A stretch of DNA of 52,541 nt, taken from positions 1 to 52,541 of the forward strand of contig JAJDNY010000031.1 of the NCBI GenBank assembly GCA_022340425.1, in the 5' to 3' direction. The first letter of the stretch is position 1, and each line of letters begins with the position of its first letter. A model generated the notes under the pieces. That model worked only from the letters and a program-made list of their open reading frames with translations. It was not told the DNA's origin and did not search any database. Positions 1-52,541 of this stretch are shown piece by piece. The translations under genes and the position numbers were made by a program. Origin of the DNA: Desulfobacteraceae bacterium. Lineage in GTDB: Bacteria; Desulfobacterota; Desulfobacteria; Desulfobacterales; JAABRJ01.

Positions 1-1034
1 CCGCCGCCGCAGCAGAAATTGTTGGAGCGGTTGGGGCTCATGTCGACGAAATTATCCGCGCCGATGCAGGCCTTGACGACCTCCCGCAGGTCCTCGGCCA
101 GCGGATCGCCGAAGCTCTTGCGCACCTGCTGGCAGGGGTCCTGAACGGTGAACTTGATTTTCAGGTCCTGGTTCCAGTCGGCGCTCACCTTGAGCTTCCC
201 TTCCCGCAGCCAGCGCGCGTAGTAGCGGACCATGGGCGCGATCTCGAGATCGGTTTGAATCCCGTGGTGCTTGGCCCCGTGCCAGACCGAGTAGGTGGAG
301 TGGCCGCATTCGGTGTTGAGATAGACCTTGCAGCCCAACTGCTCGGCGCGCCGGATGGTGGTGGTGGTGATCTGCTTCCAGCTTTCGTCGTCGGCCAGGA
401 ACATGCAGTAGTTCTCCCCGCCCCAGCCGGTGCAGCTGTAGGTCCAGTCGGCGCCGACGATGTGCAGGATCTTCCACAGCGGCACCATTTCATCGGGTTC
501 AGTGACCGGCTCGCGCGAGTTCTGGGAAAGAAAAAAATGGGCGCCCTGCTTGTCGATGGGCGCCTGGAGATTCTCCCAGCCGGGCTGGTTTTCGCGCACT
601 TCCTCCAAGACGTCCTCCACCACGAAGCGAAAATCCTCTTCGGGTGTTCCCATGGCGCTGCAGCTGTTGTTGCGCAGGGCCATGTCACAGGAGCCGAGTA
701 TGCCCTTGGGCCGCGTTTCGCGCGGCCACAGCTTGCGGGCTTCGTAGACCAGGCCCGGAATGTTGATCTCCATGGGGCAGACATAGGTGCAGCGGGTGCA
801 CAGGCTGCACATCCAGACCCAGGGGTGCCCGGTGATAGCCTCGTCCAGGCCGAGGGCCGCCAGCCGCAGGAATTTGCGGGGGTCCATCCCCTCCAGGCCG
901 GTGGCCGGGCAGCCTGCCGAGCAGGCCCCACAGGTGAGGCACAGGTTGAGGTTGCAGCCCGCGGGCAGCAGACCTCGCACCTGGTCCATAACCATCCCGT
1001 GCTTCTTTTTGCCCAGTTGTATCGCTTCCGTCAT
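1..1034 (-). CDS. HdrD/GlpC-like iron-sulfur protein, 3' end outside window
   Basis: The frame opens with ATG at 1034, eight bases after a good AAAGGAG, and runs off the left edge after about 344 codons, so the C-terminus is missing. The N-terminal part has two ferredoxin-like cysteine clusters, CLTCGACSAGCP and CSLCTRCTYVCP, which bind two [4Fe-4S] clusters. The last visible residues, NNFCCGGG, match the CCG motif of the cysteine-rich domain of heterodisulfide reductase HdrB/HdrD, GlpC and DsrK-type proteins. Such proteins are cytoplasmic thiol/disulfide or electron-transfer subunits, often on the inner face of membrane redox complexes. No partner gene is visible, so the exact complex cannot be named. 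Confidence 0.85.
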   Translation of the reverse strand, partial: MTEAIQLGKKKHGMVMDQVRGLLPAGCNLNLCLTCGACSAGCPATGLEGMDPRKFLRLAALGLDEAITGHPWVWMCSLCTRCTYVCPMEINIPGLVYEARKLWPRETRPKGILGSCDMALRNNSCSAMGTPEEDFRFVVEDVLEEVRENQPGWENLQAPIDKQGAHFFLSQNSREPVTEPDEMVPLWKILHIVGADWTYSCTGWGGENYCMFLADDESWKQITTTTIRRAEQLGCKVYLNTECGHSTYSVWHGAKHHGIQTDLEIAPMVRYYARWLREGKLKVSADWNQDLKIKFTVQDPCQQVRKSFGDPLAEDLREVVKACIGADNFVDMSPNRSNNFCCGG

Positions 1035-1625
1035 CGCTGCTCCTTTCGGTGGCCGCAGGGGCGGCCGTTGCCGTCAGCCTCGACTAGGCAAAGCCGCAGG
1101 AAAAGCCTCATGGTGGGGCACGAAAATGAACGGGCAAACCGATCGGGCGGGCTGAATTCGAATTGGGTCATTCAAGACGGGGGGGCATCCGCCGGCCAGC
1201 CGGTTTTACCCTGTGCCTGCCATCCCGGGCGGCACTCATGGTGCTTGCTCAGGTAAAACCGGAAAACCGTTTCATTCGAAAACCCCTGGAAGAGAGAGAC
1301 AACGAGGCGATGATCATGACGCCAGTATTTAGAAGGATTGGAAATTCAAGTCAATTTGAAAATATCAATATAAAAAATCTAATCAATAGAAAATTTCTAT
1401 CGTTTTGCCTTTGCAGCGGATGGCGGGACCCGGCGGGCCGGTTTTTCAAGCCGTCTGCCGCAAAATCCGATAGGGAAGTACTGGACCGGTTGCCCCTGGT
1501 CCCCGTGGCCTTCCGGCCCCCGCCTGAATGCCACCGGATTTTTGGCGGCCTGCGGCCCCTTTGCAGAGATGGCCTCAGGTCATCCCTCCGGCGGCCGTCT
1601 CCCTGTATCATGGAGGAGGGGTGCC
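1035..1625. promoter_or_regulatory. Divergent intergenic region with AT-rich island
   Basis: About 590 bases separate the divergent HdrD-like gene and the hybrid kinase gene, with no convincing coding sequence. The stretch from roughly 1325 to 1400 is strikingly AT-rich against a GC-rich background (runs such as AATATAAAAAAT), which fits promoter DNA. I could not settle on a -35/-10 pair. The kinase ribosome-binding site GGAGGAGGGG lies at about 1611-1620. Confidence 0.4.
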
Positions 1626-3719
1626 ATGCGCTTTCACCTACCGTCCATCCTGGCGCTGCTCTTACTGGCGGCCGCTCCCGTGCAGGGCGGTGACAGACTC
1701 ATCCGGGTCGGCGTCTACGACAGCGTTCCCCTGGCCTACACCGATCAAAACGGGGTTGCCGGGGGGTTCTATGTCGATCTGCTGGCCCACATCGCCCGTC
1801 AGGAGGGCTGGCGGATCGTCTATGTTCCGGGAACATGGCCGGAGTGCCTCGACAACCTGCGCAACGGCCGCATCGATCTGCTGGGGGTGATCGCCCACTC
1901 CGCGGAGCGCGCCCGGGCTTTCGACTACAACTACGAGAGCGTGTTCACCGATTGGGGGCAGGTCTACGCCAACAAGCGGGTCAGGGTCGAATCCCTGCTG
2001 GATTTGAGCGGCAAGAAAATAGCGGTCCTGATGGATGACATCTATTTCCTCAACCTCAGGAAAATCCTCGACCAGTTCGAACTCAAAAGCCGCTTTATCG
2101 AAGCCTTCGAAAACGAAGACGTCCTGAAACTGGTGGAAATCGGCAAATGCGATGTCGGCCTGGTGAACCAGTCCTACGGTTTTCACCACGAGAGCCGCTA
2201 CAGGATCGTCAAAACCCCCATTATCCTCAGCCCCCAGAAGCTCTTCTGGGCCGCCCCCAAAAACCAGGAAAAAGAGCTGCTTTTCCGCCTGGACCACCAC
2301 CTCAAGCGGCTCAAGGCCAACGAAAAATCGGTCTATTTCCGGAGCCTCGGGAAATGGTTCGGCATCGGGACCAAGCCCGTCGTGCCCGCCTGGGCCCGCT
2401 GGGTGCTGCCGGCCCTGGCGGCTCTGGTGCTGCTGGCCGCTGCGATTCTTTGGATTTTCAGACGCCAGCTTCAGGCGCGCACCCGGGAGCTGGTGGAGAA
2501 CAACCGGCGTCTGTCTTCGGAGATCCAGCAGCGCCGCCGGGTTGAGGAAGAGCGGGAGGCCCTGGCCCAGAAGCTTCAGCTGGCGCAGAAAATGGAGGCC
2601 ATCGGGACCCTCGCCGGCGGGGTGGCCCACGACCTCAACAACATTCTCTCCGGGATCGTCAGCTACCCGGAGCTGCTGCTGCTGGACCTGCCCGAGAATG
2701 ATCCGCTGCAGGCGCCGCTGCGGACCATCAAAACCTCCGGCGAGAAGGCCGTGCGCATCGTCCAGGACCTTTTGACGCTGGCCAGGCGGGGCGTTGTGGC
2801 CACCGAGGTGGTCGATTTGAACCAGGTAATCGAGGCCTACCTGATCAGCCCCGAGTTCCAGAAGCTGCTGGCCTATCACCCCCGGGTGCGGCTGGAAAAA
2901 AACCTGTCCCATGACCTGCCGAACATTCAGGGGTCCCCGGTTCACCTCTCACAGACGGTCATGAATCTCGTCTCCAACGCCGCCGAGGCCATGCCCCACG
3001 GCGGCGGGATCCGGGTGGCGACCGAAAACCGCCGTCTGGACCGGCCGGTCCAGGGCTACGATGAAATCGCCGCCGGCGATTACGTCGTTTTGACGGTCGC
3101 CGATGACGGCATCGGCATCTCCAGCGAGGACCAGGAGCGCATCTTCGAGCCCTTCTACTCCAAAAAGGTCATGGGGCGCAGCGGCACGGGGCTGGGGATG
3201 GCGGTGGTCTGGGGGACCGTCAAGGACCACCATGGCTATGTGGACATCCGCAGCAGCGAAGGGCGGGGCACCTCGATTTCGCTCTACTTCCCGACCACCC
3301 GCCGGGTCCTCTGCGCGGTGGCCGGGTCCGTCGCCCTGGAGGCGTTGCGGGGCGCGGGACAGAGGGTGCTGGTGGTGGACGACCTGGAGGACCAGCGCAT
3401 CATCGCCACCCGGATGCTGACCAAACTGGGCTACCGTGCGGCCAGCGTCGGCGGCGGGGAGGAGGCCCTGGCTTACATTCGCGAGCGTCCTGTCGACCTA
3501 CTGGTGCTGGACATGATCATGGGCCCCCGCATGGATGGGCTGGAAACCTACCGCCAGATTCAAAAAATCGCCCCCGGCCAGAAGGCCCTGATCGCCAGCG
3601 GTTTTTCGGAAACCGAGCGCGTCCGGGCGGCCCAAGCGCTGGGGGCCGGGCAGTACATTCGCAAACCCTACACCTTCGAAACCATCGGCCTGGCGGTCAA
3701 AAACGCCTTGGCCGGCTAG
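1626..3719 (+). CDS. Hybrid histidine kinase with periplasmic SBP-type sensor and receiver
   Basis: This 697-residue protein has a signal peptide (1-21), a solute-binding-protein family 3 sensor domain (about 25-245), a transmembrane helix (about 256-278) and a short coiled coil. A HisKA domain follows with the phospho-accepting His335 in GGVAHDLNNI, then a HATPase domain (N-box near 447-457, DDGIG 493-497, GTGLGM 520-525). A C-terminal receiver carries Asp629 and Lys680. The ATG at 1626 is preferred over the upstream in-frame ATG at 1542 because it follows GGAGGAGGGG and begins the signal peptide. It should sense a small periplasmic ligand such as an amino acid. No output response regulator is adjacent. 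Confidence 0.9.
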   Translation: MRFHLPSILALLLLAAAPVQGGDRLIRVGVYDSVPLAYTDQNGVAGGFYVDLLAHIARQEGWRIVYVPGTWPECLDNLRNGRIDLLGVIAHSAERARAFDYNYESVFTDWGQVYANKRVRVESLLDLSGKKIAVLMDDIYFLNLRKILDQFELKSRFIEAFENEDVLKLVEIGKCDVGLVNQSYGFHHESRYRIVKTPIILSPQKLFWAAPKNQEKELLFRLDHHLKRLKANEKSVYFRSLGKWFGIGTKPVVPAWARWVLPALAALVLLAAAILWIFRRQLQARTRELVENNRRLSSEIQQRRRVEEEREALAQKLQLAQKMEAIGTLAGGVAHDLNNILSGIVSYPELLLLDLPENDPLQAPLRTIKTSGEKAVRIVQDLLTLARRGVVATEVVDLNQVIEAYLISPEFQKLLAYHPRVRLEKNLSHDLPNIQGSPVHLSQTVMNLVSNAAEAMPHGGGIRVATENRRLDRPVQGYDEIAAGDYVVLTVADDGIGISSEDQERIFEPFYSKKVMGRSGTGLGMAVVWGTVKDHHGYVDIRSSEGRGTSISLYFPTTRRVLCAVAGSVALEALRGAGQRVLVVDDLEDQRIIATRMLTKLGYRAASVGGGEEALAYIRERPVDLLVLDMIMGPRMDGLETYRQIQKIAPGQKALIASGFSETERVRAAQALGAGQYIRKPYTFETIGLAVKNALAG

Positions 3720-3882
3720 CGGCCACCCCTTCCCCGGCCGGCAAGCGCCCTCTACCAACAGCCTGAAAACAAATGTAAAAAATTGGTTTGAGACGGTTTG
3801 ACAGCGCCGGCGGGGGTGCTTAATAAATTCTTGTTTGAAAACCATGGCAACCCCAAAATCAACCCCCAACCGGGAGGTCACC

Positions 3883-4359
3883 ATGTCAAACCCACTGCAG
3901 GCCGGCGCCCGGGCGCCCCAGTTCACGCTCAACAATAAAGACGGCAAGGCCGTCAGCCTGTCGGATTATGACGGCAAATGGCGGGTGGTCTACTTCTACC
4001 CCAAGGACAACACCTCGGGTTGCACCCAGGAAGCCGTCGACTTCAGCGCGCTTCTGCCGGAATTCGAGAAGGAGGGCGCGGTGGTTTTCGGGGTGAGCCC
4101 GGATTCGGAGAAATCCCACGCCCGCTTCGCCGAAAAGCACGGCCTTAAGGTGGAGCTCTTGAGCGACCCGGAGCACACCGTCATGGAGCGCTACGGCGTC
4201 TGGCAGCTCAAGAAGATGTACGGCAAGGAGTACAAGGGAGTGGTGCGGTCGACCTTTCTGATCAACCCGCAGGGTGTGGTCGAGAAGAGCTGGGAGAAGG
4301 TCAAGGTCAAAAACCACGCCAGCGAGGTTCAGGCGGCCCTCTGCGAGCTCAAAAGGTGA
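3883..4359 (+). CDS. bcp: Thioredoxin-dependent thiol peroxidase, Bcp/PrxQ family
   Basis: The 158-residue product is a standard-length Bcp peroxiredoxin that reduces peroxides in the cytoplasm. The peroxidatic cysteine is Cys47 in YPKDNTSGCTQE. The resolving cysteine that many Bcp proteins carry five residues later is absent (Val52), so it may work as a 1-Cys enzyme or use the cysteine near the C-terminus (ALCELKR). The start at 3883 follows GGGAGGT; an upstream in-frame TTG at 3835 gives an unlikely extension. The stop overlaps the start of the next gene by four bases, so the two are probably translated together. Confidence 0.92.
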   Translation: MSNPLQAGARAPQFTLNNKDGKAVSLSDYDGKWRVVYFYPKDNTSGCTQEAVDFSALLPEFEKEGAVVFGVSPDSEKSHARFAEKHGLKVELLSDPEHTVMERYGVWQLKKMYGKEYKGVVRSTFLINPQGVVEKSWEKVKVKNHASEVQAALCELKR

Positions 4360-5378
4360 TTCTTCACGACCCCAATCGCCGACTGAGCCTGAGGGACTTC
4401 GGCATCACGATTCCCATCGCCGACGATCGCGCCGAAAAAACCCTGGCGCTCCTCAGGGCCCACCCCTGGTTGGGGCCGCGGGCCGTGCGCTGGTACCGCA
4501 CCCCGGCGGCCGAGCGGATCACCCGCGCGGACCTGTGCCGGGCGCACAGCCCGGCGTATGTGGAGCGGCTCTTCGGCGACGGCCTGGAGGGGGAGATCGT
4601 GCGCACATACGAGCTGGTGGATGCCCGGGGGCGCCGCCACCGCTACCATCCCGAACTCGCTCGGCAGCCGCTGCGCGGGATCCTGGAGCGGACCCTCGGG
4701 ATCGTGAGCGGCACCTGGCAGTGCTGCCGGCTGGCTCTGGCCGAAAGTTTTTGCTTTTACTTCGGCGGTGGCATGCACCACGCCCAATGGGATTTCGGAA
4801 ACGGCTTCTGCCTGCTGAACGACATCGTCGTCGCCATCCGCAAACTGCAGGCCGAGGGCCTGGTGCGGACCGCCTGGGTGGTGGACGTGGACGCCCACAA
4901 GGGCGATGGCACCGCCGCCCTGACCAGCGGCGACCCGAGCATCGTGACCCTCAGCGTCCACATGGCCCGCGGCTGGCCCCTGGACGGGTCCCCCCAAAAC
5001 CCCGATGGCACGCCCAACCCGTCGTTTATCCCCAGCGACATCGACATCCCCATCGAATCCGGCGAGGAGGACCACTACGTGGCGCGCCTGGCCGCGGGGT
5101 TGGAAGAGATGGCCGCACGGCTGCCGGCGCCGGAGATCGCCGTGGTGGTCGGCGGCGCCGACCCCTACGAGAAGGACGGGCTGCCCTCCACCGCCGGCCT
5201 GAACCTCACCCTGGCAGAGCTCGGCGCCCGCGACCGCCTGGTCTACGATTTTCTCAAGTCCCGCCGAATCCCCCAGGCGCACCTCATGGCCGGCGGCTAC
5301 GGCCCCCACGCGTGGGAGGTTTACGCCCAGTTTTTGCCCTGGGCCCTGCTGGACCACCTTGGCGCCGGGGCCCCCTGA
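4356..5378 (+). CDS. Histone deacetylase-family hydrolase (AcuC/APAH-like)
   Basis: The 340-residue protein belongs to the arginase/deacetylase fold, zinc hydrolases that in bacteria act on acetylated lysines, polyamines or other acyl-amides. The active site is complete: the HH pair at 141-142 in GGGMHHAQWDFGNG, metal ligands Asp179 and His181 in DVDAHKGDG, Asp269 in GGADPYEKDG, and the transition-state tyrosine Tyr315 in MAGGYG. A lysine replaces the second histidine of the usual HHGDG signature, which is not a metal ligand. It starts with GTG at 4356 inside the bcp stop region (GTGA overlap), so it is coupled to the peroxidase. The natural substrate cannot be read from sequence. Confidence 0.88.
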   Translation: MILHDPNRRLSLRDFGITIPIADDRAEKTLALLRAHPWLGPRAVRWYRTPAAERITRADLCRAHSPAYVERLFGDGLEGEIVRTYELVDARGRRHRYHPELARQPLRGILERTLGIVSGTWQCCRLALAESFCFYFGGGMHHAQWDFGNGFCLLNDIVVAIRKLQAEGLVRTAWVVDVDAHKGDGTAALTSGDPSIVTLSVHMARGWPLDGSPQNPDGTPNPSFIPSDIDIPIESGEEDHYVARLAAGLEEMAARLPAPEIAVVVGGADPYEKDGLPSTAGLNLTLAELGARDRLVYDFLKSRRIPQAHLMAGGYGPHAWEVYAQFLPWALLDHLGAGAP

Positions 5379-5436
5379 CGGGCGGCCGCGATCGGCATTC
5401 ACCGCCGCCCGACGGCGCTCATGCCCCGAAACAGCT

Positions 5437-5470
5437 CGGGCCCTCAACCGTGCTTGGGGTTGAAGGCCCG
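5437..5470. terminator. Hairpin between convergent HDAC-family gene and ssb
   Basis: A 13-base arm (CGGGCCCTCAACC) pairs with GGTTGAAGGCCCG with one mismatch around an eight-base loop. It lies between the stop codons of two convergent genes, the place for a bidirectional terminator. There is no T-run on either side, so intrinsic termination is not certain. Confidence 0.5.
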
Positions 5471-5511
5471 AGGAGTTTCAACCGGCCGCTTGTTTGTCCA
5501 CCGGCCTGGTC

Positions 5512-5973
5512 TCAAAACGGGATGTCGTCATCGGTGGTGTCGGGGTAGGGCGGCCCGGGATAGTCGCCGCCGCCGCCCCCGCTGGCGCCGCCGCTTCCAC
5601 TGCCGCCCCCGCCGGCCATCGGGCGGCCGGCCTCCTGCTGGTTGCGGTCGCCGAGGAACTGCACGTCGCCGGCGACGATCTCGGTGGTGTAGCGGGTCAC
5701 GCCGTCCTTTTCCCAGCTGCGGGTCTGGAGGCGGCCCTCGATGTAGACCTGGCGCCCCTTGGCAAGGTATTTACCACATATTTCCCCCAGGCTGCCGAAG
5801 GCCACGATGCGATGCCATTCGGTGCGCTCTTTTTTCTCACCCGTGTTCTTGTCCTTCCACTCATCGGAGGTGGCGATGCTGAAGTTGGCGATGGCGCGTC
5901 CGTCGGTGGTGTAGCGAACCTCGGGGTCGCGGCCCAGCCGTCCGACCAGAATGACCTTGTTGATGCCTGCCAT
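5512..5973 (-). CDS. ssb: Single-stranded DNA-binding protein
   Basis: The 153-residue protein opens with [20 protein letters not shown], the canonical start of the SSB OB-fold, and continues with typical SSB strands ([19 protein letters not shown]). The OB-fold covers about residues 1-108. A glycine/serine-rich linker follows, then the acidic tip DDDIPF, which docks SSB-interacting repair and replication proteins. The start at 5973 follows GGGAGGG; an upstream in-frame ATG at 6018 would add 15 non-homologous residues. It stands alone here, without the rpsF/rpsR neighbours seen in many genomes. Confidence 0.96.
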
Positions 5974-6149
5974 GTGCGGCCCTCCCTGTGCCCAAAGGGT
6001 TTCATTCCATGCGTGCACGCGGGCGCAGCGGCCCGCTCTCAGCTCTTGTTATCGAAAAGCCTGCGGGATGTCAAACCCGGCCGGGACCGCCTTCGGCCGC
6101 CGAATTCGATTTACAACCGCCGCCCAACCCTGTTAGAGGAACCTCATCT

Positions 6150-6186
6150 GCACGGCCTTTGGCCGCCGTCCGTTGCAAGGCCGTGC
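6150..6186. other. Perfect 10-bp inverted repeat upstream of EamA transporter gene
   Basis: GCACGGCCTT and AAGGCCGTGC form a perfect ten-base stem around a 17-base loop, in the divergent region between ssb and the transporter gene. It ends about 50 bases before the transporter start. No T-run follows. It could be an operator, an mRNA leader hairpin or a chance GC-rich palindrome. Confidence 0.35.
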
Positions 6187-6237
6187 GGCCGGACAAAGCC
6201 ACCCAGAATTGAACTCTTACCGGTGCCGAAAGCGCCC

Positions 6238-7191
6238 ATGAAGGCCAAATCCTCTCTCCCCATCGTCAACCCGGGCTACCTGTATGTCATGCTGGCCGCA
6301 ATTTTATGGGCCACCTCCGGCACGGCCGCCAAAATGCTCTTTTCCCATGGGGTTTCGCCCTTTCAGCTGGTCCAGCTGCGTCTGGGGATCGCCAGCGCCT
6401 TTCTCTTCGTCTGGCTGGCGCTGCGGCGGCCCGCCCTGCTGCGGATCGCCCGGCGCGATCTGCTCTATTTCGCCCTGCTGGGCGGCGGCGCTCTGGCCGC
6501 CGCCCAGTTCACCTACCTTTTCGCCATCAGCCGGATCAACGTCGCCACCGCCATCCTGCTGCAGTACCTCTCACCGACCTTCATTGCCCTCTACGCCGCC
6601 GTCTTCACCCGCGAGTACCCCGACCGCACCACCCTGACCGCCATTTTGGGCGCGGTGGCCGGCTGCTACCTGGTGGTCGGGGCCTACGATCTGGACGTGC
6701 TCTCCCTCAACACCGTGGGCATTTTAAGCGGTCTGATGTCGGCGGCGACGTTCGCCTGGTACGCGATCCAGGGGGAGTTTGGCATGCGCCGCTATCCGCC
6801 GCTGACCGTGCTTTTCTACGCTCTGCTGTTCGCCTTCCTGACCTGGAACCTGCTGCAGCCGCCCCTGGGCGCCTTTTTCGGCCCCTATGGGCCGGCGGAC
6901 TGGGGCTGGATCCTCTACATCGGGGTGATGGGCACGCTGCTGCCCTTCGGCTTCTTTCTCCAGGGGGTCACCCGCATCCGCGCCACCCGCGCCAGCATCA
7001 CGGCGACCCTGGAGCCCATTGCGGCAGCGGTCATTTCCTATTTCCTGCTCGGAGAGGCCCTCTCCCCGCTGCAGCTCCTGGGCGGTGCGCTGGTGATTGC
7101 CTCGGTGGTGCTGCTGCAGGTCCGGCATGAGCTGGGGCCGGCGGCCCCCGGCCATCCGGTGGGCGGGCCGGTGGGGGCGGATGAGGGATGA
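6238..7191 (+). CDS. EamA-family (DMT superfamily) transporter
   Basis: The 317-residue protein has about ten hydrophobic helices arranged as two EamA repeats, the usual size for drug/metabolite transporters such as RhaT, YdcZ or amino-acid exporters. The first repeat begins YVMLAAILWATSGTAAK; the second carries TRIRATRASITATLEPIAAA, typical of the end of EamA domains. It sits in the inner membrane and probably exports a small metabolite. The Shine-Dalgarno is weak; a GTG at 6223 is an alternative start that adds five residues. The stop overlaps the next gene by four bases (ATGA). Confidence 0.85.
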   Translation: MKAKSSLPIVNPGYLYVMLAAILWATSGTAAKMLFSHGVSPFQLVQLRLGIASAFLFVWLALRRPALLRIARRDLLYFALLGGGALAAAQFTYLFAISRINVATAILLQYLSPTFIALYAAVFTREYPDRTTLTAILGAVAGCYLVVGAYDLDVLSLNTVGILSGLMSAATFAWYAIQGEFGMRRYPPLTVLFYALLFAFLTWNLLQPPLGAFFGPYGPADWGWILYIGVMGTLLPFGFFLQGVTRIRATRASITATLEPIAAAVISYFLLGEALSPLQLLGGALVIASVVLLQVRHELGPAAPGHPVGGPVGADEG

Positions 7192-8420
7192 AACCCGCTG
7201 CTGGTCAGGCCCTGCAAAGACGGACCAAACGCCACGTCGCCGGTCCGGCCCACACCTTTTTCGTGGTGGCCGCACCGGGGCTTGAAGTCCTCTGCCGGCG
7301 GGAGCTTGGGGCCCTTTTTAACGACGGCCGCAGTCTCACGCCGGTTCACGGCGGGTTGGTCTTCCAGGGGCGCCTGATGGACCTCTACCGAGCCAACCTG
7401 CAGCTGCGCACCGCATCCCGCGTGCTGATGCGCCTGGCGGAGTTCAAGGCCGGCGGCTTCGGGGCATTGGAAAAGCGGCTGGCCGAGATCCCCTGGGAGC
7501 TTTACCTGCCGGCCGGGGAGCTGCCGGCCGTGCACGTGACCGCGCGGCATTCCCGCCTCTACCACAGCCAGGCGGTGGCCGGGCGTGTCCGCGGGGCTGT
7601 CGCCGAGCGGTTTGCGGCCTTGGCTGTCACTTCCGCCGCCTCGGGCGACCTCGCCGCCCCCCAGCAGCTGTTTGTCCGCCTGCTGGACGATCGCCTGACC
7701 CTCTCCCTGGACAGCAGCGGGGAGAACCTCTACAAGCGGGGGATCAAGACCCACGGCGGCCGGGCGCCGCTCAGAGAAACCCTGGCGGCCGCGATTTTGC
7801 TGATCGCCGGCTTCAGCGGCGCGGAGCCGCTGCTGGACCCGATGTGCGGTAGCGGGACTTTCTGCCTGGAGGCCGCCCTGATGGCGGCTGGTATTGCGCC
7901 CGGGCGCCGGCGGGAATTCGCCTTCATGCGCTGGCCGGCCTTTGCGCCCGCCCGCTGGCGCCACCTGCTGCGGGAGGTCGATGCCGCCACGGCCGTCCCC
8001 CAGGACCGCCGGATTTTCGCCCTGGACAAGTCCCCCCGGAGTGTCGCGCGCCTTGCATACACCCTGGAAACCGCGGGGCTGGCGGACTGGGTCAGGGTGG
8101 CACAGGGCGATTTTTTCGATCTGGACCCGCACTCCCTGGCCGCTGCCCCTGGGCTGGTGGTGATCAACCCGCCCTACGGCCGTCGCCTGGGAACGCCGGC
8201 GGCCAGCGCGGATCTCTTTCAGCGGATCCTGGATCGGCTGCAGGCGCTTTACCGGGGCTGGCGCTGTGCCGTGATCGCGCCGGAGCGGAAGCTGGTCGAG
8301 GCCCTGCCGTTTGCGGCGCGCCTGCATCCCCTGCCCCACGGGGGGCTGCATCTGACGCTGCTGGTCGGCCGGATCGGCCGAGGGCCATCGCGTTCCGCCG
8401 GCAAACGGCTTGATTTTTGA
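7188..8420 (+). CDS. THUMP-domain class I SAM-dependent rRNA methyltransferase (RlmL N-half type)
   Basis: The 410-residue protein resembles the methyltransferase half of RlmL, which makes m2G2445 in 23S rRNA, and related THUMP-containing N2-guanine methyltransferases. Residues about 20-185 match the ferredoxin-like/THUMP region ([28 protein letters not shown]). The SAM site is [17 protein letters not shown] (215-231) and the catalytic motif is NPPYG (327-331), typical of N-methylation of exocyclic amines. The RlmK-like half of the E. coli fusion is absent. The start overlaps the transporter stop, suggesting cotranscription. Confidence 0.85.
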
Positions 8421-8556
8421 TTCTGCCCGTATCATGATGAAAATTGATCGGGAACCGGTCGCCGCGGATCCGGCGCCTCTTCAGCGCCCCTGCCTGCCCG
8501 AACCGCAGCGGTCCACCCCCGCTAACCCCAACCGCCGCCAGGGAGGGCCCCCCGAA

Positions 8557-9306
8557 ATGTTCCAACTCGTATTGCTGCGACACGGCGAGAGCCTCTGGAA
8601 CCGCGAAAACCGCTTCACCGGATGGACCGACGTGGACCTGACCGCCGAAGGGATCGCCGAGGCCCGGAAAGCCGCCGAACTTCTCTCGGCCGAGGGCTTC
8701 ACGTTTGATGTGGCCTACACCTCGGTGCTCAAACGGGCCATCCGGACCCTGTGGATCGTGATGGACGCCATGGACCTGATGTGGATTCCGGTGATCCGCA
8801 ACTGGCGCCTGAACGAGCGCCACTACGGGGCGCTGCAAGGTCTCAACAAGGCCGAGACCGCCGCCCGCCACGGCGAGGAGCAGGTGCACGTCTGGCGCCG
8901 CAGCTACGACATCCCCCCGCCGCCGCTGGACCCCCGGGACGAGCGCCACCCCGGCCGGGACCCCCGCTACCGCGACCTGGCCGCCGGGGAGATCCCCTGC
9001 ACGGAGTCCCTCAAGGACACCGTCGGGCGCTTCATGCCCTATTTCCACCAGGAGATCGCGCCGGCCGTCCGCCAGGGCCGCCGGGTGCTGATCGCCGCCC
9101 ACGGCAACTCCCTGCGGGCACTGGTCAAACACCTGGACGCGCTTTCCGATCAGGCCGTCACCACCCTCAACATCCCCACCGGGGTGCCCCTGGTTTACCA
9201 ACTGGACGATTCCCTCAAGACCATCGGCAGCCGTTATCTGGGCGACCAGGCGGCTGTTCAAGCCGCCATCCAGGCGGTGGCCGAGCAGGCCAAAAAACAA
9301 ACCTGA
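8557..9306 (+). CDS. gpmA: 2,3-bisphosphoglycerate-dependent phosphoglycerate mutase
   Basis: The 249-residue protein is full length for GpmA, the glycolytic/gluconeogenic enzyme that interconverts 3- and 2-phosphoglycerate in the cytoplasm. The phosphohistidine is His9 in [25 protein letters not shown] and the second histidine in [12 protein letters not shown] are intact. [14 protein letters not shown] is the cofactor-binding signature of the dependent class. The start at 8557 follows GGGAGGG with proper spacing; the open frame extends upstream to 8410 into the methyltransferase gene but that part is not homologous. Confidence 0.96.
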
Positions 9307-9338
9307 GCGCGCTGTCTGCACGGCGCAAGGAGGTTGTC

Positions 9339-9653
9339 ATGCTGGCCAAAGTACTCATCAAACGGCGGTTTAAAAAAGGGACCGACAAGGAAGTCCTGGC
9401 GTTATTAAACGAGTTCCGGGCGGGGGCCATGAACCAGCCGGGCTACATCACCGGCGAGACCCTGGTGAGCAGCCGCGACCCCCAGACCCTGCTGGTGATC
9501 GGCACCTGGCAGGATATGAACTCCTGGCACCGCTGGAAGGAGAACCGGGCCCGGCGGACCTTCGAGGCCATGATGGAAATCTACCAGGAGGGGCCGACCC
9601 AGTACGAGGAATACTTTCTGGGGGTTCCCGGCGATCAGGGGGACGATGCGTGA
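9339..9653 (+). CDS. Antibiotic biosynthesis monooxygenase (ABM)-domain protein
   Basis: This 104-residue protein has one ABM ferredoxin-like domain: MLAKVLIKRRFKKGTDKEV, then GYITGETLVSSRDPQTLLVI and WQDMNSWHRWKENRAR, the pattern of small dimeric alpha-beta barrels. Members include quinol monooxygenases and haem-degrading enzymes, and many have no known reaction. The ATG at 9339 follows a strong AAGGAGG. Its 3' end overlaps the start of the TatD gene by eight bases. I cannot assign a substrate. Confidence 0.82.
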   Translation: MLAKVLIKRRFKKGTDKEVLALLNEFRAGAMNQPGYITGETLVSSRDPQTLLVIGTWQDMNSWHRWKENRARRTFEAMMEIYQEGPTQYEEYFLGVPGDQGDDA

Positions 9654-10452
9654 AGAGACCCCGCCCGCCGCTGATCGGGGCGCCGCGGCCGTGATCGTCG
9701 ATACCCACGCCCATCTCTGCGACCCGGTTTTCGACGGTGACCGCGAGTCCGTTCTGGCCCGCGCCCGCGCGGCCGGGGTCGTCGCGGTGGTGGCCGTATC
9801 CGAAACCCTGACCGACGCCCGGCGGACCCTGGAGCTGGCCGCGCGCTTCCCGGAGATCAAGCCGGCTGTGGGGCTTTACCCGGCCCATCTGGACCTGGAA
9901 GCGGCGGCGGCCATAATGGCCCTGATCCGCCGGGAGCACCACCGTCTGGCGGGAATCGGGGAGGTCGGGCTGGACTACCGGCTGGTGGCGGACGCGGACG
10001 ACCGGGCGCGCCAGCGTGAGATCTTCGCCATGTTCATCGCCCTCGGCCGCGAGCTGGACCTGCCGCTCAACGTGCACTCCCGCTCCGCCGGGCGCCAGAC
10101 GGTGGACCTGCTGCTGGCCAGCGGGGCTGCCAGAGTCCAGCTGCACGCATTTGACGGCAAGGCCGGCGCGGCCCTGCCGGCGATTGCGGCCGGCTATTTT
10201 TTCTCGATCCCGCCCTCGGTAGTGCGCTCGCGCCAGAAGCAGAAGCTGGTCCGACGTCTGCCCCTGGACTGCCTGCTGGTGGAAACCGACAGCCCGGTCC
10301 TGGGGCCTGACCCGAGCCTGCGCAACGAACCGGCCAATGCCGCAGCCGTGATCGCCGCTCTGGCGGAGCTCAAGCAGGTGCCCGCGGCCGAGCTGCGCGC
10401 CGCCCTTTACGCCAATACCCGCCGGCTCTACGGGCCGCGGGTCGCCCCGTGA
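9646..10452 (+). CDS. TatD-family metal-dependent hydrolase
   Basis: The 268-residue protein is a TIM-barrel metallohydrolase of the TatD DNase family. Visible ligands are His21 and His23 (DTHAHL), the glutamate in GIGEVGLDY, histidines in NVHSR and QLHAFDG, and the aspartate in ETDSP. Relatives act as 3'-5' exonucleases or D-aminoacyl-tRNA deacylases. The motifs VGLYPAH and LHAFDG differ a little from the usual VGIHPH and LHCFSG, placing it outside the core TatD group. The start at 9646 lies inside the ABM gene; a GTG at 9691 is an alternative that would remove a non-conserved leader. Confidence 0.88.
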   Translation: MREETPPAADRGAAAVIVDTHAHLCDPVFDGDRESVLARARAAGVVAVVAVSETLTDARRTLELAARFPEIKPAVGLYPAHLDLEAAAAIMALIRREHHRLAGIGEVGLDYRLVADADDRARQREIFAMFIALGRELDLPLNVHSRSAGRQTVDLLLASGAARVQLHAFDGKAGAALPAIAAGYFFSIPPSVVRSRQKQKLVRRLPLDCLLVETDSPVLGPDPSLRNEPANAAAVIAALAELKQVPAAELRAALYANTRRLYGPRVAP

Positions 10453-10480
10453 GCCGGCCGGTCGCTTGGAGCGAGACCCC

Positions 10481-11200
10481 ATGACCCTTGCCCAGATCAC
10501 CCAGGAGTTGATAAGAGACCTCCAAGGCCTGCGCTTCGGGCCGCCGGTGAGCCATGTCTATAACCCGCTGATCTACGCCGGCGAGGCCTACGCCCACTAC
10601 CTGACCCTCTACGGGCAAGCCCCCAAGGAGGTCCTGCTCTTGGGCATGAATCCCGGCCCCTGGGGGATGGCCCAGACCGGCGTGCCCTTCGGTGAGGTTC
10701 GCCTGGTGCGGGACTGGCTGAAGATCGCGGCCCCCGTCGGGGCACCGGCCGCAACCCATCCCAAGAGGCCGGTGACGGGCTTTGCCTGCACCCGCAGCGA
10801 AGTCAGCGGCGCCCGTCTCTGGGGCTGGGTGCGGGAGACCTTCCAGACGCCGGAGCGGTTCTTTGCGCGCTTTTTCGTGGCCAACTACTGCCCCCTGATC
10901 TTCATCGAGGCCGGCGGCCGCAACCGCACGCCCGACGCGCTGCCCGCGGCCGAGCGCCTCCCGCTGCTGGCCGCCTGCGACCGCGCCCTGCGCCGCACTG
11001 TGGCCGTGTTAAAGCCGCGCTATGTGGTGGGGGTCGGAAAATTCGCCGCAACCCGCGCCCTCCAGGTGCTGGCGGGTCTTCCGGTGGTCATCGGGCGCCT
11101 GACCCACCCCAGCCCGGCCAACCCGGCCGCCAACCGCGGTTGGGGTGCGCTGGCCGCCCGCGAGCTGGCCGACCTGGGGATTTCCCTGGAAACCCCGTGA
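10481..11200 (+). CDS. SMUG1-like uracil-DNA glycosylase
   Basis: The 239-residue protein is a single-strand-selective monofunctional uracil-DNA glycosylase homologue, which removes uracil and oxidised pyrimidines in base-excision repair. The key motif is GMNPGPWGMAQTGVPFGE (from about residue 55), with the catalytic-site asparagine Asn57. The second motif HPSPANPAANRGW begins at His209. Length matches the family. The ATG at 10481 is used; an in-frame TTG at 10466 is possible. It follows the TatD gene closely, so both may belong to one DNA-maintenance transcript. Confidence 0.92.
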   Translation: MTLAQITQELIRDLQGLRFGPPVSHVYNPLIYAGEAYAHYLTLYGQAPKEVLLLGMNPGPWGMAQTGVPFGEVRLVRDWLKIAAPVGAPAATHPKRPVTGFACTRSEVSGARLWGWVRETFQTPERFFARFFVANYCPLIFIEAGGRNRTPDALPAAERLPLLAACDRALRRTVAVLKPRYVVGVGKFAATRALQVLAGLPVVIGRLTHPSPANPAANRGWGALAARELADLGISLETP

Positions 11201-11289
11201 GACCCCTGAAGGAGGGCTGCTGCCGCGCGCCGTGGTGCCGGTGGCGGTCTCCATCAGGTCTTCGGGCCGGCAGATCGGACGTGATCCAC

Positions 11290-12348
11290 ATGACAGCTCA
11301 AGCCACCCAAGAACCCGCGCCTGTCACCGGCCGGCATCTGAAACTGCGCATCCTAGCGATCAGCCTGTCCTTCGGCATCGGGGCGCTGCTGCTGGTCATC
11401 AAGTTCTACGCCTACCGTCTGACCCACTCCTCGGCGGTGCTCTCCGATGCCCTGGAATCGATCATCAACGTCGTCGCCAGCGCCTTTGCCCTGGTAAGCG
11501 TGATCCTGGCCGCCAAGCCCGCCGATGAGAGCCACCCATACGGCCACGGCAAGATCGCGTTTTTCTCGGCCGGTTTCGAGGGGGCCCTGATCATCGTCGC
11601 CGCCCTGGGGATTTTCAAGGTGGGCATCACGGGGCTGCTGGCGCCGCGGCCCCTGCCCGCGCTCCAGGCGGGGCTGCTTTTGCTGCTAGCGGCCAGCGGC
11701 GTCAACCTGTTGCTGGGGCTGGGGCTTGTCAAGGTCGGGCGCCAAACCGATTCCCTGGTGCTGGTGGCCGACGGCCAGCACCTGATCACCGATGTATACA
11801 CCTCGGCCGGGGTGTTGGCGGGGCTCTGGCTGGTCCACCTGACCGGCTGGTACTGGCTGGACGGGGCCATCGCCTGCCTGCTTGGCCTGAACATCCTGGT
11901 GATCGGTGCGAAGCTGGTTCGGCAGGCCTTTTCCGGGCTTATGGACGCTGCCAACCCCCAGCTCCTGGAGCGCATCGCGGCCCTGATCGAGCGGCACCGC
12001 AAAGCGCTCTGGATCGACGTCCACCAGCTGCGCGCTTGGAAATCCGGGGATTACGTGCACATCGATTTCCACGTGATCCTGCCCCGAGACCTCTCCCTGG
12101 AAAAGGCCCACCGCGAGGCCGAGGCCCTGGAAGCCCTGCTGATGGCCGAGTTCGGCCCCCAGGCCAGCGTGCTGGTCCACATGGACCCCTGCCGGGAGCC
12201 CGAATGCCCGGTCTGCCGGAAGACCCGCTGCGAGCTGCGCACGGCCGCGGCCGGACCGCCGGTGCCGTGGGACCCGGGCGATATGACCGCCAGCGGGCGG
12301 CCGGCCGAACGGCGCGCCGGCTCACCGGGTCGCGGCCGCGGGGATTGA
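11290..12348 (+). CDS. Cation diffusion facilitator (CDF) transporter with Cys-rich tail
   Basis: The 352-residue inner-membrane protein has six helices and a cytoplasmic C-terminal domain, as in FieF/ZitB metal/proton antiporters that export Zn, Fe, Co or Mn. Family motifs are SDALESIINVVAS in TM2, ESHPYGHGK at the end of TM2/3, and HLITD (HxxxD) in TM5. After the C-terminal domain comes PCREPECPVCRKTRCELR, a Cx4Cx2Cx4C cluster that may bind metal, then a disordered arginine/glycine-rich tail. An in-frame GTG at 11281 is an alternative start. Metal specificity cannot be decided. Confidence 0.9.
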   Translation: MTAQATQEPAPVTGRHLKLRILAISLSFGIGALLLVIKFYAYRLTHSSAVLSDALESIINVVASAFALVSVILAAKPADESHPYGHGKIAFFSAGFEGALIIVAALGIFKVGITGLLAPRPLPALQAGLLLLLAASGVNLLLGLGLVKVGRQTDSLVLVADGQHLITDVYTSAGVLAGLWLVHLTGWYWLDGAIACLLGLNILVIGAKLVRQAFSGLMDAANPQLLERIAALIERHRKALWIDVHQLRAWKSGDYVHIDFHVILPRDLSLEKAHREAEALEALLMAEFGPQASVLVHMDPCREPECPVCRKTRCELRTAAAGPPVPWDPGDMTASGRPAERRAGSPGRGRGD

Positions 12349-12441
12349 CTTTTGCCGTTGGCGCCGTTAGAGGTGGGGGCTCAGCAGGCGGCACTGGGAA
12401 GCGCCGCCCGGAATTACCCCACCACCACAGGAGCCATCCCC

Positions 12442-12978
12442 GTGAAGCGTTCCATGTCGATCTACATCGCGGCCGTATTGATCGCGAACTACACCGCCAC
12501 CTGGTTTATCCCCCTGCCGCTCTTTGGTCTGGTTTCGGTGGGGACCCTGGTATTTGGCATCACCTTCACCCAGCGCGACCGGGTCCACCGACATGGGCGC
12601 AAAGCGGTCTACACCATGATCCTTGCGGCCGCAGCCGGCATGGTGCTCGAGTCCCTTCTCCTGGGCGTCCCGTGGCGGATCATCAGCGCCAGTTTCATCG
12701 CCATCGTGCTCAGTGAAACCGCCGACACCGAGGTGTATCAGAAGCTCCTGGCGCGCCCCTGGCTGCAGCGGGTGACCGGCTCCAACCTGGTCAGCATCCC
12801 CCTGGACAGCGTGCTGTTCAATCTCATCGCCTTTGCCGGGGTGTTTGCCCCGGGCATGCTGACGGCCATTGTCTTCGGCGAGATCGTCGCCAAGTTCGCC
12901 ACCGGCGGCCTGGTGGCCCTCTACAAGGTCCCTGTCGAGGGGCGGTGGCAGGCGGCGGCCGGCCCGCTGGCGAAATAA
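12442..12978 (+). CDS. VUT family membrane transporter (QPTR/YhhQ-like)
   Basis: The 178-residue protein has about five to six helices and looks like the VUT/DUF165 family, whose YhhQ members take up queuosine precursors. Supporting stretches are IANYTATWFIPLPLFGL near the N-terminus and TGSNLVSIPLDSVLFNLIAF near 115-135, the equivalent of the conserved S-x-P-x-D helix. The GTG at 12442 is chosen because AGGAG precedes it by about eight bases; the frame also opens at 12352. No queuosine biosynthesis gene is adjacent, so the substrate is inferred from family only. Confidence 0.75.
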   Translation: MKRSMSIYIAAVLIANYTATWFIPLPLFGLVSVGTLVFGITFTQRDRVHRHGRKAVYTMILAAAAGMVLESLLLGVPWRIISASFIAIVLSETADTEVYQKLLARPWLQRVTGSNLVSIPLDSVLFNLIAFAGVFAPGMLTAIVFGEIVAKFATGGLVALYKVPVEGRWQAAAGPLAK

Positions 12979-13045
12979 ACCGACCCCGCGCGCAAGCCGA
13001 CGGCGGCCTGCGCACAGCCATTTGAGGGCCGGCCCTGCCATGGGG

Positions 13046-14398
13046 TCAGAAGGGCAGGATGCCGGTGTAGTTGCCGGGGGTGATGCGCCGCAGCTCGGCT
13101 TTGACGGCCTCCGGCACCGCCAGGGTGGCGATGAAATCGGCGATGGCGCGGCGGTCGATGGTCGCGTGGGTCCGGGTGAGGGCCTTCAAGGCCTCGTAGG
13201 GCTCGGGGTAGCCTTCGCGGCGCAGGATGGTCTGGATGGCCTCCGCCACCACCGCCCAGTTGCGCTCCAGGTCGGCCGCGATGGCCGCCGGGTTGAGGAT
13301 CAGCTTGCCGAGCCCCTTGGAAAGGGATTTGAGGCCGATCAGGGTGTGGGCGATGGGGACTCCGATGTTGCGGATCACCGTCGAGTCGGTCAGGTCGCGC
13401 TGCAGGCGTGAAATGGGCAGCTTGGCCGCCAGGTGGCTGAAGATGGCGTTGGCAACGCCCAGGTTGCCCTCGGAGTTTTCAAAATCGATGGGGTTGATCT
13501 TGTGGGGCATGGCCGAGGAGCCGATCTCGCCGCTGCGGATCTTCTGCTGGAAATAGTTCAGCGAGATGTAGGCCCAGATGTCGCGGTCGAGGTCGATCAG
13601 GATGGTGTTGATGCGCTTGAGGGCGTCGCACAGGGCCGCCAGGTTGTCGTAGGATTCGATCTGGGTGGTGACCGGGGTGCGCTGGAGGCCTAAAGCGTCC
13701 GCGACCAGGCGGTCGGCAAAGGCCATCCAGTCGATTTCGGGGTAGGCCACGTGATGGGCGTTGAAGTTCCCGGTGGCCCCGCCGAACTTGGCCGAAAAAG
13801 GGATGGTTTGCAGGAGCGCCTGCTGCCGGCGCAGCCGGTCGACGAAAACATAGAGCTCCTTGCCCAGGCTGGTGGGGGAGGCCGGTTGCCCGTGGGTGCG
13901 CGCCAGCATGGCGACCGGCTTCCATTCCTCGGCCTTGCGGGCCAGGGCGGTGATGACCTCGTTAAGGGCAGGCTCCAGAACGGCCTGCCAGGCGGCTTTG
14001 AGGGCATAGGGCAGGGCGGTGTTGTTGATGTCCTGGGAGGTCAGTCCGAAGTGGATGAACTCCTTGAAGGCCGAAAGCCCCAGGGCGTCGAACCTTTCCT
14101 TGAGGAAATACTCGACCGCCTTGACATCGTGGTTGGTGGTCGCCTCGATGGCCTTGACGCGCGCAGCGTCGGTGTGGCTGAAATTTCGGTAAACGGCCCG
14201 CAGCGCATCCCGGCGCGCCGCATCCAGGGCCCGCAGGGGGGGCAGCGGCAGTTCGCACAGGGCGATGAAATACTCCACCTCCACCAGCACGCGGTAGCGG
14301 ATCAGGGCGCCTTCGGAAAAATAGTCGCCGAGGCTCGCGGTCACGCGCCAGTATCGGCCGTCCACCGGGGATATCGCCTTGAGTGCGAAATCGTCCAT
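13046..14398 (-). CDS. purB: Adenylosuccinate lyase
   Basis: The 450-residue protein is a full-length PurB, which splits adenylosuccinate and SAICAR in purine synthesis. It belongs to the fumarase/aspartase superfamily. The signature loop with the catalytic serine is GEIGSSAMPHKINPIDFE (about 290-307). The histidine of LARTHGQPASPT (His169) and the HFGLTSQDINNTALP segment are intact and of the E. coli-like type. Start at 14398 (MDDFALKAISPVDGRYW); the frame extends to 14458 but the extra residues are not conserved. It is monocistronic and convergent with the VUT transporter gene. Confidence 0.97.
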   Translation of the reverse strand: MDDFALKAISPVDGRYWRVTASLGDYFSEGALIRYRVLVEVEYFIALCELPLPPLRALDAARRDALRAVYRNFSHTDAARVKAIEATTNHDVKAVEYFLKERFDALGLSAFKEFIHFGLTSQDINNTALPYALKAAWQAVLEPALNEVITALARKAEEWKPVAMLARTHGQPASPTSLGKELYVFVDRLRRQQALLQTIPFSAKFGGATGNFNAHHVAYPEIDWMAFADRLVADALGLQRTPVTTQIESYDNLAALCDALKRINTILIDLDRDIWAYISLNYFQQKIRSGEIGSSAMPHKINPIDFENSEGNLGVANAIFSHLAAKLPISRLQRDLTDSTVIRNIGVPIAHTLIGLKSLSKGLGKLILNPAAIAADLERNWAVVAEAIQTILRREGYPEPYEALKALTRTHATIDRRAIADFIATLAVPEAVKAELRRITPGNYTGILPF

Positions 14399-14766
14399 GC
14401 CGGTTCTTTCATTCTGGTTTGATGGGTTTAAAGGACTGTCGCGGCAGCCGGCGTCCATCCGCTTGGCGGCCGCGCGGCGACCTGCGCCCCTGCTGTGACG
14501 GTATATAGAACCCGCGCTGGGGTTGTCAACCGTCTGTGCCGCGGCGGGTTTTTTGCGGCAGGCTTCCGATCAACCCCCGCCTTGCCGGGGTCGATACGCT
14601 TAAAAGGGCCGTGCAGCGGTGCCGGGCCGGGGAGTCAAAAAAGGAGCATGGCAATGGTGGCCTATGGGCTGTGGGGGCCGCCCGCGGGGCGGGCCAGGGT
14701 TATGGCGGCAGGGCTGCGGGTGACGGCATCGGTGGGCGTCTGCCGGATGTTTTTGGTCGCCCGGGA
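14399..14766. promoter_or_regulatory. Divergent region between purB and the MltF-like gene
   Basis: This 370-base stretch separates divergent genes. It contains the hairpin at 14537-14560 and a mini-ORF beginning at 14654 with a near-ideal Shine-Dalgarno. The segment tatatagaacc near 14503 is AT-rich and could belong to a promoter, but no confident -35/-10 pair is visible. No RNA gene was recognised. Confidence 0.35.
14537..14560. other. Short hairpin TGCCGC/GCGGCA
   Basis: A six-base stem with a 12-base loop that contains a T6 run. The T-run lies inside the loop rather than after the stem, so this is not a normal intrinsic terminator. It may be chance. Confidence 0.2.
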
Positions 14767-14812
14767 GTGCTTTCGCGACCGCTTGCTAAAGCACGCGCCG
14801 GAGGCTCCCTGA
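14654..14812 (+). CDS. Possible 52-codon leader ORF upstream of the MltF-like gene
   Basis: AAGGAG at 14641-14646 is seven bases from the ATG at 14654, an ideal spacing (a second in-frame ATG is at 14648). The frame encodes about 52 residues starting MVAYGLWG with mostly G or C at third positions and stops with TGA at 14810-14812. The stop overlaps a CTG in the frame of the MltF-like gene (CTGA), and GGAGG at 14800-14804 sits just before it. It may be a leader peptide coupled to the downstream gene, or its real beginning displaced by a frameshift. No homology is recognised. Confidence 0.3.
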   Translation: MVAYGLWGPPAGRARVMAAGLRVTASVGVCRMFLVARECFRDRLLKHAPEAP

Positions 14813-16299
14813 GGGTCTGGCGCGGCATAGAGGGTCTGCGGCCCAGGCCCAGGTCGTTTGCAACCCCTCTTTGGCATCGCCGGGGTGCAATCCGGTCCCT
14901 GCTGCTGGCCGCCGTCTGCCTACTGGGGTTTGCCGGGGTCTGCCACGGGTGGCGCTTCCAGCACGAACTCGAGGTGATCCGCCAGCGGGGCACCCTGCGG
15001 GTGCTGACCCGCAACGCGGCCACCTGCTATTTCCGCGGGGCGCACGGCTACGAGGGCTTCGAGCACGATCTTGCCAAAGCCTTTGCCCGCCAGCTGGGGG
15101 TCCGTCTGCAGCCGGTGGTGGTGGACACCCTGGGGGAGATGGTGGAGCGCCTGATCCGGGGCGAGGCCGATCTGATCGCATCCGACCTGGTGGTCACCCC
15201 GGCGCTCAAAAAACGCGTCGTTTTCGGTCCGGCCTACCGCAAGGTCCGCCAGCAGGTCATCGGCCGCCGGGGCGCGCCCGCGATCACAGCGGTTGACGAC
15301 CTCGACGGGCTCCCGATCTGGGTCAAGGCCGGCTCCGCCCAGCAGGGCCTGCTGGAGGAGCTGCGGCGGGAGCGGGGCGGGATTCGCTTGATGACGGTTT
15401 CCGGTTATGAAACCGAAGAGCTGCTGGAGATGGTCTGGCAGAAGATCATCCCGCTGACCGTCGCCGAGTCCAATGTCGTGGCCCTGAACCGGCGCTATTA
15501 CCCGGAGCTTTTGGTGCACCTGGACCTCCAGGCCAACTGTGAGGTCGCCTGGGCCCTGGCGCCGGGAAGCCTCCAGCTGCAGAAGGCGGTTTATCGCTGG
15601 TTTGCGCGACCGGAAACCCGGGCGCTGCTCAAAAGGCTCGACCAGCATTACTACGGCCACCTGGAAGCCTTCGATTACGTCGACCTGGTCAAATTCCGCA
15701 GCCGCATCCAGACGCGGCTGCCGCAGTTCATCCCCTTTTTCCAGGCTGCGGCCGAGGAAAACGGTTTCAGCTGGCTGCTGCTGGCGGCCCAGGCCTACCA
15801 GGAGTCCCACTGGGACCCCAAGGCCAAGAGCTTCACCGGCGTGCGCGGGATGATGATGCTGACCCTTGAAACCGCCAGCGAGCTGGGGGTCTCCAATCGC
15901 CTGGATGCCCGGCAGTCGATCTCCGCCGGTGGCCGCTACCTGGCCGATTTGCATCGCCGCATCGACCCCGCGGTACCGGAACCGGACCGGACCTATATGG
16001 CGCTGGCGGCCTACAACGTCGGCTTCGGCCACCTCCAGGACGCCCGCCTGCTGGCCGGCCGACTGGACAAGGCGGCCGACACCTGGCCTGCGGTTCGCGA
16101 CACCCTGCCGCTTTTGCGCCACCGCAAGTACTACCGCGACCTGGCCTATGGCTTCGCCCGCGGCGACGAACCGGTGCGCTACGTGGATGCGATCCGGACT
16201 TACAACAAAATTCTGGCGCAGCAGCTGGCGCGACTCGCCGCCCGTCAGCCCATCGAAAGAAGTGAGGTGATGTCAACCGGCCATGGCGACACGCAGTGA
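14767..16299 (+). CDS. MltF-like membrane-bound lytic transglycosylase
   Basis: The product joins an SBP family 3 domain (from LRVLTRNAATCYF to about the RLDQHYYGH segment) to a C-terminal SLT domain, the layout of MltF, which cleaves peptidoglycan in the periplasm. The catalytic glutamate is in AAQAYQESHWDP, followed by GVRGMMMLTLETA and YMALAAYNVGFGH. A signal sequence is visible (IRSLLLAAVCLLGFAGVCHG) but no ATG/GTG/TTG lies just ahead of it. The GTG at 14767 is my choice; GTG at 14536 or a CTG at 14809 behind GGAGG are alternatives. The 3' end overlaps the next gene by 17 bases. Confidence 0.88.
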   Translation: MLSRPLAKARAGGSLRVWRGIEGLRPRPRSFATPLWHRRGAIRSLLLAAVCLLGFAGVCHGWRFQHELEVIRQRGTLRVLTRNAATCYFRGAHGYEGFEHDLAKAFARQLGVRLQPVVVDTLGEMVERLIRGEADLIASDLVVTPALKKRVVFGPAYRKVRQQVIGRRGAPAITAVDDLDGLPIWVKAGSAQQGLLEELRRERGGIRLMTVSGYETEELLEMVWQKIIPLTVAESNVVALNRRYYPELLVHLDLQANCEVAWALAPGSLQLQKAVYRWFARPETRALLKRLDQHYYGHLEAFDYVDLVKFRSRIQTRLPQFIPFFQAAAEENGFSWLLLAAQAYQESHWDPKAKSFTGVRGMMMLTLETASELGVSNRLDARQSISAGGRYLADLHRRIDPAVPEPDRTYMALAAYNVGFGHLQDARLLAGRLDKAADTWPAVRDTLPLLRHRKYYRDLAYGFARGDEPVRYVDAIRTYNKILAQQLARLAARQPIERSEVMSTGHGDTQ

Positions 16300-17233
16300 G
16301 CGCCCAGACGCGGCCCCCACGGCCGCAGCGGTGCACCTCGCCGGAACGCTCGGCCGGCTGGGGGCACTTTACGGCCTCTGGTGGCTGGCCGCCCTGCTGA
16401 TCCAGACCGCTGGCGCGCCCCTGCGGGCCCTCGGGCCGTCTTTCGGAGCGGCCGCGGCGGTTTTGGCCACGGTCTGGGTCGCGGCCCAGTTCACCGCGGG
16501 CTTTGTTGTCCAGCTGGCCCCACGGTTGCACCGGCGCCCCCGGCGGCGGATCGTCCTGATCGTCGGCAGCATCGGCGTGGGCCTGATTTTCTGGCTGGTC
16601 GAGCGGCTTGGCGGCGGCATCCACCCGCTGCTGGCGCCGCTGGGCAGCGCCAATCTGGTGGTCTTCGCCTGCCTGGTGGGCACCTGGCTGCCGGATGGGC
16701 TGCGGCGGCCGGCGGAGCTGGTGCCGGTGGGGGTCCTGATGGCCCTGGTGGACGGCGCCAGCGTGCTGGCCGGACCCACCCGGCGGATTGCGGAAAGCAT
16801 TGAAACATACTATAAGGGGGGCATGACCGGCCCCCTGCCGGCCGGGGACGCGCTGCTGGTCAAGTCCGCCTTTTGGGGAAGCGGGGGCCTGCTGCCGATT
16901 TTCGGCGTCTCCGATTGGATCATGGTGGTCTTCCTGACAGGTGCGGCACTGAAGTTCGATCTGACCGACAACCTGGCCCCGACACCGCTTGGCGCCATGG
17001 TCCGGCGGGGCCGGACGGCGCTTTTTTTTCCGGTTGCGGCGGCGGGTTTGACCCTGGCCGTGTGGGTGGCCCAGTTCAGCGGGCGCCCCGTGCCGGCCCT
17101 GCCGCTGGTGGCCCTGGCGCATCTGGGCTGGTTCCTGCTGCGCTATCCCCACACCCGCCGCCTGAGCGCCGGCGACCGCCGTCTTTTGCTGGGGCTGCTG
17201 GGCATCGCGGCCCTGGCCTGGGCGGCCTGGTGA
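16283..17233 (+). CDS. Polytopic membrane protein, presenilin-like intramembrane aspartyl protease candidate
   Basis: The 316-residue protein has about nine or ten hydrophobic helices. Three features line up with presenilin/SPP-type (GxGD) intramembrane proteases, in order. Asp157 lies in a helix and is followed by ASVLAGPTRRIAESIE, similar in pattern to the region after the first presenilin aspartate. Asp211 lies in FGVSDWIMVVFLTGAA at the position of the GxGD aspartate, with Ser replacing the second Gly. PALP at 271-274 lies two helices later, like the PAL motif. Both the 54-residue spacing and the length match archaeal presenilin homologues. The assignment is my inference from motifs; the family may be inactive or only distantly related. 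It starts inside the MltF-like gene. Confidence 0.6.
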   Translation: MATRSERPDAAPTAAAVHLAGTLGRLGALYGLWWLAALLIQTAGAPLRALGPSFGAAAAVLATVWVAAQFTAGFVVQLAPRLHRRPRRRIVLIVGSIGVGLIFWLVERLGGGIHPLLAPLGSANLVVFACLVGTWLPDGLRRPAELVPVGVLMALVDGASVLAGPTRRIAESIETYYKGGMTGPLPAGDALLVKSAFWGSGGLLPIFGVSDWIMVVFLTGAALKFDLTDNLAPTPLGAMVRRGRTALFFPVAAAGLTLAVWVAQFSGRPVPALPLVALAHLGWFLLRYPHTRRLSAGDRRLLLGLLGIAALAWAAW

Positions 17234-17301
17234 ATTTAACCCCCACGGGCCGCCCACGGGCGCCGCTGCGGCGGATTCCCATCGAAATTCAGGAGAAGCG
17301 G

Positions 17302-18099
17302 ATGAACCAGACCGTTTTGATCACCGGCGCCTCTTCCGGTTTTGGCGCGAGCAGCGCCCGTCTTTTCGCCCGCCAGGGCTGGCGCCTGGTGCTGGCCGCC
17401 CGGCGCACGGAGCGCCTGGAATCCCTGCGGGCCGAGCTGGGCCACAGCGTCCCGGTGCACCTGCTGGTCCTGGACGTCACCGATCGCCGGGCGGTCGCGG
17501 CGGCCCTCGGCGGGCTGCCCGATGACTTCGCCGCGGTGGATCTGCTCGTCAACAACGCCGGGCTGGCGTTGGGCCTCGACATGGCCCCGGAGGCCGATCT
17601 GGACGATTGGGAGACCATGGTGGACACCAACATCAAGGGGCTGCTCTACTGCACCCGGGCCCTGCTGCCGGGCATGCTGCGCCGCGGCCGGGGGCACATC
17701 ATCAACATCGGGTCCATCGCCGGGGATTGGCCCTATCCCGGCGGCAACGTCTACGGCGCCACCAAGGCCTTCGTCAAACAGTTCTCCCGCAATCTGCGGG
17801 CCGACCTGCACGGCAGCGGCGTGCGGGTGACCAGCATCGAACCGGGCCTGGCGCAAACCGAATTTTCCCAGGTGCGCTTCAAGGGTGACGCCGGCAAGGC
17901 GGCCGGGGTCTACCGCGACACCCAGGCGCTGACGGCCGAGGACATCGCCGAGATCGTTTTTTGGGCGGCCACCCGGCCGGCCCACGTCAACATCAACCGC
18001 GTGGAGGTCATGCCCACCGGCCAGAGCTGGGGGCCGCTGCCGGTCCACAAGAACCCGCAGCCGACTGCCGGCGGAACGGTTCGAGGAGAAGTGCGTTGA
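17302..18099 (+). CDS. Short-chain dehydrogenase/reductase, YdfG-like
   Basis: The 265-residue SDR uses NAD(P)H to oxidise or reduce small hydroxy compounds in the cytoplasm. The cofactor motif is TGASSGFG (8-15), with NNAG at about 84-87. The catalytic residues are Ser138, Tyr151 and Lys155 (YGATK). The C-terminal stretch EPGLAQTEFSQVRFKGD is characteristic of the YdfG group, which oxidises 3-hydroxy acids such as L-allo-threonine and 3-hydroxypropionate. An arginine pair after strand 2 (AARR) suggests NADP preference. Start at 17302 follows AGGAGAAG. The stop overlaps the next start by four bases. Confidence 0.9.
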   Translation: MNQTVLITGASSGFGASSARLFARQGWRLVLAARRTERLESLRAELGHSVPVHLLVLDVTDRRAVAAALGGLPDDFAAVDLLVNNAGLALGLDMAPEADLDDWETMVDTNIKGLLYCTRALLPGMLRRGRGHIINIGSIAGDWPYPGGNVYGATKAFVKQFSRNLRADLHGSGVRVTSIEPGLAQTEFSQVRFKGDAGKAAGVYRDTQALTAEDIAEIVFWAATRPAHVNINRVEVMPTGQSWGPLPVHKNPQPTAGGTVRGEVR

Positions 18100-18668
18100 A
18101 AATCAAAATTGCGCTGCTGCTGTCGTTCTGGCTGTCGGCGGCCGGCTTCGTCCAGGCCGCCGAAGACCCGCCCCGGGTGCGGCTGGAAACCAGCATGGGG
18201 GCCATCGTCTTGGAGTTGGACCCCCGGGCCGCGCCCCAAACCGTGGCCAATTTTCTGGACTACGTGCGTGAAGGGTTTTACGACGGGTTGATCTTCCACC
18301 GGGTGATCAAGGGCTTCATGATCCAGGGCGGCGGGATGACCCCCGACATGGCGCCCCGGCCGACCCGCGCGCCGATTCCCAACGAGGCGGCCAACGGGCT
18401 GCCCAACCGCCGCGGCAGCGTCGCCATGGCCCGCACGGCCGACCCGCACTCGGCCACGGCCCAGTTTTTCATCAACACCGTCGACAACCCCTTTCTCGAC
18501 CACCGCGCCCCCACCGGGCAGGGTTGGGGCTACTGCGTCTTCGGCCGGGTGGCGGTGGGGATGGATGTCGTCGCGGCCATCGAGAGCGTGGCCACCGGCC
18601 GGCGCGGGGGCCACGGCGATGTCCCCCAGACGCCGGTGGTGATCCAAAAAGCCGTGCTGGAGCCCTGA
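18096..18668 (+). CDS. Periplasmic cyclophilin-type peptidyl-prolyl isomerase
   Basis: The 190-residue protein has a signal peptide (about 1-22, ending FVQAAED) and one cyclophilin domain. Active-site segments are FLDYVREGFYDGLIFHRV, FMIQGGGMT, and the later SVAMARTADPHSATAQFFI and FGRV. It should assist folding of secreted proteins, like PpiA. The start is a TTG at 18096 that overlaps the SDR stop (TTGA), with AGGAG about eight bases upstream; no ATG or GTG fits the signal peptide. It is translationally coupled to the SDR. Confidence 0.92.
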   Translation: MKIKIALLLSFWLSAAGFVQAAEDPPRVRLETSMGAIVLELDPRAAPQTVANFLDYVREGFYDGLIFHRVIKGFMIQGGGMTPDMAPRPTRAPIPNEAANGLPNRRGSVAMARTADPHSATAQFFINTVDNPFLDHRAPTGQGWGYCVFGRVAVGMDVVAAIESVATGRRGGHGDVPQTPVVIQKAVLEP

Positions 18669-18673
18669 TCCGA

Positions 18674-19912
18674 ATGTCGTTTGAGCGCTTCATCGGTCGG
18701 CGCTACCTGCGGATCCGGCAGCGGGAAGCGTTCATCTCCATCATCACGGTGCTCTCCGCGGCCGGGATCGCCCTGGGGGTCATGACCCTGATCGTCGTGC
18801 TGGCGGTCATGGCGGGGTTTGAGGCTGATCTCAAGTCGCGGATTTTGACGGTCGAACCCCATGTGCTGGTGATGCACCACGGTGGCCCGCTGACCGGCTA
18901 CCGCGCCCTGGGAGAGAGGCTGGCAGGCATCGACGGGGTCGTCTCGGTGACCCCTTTCATCTATGCCCAGACCATGATGCGCTCGGCGGGTGGCATGTCC
19001 GGCGCGGTTGTGCGCGGGATGGCGCCGGATGCGCCGGTTCACGGGCTTCTTAGCGCGGACGGCCTTGCGCTGCCGCTTGAGTTGGCGCGCTACCAGCGCC
19101 AGGCCGGCGCGGGCGCCGCGCCCGGGATCATCCTGGGCCGGCTACTGGCCGAAAATCTCAAGGTGGCGCCGGGAGAGGCGGTCTTTCTGATTTCCCCCCG
19201 GATTTCGGGCGCCGCGGCCGGCCAGGTGCCGGCCATGAACCGCTATGTGGTGGCCGGGCTCTTCGAGTCCGGGATGCACGAATACGACTCCCACCTGGCC
19301 TACGTGGCGCTTGCCGAGGCCCAGCGGCTGCTGGCCATCGGGGATGCGGTCACCGGTCTTGAGGTGCGCGTGGATGACATCTACCGCGCCGCTGAGATTG
19401 CCGCACGCGTCAACAGCATCCTGGGCTTTCCCAACTGGGCGCGCGATTGGATGCAGACCAACCACAACCTCTTCGCCATGCTCAAACTGCAGAAGGCCGT
19501 GATGTTCATCATTTTGATTCTGATCGTGCTGGTGGCGGCCTTCAACATCTCCAGCACGCTGATCATGATGGTGATGGAAAAGACCCGCGATGTGGCCATC
19601 CTGAAGGCCATGGGGGCCACCAACCGCAGCATCCGCAAGATCTTCGTCTTCAAGGGGATGGTGATCGGCGCCGCCGGCACCCTGATCGGCGGCCTGCTGG
19701 GGTTTCTGCTCTGTCTGCTGCTCAAGCGCTACCGCTTCATCGAGCTGCCCGGCGACGTCTATTTCTTCACCACCACCCTGCCGGTGCGGGTGGAGGCCCT
19801 GGATGTGCTGGCGGTGACGGCCGCCAGCCTGCTGATCTGCTTTCTTTCCACCCTCTATCCGGCGCGCCAGGCCGCCCGGCTGCAGCCGGTCGAGGCGCTG
19901 CGCTACGGTTAA
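18674..19912 (+). CDS. LolC/LolE-type lipoprotein-releasing ABC permease
   Basis: The 412-residue protein has an N-terminal helix, a MacB-type periplasmic domain (about 50-265) and three C-terminal FtsX-type helices, as in LolC/LolE. The start MSFERFIGRRYLRIRQRE and the cytoplasmic loop EKTRDVAILKAMGAT are family hallmarks; they couple the permease to the LolD ATPase that drives lipoprotein release from the inner membrane. Unusually, no lolD follows: the next gene is rtcB. A single LolC/E hybrid (LolF-like homodimer) with an ATPase coded elsewhere would explain this. Start is ATG 18674 with a weak Shine-Dalgarno, five bases after the cyclophilin gene. Confidence 0.9.
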   Translation: MSFERFIGRRYLRIRQREAFISIITVLSAAGIALGVMTLIVVLAVMAGFEADLKSRILTVEPHVLVMHHGGPLTGYRALGERLAGIDGVVSVTPFIYAQTMMRSAGGMSGAVVRGMAPDAPVHGLLSADGLALPLELARYQRQAGAGAAPGIILGRLLAENLKVAPGEAVFLISPRISGAAAGQVPAMNRYVVAGLFESGMHEYDSHLAYVALAEAQRLLAIGDAVTGLEVRVDDIYRAAEIAARVNSILGFPNWARDWMQTNHNLFAMLKLQKAVMFIILILIVLVAAFNISSTLIMMVMEKTRDVAILKAMGATNRSIRKIFVFKGMVIGAAGTLIGGLLGFLLCLLLKRYRFIELPGDVYFFTTTLPVRVEALDVLAVTAASLLICFLSTLYPARQAARLQPVEALRYG

Positions 19913-19968
19913 GCCCACGCGAAATCCCGTTTGGGCGCCGGCGCTCTGAGCCGTCGAAAGGAGGGGCC

Positions 19969-21408
19969 GTGTCCGCTGATCTTAGAAAAATCGACGACTT
20001 TCGCTGGGAGCTGCCGCAAACCGGTTTGATGCGGGTTCCCGGGATTATTTACGCCAGCGCCGCGATGCTGACCGGCAGCGGCCAGGCCGAAAGCCTGCAG
20101 CAGGTGGCCAACGTCGCCACCCTGCCCGGCATCGTCAAGGCCTCCCTGGCAATGCCCGACATCCACTGGGGCTACGGTTTCCCCATCGGCGGGGTGGCCG
20201 CTTTCGACTGGGAAACGGGGGTCGTTTCCCCCGGCGGGGTGGGCTACGACATCAACTGTGGCGTGCGCCTGGCGGGCTCCGCGCTTCTCGCCGAAGACCT
20301 GCGGCCGCGGCTGGAGGACCTGGTCAACGCCCTTTACCAGCAGATCCCCTCGGGGGTGGGGTCCACCGGACCCGTCAAGCTGAACAGCCGCGAGGAAAAA
20401 AAGGTGCTCTCCGAGGGCCTCCATTGGGCGCTGCGCAACGGGTTCGCCAGCCAGCGCGATTTGGACCACACCGAGGAGGGCGGCTGCCTGGCCCAGGCCG
20501 ACCCGGAGCTGCTCAGCGAGCGGGCGCTGGAACGGGGCAAAAACCAGCTGGGCACCCTGGGCTCCGGCAATCATTTTCTGGAGGTCGGGGTCGTGGAGAC
20601 CATTTTCGATGAGGCGGCCGCCCGGGCTTTCGGTCTTTTCGAGGGGCAGCTGACCCTGATGCTGCACACCGGCTCGCGCGGGCTGGGCTACCAGGTCTGC
20701 GACGATTTCCTGGCCGACATGACCCGGCACCTCAAGGAGTTGGACTTTCCGCTGCCGGACCGCCAGCTGGCCTGCGCCAAAATCCAGTCGCCCACCGGCC
20801 GGCGCTATCTGCGGGCCATGGCCTGCGCGGCCAACTACGCCTGGGTCAACCGCCAGATTCTGATGCACCGCGCCCGTGAGGTGATCATGCGGGTTCTCGG
20901 CATCGGTCCCCGGGAACTGGGGATGGAACTGATCTACGACGTTTGCCACAACATCGCCAAGCGTGAAGAGCACGTCGTGGACGGCCGCCGGCAGGTGGTC
21001 TGCGTGCACCGCAAGGGGGCGACGCGCGCCTTTGCCCCCGGCCACCCCTCGCTGGCCCCGGAATATCGCGCGGTGGGCCAACCCATCATCATCCCCGGCG
21101 ATATGGGCACCGCCTCCTACGTCCTGGCCGGCACCCAGCGGGCCATGGCGGAAACCTTCGGCTCCACCTGCCACGGGGCCGGGCGGGTGCTCAGCCGCAA
21201 CGCCGCCATCAAGGCCAGCAAGGGCCGGGCCGTGTATCGGGAGCTGGAAGACCGGGGCATCCTGGTGCGCTGGACCGGAAAGTCCACCCTGCGTGAGGAA
21301 ATGCCCGATGCCTACAAGGACATCGACCAGGTGGTGGCGGTGGTCCACGGCTCGGGAATTTCGCGCAAGGTGGCCCGCCTGCGGCCCATGGCGGTGGTTA
21401 AAGGTTGA
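19969..21408 (+). CDS. rtcB: RNA-splicing ligase RtcB
   Basis: The 479-residue protein is a full-length RtcB, the GTP- and Mn-dependent ligase joining 2',3'-cyclic phosphate or 3'-phosphate ends to 5'-OH RNA ends in repair. Metal-site residues include Cys97 in GYDINCGVR and histidines in GSGNHFLEVG and LMHRAR. The guanylated histidine is His402 in STCHGAGRVLSRNAA. HTGSRGLG and VHRKGATRAF are also present. The GTG at 19969 follows AAAGGAGG. No rtcA or archease gene adjoins it. Confidence 0.96.
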   Translation: MSADLRKIDDFRWELPQTGLMRVPGIIYASAAMLTGSGQAESLQQVANVATLPGIVKASLAMPDIHWGYGFPIGGVAAFDWETGVVSPGGVGYDINCGVRLAGSALLAEDLRPRLEDLVNALYQQIPSGVGSTGPVKLNSREEKKVLSEGLHWALRNGFASQRDLDHTEEGGCLAQADPELLSERALERGKNQLGTLGSGNHFLEVGVVETIFDEAAARAFGLFEGQLTLMLHTGSRGLGYQVCDDFLADMTRHLKELDFPLPDRQLACAKIQSPTGRRYLRAMACAANYAWVNRQILMHRAREVIMRVLGIGPRELGMELIYDVCHNIAKREEHVVDGRRQVVCVHRKGATRAFAPGHPSLAPEYRAVGQPIIIPGDMGTASYVLAGTQRAMAETFGSTCHGAGRVLSRNAAIKASKGRAVYRELEDRGILVRWTGKSTLREEMPDAYKDIDQVVAVVHGSGISRKVARLRPMAVVKG

Positions 21409-21436
21409 CGCCCCGCCCTTTCGTATGCCCGGCCAG

Positions 21437-21455
21437 GGCGCGGGCGCCTTTTTTT
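21437..21455 (+). terminator. Intrinsic terminator after rtcB
   Basis: GGCG and CGCC pair around a four-base loop and are followed directly by seven T residues, about 30 bases after the rtcB stop. The stem is short but very GC-rich and the T-run is uninterrupted. It separates rtcB from uppP. Confidence 0.6.
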
Positions 21456-21539
21456 GAGCATTGCGCGGCATTCGGACTGAAGGTTTCGAGGCCGGCACGC
21501 GATAGATACGGTAGCATAGAAAGGTAAAGTGCGCATTCG

Positions 21540-22367
21540 ATGGAGCCGATATACGCCGTTAGCCTGGGGGTGGTCCAGGGGCTGACCGAATTTCTGCCGG
21601 TGAGCAGTTCAGGCCATCTCGTCTTGTTTCAGAACCTCTTTGGCTTCAGGGAGCCGGAGTTGCTCTTCGATATCAGCTTGCACGTCGGCACCCTGCTGGC
21701 CATTTGCCTGGTTTTTTTCCGTGAGCTGCGCTCGCTTCTGACGACCCTGCTGCGCCTGCCGCGGCTGCTGACGGCGGCCGGCGGGATCCGGCCGCTTTTT
21801 GCCGAAAACCAGGACGTGCGCCTGGCGGCCCTGATCATCTTGGGCAGCATTCCCACCGCTTTTCTGGGGCTGCTCTTTCACCGGGTCGCCGACCGGATTT
21901 TCGGCTCGGTGGGGATCGTGGGCGCCATGCTGCTGATAACCGGTACCTTGCTGTGGTTGACGCGCCGTCTGGCGGGGCGCAGCCGGTCGCTGGAGCAGGT
22001 CCACAGCGGTGATGCACTGACCATCGGGCTGGTCCAGGGGATGGCCATTTTGCCGGGCATCTCGCGCTCCGGCTCCACCATCTGCGCCGCCCTTTTTCTG
22101 GGAATCGACCGCGAGCTGGCCGGCCGCTATTCGTTTCTGCTTTCAATTCCCGCCATTATCGGGGCGTTGGCCCTGGGGCTGGACGGGTCCTGGGCGGCCT
22201 CCTCGGTTTCGGCCGCGATGATGCTGCTTGGCGGGGCGACCGCCGCCGTCACCGGCTACGTGGCGTTGCGGGTCCTGCTGCGGGTGGTGCGCCAGGGGCG
22301 CCTTCACCGCTTCGCCCCATACTGTTGGGCGGTAGGGCTGGCCGCCTTGGCGGCGGCGTGGCGCTAA
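21540..22367 (+). CDS. uppP: Undecaprenyl-diphosphatase
   Basis: The 275-residue inner-membrane protein is BacA/UppP, which recycles undecaprenyl pyrophosphate to the monophosphate carrier for peptidoglycan and polysaccharide synthesis and gives bacitracin tolerance. The active-site regions are intact: GVVQGLTEFLPVSSSGHL at the N-terminus and GISRSGST in the middle helix, followed by the FLLSIPAI helix. About seven to eight helices are visible. It precedes a phosphohexomutase gene, so both may serve envelope glycan precursor supply. Confidence 0.96.
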   Translation: MEPIYAVSLGVVQGLTEFLPVSSSGHLVLFQNLFGFREPELLFDISLHVGTLLAICLVFFRELRSLLTTLLRLPRLLTAAGGIRPLFAENQDVRLAALIILGSIPTAFLGLLFHRVADRIFGSVGIVGAMLLITGTLLWLTRRLAGRSRSLEQVHSGDALTIGLVQGMAILPGISRSGSTICAALFLGIDRELAGRYSFLLSIPAIIGALALGLDGSWAASSVSAAMMLLGGATAAVTGYVALRVLLRVVRQGRLHRFAPYCWAVGLAALAAAWR

Positions 22368-22416
22368 AGATTTCAACCGTCGCTGGGGCGGGCATCCAAC
22401 ACGGAAGGAGGTCGCG

Positions 22417-23766
22417 GTGAACCCGGAGATGTTCAGGGAATACGATATCAGGGGAATCGCCGGCAAGGATATGGACGATGCCGATGTCGAGCTGATCGGC
22501 AAGGGCATCGGGACCTACCTGCTGGCGCGCGGCAATCGCCGCATCACTGTCGGCCGCGACTGCCGCGAGAGCTCCGAGCGCTACGCCGAGAGGCTGATGC
22601 GCGGACTGGTCGCCACCGGCTGCCAGGTGGTGGATATCGGCCTGTGCCCGACCCCGGTGGGCTATTTTTCCATCCGGCACCTGTCCGCCGACGGCGGTGT
22701 GATGGTCACCGCCAGCCACAACCCGCCGGAGTATAACGGCTTCAAGGTCTGCAGCGGGACCGATTCGGTTTTTGGCGGCCAGCTGCAGGAGATCCTGCAG
22801 CTGATTCGTGACGGCCGCTTCCGGCAGGGCCGGGGAGAGCGCGAAGGGTTCGACATCCTGCCACCTTACCGCGACTACCTGCGGGACACCATTCGCCTGG
22901 AGCACCCGTTGCGGGTGGGTGTTGATGCCGGCAACGGCACCGCCGGCCTGACCGCCGTGCCGCTACTCAAGGACCTGGGCTGCGAGGTCTTCGATCTCTA
23001 CTGCGAGCCCGACGGCCGCTTCCCCAATCACGAGGCCGACCCCACGGTGGCCGCCAACATGCGGGACCTGCAGGCCCTGGTGCGCGAGAACCACCTGGAC
23101 GTCGGCTTCGGCTTCGACGGCGACGGGGACCGCATCGGTGTCGTGGACCACACCGGCGCCCTGATCTACGGCGACCAGCTGATGATCATCCTGGCGCGTG
23201 AAGTGCTCTCCCGCAAGCCCGGGGCGACCTTCATCGCCGAGGTCAAGTGCTCCCAGACCCTCTACGACGACATCAGCGCCCGCGGCGGACGCGCCATCAT
23301 GTGGAAAACCGGCCACTCGCTGATCAAACAGAAGATGAAGGAAACCGGGGCGGCGCTGGCCGGGGAGATGAGCGGGCACATCTTCTTCGCCGACCGCTAC
23401 CTGGGCTACGACGACGCGCTCTACGCGGCCTGTCGCCTGCTGGAGATCCTGGCCGCCACCGACCGGCGCATCCCCGAGCTGCTGGCCGACGTGCCGCGCA
23501 CCTTCACCACCCCCGAGATCCGGGTTGACTGCCCGGACGATCGCAAGTTCAGCCTGGTCGCCCGCATCACCGAGCATTTCCGCCGGCGCCACGACGTCAT
23601 CGACATCGACGGCGTGCGGGTGCGCTTCGATGACGGCTGGGGGTTGGTGCGCGCCTCCAATACCCAGCCGGCGCTGGTCCTGCGCTTCGAGGCGCTCTCG
23701 GCGGAGCGTCTGGACGAGATTCGCCGGGAGGTGGAGGACGTCCTGCACCGCCTGCAAGCGGACTGA
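22417..23766 (+). CDS. Phosphomannomutase/phosphoglucomutase (AlgC type)
   Basis: The 449-residue protein is an alpha-D-phosphohexomutase interconverting hexose 1- and 6-phosphates for nucleotide-sugar and envelope polysaccharide synthesis. The phosphoserine is Ser100 in TASHNPPEYNGFK. The metal loop is DGDGDR at 234-239. The sugar-recognition loop GEMSGH and the phosphate-binding RASNTQPALVLRFEA at the C-terminus are present, and the short length and YDIRG start are typical of the bifunctional AlgC group. The start is GTG 22417 after a strong GGAAGGAGGT. Confidence 0.93.
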   Translation: MNPEMFREYDIRGIAGKDMDDADVELIGKGIGTYLLARGNRRITVGRDCRESSERYAERLMRGLVATGCQVVDIGLCPTPVGYFSIRHLSADGGVMVTASHNPPEYNGFKVCSGTDSVFGGQLQEILQLIRDGRFRQGRGEREGFDILPPYRDYLRDTIRLEHPLRVGVDAGNGTAGLTAVPLLKDLGCEVFDLYCEPDGRFPNHEADPTVAANMRDLQALVRENHLDVGFGFDGDGDRIGVVDHTGALIYGDQLMIILAREVLSRKPGATFIAEVKCSQTLYDDISARGGRAIMWKTGHSLIKQKMKETGAALAGEMSGHIFFADRYLGYDDALYAACRLLEILAATDRRIPELLADVPRTFTTPEIRVDCPDDRKFSLVARITEHFRRRHDVIDIDGVRVRFDDGWGLVRASNTQPALVLRFEALSAERLDEIRREVEDVLHRLQAD

Positions 23767-23811
23767 TGTTGCGGGTCCCAACCCTTTTCAAGCACCCTTC
23801 AGGATTGCCCC

Positions 23812-25452
23812 ATGTACCTGGACTTTTACGAACTCAAGGTCAAGCCGTTTCAGATATCCACCGACTCGCGCTTCCTCTGGCTGGGGGAAAAACACAAGGA
23901 GGCCCTGGCCACCCTCAAGTACGGGATTCTTGACAACAAGGGGTTTCTGCTGCTCACCGGCGATGTGGGCACCGGTAAAACCACCCTGATCAACGCCCTG
24001 GCCAGCCAGCTGGGGGACAATGTTCTGGTGGCCACGCTGCCCGACCCGAATCTGGAGCCGCTGGATTTTTACAATTTTGTCGCCGACGCCTTTCAGCTCG
24101 ACACGGTCTTCGCCACCAAGGGCGCTTTTCTGATCCGCTTCACCCAGTTCCTTCACCAGACCTACAGCCGCAACCAGAAAGTGCTGCTGATCGTCGACGA
24201 GGCCCAGCGTCTGCAGTACGACATTCTGGAGGAGATCCGTCTGCTCTCCAACATCGAGAAGCAGGAAACCAAGCTGCTCAACATTTTTTTCGTGGGCCAA
24301 AGCGAGTTCAACGACACCCTGCTCAAGCGGGAAAACCGCGCCCTGCGGCAGCGCATCACCTTGAACTACAACATCGGGCCGCTAGACGAGAAGGAAACCG
24401 GCCAGTACATCCGCCACCGCCTCCAGGTCGCCGGGCGGGAGGGCAAAATTTTCGATGCCGGCGCCGTGCGCGGCATCTATGAATTCTCCGGCGGCTATCC
24501 CCGGCTGATCAATATCATCTGCGACCTGGCGCTGTTGACGGGCTATGTCGAGGAGGCCAAGACCATCGGCCCGCAGATTATCAGGGAATGCGCCCGGGAG
24601 CTGGAAATCAAGTCCCATGCCCCCGCGCCGGATCCCGCCCAGGCGCCGCCGGCCGCACGGCCGGTGGCGGAAAGCGTCGATCCGGCCAGGGTCGCCGCTC
24701 CTGCGGCCGCGCCGCCCGCGCCGCTGCCCCGGGCCGGCTGGAGCCCGCTGGACCGTTTCATCGGGCTGCTGGTGCTGGCGCTGCTGATTTTCATCACCTT
24801 TCTTTTCCTGCAGGACCGCCGGGCGTCATACGACGGCCGGCGCGATGTCCTCGCACCGCCGGTCGCCGGGGTGGGCCGGGAGGCCGTCGTCGGAGAGAAT
24901 ACCCCGTCGGCTGCTCCCCATCGGCCGGCCCCGCCGGCCGGCGCTGTTGCCGCAACCAGCCCCGCGCCGGCCCAGGCGCCGGTGGCTTCCGACCAGCAAC
25001 CCGCCCTGCGGGGCGACGCGGGCGGGGCCGACAGTTCGGTTGGCGCACCGCCCGGGGAACCCCCCGCCCCCGTTGCGGCCACCCCCGCGCCGCCGCTGCC
25101 CGTGCCGCCTGAAAAAATGCGGGTCTTCTTCATGTACAATTCCAATGAAATGTCCGCGGAGGCCTACGCGACCCTGGAGCAGGCGGCCATGCTGCTCGCC
25201 CGCGACCCGGGGCTGCGGGTGACCATCAGGGGCTATACCGACAATGCCGGGGCCGCCAGCTACAACACCTGGCTGTCCCGTTTCAGGGCGCAGATCGTGA
25301 AGAGCTACCTGGTCGGCAAGGGGGTCGACGCCGAGCGCATCGAGGCCATCGGCATGGGGCCGGCCGACCCCGTTGCAACCAACGCTACGCCTGAGGGCCG
25401 CGGCGCCAACCGCCGGGTCGAACTGGAGTTTGTGGGCAGTCCGGCGGGGTAG
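23812..25452 (+). CDS. ExeA-like AAA+ ATPase fused to a transmembrane helix and OmpA domain
   Basis: The 546-residue protein has three parts. Residues 1-265 form an ExeA/GspA-like AAA+ ATPase with Walker A GDVGTGKTT (50-58), Walker B LLIVDE (125-130) and a sensor region with GGYPRLIN. One helix spans about 316-334 after a proline/alanine-rich linker. Beyond a second such linker, residues 436-543 form an OmpA/MotB peptidoglycan-binding domain with GYTDNAG and GRGANRRVELEF. Cytoplasmic ATP hydrolysis could thus act on a protein anchored to the cell wall, as ExeA does through its own peptidoglycan domain when the type II secretin is assembled. No secretin gene is near. Confidence 0.9.
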   Translation: MYLDFYELKVKPFQISTDSRFLWLGEKHKEALATLKYGILDNKGFLLLTGDVGTGKTTLINALASQLGDNVLVATLPDPNLEPLDFYNFVADAFQLDTVFATKGAFLIRFTQFLHQTYSRNQKVLLIVDEAQRLQYDILEEIRLLSNIEKQETKLLNIFFVGQSEFNDTLLKRENRALRQRITLNYNIGPLDEKETGQYIRHRLQVAGREGKIFDAGAVRGIYEFSGGYPRLINIICDLALLTGYVEEAKTIGPQIIRECARELEIKSHAPAPDPAQAPPAARPVAESVDPARVAAPAAAPPAPLPRAGWSPLDRFIGLLVLALLIFITFLFLQDRRASYDGRRDVLAPPVAGVGREAVVGENTPSAAPHRPAPPAGAVAATSPAPAQAPVASDQQPALRGDAGGADSSVGAPPGEPPAPVAATPAPPLPVPPEKMRVFFMYNSNEMSAEAYATLEQAAMLLARDPGLRVTIRGYTDNAGAASYNTWLSRFRAQIVKSYLVGKGVDAERIEAIGMGPADPVATNATPEGRGANRRVELEFVGSPAG

Positions 25453-25957
25453 GGCGCAGCCAAAAAACCGTCGCCGATGGCCGCGCAGTTTGGGCCGGCC
25501 TGCGGCACCAGGGGTTCACTCGTCCCAAAGGCCGGCCGTTTGTCCGCCGGCTGAAATTGCTGGCCAAGCGCGCAACTCTCTGTTAAAAGAGCGGACCTGC
25601 GGCTGAAGGCGCCGACCCTGGCGGCCTGGGCGATGGCGGCAGGCGCAAGCAAACAGATGGGTCCCGGCGCCGGATGCTCCCCGTGGTCCCACGGCGGATC
25701 AGAGGTGATGGGCAACCCAGGTCAGCAGCCCGCCTATCGTCAACGGCACCGCAAAAGTCCAACTGCCGTCCAGGGCCTCCCGCTAAAGATGCCGGGGCGC
25801 ACCCGAAACCAGGTTCCGCTCACCCCCGGAGAGGCGCGCACCGCAAGAGGCGTTTTTTGTGAAAGCGCCCGGCGTGCCGGAGTGTTTGCGGGGCTAATCG
25901 TCGATTGAAACCATGCGAAAATGCCGAGCTTGCGGATCAACCTGATGCCCCAACGAT
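25453..25957. other. 505-base region without a convincing gene
   Basis: Reading frames here lack homology and steady codon bias. On the minus strand at about 25706-25788 a short open stretch encodes REALDGSWTFAVPLTIGG followed by LLTWVAHHL and a stop; it looks like the C-terminal helix of a membrane protein, but an upstream in-frame stop cuts it off. This could be a gene remnant or chance. No terminator, tRNA or repeat was recognised. The MFS start has no clear Shine-Dalgarno. Confidence 0.35.
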
Positions 25958-27142
25958 ATGGATAGACGCAGCCGCAGGGTGTTCGGGGTCCTTTTCCTCT
26001 CGATCTTCGCCGCCATCATGGGCGTCGGCATCGTGGTACCGCTGCTGCCGGTCTATGCTCGCAGCATGGGGGCCAGCGGTTTTTACATCGGGATGATCTT
26101 TGGCGCCTTTTCGCTGTCCCGCACCTTTCTGCTGCCTTTTTTCGGCCGGCTTTCGGACCGCCGGGGGCGCAAGCCGTTCATCGTCTGCGGGCTTCTCTGC
26201 TATGCCCTCATCTCGCTGGCCTTCATGCGCGCCGGCAGCGTGGAGACCTTGATCCTGGTGCGCTTCTTCCAGGGCATCGCCTCCGCCATGATCATGCCGG
26301 TCAGCCAGGCTTACGTTGGGGACATCACGCCGGCGGGCAGCGAGGGGCTGTCCATGGGGCTTTTCAACATGTCGGTTTTCTGGGGGCTGAGCGTCGGGCC
26401 GCTGGCCGGTGGACTGATCAGCGACCGTTTCAGCCTGGACGCCGCTTTCGGCTGCATGGGTCTCCTGGCGCTGGTCGGCTGTCTTGCCAGTCTTCTCTTT
26501 CTGCCGTCCACGCGCAGCGAGCTGGTTGTCAGCCGCGGCCAGGCGGCAATCTCCTGGAAGCTCCTGCTGCGCGACCGCGAGATCGCCGCGCTTTTCTGCC
26601 TGCGCTTCGCCTACACGGCCTGCATCGGGATCATCTGGGGGTTTCTGCCGGTTTTCGCCGACAGCGCCTTCGCCCTGACCAGCTCGGCCATCGGGGTCCT
26701 GGTGATGCTCGGGGTCTTTATCAGCGGCCTGATCCACGTCCCAATGGGCTACCTGGCCGACCGCCTCAACCGGCCGGCCATGATTATAGTGGGCAGCCTG
26801 ACGGTCAGCGCGGCGATTTTGGGCTTCACGTGGACGCGCGGCTTCTGGAGCCTGTTCGCCGTCAATGTGCTTTTCGGCATCGGCGGTGGTGTCGCCATGC
26901 CGGCGCTGATGGCGCTGGCCGTGATCAAGGGCAACCGCACCGCCGCCATGGGCTCGGTGATGGGGCTGCTCACCATGGCCCACAGCCTGGGGATGCTCGC
27001 CGGGGCCCTCCTGGCCGGGATGATGATGGATCTCTTCGAGCTGCGCCACGCCTTCATCCTCGGCTGCGGGGTGATGCTGTGCGGCAGCCTCCTTTTCGGG
27101 ATCCTCCAGCGCGGCGCCGGTCCGGGCGTTTCAAAAGCCTGA
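25958..27142 (+). CDS. Major facilitator superfamily transporter
   Basis: The 394-residue protein has twelve predicted helices and motif A in the loop after TM2 (GRLSDRRGRKP), with a weaker copy in the second half (GYLADRLNRP). This is the layout of DHA1-type drug/proton antiporters and sugar efflux carriers of the inner membrane. VGPLAGGLISDRF matches the TM5 motif C region of exporters. The substrate is unknown. It is followed 116 bases later by a large hybrid histidine kinase, but no functional link is evident. Confidence 0.88.
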   Translation: MDRRSRRVFGVLFLSIFAAIMGVGIVVPLLPVYARSMGASGFYIGMIFGAFSLSRTFLLPFFGRLSDRRGRKPFIVCGLLCYALISLAFMRAGSVETLILVRFFQGIASAMIMPVSQAYVGDITPAGSEGLSMGLFNMSVFWGLSVGPLAGGLISDRFSLDAAFGCMGLLALVGCLASLLFLPSTRSELVVSRGQAAISWKLLLRDREIAALFCLRFAYTACIGIIWGFLPVFADSAFALTSSAIGVLVMLGVFISGLIHVPMGYLADRLNRPAMIIVGSLTVSAAILGFTWTRGFWSLFAVNVLFGIGGGVAMPALMALAVIKGNRTAAMGSVMGLLTMAHSLGMLAGALLAGMMMDLFELRHAFILGCGVMLCGSLLFGILQRGAGPGVSKA

Positions 27143-27258
27143 ACCATCGATAGCGGCGCACGCCCCAACGGCTGTCTTGGGCCGCATCTCGCCGGGGCCG
27201 TCTCCGGCAGCGGCCCCCAAAAGTGAGGAATCCCCCAGATTGATGGAATATCACTGTC

Positions 27259-30200
27259 ATGTCTCATAACCCGTCATATGAGGAGCTGGCGCACCAGCTG
27301 CGGCACTTCGAGCGGGAGCACGCGGAGCGGCTGCGGGTCGAGGCCGGGCTGGAGAACGAGCTCAGAAAATTCCGGACCTTGTATGACCTGGCGACGGCCA
27401 TGACCGGTGACCGCCGTTTGGAGCAGAACCTGCAGCTGGCCGTGGACCGCTGCCGCGAGCTGCTGTGCACCGATACCGCCAACATCATGCGCCTGGAGCA
27501 GGAAAGCGGGGATTTGGTGATGCAGACCTGCGCCGGCATTCGCGACCCGCGCTTCGGCCAGCTGCGGGTGCCCGCCGGCAAGGGTCTGGGGGGCCTGGTG
27601 ACCCGCAGCGGACGGGGCTTCATCGTCAAAAACTACGCCAACGAAGACCAGTTCGAGCCCCTCGGGGATGAGCTTATCCAGGCCGAAGGTCTGGTCTCCG
27701 GGATGGCCGCCCCCATCCAGATGGGGCGCAGGGTCCTGGGGGTCTTTTACGCCTTCAACCGCAGCATGAGCTATTTCGCCCAGCCCGACCTGGACACCCT
27801 GTCGCTAATCGGCAATCTCGTGGCCCTGGAAATCTCCCGCAAGGAGGCCCGCGGCCAGCTGCGTCGGGCCGGTGAGGAGCTGGAGGGGCGGGTGGCGGCG
27901 CGCACCGCCGCCCTGATGGCGGTCAACCAGCGCCTGGAGGCCGAAATCAGCGAGCGGCGGCGGGTCGAGACGGCCCTGCGGGAAAGCGAGGAGCGCTACC
28001 GCCAGATCTTCAAAACCTCGGCGGTCTCTATCTGGGAAGAGGATTTCGCGGCGGTGCGGGCCGCCATTGATGCGGTCGTGGACCGAATCGGCAGAGAGGC
28101 TTTCGCGGACTTCCTGGCCGTGCACCCCGAATTTGTCCGCAAGGCCGCCAGCCTGGTCCGGGTGCTGGAGGTCAACGACGCCACTCTGGCGCTTTACCAT
28201 GCCGAGGGCAAGGATCAGCTCCTGGGCAGCTTGGACAAGGTCTTGGCGCCGGCCTCTTTTGACGCCCTGCGCGATCTGCTGCTGGCGATTGCCCAGAGGC
28301 GCCCGAGCTTCGAGGGGGAAGCGGTCAACCGCACCCTGGCGGGGGAAGAGATCCAGATTCTGATGCAGGTCAGCATCCCCCGGGAGAAGTCCAGGTTTTC
28401 CCATCTGATCGTCTGCATCAGCGACATTACCGAGCGCAAGCGGGCGCTGGCGGCCCTCTGGGACAGCGAGGAGCGGTTCCGCACGGCTTTTGAAACTAGC
28501 CCAGATGCCATCACCATCAACCGCGGCGTCGACGGCCGCTACATCGATGTCAACGACGGTTTCACCGCCCTGACCGGCTACGGCCGCGAGGAAGTTTTAG
28601 GGCACACCGCCGGCGACATCCAGATCTGGGCCGATCCCGGGGATCGGCGGCGCCTGGCCGCGGGCCTGCGCCGCCAGGGCTACGTCAAGAACCTCAAGGC
28701 CCGCTTCCGCTACAAGGACGGCAGCTGCAGGACCGGGCTGATTTCGGCCAACCGCATCAGCCTCGGGGGCCAGCCGCACACCCTGACCGTCGGCCGCGAG
28801 ATCGAAGACCTGCTCAGCGCCGAGCAGGCCCTGGCCGAATCGGAGAAAAAGTACCGGCTGCTGGTGGAAAACGCCAACGACGCGATTTTCGTGGTGCAGG
28901 ACAACGTCATCCGCTATGCCAACCCCACCACCCAGCGCCTGAGCGGCTACAGCGCCGCGGAGCTGGCGCAGTTGCCGCTCTCCGCGGTGCTGCGCACCGA
29001 GGAGACCGCGCCCGAAGAAGCGGCCCTGCAGGAAGGGAGCGGGGCCCAGCGGTTCTTCAGCGCCCAGATGACCACCCGCTCGGGTGGGGCGCTCTGGCTG
29101 CACCTCAACACGGTGCCCATCACCTGGGAGGGCAAGCCCGCCAACCTGCAGCTGGGCCGCGACGTCACCCGCCAGCGGCATCTCGAGGACCACATCCGCC
29201 AGGTGCAGAAGATGGAGGCGATGGCCACCCTGGCCGGTGGCATCGCCCATGATTTCAACAACCTGCTGATGGGGATCCAGGGAAACATCTCGCTGATCCT
29301 GCTCACCACCGATCCCCAGCAGAGCGCCTACCCGAAGCTGAAGAAAATCGAGACCTACATCGAGAACGCCGCCGAGCTGACCCGCCAGCTGCTGGGCATG
29401 ACCCGCGGGGGCAAGTACGAGGTGCGGCCTGGTGATGTGAACGCCGTTCTGGCCAAAACCGTCCGGCTTTTCGGCCGGACCTGCAAGGAGATCCAGATCG
29501 CGGTCGACTGCCAGGAAAACCTCTGGGCCAGCGAGGTGGACCAGGGGCAGATTCAGCAGGCGCTGTTGAACATTTTCGTCAATGCCGCCCAGGCGATGCC
29601 CCAGGGCGGGGACATGCGCATCGAGACCCGAAACGTCGAGCTGGACGAGGACTTCATCCGCCCCCACCATCTGCCCGCCGGCCGTTACGTGCGGGTCAGC
29701 ATCAGCGACACCGGCACCGGCATGGAGGAGGCCATCCGGCAGCGGATTTTCGATCCCTTTTTCACCACCAAGGAGATCGGCCGCGGCACCGGCTTGGGGC
29801 TTGCCTCGGTTTACGGCATCATCAGCAACCACGGGGGATTTATTCAGGTTCAGAGCCAAAAAGGGCAGGGCAGCACCTTCACCCTCTACCTGCCGGCCCA
29901 CCAGCCCGGCGCAGGCGCTGCCCCCGCCGCCCGCTCCGAGCGCGCCCCCGGCGGCGCGGAAACCGTTTTGTTGGTGGATGACGAGGCCATGATCACCGAG
30001 GTCGGACGCGCCATGCTGGAAAAAATGGGCTATTCGGTGCTCACCGCCGGCAGCGGCGTCGAGGCCCTGGAGGTCTTCGGGCGCCAGCGGGACCGGATTC
30101 GTCTGGTGGTCCTGGACATGATCATGCCGGAGATGAGCGGGGGAGAGACATTCGACCGCCTAAGGGAGATCAGCCCCCGGGTCAAGGTGCTCCTGTCAAG

Positions 30201-30330
30201 CGGCTACAGCCTGGACGAGCGGGCATTGGGCATCCTGCAGCGGGGATGCAGCGGGTTCATCCAGAAGCCCTTCGACATGAAGCGTCTGGGGGCCAAGGTG
30301 CGCGAAATCCTGGACACGGCCTGCGCTTGA
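27259..30330 (+). CDS. Cytoplasmic hybrid histidine kinase: GAF, three PAS, HisKA, HATPase, receiver
   Basis: The 1023-residue protein begins with a coiled coil and a GAF domain (about 40-185), a second coiled coil, and three PAS domains (about 245-390, 400-515 and 525-640). The transmitter has His664 in [14 protein letters not shown], the N-box with FVNAAQAMP, and GTGLGLASV. The C-terminal receiver has Asp953 ([13 protein letters not shown]) and the lysine in GFIQKPFD. There is no membrane segment, so it senses internal or diffusible signals. The first PAS ([16 protein letters not shown]) is a divergent type common in multi-PAS kinases of this group. Its output partner is unknown; the neighbours give no clue. 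Confidence 0.92.
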
Positions 30331-30357
30331 AGCCGGATCGGCCGGCGCCGGGCGTCC

Positions 30358-31749
30358 TCAAGGGACGCGCAGGGTGAGCCGCAGGACTTCGCCCCGGGTG
30401 CCGAAACGCACCGGGATGCCGGAGACCCCGACCCCGAAGCTGGTATAGCCGAGCATGCCGCCGTGGGTCCACGCCCCGGTGCTGATGCGCCGTGGCGCCC
30501 GGCTGTGGGTGAAGACTGGGCCGACGGCGGGCAGCTGGATCTGACCCCCGTGGGTGTGGCCGCAGAGGTAGAGGTCGGCCCCCCTCTCGGCGGCCTGGCT
30601 GTAAAGTTCCGGCGAATGGGCCAGAAAGACGATAAACTCCTCCGGGGGCACCCCTTCGAATGCCCGGGTGAGGTCGTGGGCCTGGTAGTAATGCGGATCG
30701 TCCACCCCCACCAGCCACAGGCTGGCGCCGTTGCGCTGGATGGCCAAGGATTCGTTCAGCAGAAAACGGATCCCGATGGCGTGCAAGGGCTCCAGCATCT
30801 CCAGGCAGTCGTGGTTGCCGATGACCGCATAGATGCCGTCGCTGGCGTGGATCGCCGGGACCAGTCGCTCCAGGTGGGAAACGGCGCGGGTGTAGGGCCC
30901 GGAGAGTTCTGTCCGAAAATCCCCCCCCAGCAGACAGAGGTCCACCGGTTGGTCCGCGACGAGATCGCGGATTTTTTCCGTCAGCCCCTCCAGGCCGTCC
31001 AGGTGAAGGTCCGAAAGGTAGAGGATGGTGTAGCCGTCAAATGCCGGCGGCAGCCCCGGGGGGCGCAAGGCAAGGCTGCGGGGTGCGATTTGGAGGGCAT
31101 TTTGGATGCCCTTGCGGTAGAGGCCCATCAGCTGGAAAGCCGTTTTCAGCAGAAAATGGTAATAGAAGGCGTGCTCGAAGTTCAAAAAGGGGTGCAGCGG
31201 GTTGTTGGAGATATGGCAGGCGCGCCATTCGCGGAAGCGGGTGCGAATCCGCAGGGTGCGGTGGTAGTTTTCAAACGGCTGGGTCAGGAGCACACACTGC
31301 AGAAACCACGAGGCGCCGTAGGCCGCGACGCTGAAACACAGCACCAGTGAGAGCACCGCGGCGGCGCCCAGATCAAAAAAGGGTCCCAACACGCCAAACG
31401 GTAGGGCGCCCTCGAAGATCTGGTCAAGCCCCGGGACCACGGCGCCGCTGATTTTTCCCAGGCGCCGCTTCAGGAAACTGGAGATCAGGTCGCCGGCCAT
31501 GCTCAACAGGGCGGCAGACATTCCCAGCCAGGCGGGCAGCCCCAGGTAAACCCCTGCGAGGGTGCCTATTGCCACGGCGCCCACCACCCCGCGGATGGTT
31601 TTGTGGCTGCCCAGCAGCGGCCGCCCGTCGCGCCAGCGCCGGCCGCCGTCCAGCGGTCGGCCCCACCGCTGGTCCAGGTAATAGGTGAGCAGGGCGGGCG
31701 TCAGGTTGATCGCCCACAACAAAATGAGGATTTTTGCGCCTGTCAGCAT
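30358..31749 (-). CDS. CarS-like CDP-alcohol synthase domain fused to metallophosphoesterase
   Basis: The 463-residue protein joins two enzymes. Residues 1-155 are a polytopic CarS/CdsA-type cytidylyltransferase domain, with DGRPLLGSHKTIRG (41-54) and the signature from Gly86-Asp87 through KRRLGKISGA to PGLDQIFEGALP (about 105-117). CarS makes CDP-archaeol in archaea; bacterial homologues of unknown lipid exist. After a linker, residues 240-463 are a YkuE/LpxG-like calcineurin phosphoesterase with SDLHLDG, LLGGDFR, GNHD and CGHTHGGQ. Start ATG 31749 follows GGAAGGG; the longer start at 31788 would overlap the NUDIX stop. A dual role in lipid activation and cleavage is inference. Confidence 0.88.
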   Translation of the reverse strand: MLTGAKILILLWAINLTPALLTYYLDQRWGRPLDGGRRWRDGRPLLGSHKTIRGVVGAVAIGTLAGVYLGLPAWLGMSAALLSMAGDLISSFLKRRLGKISGAVVPGLDQIFEGALPFGVLGPFFDLGAAAVLSLVLCFSVAAYGASWFLQCVLLTQPFENYHRTLRIRTRFREWRACHISNNPLHPFLNFEHAFYYHFLLKTAFQLMGLYRKGIQNALQIAPRSLALRPPGLPPAFDGYTILYLSDLHLDGLEGLTEKIRDLVADQPVDLCLLGGDFRTELSGPYTRAVSHLERLVPAIHASDGIYAVIGNHDCLEMLEPLHAIGIRFLLNESLAIQRNGASLWLVGVDDPHYYQAHDLTRAFEGVPPEEFIVFLAHSPELYSQAAERGADLYLCGHTHGGQIQLPAVGPVFTHSRAPRRISTGAWTHGGMLGYTSFGVGVSGIPVRFGTRGEVLRLTLRVP

Positions 31750-31784
31750 CTCGCGGCCCTTCCGGGGTGCCGCCCGGGGCCGCT

Positions 31785-32354
31785 TCAATCGGCCCGGCGG
31801 CGGGGGGTGGGGTTTGGGATTGCCGTGGGCAGGTCTTCAAAAGGCGGCCGCAGCCGGTTGGCCTGCTGCAGCCGTCTGAGGGCGGCGCACACCAGCCGGT
31901 CGGTGGGAAAGGCCATCGCCGGTGGCAAAGCGTCCAGCCCAAAAAAAGCGGCGTCCCGCGCGTCGGACCCGGCGGCCAGCCGGCCGCCCGTCGGCCGGCC
32001 CCAGAACCAGATGCCGACGGTGTGCTGGTGCGGGTCGTGGAAATTGGAGTGCACCGCGAAGACCGGCCCGATCGCCACCGTGAGGCCGGTTTCCTCGCGG
32101 ATCTCCCGGCGTGCGGCATCGTGCACCGTCTCCTCCCACTCCACGTGCCCGCAGGGAATGCACCACTGCCCGGCGCGGGAGCCCCGGCGCTGGACCATCA
32201 GCAGGCGCTCCTCTTGCAGCACCAAAACGGCCACCCCGACGGTGGGGTTGCGGTAGTAGGTCCGGCTGCAGGCCGTGCAGAAGGGAAGCTGGCGACCATC
32301 CGCCTCGCGGGGTTGCAGGCGACGGCCGCAGTGCGGGCAGAACCTGAAAAGCAT
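31785..32354 (-). CDS. NUDIX hydrolase with N-terminal zinc ribbon
   Basis: The 189-residue protein starts with a zinc ribbon (Cys6, Cys9, Cys26, Cys29; CPHCG and CTAC) like that of NudC NAD-diphosphatases. The Nudix box follows as [20 protein letters not shown] then TGL, with all catalytic glutamates. It should hydrolyse a nucleoside diphosphate linked to another group, using Mg. It lacks the long NudC N-domain, so the substrate may be different, for example an ADP-ribose derivative. Start at 32354 follows AGGAGAT. The stop is 35 bases before the CarS/phosphoesterase start, so the two likely form one transcript. Confidence 0.88.
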
Positions 32355-32507
32355 GCCGTATCTCCTGGTGGCTGGGCGTTCCGGCCGGACTGAAAGCGGC
32401 ACTATAGAGAGCCATAAAGGCGCTGTCAACCCATGGCATGCGGGTGGTGCCCGGCCGAACGAAGCCGGAGTCGGGGGATCCCGCCAAAACCGAAAGGAGG
32501 GCTGCAG

Positions 32508-34871
32508 GTGACCTATCCCATTGCGCTGGTGCTCGGGATTTTGTTGGTGGCCGTGGTGTTCCTGGTGACCGAGTGGATTCCGATGGAGGTGACCGCCCTG
32601 CTGGTCCTGGGGGCCGTCGCGGTCGGTGGTCTGGTCCAGCCCAGCGAGGCCCTGGCAGGGTTCAGCAATCCGGCGGTGGTGACGGTCTGGGCGGTCTTCA
32701 TCCTGAGCGGGGGGCTCACCCGCACCGGGGTGGGTAACGTCGTCGGCCGTCTGGTGGTGAGGCTCTCGGGCAGCAGCGAGGCCTGGCTGGTGACGGTGAT
32801 CATGCTCAGCACCGGCGGGATGTCGGCCGTGATGAACAACGTGGCCGTGGCCGCCCTGATGCTGCCGGTGGTGATGGATATCGCCCGCCAAACCCGGCGG
32901 CCGGCGTCGCGGCTGCTCCTGCCGCTGGCTTACGGGTCGCTGTTGGGCGGGCTGACCACCCAGATCGGCACGCCCCCCAACATCCTGGTCAGCGAAGCCC
33001 TGCGCGACAGCGGCCTGACCCCCTTTTCCCTGTTCGACTTCACCCCTGTGGGTTTGACCGTCATGGCCGTCGGGACCCTCTTCATGGCCTTGGTCGGCCG
33101 GCACCTGCTGCCGGCCCACCGGGCGCCCGAAGCGGGGCGTGAAATCGATTTGCGGGAGCAATACGGTCTGGCGGATCGCATGTTCCGTCTGCGCGTGCCG
33201 GCCGGGGTCGCCCTGGTGGGCAAGAGTCTCGCCGAAAGCCGGTTGGGGACGGCCTTGGGCCTGAACGTGGTGGGCATTACGCGCCGGGACCGGACTCTGC
33301 TGGCCCCGGCGCCCTCCGAGATTCTGCAGGCCGGCGACACCCTGATCGTCGAGGGTCGCCTGGGGCGGCTGCAGCGGCTCCAGCACGAGCTGCAGCACTG
33401 GAGCGAGCTGAACATCGAAAAAGACCCGGTCGACCCGCGGCGCTTTTTTTCCAATGGCATGCAGGTGGCCGAGGTCACCCTGGCCGCGGACGGGCCGCTG
33501 GCCGGCAAAACCCTCAACGAGACGGCCTTTCGCAGCCGCTTCGGGGTCAACGTGCTGGCCCTGCGGCGGGGGGCCAGGCGCTACCGCACCCACCTTCAGG
33601 ACCGGATTTTATTCGAAGGCGACCTGCTGCTGCTCCATGGCCCCGCCGATCACCTGGAGCGCCTGGGGGAGGAGCCGGGGCTGACCGCGCTAAATCCCAT
33701 TTCAGCCGACGAGTTGCAGACCGTCTACCAGATCGGGGAGCGGCTGCTGGGCATGCGTGTCCCTGCAGAATCGGTGCTGGTGGGGCAGAGCCTGGGGGAA
33801 AGCCGGCTGGGGGAGACTTTGGGGGTGGGTGTTTTGGCCATCACACGTGCTGACAAAACCAGCTGGCTGCCCGACTCGGCGGAAGTGCTGCAGGCCGGCG
33901 ACCGGCTGCTGGTGGAAGGGCGGCTGGACGATCTTTTCTTTCTGCGCAGTCTGTGCCAGCTGGAGGTTGAGACCGCGGCCGGTCTCGGGCCGAAGGCGCT
34001 TGAAAGCGGGGAAGTGGGGATGGTCGAGGCCATGCTGGCGCCTCACTCCGCTCTTTTCGGAAAGACCCTGCGGCAGTTGAATTTTCGCGAAAAATACAAC
34101 CTCAACGTGCTGGCCATCTGGCGCGAGGGTAAGGCCTACCGCTCCGATCTCGGCAAAATGGCCCTGCGCTTGGGCGACGCCTTGCTGCTCTACGGCTCAC
34201 GGCGTAAGCTGGGCATTTTGGGGCGTGAACCCGATTTTCTGGTTTTGACCGAAGCCGCCCAGGAGGTGCCCCGCATCGAAAAGGCCCCCGTCGCCCTGGC
34301 CGTGATGGGCGGGGTGTTGCTGCCGGTGGTGATGGGCTGGCTGCCCATCTACATCGCGGCGGTGATCGGGGCCGCCTTTATGGTGCTGACCCGCTGTCTC
34401 ACCATGGAGGAGGCCTACCGGGCCATCGAGTGGAAGGGCATCTTTCTGATCGCCGGCATGATGCCCCTGGGGGTCGCCCTGGATGCCAGCGGGGCGGCCC
34501 GCTACCTGGCCGAGGGGGTCGTGGCCGTGGCCGGCCCCCTGGGGCCTCTGGCCGTGGCCGGGGGCCTGATGGGGCTGACCTTTCTGGCCACCTGTTTTAT
34601 TCCAACCGCCGCGCTGGTGGTCCTGATGGTGCCCATCGTGCTGAACACCGCCGCCGACCTGCAGGTCTCGCCCTATGCCCTGATGATGGCCATGGCATTG
34701 GCGGCCTCGGCCAGCTTCATGACCCCCATCTCGCACCCGGCCAACGTAATGGTGATGGGCCCGGGCGGGTACCGGTTTGTGGACTACCTCAAGGTGGGGT
34801 TGGGACTCACGCTGGTGGTGGCCGTAACCGTGCTGCTGGTGCTGCCGGTCTTCTGGCCGCTTACGCCCTGA
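32508..34871 (+). CDS. SLC13-family permease with four internal TrkA-C (RCK_C) domains
   Basis: The 787-residue protein has an N-terminal membrane half (about 1-205) and a C-terminal half (about 605-787) of the DASS/SLC13 fold. [13 protein letters not shown] and IGTPPNILV in the first half and [14 protein letters not shown] in the second are typical substrate/sodium sites. Between them lie four TrkA-C regulatory domains, starting near 225, 325, 425 and 520, each ending in a phrase like [10 protein letters not shown] or [10 protein letters not shown]. The usual relatives have two. Family members carry sulfate, arsenite, dicarboxylate or other anions. The GTG at 32508 follows AAAGGAGG. Confidence 0.9.
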
Positions 34872-34896
34872 CGGGGCTGTCGGCGGTCCCGGGCGG

Positions 34897-35271
34897 TTAG
34901 GGCTGAAAGCCGAGTCCGCTGAGGACGCCGGCCACCTTTTCTTCCAGCTCCGGTTTGTCGATGGGTTTGACGCAGTATTCGTTGGCCCCCAGTTTGACCG
35001 ATTCCCGGGCGGTTTCCAGGGTGGGGTAGCCGGTCAGCATGATCACCTTGATGCCGGGATCGATTTTCTTGATTTCCGCCAGCACTTCGACCCCGCTCAT
35101 CTTCTTGAGCTTGATGTCGAGGATCGCGAGGTCCACGCCGCCCTTGCGGATCCGCGCCAGGGCGTCCTCCTCCTCGGTGAAGGTATCGATCACGTGGCCT
35201 TTCTTTTCAAGGATGCGCCGGATGAGCGCGCCGGCATCGGGTACATCGTCCAAGACCAGGATTGTCGCCAT
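34897..35271 (-). CDS. Single-domain response regulator
   Basis: The 124-residue protein is a lone receiver domain: acidic pair LDD (8-9), phosphorylated Asp52 in LAILDIKLKKMSG, Thr80 in MLTGYP and Lys102 in CVKPID. It has no output domain, so it probably relays phosphate or binds a partner as CheY and SpoOF do. The start at 35271 is six bases behind AAGGAG; an ATG at 35277 is too close to it. It lies downstream of the two-CW sensor kinase on the same strand and is its likely partner. Confidence 0.9.
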   Translation of the reverse strand: MATILVLDDVPDAGALIRRILEKKGHVIDTFTEEEDALARIRKGGVDLAILDIKLKKMSGVEVLAEIKKIDPGIKVIMLTGYPTLETARESVKLGANEYCVKPIDKPELEEKVAGVLSGLGFQP

Positions 35272-35310
35272 GTTCATCTCCTTCCCGTGGGGGAGGTAAA
35301 AGGCCTCGGC

Positions 35311-35447
35311 AAAAAATAATTCCACATCTTGCTTGTCTTTTGTTCCGTCCTCGGCGTTACACCCGCCGGCGCATATCTCGATATACGCCGGCGGGTGTGC
35401 CTTGATGACGAACCAAAATCCTTCGCCATATTGTGGAATTATTTCTT
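35311..35447. repeat. 137-bp imperfect palindromic intergenic element A
   Basis: The outer arms (AAAAAATAATTCCACA and TGTGGAATTATTTCTT) are inverted copies, weaker pairing continues inwards, and the core 35359-35398 is an almost perfect 40-base palindrome (ACACCCGCCGGCG, one mismatch, ATATC around a two-base centre). It lies between the kinase stop and the response-regulator start, so the transcript would fold into a long hairpin. This is the look of a mobile palindromic repeat (MITE- or ERIC-like). Confidence 0.75.
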
Positions 35448-35501
35448 ACCCCGACCCTGTTGGGGGGTGAGTTCGCCGGGGGCGCCAGTTTAGGCGCCTT
35501 C

Positions 35502-37574
35502 TCAGCCGGGGTGGACCGCCTGCGCGGCGGGCTGTTTGCCTCCCCCATCGGGCTCCGGGACAGCGGGTTCGCCCGGGGCCGCCGGCAGGCGGATGGCAAA
35601 TGTCGCGCCGCCGGCCGTAACGCCATCTTCGGCCGCCGGCTCGCCGCCGGGGCTCTCCACGGTCAGCCGCCCGCCGTGTTCTTCAACGATGCTGAAGCTC
35701 AGTGAAAGCCCCAGACCGGTCCCTTTGCCCACCGGCTTGGTGGTGTAAAACGGTTCGAAAATGCGGTCCTTTTTCTCGGGTGGAATCCCCGGGCCGGTGT
35801 CCGTCACCGTCACGATGACCTCTCGGGAGGCGGGGTCGAAGCGGCTGGCGATGGTGATGGTGCCGTCGCTGCCGATGGCGTCAAAGGCGTTGTTGATCAG
35901 GTTGATGAAGGCTTGTTTGAGCTTTTCGCGGTCGCCGATGACGACCGGCAGGTTTTCGGCCAAACGGCGCACCAGTATCACGCGGTTGATCTCCAGGGTG
36001 TGGGCCACCACCGCGAGGATCTCTTCGATGGCCTCGTTGATGTCCAGCGGTAAATGCCGGGTGTCGCTCTGACGGGAAAATTTGAGCAGGTCAGCGACGA
36101 TTTTCTTGCAGACCTGGGTCTGTTTTTCAACCGTTTCCAGGTCCCGCCCGATCTGGCTGTCGCTTGGCACCTCCTCGCGCAGCACCTGCACGAAGCCCAG
36201 CGCGATGCCCAGCGGGGTGTTGATTTCGTGGGCGATGCCGGCGATCAACTGGCCGATGGCCTCCATTTTCTGGGCTTGGTAAAGCTGCTCCTGGATCCGC
36301 TTGAGATCGGTGATGTCATGGCCGGTGCACAGAAAGCCCGCGTGGCGGCCATCGGCGTCGTAGATGGGCAGTTTGACGACGTGAAACCAGCGCTCGCCCG
36401 ACGGGGTCCTGGTGCGGGTTTCCTTGACCAGGGATTTCCCGGTGGCGTAGATGGCCTGGTCTTCGGCCTGGAACGCTTCGGCCATGCGGCGCGGCAGGAG
36501 GTCGAAGTTGGTCTTGCCGACGATGTCGGCCACATTCCGGTCCAGGATCTGGCCGAAGGCCTTGTTGACGGCGCGATAGGTGGCGTGCCGGTCCTGCAGG
36601 GTGATGAAGTCGGGGATGCCGTCAAGAACGGTTCGCAGCAGCTGACGCTGATCCTTGAGGGTTTTTTCGGCGTTGCGCAAGTCGCTCAGGTGGGTGCGCA
36701 GCGACAGCACCATGGAATCGAAGCTTTCGGCCAGGGTCTGGATCTCGTCGCCGGCGCAGCGTCGATAGACCGGGCACTTGGCGCAATCACCGATTTTCTG
36801 GGCATAATCGCCGGCCGCACAATACGGGCAGCGGGTGCCCGCCAGATACCAGCAGCGGTGGTAAACGTCCTGATAGGCGGGGCAGTCCTGGTTGGTGCAG
36901 CCCATGATCTCCCAGCAGTTCCGCTTGAGCGGCGGCGCGGCGTGGACCTCCAAATTGCCCCTGAGGGCCTCTTCGGTGGAGCGGTGCAGGCGCTCGATGC
37001 GCCAGGTCACGTGCCGCAGCAGGCCCGCGCCCACGAAGCCGGCCACCAGCAGGACGAATCCCGTGGACATCACCAGCACCCAGACCAGGTGCCCCACCGC
37101 CTGGCGCACCCGGTTGTGGGTAAGGCCCAGGCGCAGCGTGCCCAGCCGTTCCTCGCCGGCCAGAATCGGGAGCGCGAAGTCGTGGACCAGCTCCGCGCCG
37201 GTATTCAGGAACCGGATCTGAAAAGGCTGGTCGGCTGCGACGGCGTTGGCCGTCTTGAGGGAGGAGGGGAAGCCGCCCTCGAAGCTGTGGGCCAGGGGGG
37301 AGCCGTCTGCATCCTGGATAAAGGCGTAGCGGATCTCCTTCTCCAGCTGCAGGGTTTCGATCATCAGGGATCTTAACAGCAGAAAATCCATGGCCAGGGT
37401 CGGCTCGACGGCCTGGGCCGCGAGACTCGTCCCGATGGCGACCCCCAGTTTGCGGTTTTCCTGCAGCAGCGCGGTTTGCATGACCCGCATGACCACAATG
37501 CAGGTGATGACCCCCAGCAGCAATAGCATGGAAAAAAGACCGATATAAAATTTGGTGCGAAATCCGATTCGCAT
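35502..37574 (-). CDS. Membrane sensor histidine kinase with two-CW domain and PAS
   Basis: The 690-residue protein has an N-terminal helix (about 10-30), a periplasmic sensor region, and a second helix (about 163-190, VLVMSTGFVLLVAGFVGAGL). From about residue 218 it carries a cysteine-rich two-CW module (NCWEIMGC, then HRCWYLAGTRC, then CAKCPVYRRC), which may bind metal or a cofactor near the membrane. A PAS domain follows (about 325-430). The transmitter has His449 in AGIAHEINTPLG, the INLINNAFDAI N-box and GTGLGLSLSFS. A binding-protein gene lies just upstream and a receiver gene downstream, so ligand-bound lipoprotein may signal through it. Confidence 0.9.
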   Translation of the reverse strand: MRIGFRTKFYIGLFSMLLLLGVITCIVVMRVMQTALLQENRKLGVAIGTSLAAQAVEPTLAMDFLLLRSLMIETLQLEKEIRYAFIQDADGSPLAHSFEGGFPSSLKTANAVAADQPFQIRFLNTGAELVHDFALPILAGEERLGTLRLGLTHNRVRQAVGHLVWVLVMSTGFVLLVAGFVGAGLLRHVTWRIERLHRSTEEALRGNLEVHAAPPLKRNCWEIMGCTNQDCPAYQDVYHRCWYLAGTRCPYCAAGDYAQKIGDCAKCPVYRRCAGDEIQTLAESFDSMVLSLRTHLSDLRNAEKTLKDQRQLLRTVLDGIPDFITLQDRHATYRAVNKAFGQILDRNVADIVGKTNFDLLPRRMAEAFQAEDQAIYATGKSLVKETRTRTPSGERWFHVVKLPIYDADGRHAGFLCTGHDITDLKRIQEQLYQAQKMEAIGQLIAGIAHEINTPLGIALGFVQVLREEVPSDSQIGRDLETVEKQTQVCKKIVADLLKFSRQSDTRHLPLDINEAIEEILAVVAHTLEINRVILVRRLAENLPVVIGDREKLKQAFINLINNAFDAIGSDGTITIASRFDPASREVIVTVTDTGPGIPPEKKDRIFEPFYTTKPVGKGTGLGLSLSFSIVEEHGGRLTVESPGGEPAAEDGVTAGGATFAIRLPAAPGEPAVPEPDGGGKQPAAQAVHPG

Positions 37575-37627
37575 GATGGCCTTTCGTTGCGCCGCAGCCT
37601 GCGGGAGACCTCCCCGACGTCGCCCGT

Positions 37628-38554
37628 TTACGGTGTCTGGTCGAGGCCCAGGCGCCTGGCCAGCTCCCGCACGCTGTCAAAATCACCATCCCGGGCCGCC
37701 ACGATGCCGGTCAGATCCGCCGCTTCAAGAATTTTACGGTCCTCGAAATTCAGCAGGTCGAGCTTCAACAGGGCGGTCGAGATGGTCTCCAGCAGGTGCG
37801 GGTCAAGGCCGGAGCGGGCTGAAAAAACCCATCCCGGGTACCAGGGCGTGGCGGCCACCACCCGCAGGTCGGAAAGATCGATGCGGTCGGCCAGCACCTC
37901 CAGGGCACCCTCGCGCACCGTGCCGATATCGTATTTTCCGGCCAACACCGCCATGACCACCCGTTCTTGTTTGCCCGCGACCCCCGGGGCGAAGGCGATT
38001 TCGGCGAAATCCGCGGGCTCGATGCCGCTGTCCCTGAAAAGCCCCAGGGGATAGAGGTAGCCCCCGGAGGAGCTTGGGGCGACCGCAATCCAGCGTTTGC
38101 CGCGGCAGTCGGCAACCGTTCGGATTGCGGGGTTGTCCGCCCGGCAGATGATCTGCCCCCGGAAGAGACGCCCGCCGTAGGACTCCAGCGCCGCGGCAAA
38201 GGCACGGTTGCCATAGCGCCGGGCAGCGGTGATATAGAAAAAGGGGTTGCTGTAGGTGATGTCGATACGGCCCTGGCCGATCATTTCCAGGTGGCGGTCG
38301 AAGGAATCGGGGAACACCTGGCGGAATTTCAGGCCGGTCTGGCGCTCGAGATAGGCGACCAGAAGATGGTGCCGCTGATGGGAGGCCCGATGGGTGTATT
38401 GGGGCAGGTAGGCATAAGTCACCGCCTCCGGGTCCTCGGCGAGCCGCAGGGCCTCCCGCTGGGACAGGTCCACCGTCAGGGGCTTTTCCTGGGGGTCGCA
38501 CGCGGTTGTCAGCAGGCAGGCGAGGGTTAAGAGGCTCAGAAAAAAAGGTTGCAT
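37628..38554 (-). CDS. PhnD-like periplasmic binding lipoprotein
   Basis: The 308-residue protein has a lipoprotein signal peptide with lipobox LTTAC (Cys19) and a type 2 periplasmic-binding fold of the phosphate/phosphonate PhnD family (TYAYLPQYTHRASHQRHH, VAPSSSGGYLYPLGLFRDSG, GTVREGALEVLA). No ABC permease or ATPase follows; instead the next gene on the strand is a sensor kinase. It is therefore better read as a sensory binding protein for an oxyanion or phosphonate-like ligand than as a transport component. The ligand is unknown. ATG at 38554 follows GGAGTGG. Confidence 0.85.
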   Translation of the reverse strand: MQPFFLSLLTLACLLTTACDPQEKPLTVDLSQREALRLAEDPEAVTYAYLPQYTHRASHQRHHLLVAYLERQTGLKFRQVFPDSFDRHLEMIGQGRIDITYSNPFFYITAARRYGNRAFAAALESYGGRLFRGQIICRADNPAIRTVADCRGKRWIAVAPSSSGGYLYPLGLFRDSGIEPADFAEIAFAPGVAGKQERVVMAVLAGKYDIGTVREGALEVLADRIDLSDLRVVAATPWYPGWVFSARSGLDPHLLETISTALLKLDLLNFEDRKILEAADLTGIVAARDGDFDSVRELARRLGLDQTP

Positions 38555-38702
38555 GCCGCCACTCCCATTTTTAAAAAAATTATGGCATCGGCGGCGGTCT
38601 TTGGCAAGCGTCTTTTCACGCCGGGCTGCGGGAGAATGCGCGCTTCCGCGGCGGGGCCGGAAACCGGGGCGGCATCCGGCGCCCGTCGCGGGCCGGCTGA
38701 AC

Positions 38703-39476
38703 TCAGAACGCCTTGGGCGGTTTCAGGGGGTGCTCCCGGGTGGTCTGCACACGATCCGAAAAGAGCTTGGCGCAGGTGGGGCAGTAGCGGTGGTGGATCT
38801 TGACGTCCGGGTGCGGCAGGGTGCGCTTGTGGATGTGGTCCAGGAAGCGGGGGGTCGCGAAGCGCTTGCCGCAGCCCTCGCAGATGCTCAAGGGGTGCTG
38901 GCCGATTATCTCGTCGCGGATGCTGATGGTGCGCACATCCTCCGTGTCCACGACCCGGATGACCCCGGTCGGGCAGATGTTGGCGCAGGTGCCGCAGCCG
39001 ATGCAGAGCCCCTCCACCGGAACCACGAAGTCGCGCCCGTCGCGCTTCACCATCTTGAGGGCCCCGGGGCCGACGATTTCCTTGCAGACCCGGATGCACA
39101 GGCGGCAGCGGATGCAGCCGTCGGGCCGCGGCCCCAGGTCAATATCGAAGGCATCGGCCAGCTGCCGGATTTTTTCCGATTGGGGTGCCATCTGCAGCAG
39201 GTTGCGGAAGGCTTTGCTGCGCGCCCGGACAACGCTTGGCGATCGGGTTTTGACCACCAGGCCGTCCTTGACCTTGAGGATGCAGGAGAGCAGGGTCCCG
39301 GTTTTGCCGCTGTGCACCGGCACCTCCACCGCGCAGAGCTTGCAGGCGCCGGAAGGCTTGAGGGCCGGGTGAAAACAGAGGGTGGGGATCGGGATGGCGT
39401 TGGCGCGCGCCACCTCAAGAACGGTCATGCCCTCCCGGGCTTCGTACTCCTGGTCGTCGATAACGATTTTCAGCAT
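38703..39476 (-). CDS. NuoG/HoxU-like [2Fe-2S]/[4Fe-4S] electron-transfer subunit
   Basis: The 257-residue protein resembles the N-terminal part of NuoG, HoxU and bifurcating hydrogenase diaphorase subunits. A [2Fe-2S] domain has cysteines in TLCFHPALKPSGACKLC and LLSC. Two [4Fe-4S] motifs follow: CIRCRLCIRVCKE and CIGCGTCANICPT. The C-terminus adds a four-cysteine module (CEGCGKRFATPRFLDHI to CPTCAKL) also found at the end of the flavoprotein at 40456-42612. It likely passes electrons between that flavoprotein and the molybdenum subunit. Start at 39476 (MLKIVIDDQEYEA); the frame opens at 39557 but that would include palindrome-flanking sequence. Confidence 0.88.
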   Translation of the reverse strand: MLKIVIDDQEYEAREGMTVLEVARANAIPIPTLCFHPALKPSGACKLCAVEVPVHSGKTGTLLSCILKVKDGLVVKTRSPSVVRARSKAFRNLLQMAPQSEKIRQLADAFDIDLGPRPDGCIRCRLCIRVCKEIVGPGALKMVKRDGRDFVVPVEGLCIGCGTCANICPTGVIRVVDTEDVRTISIRDEIIGQHPLSICEGCGKRFATPRFLDHIHKRTLPHPDVKIHHRYCPTCAKLFSDRVQTTREHPLKPPKAF

Positions 39477-39563
39477 GTTACTTCTCGGTCTTTCCGGGGT
39501 TTGCAACCCGTCGCGCATGGATGCTTCATCAATCTTGATGAGGCGGTAAAGAATCAAAAACCA

Positions 39564-39687
39564 GACGGTTTCGAAAAAAGTTCAAGCTCAAGGCGCGCAA
39601 ATCTCGAGGAGTGAGGCGTACTATTGTACGCCGCAGCGACTTCGAGATGCAGCGCAACGCAGAGATTGGGCTTTTTGCGGAACCGTC
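39564..39687. repeat. 124-bp imperfect palindromic intergenic element B
   Basis: Outer arms GACGGTTTCG and CGGAACCGTC pair, the arms continue with many matches (AAAAAG/CTTTTT, ATCTCGA/TTCGAGAT), and the core GGCGTAC-TATT-GTACGCC is a perfect stem at 39615-39632. It fills the gap between the CBS-domain gene and the HoxU-like gene and overlaps the CBS stop codon by two bases. The size and position resemble element A though the sequence is different; both look like dispersed palindromic repeats. Confidence 0.75.
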
Positions 39688-40135
39688 AGTCTTGGTCGGC
39701 CTCGTGCAGGTCGGAGATGTAGTCCTGCAGGTAGTGCAGCTCCGCCGTCAGGCCGTCGATTCGCTGACGCACCAGAGCCGCCAAGGGCAGGACGCCCGCC
39801 AGCCGTCCGGCGTCCACCACCACCAGATGGGTGGCATCCGCCTGGAGCACGGCGTCCACCACACTGGCCAGCTCTGCCTCCGCTTCGGCCACCACCGGCT
39901 GGCGGGTCATGACCTCCTGCACCAGAATGTCGCTCAAAGTCCGCCCCCGATGCGCCAGCAGGCAGTGCAGCACCTCACGCTCGCCAAAGACCCCCACCGG
40001 GGTTTCCCCCGCGGTGGCGATCAGGACGCGGGTCTGCGACGTCTGCAACTGCTCGATGGCCGCCGCCACCGTCCCGGTTTGCGGCACGCTGTGGTCGATA
40101 TGATCCACTTGGCCCAGCAGGTCCTTGATTTTCAT
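39686..40135 (-). CDS. CBS-domain pair protein
   Basis: The 149-residue protein consists of two CBS motifs (a Bateman module), which usually bind adenosine ligands such as AMP, ATP or NADH. The segments VPQTGTVAAAIEQLQ with VLIATAGETPVGVFGEREVL form the first, and VMTRQPVVAEAEAELASVVDA with THLVVVDAGRLAGVL the second. It has no catalytic domain. Its place inside the redox cluster suggests it monitors cellular energy or redox state for that enzyme, which is inference. Start ATG 40135 (MKIKDLLG); upstream extension of the frame to 40330 overlaps the next gene and is not coding. Confidence 0.85.
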   Translation of the reverse strand: MKIKDLLGQVDHIDHSVPQTGTVAAAIEQLQTSQTRVLIATAGETPVGVFGEREVLHCLLAHRGRTLSDILVQEVMTRQPVVAEAEAELASVVDAVLQADATHLVVVDAGRLAGVLPLAALVRQRIDGLTAELHYLQDYISDLHEADQD

Positions 40136-40163
40136 AGGCTTTTCTCGGGCGCCGGCGCCCGGT

Positions 40164-40376
40164 CTACTCCTCCAGCGGCCGCAGACAGTCCTGGGGCAGG
40201 CGGTGGGTACCCTTGCCGTCCAGGCTGACCTCCACCAGTTGATCCGGATCGTTGATCGAGGTGTCCGGGTCGGTGATGATCCCGTGAGCCCCGACATATT
40301 CGTCCATGTAGGACGCCCAGCCCTCGTCACCGGATTTGCGAAAAACCTCGACCCGCTGACCTCTGCGAAATGCCAT
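40164..40376 (-). CDS. Small 70-residue protein of the redox cluster
   Basis: The protein begins MAFRRGQRVEVFRKSG and has alternating strands (VEVF, GAHGIITDP, QLVEVSLDG, HRLPQDCLRPLEE), which suggests an SH3- or KOW-like small barrel. AAAGGAG is ten bases before the ATG, so it is clearly translated. I do not recognise the family. It lies 28 bases ahead of the CBS gene and 79 bases after the flavoprotein gene on the same strand, so it is probably cotranscribed and may be an accessory or regulatory factor. Confidence 0.75.
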   Translation of the reverse strand: MAFRRGQRVEVFRKSGDEGWASYMDEYVGAHGIITDPDTSINDPDQLVEVSLDGKGTHRLPQDCLRPLEE

Positions 40377-40455
40377 GGCGCTTCTCCTTTCTTGCCGGTT
40401 GGGTGCCGCTTTCAGCTATAGCCTGAAGCCCGGCCGGATGCAAGGCCGGCCCTGG

Positions 40456-42612
40456 TCAGACCGGCATGATGTCCACGTTGGCCTTCGCCGATTCCTTGCG
40501 GGCGCAAGCATCGCAGATGCGCCGGTCGTTGCTGACGGAGACGACCGTGCCGGTTTTCTTGCGGATGAAGTCCAGATAGCGCGCCGGTCCCAGGGTCGCG
40601 CCGCACTTTTCGCAGAACAGCAGCTTCTGCCGGTTGAGAATCGTGCCGCACAGGGAGAGGATCCGCTCGCCTTCCCGGTCTTCCATCTGCATGGCGCCGG
40701 TGGGGCAGTTGGCGGCGCAGGCCCCGCAGGTGATGCAGCGCTCGGCGGTGATCCGAAAGTCGGTTTTCACCGGGTGGTCAAAGTCAAAATAGCCCAGCTG
40801 CAGGGCGTTGACCCCCATCTTGTCGCGGCAGACCTCCACGCACTTGCCGCAGCGCAGGCAGATATCGCAGCGCAGGCAGCGACGGCTTTCCTCGCGCACG
40901 TCGTTTTCGGAGTAGCCCAGCTCCACCTGTTGATAGGTAGTGCGCCGGCGGTCGATGTTGAGCAGTGGCATTTCGGGCCGTTTGAGGACCATCTTGGTGC
41001 TCGCGGGGATATCGAAATAGGCCACCCGTCCACGCCTAACCGGCACCGGCGGCATCTTGGGCTGGGGAATGCCGCACAGAAAGCGGTCGATGGAATCGGC
41101 CGCGCGTTTGCCGCCGCCGATGGCCTCGATCACGGTGGCAGGACCGGTGACGGCATCGCCGGCGGCGAAAAACCCGGGGATAGAGGTCTCCATGGTGACC
41201 ATGTTGACCTGGATGGTGCTGCGCCGGGTCCACTCCAGGCCCTTCAGGCCGGTCATGCAGCTGTTGTCCACGCGCTGGCCGATGGCGCCGATGACGACGT
41301 CGGCCGGCATCACGAAGTCGCTGCCGGCAATCGGCACCGGGGACATGCGCGTGCTGCCCTCCTTGCGCACCAGCTCGGCCCGCAGGCACTGGAGGCCGGT
41401 CAAGCGGCCGTCCTCCCCGGTCAGACCGGTGGGGATGGTGAGAAAGGCCAGGCGCACGCCCTCCTCCTCGGCCTGCTCGACCTCCTCCTCGTCGGCCGGC
41501 ATCTCGGAGCGGGTGCGGCGGTAGGCGATCGTGACCTCCTCGCTGCCCAGTCGCAGGCAGGTGCGGGCCACATCGATGGCCACATTGCCGCCGCCGATGA
41601 TGACCGCCTTTTTGCCGGGCACCGTGCGGTCCCCCAGGGCCACGCGCTTGAGGATGTCGATGGCGTCCAGCACCTGGGGGAAGTCCTCCTCGCCCGGCAT
41701 ACCCATCTTGTAAGCGCTGTGACAGCCGATGGCGAAGAAGAAGGCGGCAAAGCCCTCGGCCTTGAGATCCTCCAGGGTCACGTCGCTGCCGAAGCGGGTG
41801 TTGAAACGGAATTCGACCCCCAACTCCTGGAGCATGGCGACTTCGCGGTCGATTACCTCGCGCGGCAAACGGTAGCGCGGGATGCCCACCATGATCATGC
41901 CGCCGGAGACCGGCAGGGCTTCGATCACCCGCACCCCGTAGCCCTTCAGTGCCAGGTAGTAGGCGGCGCTGAGGCCCCCGGGGCCGGCGCCGACGACGCA
42001 GACTTTTTGCTCCTTGGCCGGCCCCTGGGGCGGGTTCTTGTAGTGGCGTTCGGAAAGGGCGCGCTCGGCTGCGAAGGCCTTAAGGAATTTGATCGAAACC
42101 GGGGTGTCGATCCGTCCCCGGACGCACATGAACTCGCAGGGGCGGGTGCAGACCAGGCCGCAGACCCACGGAAAGGGGTTGTCGCGGCGGATCACCTCGA
42201 TGGCCTCGGCATCCCGCCCCAGTCCGATCAGGCTGACATAGGTGGGGACGTCGATGCCCGCCGGGCAGGCCATCTGGCAGGGGGCGGGGGCCAGCTTGAC
42301 GCAGTCGCGGGTGGCGCAGTTGTGGGTTTCGACATGGCTGCGGAACACCTCTTCGTGCGCGCTCAGGGCCGTCAGCACCTGACGGCCGGTTTCGACCCCG
42401 GCCGAGGACGGGGGGTCGTCCCGCAGGGAACCTGCCAACTCCCGGATGGCCGGTAGGTGGTCAGCCCCGGCGCGGCCCCAGGCGACGTCCTTGAGCAGAT
42501 CGAGGATTTCTTCGGTTATGCGCCGGTTCCAGGGGGTGGCCATACGGCCTGAGCCAAGCGTCTCCTCCAACTGGCGGATGAGAGCGGTTACCGGGCAGAT
42601 TGCATCGGACAT
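40456..42612 (-). CDS. GltD-like FAD/NAD(P) oxidoreductase with iron-sulfur domains
   Basis: The 718-residue protein has four parts. Residues 1-98 resemble the helical C-terminal domain of NuoF but without its cluster cysteines. Residues 99-165 are a GltD-type [4Fe-4S] domain (CQMACPAGIDVPTYV, CGLVCTRPCEFMC). Residues 200-520 carry FAD- and NAD(P)-binding folds (VCVVGAGPGGLSAAYY; VIIGGGNVAIDVARTC; FFAAGDAVTGPATV), as in glutamate synthase small subunit and NfnB. The C-terminus has ferredoxin-type clusters (CLRCGKC..C, CITCGACAANCPTG) and a four-cysteine module. It should exchange electrons between NAD(P)H and the molybdenum subunit. Start ATG 42612. Confidence 0.92.
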   Translation of the reverse strand: MSDAICPVTALIRQLEETLGSGRMATPWNRRITEEILDLLKDVAWGRAGADHLPAIRELAGSLRDDPPSSAGVETGRQVLTALSAHEEVFRSHVETHNCATRDCVKLAPAPCQMACPAGIDVPTYVSLIGLGRDAEAIEVIRRDNPFPWVCGLVCTRPCEFMCVRGRIDTPVSIKFLKAFAAERALSERHYKNPPQGPAKEQKVCVVGAGPGGLSAAYYLALKGYGVRVIEALPVSGGMIMVGIPRYRLPREVIDREVAMLQELGVEFRFNTRFGSDVTLEDLKAEGFAAFFFAIGCHSAYKMGMPGEEDFPQVLDAIDILKRVALGDRTVPGKKAVIIGGGNVAIDVARTCLRLGSEEVTIAYRRTRSEMPADEEEVEQAEEEGVRLAFLTIPTGLTGEDGRLTGLQCLRAELVRKEGSTRMSPVPIAGSDFVMPADVVIGAIGQRVDNSCMTGLKGLEWTRRSTIQVNMVTMETSIPGFFAAGDAVTGPATVIEAIGGGKRAADSIDRFLCGIPQPKMPPVPVRRGRVAYFDIPASTKMVLKRPEMPLLNIDRRRTTYQQVELGYSENDVREESRRCLRCDICLRCGKCVEVCRDKMGVNALQLGYFDFDHPVKTDFRITAERCITCGACAANCPTGAMQMEDREGERILSLCGTILNRQKLLFCEKCGATLGPARYLDFIRKKTGTVVSVSNDRRICDACARKESAKANVDIMPV

Positions 42613-42682
42613 GGTTTTTCCCTATATCGAATGGCGGCCGGGTTTCCCGGGCCTTGTGGCGCGGGTTCCCGGCAGAGGCCCG

Positions 42683-43198
42683 TTACAGATCGCTGTGCTC
42701 CAGGGCAGCGACCGCCTTGGCGTGGCGCTCACGGCGGATCTGGGTCATTTCCTCGACCTTGCCGAAATGCAGGCAATGAGAGGTGCAGATGGTGACGCAG
42801 GCCGGTTTGAGGCCCTGATCGACGCGGTCCATGCAATAGTCGCACTTGACGACTTTGCCGGTTTCCGGGTTCCACTGGGGAGCGCCCCAGGGGCAGGCCG
42901 AGATGCAGGTCTTGCAGCCGACGCAGAGGTTCTGGTCGACGAAGACGATCCCGTCGCTGGCGCGCTGCTGCATCGCGCCAGTGGGGCAGGCGGCCACGCA
43001 CCACGGGTTTTCACAGTGAAAACAGGGCATGAAGATGTAAGCTGCGCGGGGCAGGCCGCCGACCAGCTTGGGGCCGACGGCGATGATCTGGCACAGCTTC
43101 GGCCCCGGCGGCAGGCCCTTGTTGGCCTTGCACTGAATTTCGCAGGAGTGGCAGCCGATGCAGTTTTTGGTGTCCTGAAACAGATAGTATTTGCTCAT
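42683..43198 (-). CDS. Four-cluster ferredoxin-like subunit (DmsB/PsrB type)
   Basis: The 171-residue protein has the four cysteine groups of the DmsB/PsrB/HycB family of electron-transfer subunits: CIGCHSCEIQCK, CFHCENPWCVAACPTGA, CVGCKTCISACPWGAP and CDYCMDRVDQGLKPACVTIC. Each binds a [4Fe-4S] cluster. There is no signal peptide. It is encoded between the molybdopterin subunit and the flavoprotein, and should wire them together. Start ATG 43198 is behind GGAGG. No NrfD/PsrC-type membrane anchor gene is present. Confidence 0.94.
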   Translation of the reverse strand: MSKYYLFQDTKNCIGCHSCEIQCKANKGLPPGPKLCQIIAVGPKLVGGLPRAAYIFMPCFHCENPWCVAACPTGAMQQRASDGIVFVDQNLCVGCKTCISACPWGAPQWNPETGKVVKCDYCMDRVDQGLKPACVTICTSHCLHFGKVEEMTQIRRERHAKAVAALEHSDL

Positions 43199-43258
43199 GC
43201 GTGATTTTCCTCCAGATGCCCGCCGACCGACCCGGCTGAGCGTCGTTTCAAATCCGGT

Positions 43259-45343
43259 CTAGGCGGCCTTCACCGTCACAAAGGTTTCGTGGTAGGCCGG
43301 GCTACCGCCGACCTTGTCGTAGATATTTTCCTGCAGCAGGCTGTCCGATATCCCGCGGTTGTATGCGCGCGCGGCCCGCTTGGCCTCGTGCCCAAAACCG
43401 TGCAGGATGAAGAGCGCCTCGGGGTGGATCAGGTCGGTCACGAAGGCCTTGACCCGGCCGCTGCCGCATTTGGAGGCGATTTCGATCTCGTCGTTGTTTT
43501 TGATGCCCAGTGCCGTGGCCCGTTGGGTGTTGATCCAGGCCACGTTTTCCGGGCAGAGTTCGTTCAGATAGGGGTTGTTCTGGGTGGAGACGTGGGTGTG
43601 CAGCGCCAGCCGCCCGGTTATCAGCCGGAATTGGTTTTCAGGGGGGCTGGGCATGGGGCTGTAGGCCGGAAAAGATTCGAAGCCGGCGTCCTCCAGGAGC
43701 GACGAGCGGAACTCGATTTTGCCCGACGGGGTTTTCAGTTTCAGCCCGTCCGCGCGGTCCCAGAAAATCGGGCCTTTGCCGTAGGCCACGAAGCCCTTGG
43801 CGGCGAAGTCGGCCTGGCTGAAGCCGGTGTCGGCCAACTGCCAGTCCACCAACTCCTCCATGCTGTTGTACGGGAAGAAGTGGCCGATGCCGATGCGCTC
43901 GCCGATCTGCTTGAGGATCATGGCGCCCTCACGGGTGTCGTAGCGCGGCGGCACCACCTGTTTGCGCAGAAACATCTGGGGGTTGAGGCCGTTGGCCTGC
44001 TGGATGCAGTCGGTGCGCTCCAGGTAGGTGGACTCCGGCAGGATCACGTCGGCGTACCAGGCGATGTCGCTGTAATTGATATCGATGGCCACGATCAGGT
44101 CCAGCTTTTCCAGCGCCTGCTTGGTCAACGCCGATTGGGCGATGGACATCAGCGGGTCCAGACGGTAGGCGATCAGGGCCTTGACGGGGTAGGGGTCCTC
44201 GTTGAGGATGGCAAACGGCAGCACCTGGATGGTGCCATGGTTGGGGTCCGGCAGTGGGAAGTCGGGAGTGCCGACCTTGTCGCAGCGGGGCACCGTGATT
44301 TTCGGGAACTGCTGGGAGGCCAGTTTGGCGGCGGGCTTGCCGCCGACCTCACCGGGACCTTTCTTGAAAAAGATCCCGCCCTTGGTCTCCACGCTGCCCA
44401 TCAGGCTGTTGAGCATCAGGATCGAGCGGCGCATGTGGATCTCGTTGACATGGTGCGCGCCACGGTAGCCGTAGTGGAAAATCACCGACGGCTTGTCCTG
44501 GCTGATCTCCCGGGCCAAGGCGACGATTTCCCCTGCGGGAATGCCGGTTTCGGTTTCGGCCCACTCCGGGGTGTAGGGTTCCACAAACTCCTGGAGGTCG
44601 CTGAAGCCCAGCACCCAGCGGTTCACGAAGGCGACATCGTAGAGGCGCTCCTTGATGATGACGTGGATCAAGGCGTAATTGAGCGCCAGGTCGGTGCCCG
44701 GGCGGACCATCCAGTAGCGCTGGGCCTTGGTGGCGGTGACGGTCACGCGGGGGTCGATGTAGGTCATTTTGGCCCCGCCCTCCATGGCCTTCAGCAGGTT
44801 GTTGACCTCCTTGACCGAGATGGCCTCGAAGAGGTTGCGGCCGTAGAGCACGATGTGTTTGGTGTTCTTGTAATCGATGCCCATCTGGCCGTCGGTGTAG
44901 CCGAACAGGCTGCGGCAGGCGGTGTTGACCGAGCCCTTGCAGAGGGCGTCGTGGGTGAAGTGATTGGGTGAGCCGATGGCTTTCATAAACGTCTTGCTGA
45001 CGTGGGTGGCCAGCTGGGTGCGTTCGCCGAGCGCCACGCTGTGGCCGCCGTAGGTTTCAATGACCTTTTGGAGCTTTTCGGCAACATAGTCCAGGGCCTC
45101 GTCCCAGGTGGCTTTGCGCCACTGGCCTTCGCCCCGATTACCAACGCGGATCAGCGGCGTCTGAACCCGCTGCTGGTCATAGAGCAGGGAGATGCCGGCC
45201 GCACCCCGCGGACAGAGGCTGCCCTCCATGCCGGCGACGTGTGGGTTGCCCTCGATCCAGCGGACCTGGCCGTCTTTGGCCTGGACCTTGATCGGGCAGC
45301 GGACTGAACACATAAAACACAGACTGTAGACCTCCTGTTCCAT
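43259..45343 (-). CDS. Cytoplasmic molybdopterin oxidoreductase, PsrA/PhsA-like
   Basis: The 694-residue protein is the catalytic subunit of a DMSO-reductase-family enzyme with a bis-MGD molybdenum or tungsten site. An N-terminal [4Fe-4S] cluster is bound by Cys9, Cys12, Cys16 and Cys44 (CFMCSVRC, CPRG). Cys135 in HDALCKGSVNTAC is placed like the metal-ligating cysteine of polysulfide/thiosulfate reductases. The MGD segments VLYGRNLFEA, YIDPRVTVTA and WYADVILPESTYLERTD are present. There is no Tat signal, so it is cytoplasmic, unlike PsrA/PhsA. The substrate is unknown; a sulfur compound or other small oxidant is possible. ATG 45343 follows AGGGGG. Confidence 0.92.
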   Translation of the reverse strand: MEQEVYSLCFMCSVRCPIKVQAKDGQVRWIEGNPHVAGMEGSLCPRGAAGISLLYDQQRVQTPLIRVGNRGEGQWRKATWDEALDYVAEKLQKVIETYGGHSVALGERTQLATHVSKTFMKAIGSPNHFTHDALCKGSVNTACRSLFGYTDGQMGIDYKNTKHIVLYGRNLFEAISVKEVNNLLKAMEGGAKMTYIDPRVTVTATKAQRYWMVRPGTDLALNYALIHVIIKERLYDVAFVNRWVLGFSDLQEFVEPYTPEWAETETGIPAGEIVALAREISQDKPSVIFHYGYRGAHHVNEIHMRRSILMLNSLMGSVETKGGIFFKKGPGEVGGKPAAKLASQQFPKITVPRCDKVGTPDFPLPDPNHGTIQVLPFAILNEDPYPVKALIAYRLDPLMSIAQSALTKQALEKLDLIVAIDINYSDIAWYADVILPESTYLERTDCIQQANGLNPQMFLRKQVVPPRYDTREGAMILKQIGERIGIGHFFPYNSMEELVDWQLADTGFSQADFAAKGFVAYGKGPIFWDRADGLKLKTPSGKIEFRSSLLEDAGFESFPAYSPMPSPPENQFRLITGRLALHTHVSTQNNPYLNELCPENVAWINTQRATALGIKNNDEIEIASKCGSGRVKAFVTDLIHPEALFILHGFGHEAKRAARAYNRGISDSLLQENIYDKVGGSPAYHETFVTVKAA

Positions 45344-45588
45344 AAAACCCCCTGGTGCTGTTGCGCGTAATTAGGTTGTCGGTTTGCCTATTTTCCCGGG
45401 AGCGGGCCCCCCGGGTTTCGGGCTGCCCACGTCACGGCGAAAAAAAATTTACGTTTCGGGATCCCTCTGATATCCTCATTACCTCAAATTGATTCGATAT
45501 TAAATACCAAAAATAACAACCGCCCGTTCTTCAGACGCCAGGTCGCCCTGGGAGCCGGGTTGCGGGGGTCAAAGGCCGCAGCACCGAT
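45344..45588. promoter_or_regulatory. Divergent promoter region of the molybdoenzyme cluster
   Basis: These 245 bases separate the molybdopterin gene and the NadR-like gene. The stretch 45440-45520 is clearly AT-rich (GATATTAAATACCAAAAATAA and similar), unlike its neighbours, and probably contains promoters in both directions. No specific operator was recognised. Confidence 0.4.
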
Positions 45589-46110
45589 ATGATTCAGCGC
45601 ATCGCCATCACCGGGCCCGAGTGCAGCGGCAAAACCTCCCTGGCAGAAGCGCTTGCCGGCCATTACGGGACTCTCTGGGTGCCGGAATACGCCCGGGAAT
45701 ACCTGGCCGCCCTGGGCCGGCCCTACCGTTTCGAGGACATCGGCGCCATCGCCCGCGGCCAGCTGCAACGCGAAGCCCGCGCTGCACACCGAGCCAAGCG
45801 CTTTCTCTTCTGCGACACCGAGCCGATCGTCGCTAAAATCTGGAGCGAGGTCACGTTTCAGCGCTGTGACCCCTGGATTTTAGCCGCCCTGGAGAGCCGG
45901 CCGTATGCGCTCTACCTACTGACCGATATCGATCTGCCCTGGGAGGATGACCCGCTGCGGGAGCACCCCACCCGCCGCAAAACCCTTTTCCGGCGCTATC
46001 ACCGTGAATTGATCGCCCGCAAGCTGCCCTTTGAAGTGATTTCCGGCAGCCGGGGCGCGCGTCTGAGAAGGGCGGTCAGGGCCCTCGAGACGCGCTTTGC
46101 CTCATCGTGA
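45589..46110 (+). CDS. NadR-like P-loop kinase
   Basis: The 173-residue protein matches the C-terminal ribosylnicotinamide-kinase domain of NadR, which phosphorylates nicotinamide riboside for NAD salvage. Walker A is GPECSGKTSL (9-18). VPEYAREYL and LFCDTEPIVAKIWSEV are typical NadR segments, and DLPWEDDPLREHPTRR matches the lid region. The DNA-binding and adenylyltransferase domains of E. coli NadR are absent, so this is a stand-alone kinase. It precedes the LolA-like gene by 140 bases. The first nucleotides carry no strong Shine-Dalgarno. Confidence 0.88.
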   Translation: MIQRIAITGPECSGKTSLAEALAGHYGTLWVPEYAREYLAALGRPYRFEDIGAIARGQLQREARAAHRAKRFLFCDTEPIVAKIWSEVTFQRCDPWILAALESRPYALYLLTDIDLPWEDDPLREHPTRRKTLFRRYHRELIARKLPFEVISGSRGARLRRAVRALETRFASS

Positions 46111-46250
46111 GGCCGGCGCCGGCGGTTTTACCCCGACGCCGCTTTCTGCTACATGTATCCGAAAGCGGGGCTGCAGCCGCTTTTGCCGGCGCATACGCCG
46201 ATCCTCCCGAATCCCGTTCTTTTTTGCCCCCAGCGCCGCTGGAGAGCGCC

Positions 46251-47000
46251 ATGCACGCGATCCTGTCCGTTCTTCTGCTGTTGGCCCTCCTCTCGGGGTC
46301 CCCGGCGGCCGCCCTGGACGTCGATGCCATCGTTCGGGCGGGTTTCGATTACTGGCGCGGCCAGTCGTCGGCCAGCCTGGTGGAGATGACGATCCACCGG
46401 CCGCGCTGGCAGCGCACCATGACCATCCGGGCCTGGACCCGCGGCCAGGACCAGAGCATCTTCTGGATCATCGCCCCGCCCCGCGAAAATGGCACCGGGA
46501 CCCTCAAAAAACAGCGGCAGATGTGGATCTACAACCCCAAGATCAACCGCACGATCAAGATTCCGCCGTCCATGATGTCCCAATCCTGGATGGGGTCCGA
46601 CTTTTCCAACAACGACCTGGTCAAAAGCGACAGCCTGCTGCACGACTACACCCACGTCCTGATCGGCACCGGCACCCACCAGGGGCGCCGTGTCTACCAT
46701 ATCCGCTCGCTTCCCAAGGCCGGCGCACCGGTGGTGTGGGGCTGCCAGGAGCTGAAAATCCGGGAGGACTACATCCTGCTGGAGCAGACCTTTTTCGACG
46801 AGGATTTCAAGCCGGTCAAGGTTCTTTCCGCCGACCAGCTCCAGATGCTGGGCGGGCGCCTGTTTCCCAGGGTGTGGAAGATGCAGAAGGTTGAAACGCC
46901 GGCGGAATACACCCGTCTGGAATACCGGGAGCTGGCCTTCGACGTCGACTTGCCGGAGCGGCTGTTCACCCTCTCCGCCCTGAAGACGCCCCCGCGGTAG
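46251..47000 (+). CDS. LolA-like outer-membrane lipoprotein-sorting protein
   Basis: The 249-residue protein has a signal peptide (about 1-22, ending SPAAALD) and a LolA/LppX-like fold of the type annotated as outer membrane lipoprotein-sorting protein. The segments MWIYNPKINRTIKIPP and SQSWMGSDFSNNDLV are the family hallmark. It should bind a lipid or acyl chain in the periplasm. It is followed eight bases later by two FtsX-type permeases, an ATPase and a barrel, so it probably carries cargo between inner and outer membrane. The ATG at 46251 follows GGAGAG; the frame opens at 46107 inside the kinase end. Confidence 0.88.
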   Translation: MHAILSVLLLLALLSGSPAAALDVDAIVRAGFDYWRGQSSASLVEMTIHRPRWQRTMTIRAWTRGQDQSIFWIIAPPRENGTGTLKKQRQMWIYNPKINRTIKIPPSMMSQSWMGSDFSNNDLVKSDSLLHDYTHVLIGTGTHQGRRVYHIRSLPKAGAPVVWGCQELKIREDYILLEQTFFDEDFKPVKVLSADQLQMLGGRLFPRVWKMQKVETPAEYTRLEYRELAFDVDLPERLFTLSALKTPPR

Positions 47001-47007
47001 GCCGTCC

Positions 47008-48246
47008 ATGATGATCGACCTTAAAATCGCCTGGCGCAACCTCTGGCGCAACCCCCGCCGGTCGTTGCTGACCCTCGCCGCGATAGCCTTCGCCAGCGTG
47101 CTGCTGGTCTTTATGCTCTCCTGGCAGCTGGGCTCCTACGATACCATGATCAACGCCAGCGTCCGGATCCAGACAGGGCACCTGCAGGTCCAGGCGGCCG
47201 GCTACGAGGAAAAAAAAGAGATCTGGCGGGTGGTCGAGGACCCCTCGCAGGTGGCGGCGGTGCTGGAGGATACGGCCGGGGTGGCGGCCTATACATTCCG
47301 GGCAAGCGCCTTTTCGCTGGTGTCCTCCCGCGAGAGGACCTACGGTGTCCTGGTGCGCGGACTTGATCCCGGGCGCGAAACGGCGGTCTCCAGCGTGGCA
47401 CAGACCGTCCGCACGGGAAGGTTTCTTTCCGCGGGGGATGCCACAGGTGCCGTGGTGGGGGCCCTGCTGGCCCGCAACCTCAAGGTGGGGCTGGGCGACG
47501 AACTGGTGGTGATGGGGCAGGCCCGCGACGGCTCTATTGCCGCGGCGGTGCTGAACGTCGTGGGTATTTTCAGTTCCGGCCAGGATGATCTCGACCGCGG
47601 TGTTCTCCAGATGCCTCTCCAAACCTTCCAGGAGGCGTTCGCAATGGACGGGGCGGTGCACGCCGTGGTGGTGCGCTGCGATGAACTGGGGGCGGTTGCC
47701 TCGGTCCAGACGGCGGTCGCCGGGGCTCTCGGCGCGGCGGGGGCCGACCGTGAGCTGGTCGTGCTGGACTGGATGGCCCTGCTGCCGGGCCTGGTCCAGA
47801 GCATCCAACTGGACCTGGTCAGCGGCGTGATCTTCTATCTGATCCTGGTGGTGGTGGTGGCCTTCAGCATTCTCAACACCTTTCTGATGGCGGTCTTCGA
47901 GCGCACCCGTGAATTCGGCGTCTTCATGGCCCTGGGCACCTCGCCGGCGCGGCTGGTGCGGATGCTGATGCTGGAGTCGGCGGTCATGACCCTGACGGGG
48001 ATCCTGGTGGGGATTTTTCTCGGCGTCCTGCTGACCGCCTATTTCCAGCATCATGGAATCGTGATCCCCGGGGCTGCGGAACTGCTGGCGCAGTATGGCC
48101 TGCCCGCGCGGATGCATCCGAAACTCTCCTGGCTCTCGGTTGGTCTGGGGCCGCTGGTGGTGATGATCCTGACGCTGCTGACGGCCCTTTACCCGGCGCT
48201 GCGCGTGCGGCGCCTGAAACCGGTGGCGGCCATGCGGGCGGTGTGA
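47008..48246 (+). CDS. FtsX/MacB-type ABC permease, first paralogue
   Basis: The 412-residue inner-membrane protein has one N-terminal helix, a large periplasmic MacB-like domain (about 45-270) and three C-terminal helices, as in LolE/MacB. It begins MMIDLKIAWRNLWRNPRRSL, which is characteristic, and the coupling loop FERTREFGVFMALGTSPARL is present. With its paralogue at 48251 and the ATPase at 49536 it should form a mechanotransmission ABC system that moves lipids or lipoproteins out of the inner membrane instead of pumping small solutes. Gap to the LolA-like gene is seven bases. Confidence 0.92.
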   Translation: MMIDLKIAWRNLWRNPRRSLLTLAAIAFASVLLVFMLSWQLGSYDTMINASVRIQTGHLQVQAAGYEEKKEIWRVVEDPSQVAAVLEDTAGVAAYTFRASAFSLVSSRERTYGVLVRGLDPGRETAVSSVAQTVRTGRFLSAGDATGAVVGALLARNLKVGLGDELVVMGQARDGSIAAAVLNVVGIFSSGQDDLDRGVLQMPLQTFQEAFAMDGAVHAVVVRCDELGAVASVQTAVAGALGAAGADRELVVLDWMALLPGLVQSIQLDLVSGVIFYLILVVVVAFSILNTFLMAVFERTREFGVFMALGTSPARLVRMLMLESAVMTLTGILVGIFLGVLLTAYFQHHGIVIPGAAELLAQYGLPARMHPKLSWLSVGLGPLVVMILTLLTALYPALRVRRLKPVAAMRAV

Positions 48247-48250
48247 GGCG

Positions 48251-49480
48251 TTGGGGATCTACCTGCAGATGGCCTGGCGCAACGTCTGGCGCAACCGACG
48301 GCGGACCCTGGTGATCCTCACCGCGGTGGTGATCGGGGTGTGGAGCATGATCTGCGTCGGGGCGCTCTCGCGCGGGATTGCGGACCAGATGGTGCAAAAC
48401 GGTATCGCCACCCTCACCGGCCACCTGCAGATCCACCGCCGGGGCTTTCGCAGCGATCCGGTGGTGGAAAACAGCATGACCGATCCCGCTGCCGTGCTGG
48501 CGCGGCTGCCGGCGCTTCTGCCGCCGGGCAGTCGGTGGAGCGTGCGCGTGCGGGTGAATGCGGTGGCCGCCAATGCGCGCCACTCCGGCGGAGTCACCCT
48601 GGTGGGGGTCGACCCGGCTCGGGAGGCGCAGGTTTCCTTTATCGGCGGCGGGGTCACCACGGGCGTGTTTCTTCCGCCCGATGTGCCCTGGGCGATCGTG
48701 GTGGGACGTGCCCTGGCCGAGCAGTTCGACACCCGGCCGGGACGTAAGTTGGTCTTGATGAGCCAGGACACGGAGCGGGAGATTGCCTCCCGGGCCTTTC
48801 GCATCACGGGCGTTTTCGACGCCGAGATGGCCGCCACGGAAAAGCAGTTCGTTTTCGTGAATCTGGCGCAAGCCCGCGAGATGTTGAAGCTCGGCGGGGG
48901 GGCTTCGGAGGTGGCGATCGTGCTGCCCGACCCTCGGCTGGTGGATACCGTCGCCCACCGCCTGCGGACCGCCCTGGCGTCGGAGCGCTGCGAGGTCCAC
49001 ACCTGGCAAGAACTCCTGCCGCTGGTGACCGCCATCCTGAAGATGTACGACGTTTTCATCTTCCTGTGGTTTCTGGTGGTCTTCGTCGCCATGAGCTTCG
49101 GGATCGTCAACACCACCCTGATGGCCGTTTTTGAGCGCATCCGTGAATTCGGGCTGCTGCGGGCTCTCGGCATGAAACCCTCGGGGATCGTGGCCTCGGT
49201 GCTGACCGAATCCCTGATGCTGCTGGCCCTGGGCAGCGGTCTCGGCAATGCCCTGGGCCTGGCCTCGGTCCTGGCGCTTTCCGAGCGCGGCATCGACCTT
49301 TCGGCCATGGCGGCGGGTTTGGAGTTTGCCGGGATGGGGCGGGTGATCATACCCCGGATCGTCACCCTGGATCTCGCCCTGGCCAACGGGGTGGTGCTCG
49401 TGCTGGGGGCGGTCGTCAGCGTCTATCCGGCCCTCAAGGCGGCCCGCGTCACCCCTGTCGAAGCCCTGAGCCACACCTGA
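48251..49480 (+). CDS. FtsX/MacB-type ABC permease, second paralogue
   Basis: The 409-residue protein has the same layout as its neighbour: LQMAWRNVWRNRRRTLVIL at the N-terminus, a periplasmic MacB-like domain and three C-terminal helices with the coupling loop FERIREFGLLRALGMKPSG. It starts with TTG at 48251, four bases after the previous stop; an ATG at 48269 would cut into the conserved N-terminus. A tandem pair like LolC/LolE suggests a heterodimer. It ends 55 bases before the ATPase gene. Confidence 0.9.
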   Translation: MGIYLQMAWRNVWRNRRRTLVILTAVVIGVWSMICVGALSRGIADQMVQNGIATLTGHLQIHRRGFRSDPVVENSMTDPAAVLARLPALLPPGSRWSVRVRVNAVAANARHSGGVTLVGVDPAREAQVSFIGGGVTTGVFLPPDVPWAIVVGRALAEQFDTRPGRKLVLMSQDTEREIASRAFRITGVFDAEMAATEKQFVFVNLAQAREMLKLGGGASEVAIVLPDPRLVDTVAHRLRTALASERCEVHTWQELLPLVTAILKMYDVFIFLWFLVVFVAMSFGIVNTTLMAVFERIREFGLLRALGMKPSGIVASVLTESLMLLALGSGLGNALGLASVLALSERGIDLSAMAAGLEFAGMGRVIIPRIVTLDLALANGVVLVLGAVVSVYPALKAARVTPVEALSHT

Positions 49481-49535
49481 GGCGGCGTTTTAAAAGCCGC
49501 CGGCTGGGCTGCGGCGCCATCGTGGAGTAAGGCGG

Positions 49536-50219
49536 ATGGACCTCGTCGTGTGCAATGATATCGTCAAACGCTATCACCAGGGGCGGGTGCAGGTCACGGC
49601 CCTCAACGGGGTCAGCCTTGCCATCGAAAGGGGCGCCTTCATCGCCCTGGCCGGGCCCTCGGGGTCGGGCAAGACCACGCTGCTCAACATCATCGGCGGT
49701 CTGGACAGTGCCGACGAGGGCAGTGTCCGGGTGGAGGGCCGCGAGCTGGCGCACCTGACCCCGGCGCAGCTGGCCGAAATGCGGCTGCGCAAGGTGGGGT
49801 TCGTTTTTCAGGCTTACAACCTCATTCCGGTGCTTTCGGCGCTTGAAAACGTGGAGTTTGTCATGCTGCTGCAGGGCATGCCCGCGGCTGAGAGGCGCGC
49901 GCGGGCCCGGGCGATCCTGGCGGAGGTGGGGTTGGGGGAGATGTGCGACCGCCGACCGGCGGAACTCTCCGGCGGCCAGCAGCAGCGGGTGGCCGTGGCC
50001 CGCGCGATCGTCGCGGCCCCCACGATCGTGCTGGCGGACGAACCCACCGCCAACCTGGACTCCAAGGCCGGCAAGGGCCTCCTGAGTCTGATGGCGGAGA
50101 TGAACGCCAGGAAAAACGTGACCTTCGTTTTCTCCACCCACGACCGGATGGTCATGGACTTCGCCCGGCGTCTGGTTTTGCTCCACGACGGGCGGGTGGC
50201 CGAGGACCGGGTGAAGTAG
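49536..50219 (+). CDS. LolD/MacB-type ABC transporter ATPase
   Basis: The 227-residue ATPase has Walker A GPSGSGKTT (40-48), the Q-loop in FVFQAYNLIPVLSALENV, the ABC signature LSGGQQQRVAVARAIV and Walker B TIVLADEPTANLD. FQAYNLIPVLSALENV is typical of the LolD/MacB/FtsE group, which drives FtsX-fold permeases. The only matching permeases nearby are the two upstream genes, so it powers them. It may also serve the orphan LolC-like permease at 18674, but that is speculation. Confidence 0.95.
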   Translation: MDLVVCNDIVKRYHQGRVQVTALNGVSLAIERGAFIALAGPSGSGKTTLLNIIGGLDSADEGSVRVEGRELAHLTPAQLAEMRLRKVGFVFQAYNLIPVLSALENVEFVMLLQGMPAAERRARARAILAEVGLGEMCDRRPAELSGGQQQRVAVARAIVAAPTIVLADEPTANLDSKAGKGLLSLMAEMNARKNVTFVFSTHDRMVMDFARRLVLLHDGRVAEDRVK

Positions 50220-50236
50220 GAGGCATTTGGCAGGCG

Positions 50237-51595
50237 ATGGGGGCAAAGCCGGTCAGAGCGGACGGGTGCTTTCCCATGGGCCGCGGCGGCCTTCCGGCCG
50301 CGCTGGTGACTCTGGTGCTGGTGCTTCACGCGGCAGCCGGCTGGACGATGAACACTGAATCCGGGGACGCGGCCGCACCTGCGACGGTCGAAGCGCAGTG
50401 GGGCGGGCACCTGAAGCTGCGGGGCAGCGTGGCGTGGCCCCGGTCGGACACCCTCTACGGCGAGCTGGACACCAACCCCTGGCTGGACGGCAACGGGGAA
50501 TTCCGTTTGAAAAACAAGCTCTTCTTTGGAAAACAGGCGGTTTTCGAAACCCACTACGAGGCCCTGTTCGCAGGGGGGGACACCCGCCGGCGGACCAATG
50601 CGCTGGCCCTGTCCAGCGCCGGCAGCACCGTCCGCTCTTTCGTCGTTCCCCGCCAGCTCCAGGACGATCGCCGTCTGCTGGACCTCACCAGTACCATCGC
50701 GGAGAATGACAGCACCCTGGTGTTTCAACGCCTGGACCGCCTGTCGCTGACCCTCACCCCGTCCTGGGGGCTGGTGCGCGTGGGCCGCCAGGCCGTGACC
50801 TGGGGCAACGGCCTGGTGTTCAACCCCATGGACCTCTTCAACCCCTTCGCTCCGGTGCAAATCGATCGCGACTACAAGGTCGGCGACGACATGGCCCTTG
50901 TCCAGGCGGCGTTGGGTGCCGGCGCCAGCGGCCAGATCCTCTATGTTCCGCGGCGCAATCCGGACAGCGGCGACGTGGGCTGGAACCAGAGTTCGCTTGC
51001 CGGAAAGACCCATTTCGCCGGGGGGCCGGTGGAATGGGACCTGATGGCCGCGCACCACTACGGCGACCAGGTGGGCGGCATCGGCAGCAGCGGCTACCTC
51101 GGCGATGCCGCCTGGCGCGCGGACGGCACCTGGACGTTTCTGGAAGACGGCGGCGGTTTTGCGGCCTTCGTCGCCAACCTGGACTATTCATGGACCCTCT
51201 TGGGGAAAAACTGGTACGCTCTGGCCGAATTTTATTACAATGGCCTCGGGGTTTCGGACCCCCGCGAGGCCCTGGAGGACCAAGACCTGCGGCTGCGCCT
51301 GGAGCGGGGTGAACTCTTCACCCTGGGACGCTTCTACCTGGCCGGGTCCCAGCGGGTGGAGCTGCACCCGCTGGTCAACGTGTTTTTGACGGCCATCGTC
51401 AACCTGGGGGACCCCTCGGGGATCCTCCAGCCGCGGATCGTGTGGGATGCCGCCCAGAATCTGCAACTGACCGGCGGCCTGAATCTCTTCTGGGGCGGGC
51501 CGGGCACCGAGTATGGCGGGGTGGTGCCCCCCGACTCCGGCCTGCGCCTGCGATCGCCGGAGAGCGCCTACCTGTGGGTCAGCTACTTTTTCTGA
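50237..51595 (+). CDS. Outer-membrane beta-barrel protein of the export cassette
   Basis: The 452-residue protein has a hydrophobic signal segment (about 20-36, LVTLVLVLHAAAGW) and a body of alternating aromatic strands with many Gly and Asn turns. It ends YLWVSYFF, the C-terminal aromatic signature for BAM-assembled barrels. WGLVRVGRQAVTWGNGLVFNPMDLFNPF resembles DUF1302-type porins. It begins 17 bases after the ATPase gene and should be the outer-membrane part of the LolA-like/ABC system. The ATG at 50276 is an alternative start giving a shorter signal peptide. Confidence 0.8.
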   Translation: MGAKPVRADGCFPMGRGGLPAALVTLVLVLHAAAGWTMNTESGDAAAPATVEAQWGGHLKLRGSVAWPRSDTLYGELDTNPWLDGNGEFRLKNKLFFGKQAVFETHYEALFAGGDTRRRTNALALSSAGSTVRSFVVPRQLQDDRRLLDLTSTIAENDSTLVFQRLDRLSLTLTPSWGLVRVGRQAVTWGNGLVFNPMDLFNPFAPVQIDRDYKVGDDMALVQAALGAGASGQILYVPRRNPDSGDVGWNQSSLAGKTHFAGGPVEWDLMAAHHYGDQVGGIGSSGYLGDAAWRADGTWTFLEDGGGFAAFVANLDYSWTLLGKNWYALAEFYYNGLGVSDPREALEDQDLRLRLERGELFTLGRFYLAGSQRVELHPLVNVFLTAIVNLGDPSGILQPRIVWDAAQNLQLTGGLNLFWGGPGTEYGGVVPPDSGLRLRSPESAYLWVSYFF

Positions 51596-51718
51596 CACCC
51601 CGGTTCGATCGCCCGGCGGCCAAGGGTCGCGGTCATTGTCACCGTCCTCCTGACTGGCAAGCCCACCGTTTTAAAAAAGAATTGACCCGACCCCCGGCAG
51701 GGCGCTATGGGTTGCCTA

Positions 51719-51740
51719 AAAATGAGTTATATCTCATTTT
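51719..51740. promoter_or_regulatory. Palindrome AAAATGAG-N6-CTCATTTT upstream of the hypothetical gene
   Basis: A perfect eight-base inverted repeat with a six-base TTATAT centre lies about 30 bases before the start at 51771, in a locally AT-rich stretch. Its size and position suit the operator of a dimeric regulator or overlap with a -10 element. The matching regulator is not known. Confidence 0.45.
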
Positions 51741-51770
51741 GAATCTAATCTTTCCCAGGAGGCGCTCCCT

Positions 51771-52205
51771 ATGGCGACCGAAATCTGCATTGCTGAACTG
51801 GACAAGTTATTGCGAAACTGGAAGGACACTCCCCAAAGAACCAAAAAGGTTTTTATCGATCTCCAGGACCATCTATCCCAAAAAAGCGATCTGACCTTCG
51901 ACTTTGTCGCTCGGCCCGGCGTATCGTATTCACTGCGGGCCAAACATCACCGCCAGAGCCAGCGCCCGCTGTTCGCCATGGTGGATATCATCGACGACGA
52001 TCCCGACCAGCGCTGGCTCTCCGTTTGCTTTTTCGGCGAGATGATTACCGACCCGGATGAACTCGGTGACTTTGTACCGGAGGGCCTGCTGGGCGAAGAT
52101 GCCCATTGCTTCGATATCGAGGAATGGGATGAGGGCCTGTTGCAATACGTGCGCGATCGCCTCGACGAGGCTTACGACCATGCGGCAAAGGCAAGCTCCG
52201 GATAG
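51771..52205 (+). CDS. Conserved hypothetical protein, 144 residues
   Basis: The soluble acidic protein starts MATEICIAELDKLLRNW and contains FDFVARPGVSYSLRAKH, FAMVDIIDDDPDQRWLSVCF and an acidic C-terminal helix. A strong AGGAGG lies upstream of the ATG. I recall similar proteins from other Desulfobacterota but no function; no catalytic motif is visible. The codon use is less GC-rich than in the neighbours. The palindrome at 51719-51740 may control it. Confidence 0.75.
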   Translation: MATEICIAELDKLLRNWKDTPQRTKKVFIDLQDHLSQKSDLTFDFVARPGVSYSLRAKHHRQSQRPLFAMVDIIDDDPDQRWLSVCFFGEMITDPDELGDFVPEGLLGEDAHCFDIEEWDEGLLQYVRDRLDEAYDHAAKASSG

Positions 52206-52263
52206 CTGTCTGCGGACCTTTGGCCTCGCTTTAGAGTGCAGATTGAAGGTTGGCGGTTGGAGG

Positions 52264-52281
52264 CTTGGCCTGACGGCCAAG
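52264..52281. other. Short hairpin CTTGGCC-TGAC-GGCCAAG
   Basis: A perfect seven-base stem with a four-base loop lies about 60 bases after the hypothetical gene. No T-run follows, so a terminator role is only possible. Confidence 0.3.
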
Positions 52282-52388
52282 TTCGGTTGGAGGCGAATGC
52301 CTGGCGGCAGGGCATCAAGCTCAAAGGCGCGAGTGCCGCTATCCGTCGGTCCAACCGGGGCATTTTTCTGGGGCGGAAGGAAAACGAC

Positions 52389-52541
52389 ATGGATGCGATG
52401 ATGATCGATACAATCGGGCCGGTGACGGCGGGCAGCCGGCCGCTGGCGGCGGTGGAAATGCCGGTGCCCGTGCCCGGGGTCGGCGAGATTCTGATCCGGG
52501 TGGCGGCCTGCGGGGTCTGCCACACCGAGCTGGATGAAATC
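52389..52541 (+). CDS. Zinc-dependent alcohol dehydrogenase, 5' part only
   Basis: The first 51 codons of a medium-chain dehydrogenase are present before the window ends. VPVPGVGEILIRVAACGVCHTELDEI is the GroES-like N-terminal domain, and the cysteine in GVCHTE is the first ligand of the catalytic zinc. The substrate cannot be deduced from this part. An ATG at 52398 is an alternative start. Confidence 0.85.
   Translation, partial: MDAMMIDTIGPVTAGSRPLAAVEMPVPVPGVGEILIRVAACGVCHTELDEI

Follow-up and report, generated by a model that had tools for sequence, protein, structure and literature searches.

A Desulfobacterota protein family with the aspartate pair, PAL motif and predicted fold of presenilin

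Presenilin is the enzyme core behind the production of Alzheimer's amyloid. PSEN1 and PSEN2, the catalytic subunits of gamma-secretase, make up MEROPS family A22A; the SPP/SPPL enzymes stand in A22B, and the archaeal enzyme PSH (MCMJR1) is represented by PF06550. Solved presenilins have five helices ahead of the first catalytic Asp. The type IV prepilin peptidases (A24, PF01478) belong to the same MEROPS clan as A22 and, like the family considered here, are two-Asp bacterial membrane proteins – in their case proteases of the GxGD type. Presenilin-like proteases have been described from eukaryotes and archaea, and the 2010 report on the archaeal enzyme states that until then no such enzyme had been shown outside the eukaryotes (PMC2947513). 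Our searches of open-access literature brought up no account of a presenilin-fold family in bacteria; prior notice is not excluded (subscription papers and preprints were mostly outside the search).

The window analysed here is a 52,541-nucleotide stretch of DNA from a Desulfobacteraceae bacterium. One of its ORFs, with an ATG start at 16283, a TGA stop and a product of 316 aa, has the codon-position GC content of a coding sequence (0.74/0.55/0.86). A sequence-only reading had proposed that it encodes a presenilin-like intramembrane aspartyl protease with Asp157 in a helix, Asp211 in FGVSD and PALP at 271-274; translation of the ORF places all three where that reading put them (Table 1). We read the gene, with a probability of roughly three in four, as coding for a member of a bacterial sister family of presenilin/SPP/PSH whose proteins are diaspartyl intramembrane proteases. 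Established are the gene, the family, the invariance of the signature residues, the predicted fold together with the PDB entries that it matches, and the pattern of charges; proteolysis, strand addition and substrate class are inferred. The family, previously unnamed, keeps the two catalytic aspartates, PAL and the predicted presenilin fold while going unseen in standard sequence searches.

Table 1. Features of the presenilin-fold gene and its upstream neighbour (window coordinates)
Feature	Coordinates	Strand	Basis
MltF-like ORF (SBP_bac_3 + SLT domains), upstream	14536..16299	+	domain matches; 17-nt overlap
Gene for 316-aa polytopic protein of predicted presenilin fold	16283..17233	+	ORF and homologues
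Asp157 codon GAC, first putative catalytic Asp	16751..16753	+	82/82; predicted helix 143-163
S160...G164-P165-T166 after first Asp	16760..16780	+	S160, G164, P165 invariant
Predicted strand 192-196 between the two Asp helices	16856..16870	+	carries invariant K194
Predicted strand 203-208, running straight into second Asp helix	16889..16906	+	AF2 model
FGVSD 207-211, GxSD form of GxGD	16901..16915	+	start of predicted helix 209-224
Asp211 codon GAT, second putative catalytic Asp	16913..16915	+	82/82
PALP 271-274, CCGGCCCTGCCG	17093..17104	+	starts predicted helix 272-287; P271, L273 82/82

Invariant residues and sequence searches

Collection of homologues yielded 81 full-length proteins from Desulfobacterota, mostly from Desulfuromonadales, which were aligned together with the window protein. 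The resulting 82-protein alignment is diverse (16 representatives at <60% identity; pairwise identity averages 34%, with a minimum of 24%), and only 15 of its columns are invariant: P148, D157, S160, G164, P165, P186, L192, K194, P205, F207, G208, D211, L256, P271 and L273. Among the eight Asp residues of the window protein D157 and D211 alone are invariant, and among its three PxL sites only 271-273. Since the invariant columns include both named aspartates, G208 (the first Gly of GxGD), P271 and L273, the D...GxSD...PALP pattern goes beyond chance. Non-conservation of the aspartates or of PALP among homologues would have refuted the sequence-only reading; instead, residues picked from a single sequence turned out to be those fixed in the family, and the claim has thereby passed an independent test.

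Measured against the signature of A22, the family is split. The PAL motif is present in the C-terminal part, its middle position being Ala in 74 proteins, Val in six and Gly in two, and the two aspartates lie on adjacent predicted helices. The YD motif is absent (position 156 is Ala in 79 sequences, Val in two and Thr in one), and GxGD is incomplete, the second Gly being replaced by Ser (70), Ala (8), Thr (3) or Val (1): the Ser noted earlier in the window protein is there, and the replacement is family-wide. Presenilin's YD reads AD or VD in the bacterial family and its GLGD reads GVSD or GISD; these motifs are likewise altered relative to SPP/SPPL and PSH. Two loop residues before the GxSD helix, D189 (81/82) and K194 (82/82), equal the catalytic pair in conservation, and no role has been assigned to them.

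No sequence-level method connects the family with known proteases. Searches of 35 family members with the Pfam A22 models (PF01080, PF04258 and PF06550) gave no match up to E=10, with none to PF01080 at the window gene itself; Pfam, NCBIfam and PDB sequence searches (including HMMER against the PDB) returned nothing for the family. PF06550 was found in none of 395 Desulfobacterota genomes, the Haloferax and Methanosarcina controls being positive. Alignment of profiles with hhalign, against PSH and one haloarchaeal (Natrinema) homologue, gave no match, and hmmsearch --max with PSEN1, PSH and decoys gave nothing above the decoys; both are weak negatives, as the A22 side was thin (Neff 1.6 for the hhalign profile). 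Only one local hmmsearch match to PSEN1 makes sense: it covers PALP, lies in register and scores a non-significant 6.6 bits. The PSH and PSEN1 sequences used in these comparisons were checked as identical with PDB entries 4hyc and 5a63.

Predicted fold and membrane orientation

AF2 models were built for the window protein (pLDDT 83, pTM 0.84) and for a homologue 37% identical to it (L007; pLDDT 88, pTM 0.89); both derive from one family alignment and are not fully independent. The order of elements is the same in each: the first-Asp helix, a shorter helix, two strands within the Asp-Asp loop, the GxSD helix, a further helix and a helix that begins at PALP. Foldseek placed PSEN1 entries on top of the PDB for both models, with probabilities of 0.98-1.00 and otherwise modest figures (best E-value 1.6e-3; TM-scores 0.36-0.41). 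In VIA-align, ranks 1-23 for the window model and 1-22 for the L007 model were taken entirely by PSEN1, PSEN2, SPPL2a and archaeal PSH, at Z 8.0-13.1 over about 150-205 aligned residues, and the first entry of an unrelated fold stood at Z 5.3 and 4.9, respectively. The comparison with known folds therefore matched presenilin, SPP and PSH and no transporter, as the sequence-only reading required, and the presenilin-fold feature of A22 is met in prediction only: two models, with top PDB entries all from A22.

The ends of the PSEN1 alignments (294 to 456, 297 to 459, 293 to 455 and 292 to 454 for the window model) keep mostly one offset (-162), which sets P271 on P433 of PSEN1 – the P of an identical PALP – provided that the last helix is ungapped; at the end of the PSH alignments the PAL motif is off register by about three residues. 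The A22 layout of nine helices, the sixth carrying the first Asp, is not reproduced: in both models four transmembrane helices precede the first-Asp helix, versus five in presenilin. Because the structural alignments begin at model helix 2 and PSEN1 TM1, we infer that part of PSEN1 TM2-TM5 is probably left without an equivalent.

Among the closest known systems, presenilin shares the predicted fold over about 195-205 residues, the Asp pair on adjacent helices and the strands ahead of the second Asp helix; identity in the structural alignments is only 13-20%, the Asp-Asp loop measures 54 residues in the window protein versus 128, the predicted orientation is opposite, and nothing in the examined loci of the bacterial family points to partner subunits. 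SPP/SPPL proteins resemble the family in fold (SPPL2a, Z 11.3-11.9), in a predicted exoplasmic catalytic loop and in being encoded by a single free-standing gene, and differ in sequence (10-14% identity, no PF04258 match). Archaeal PSH is close in length (301 aa versus 316 in the window protein) and in Asp spacing (58 versus 54 residues), shares D-x-x-S-V after the first Asp with the window protein and is matched in fold at Z 8-10.5, whereas PF06550 and profile-profile comparison fail to recognise the family, whose hosts are bacterial. With the Asp pair, PAL and fold met, and YD, GxGD, helix count and profiles not, we call it a sister family rather than filing it in A22. The alternatives offered by the sequence-only reading – a bacterial member or a divergent relative – have consequently fared differently: divergent relative stands, while membership is weakened by the family-wide replacement of the YD Tyr and second GxGD Gly and by the lack of a curated profile match.

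Mean numbers of Lys plus Arg per loop alternate strongly across the family (2.4/0.6/2.4/0.3/2.1/2.4/4.4/0.1/3.5, the sixth value being accompanied by 2.8 acidic residues over about 45 residues). By the positive-inside pattern this argues for a cytoplasmic N-terminus and a periplasmic Asp-Asp loop: the predicted orientation is that of SPP, opposite to presenilin. The N-terminal segment of the window protein, unlike that of most homologues, has no Lys or Arg beside the first helix, so its own orientation rests on the other cytoplasmic loops, which are charged.

Putative mechanism and competing readings

If the family is proteolytic, then Asp157, within its transmembrane helix, and Asp211, where the following one starts, would form the catalytic pair and activate a water molecule between them, with the PAL loop (271-274) packed beside it. 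As in gamma-secretase, the substrate helix, once unwound, may be held through strand addition to the strand pair between the Asp helices. Such a core would sit in the inner membrane, N-terminus in and Asp-Asp loop periplasmic. From the SPP orientation, type II (N-in) transmembrane segments are the predicted preferred substrates, for example leftover signal peptides or signal-anchor proteins. There are no activity data; that the window protein is active as a diaspartyl intramembrane protease is inferred, and probable.

The same fold could also serve without cleavage, the buried Asp pair being kept for a chaperone function, an ion or proton pathway, or the binding of signal peptides. The absence of activity data leaves room for such a scaffold, as do the alteration of YD and of the second GxGD Gly across the whole family and the equal conservation of other polar residues (D189 and K194). 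A scaffold, however, has no need of an invariant Asp pair, first GxGD Gly and PAL Pro and Leu over 82 divergent proteins, and the altered Gly is not decisive: in archaeal MCMJR1/PSH the substitution G219A, which alters the residue just ahead of the second Asp, slows cleavage without abolishing it (PMC2947513), and Ser or Ala at this position is therefore compatible with slow activity. We regard a non-proteolytic role as unlikely, if still worth keeping in mind. Much less credible is that the protein is an unrelated, transporter-like polytopic protein in which D...GxSD...PALP resembles presenilin by chance. Sequence-profile methods give no link that would contradict this, and helical membrane bundles can approach VIA Z values of this size through helix arrangement alone; yet for two models every one of the first 22-23 ranks is filled from a single superfamily, below which the scores fall clearly to those of unrelated folds, and the signature named from one sequence coincides with the invariant residues of the family.

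A type IV prepilin peptidase that replaces a missing PilD in the window's genus would account for a different set of facts: A24 enzymes are bacterial, with two Asp and GxGD, no A24 gene was found in the window's own genome (97.7% complete) or in its congener, and in the former there are 11 prepilin-like N_methyl sites as well as several pilus/secretion ATPases. We hold this reading to be very unlikely. A normal, separate A24 gene is present in 11 of the 11 other family-carrying genomes tested; the window protein has no match to PF01478, nor has the family; PAL belongs to A22 and not to A24, and the fold matches are A22 enzymes (no A24 entry occurs among the VIA rows listed, which by itself does not exclude an A24 fold). 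The predicted active side, moreover, is periplasmic. Prepilins are cleaved on the cytoplasmic side. As carriers usually also have A24, a general role of the family as its genomes' prepilin peptidase was judged unlikely as well.

We return, then, to the reading of the family as diaspartyl intramembrane proteases. It seems likely that bacteria-native presenilin-fold proteases, with a GxSD site and a shortened helix set, exist in Desulfobacterota and have escaped notice for want of a sequence profile that reaches them. If so, presenilin-type proteolysis would occur in all three domains, in bacteria with the SPP orientation, and the family would bear on how presenilin and SPP arose. Since D, D, G and PxL are all that it retains, it would separate the unchangeable elements of the presenilin active site from those that can vary (the YD Tyr, the second GxGD Gly), and culturable bacteria such as Malonomonas rubra could supply small single-subunit enzymes for structure and inhibitor work.

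Distribution and neighbouring genes

Occurrence of the family is class-wide but patchy. By a profile from 35 sequences, 55 of the 194 genomes in the class around genome G232 carry the gene, against only two of 297 genomes drawn across the phylum; this patchiness offers natural presence/absence pairs for finding substrates. The homologue search gave a 39%-identical relative from a single other family within the order and, in the congener, a fragment at a contig end; scanning genome contigs yielded 34 loci, with few exceptions from Desulfuromonadales (Malonomonas rubra DSM 5091 among them). Viral contigs, when scanned, held no relatives, and a plasmid search found no family member. Genomes beyond Desulfobacterota were covered by the genome-contig scan alone, and the counts do not settle the wider distribution. 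In the tree a large Desulfuromonadales group is separated (forks 100/99) from a divergent group of 14 that includes the window protein; several branches of the latter are long, and placement within it is unsure.

With respect to prepilin processing, A24 escaped detection in the own genome and the congener (G000 and G001) both by profile and with a PilD protein query, while other genomes of the same order gave PilD at E about 1e-90. The ATPases of the own genome, beside its 11 N_methyl sites, include at least five strong T2SSE matches. That neither genome of the genus yields A24 means that both assemblies have a gap there or that the gene has truly been lost.

The start of the gene inside a lytic transglycosylase gene, from which a link to envelope turnover had been suggested, is real as an overlap, but it amounts to only 17 nt and is not conserved: in the congener (L037) the MltF-like ORF ends before the start of the family gene. 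MltF is adjacent in no other examined locus, so that adjacency is confined to the genus; the overlap appears incidental, and the envelope link is unsupported. A conserved operon was likewise rejected, since neighbours vary by lineage (VF530, RNase H, DUF1456, HNH, SUI1, DHH-DHHA2-CBS), and context accordingly points to no substrate.

Several neighbours deserve record. Downstream of the window gene, a short-chain dehydrogenase (window 17302-18099) probably starts at ATG 17302 and not at the longer-ORF start, 16873. In several Desulfuromonadales, with loci L010 (3910-4655), L019 and L028, a gene for a VF530-type DNA-binding protein directly follows the family gene, and in some of them an RNase H-like gene does so too; the arrangement is not conserved family-wide. 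Family f151 (L078, L079 and L080) has the gene ahead of one for a DHH-DHHA2 phosphoesterase that carries CBS and DRTGG domains.
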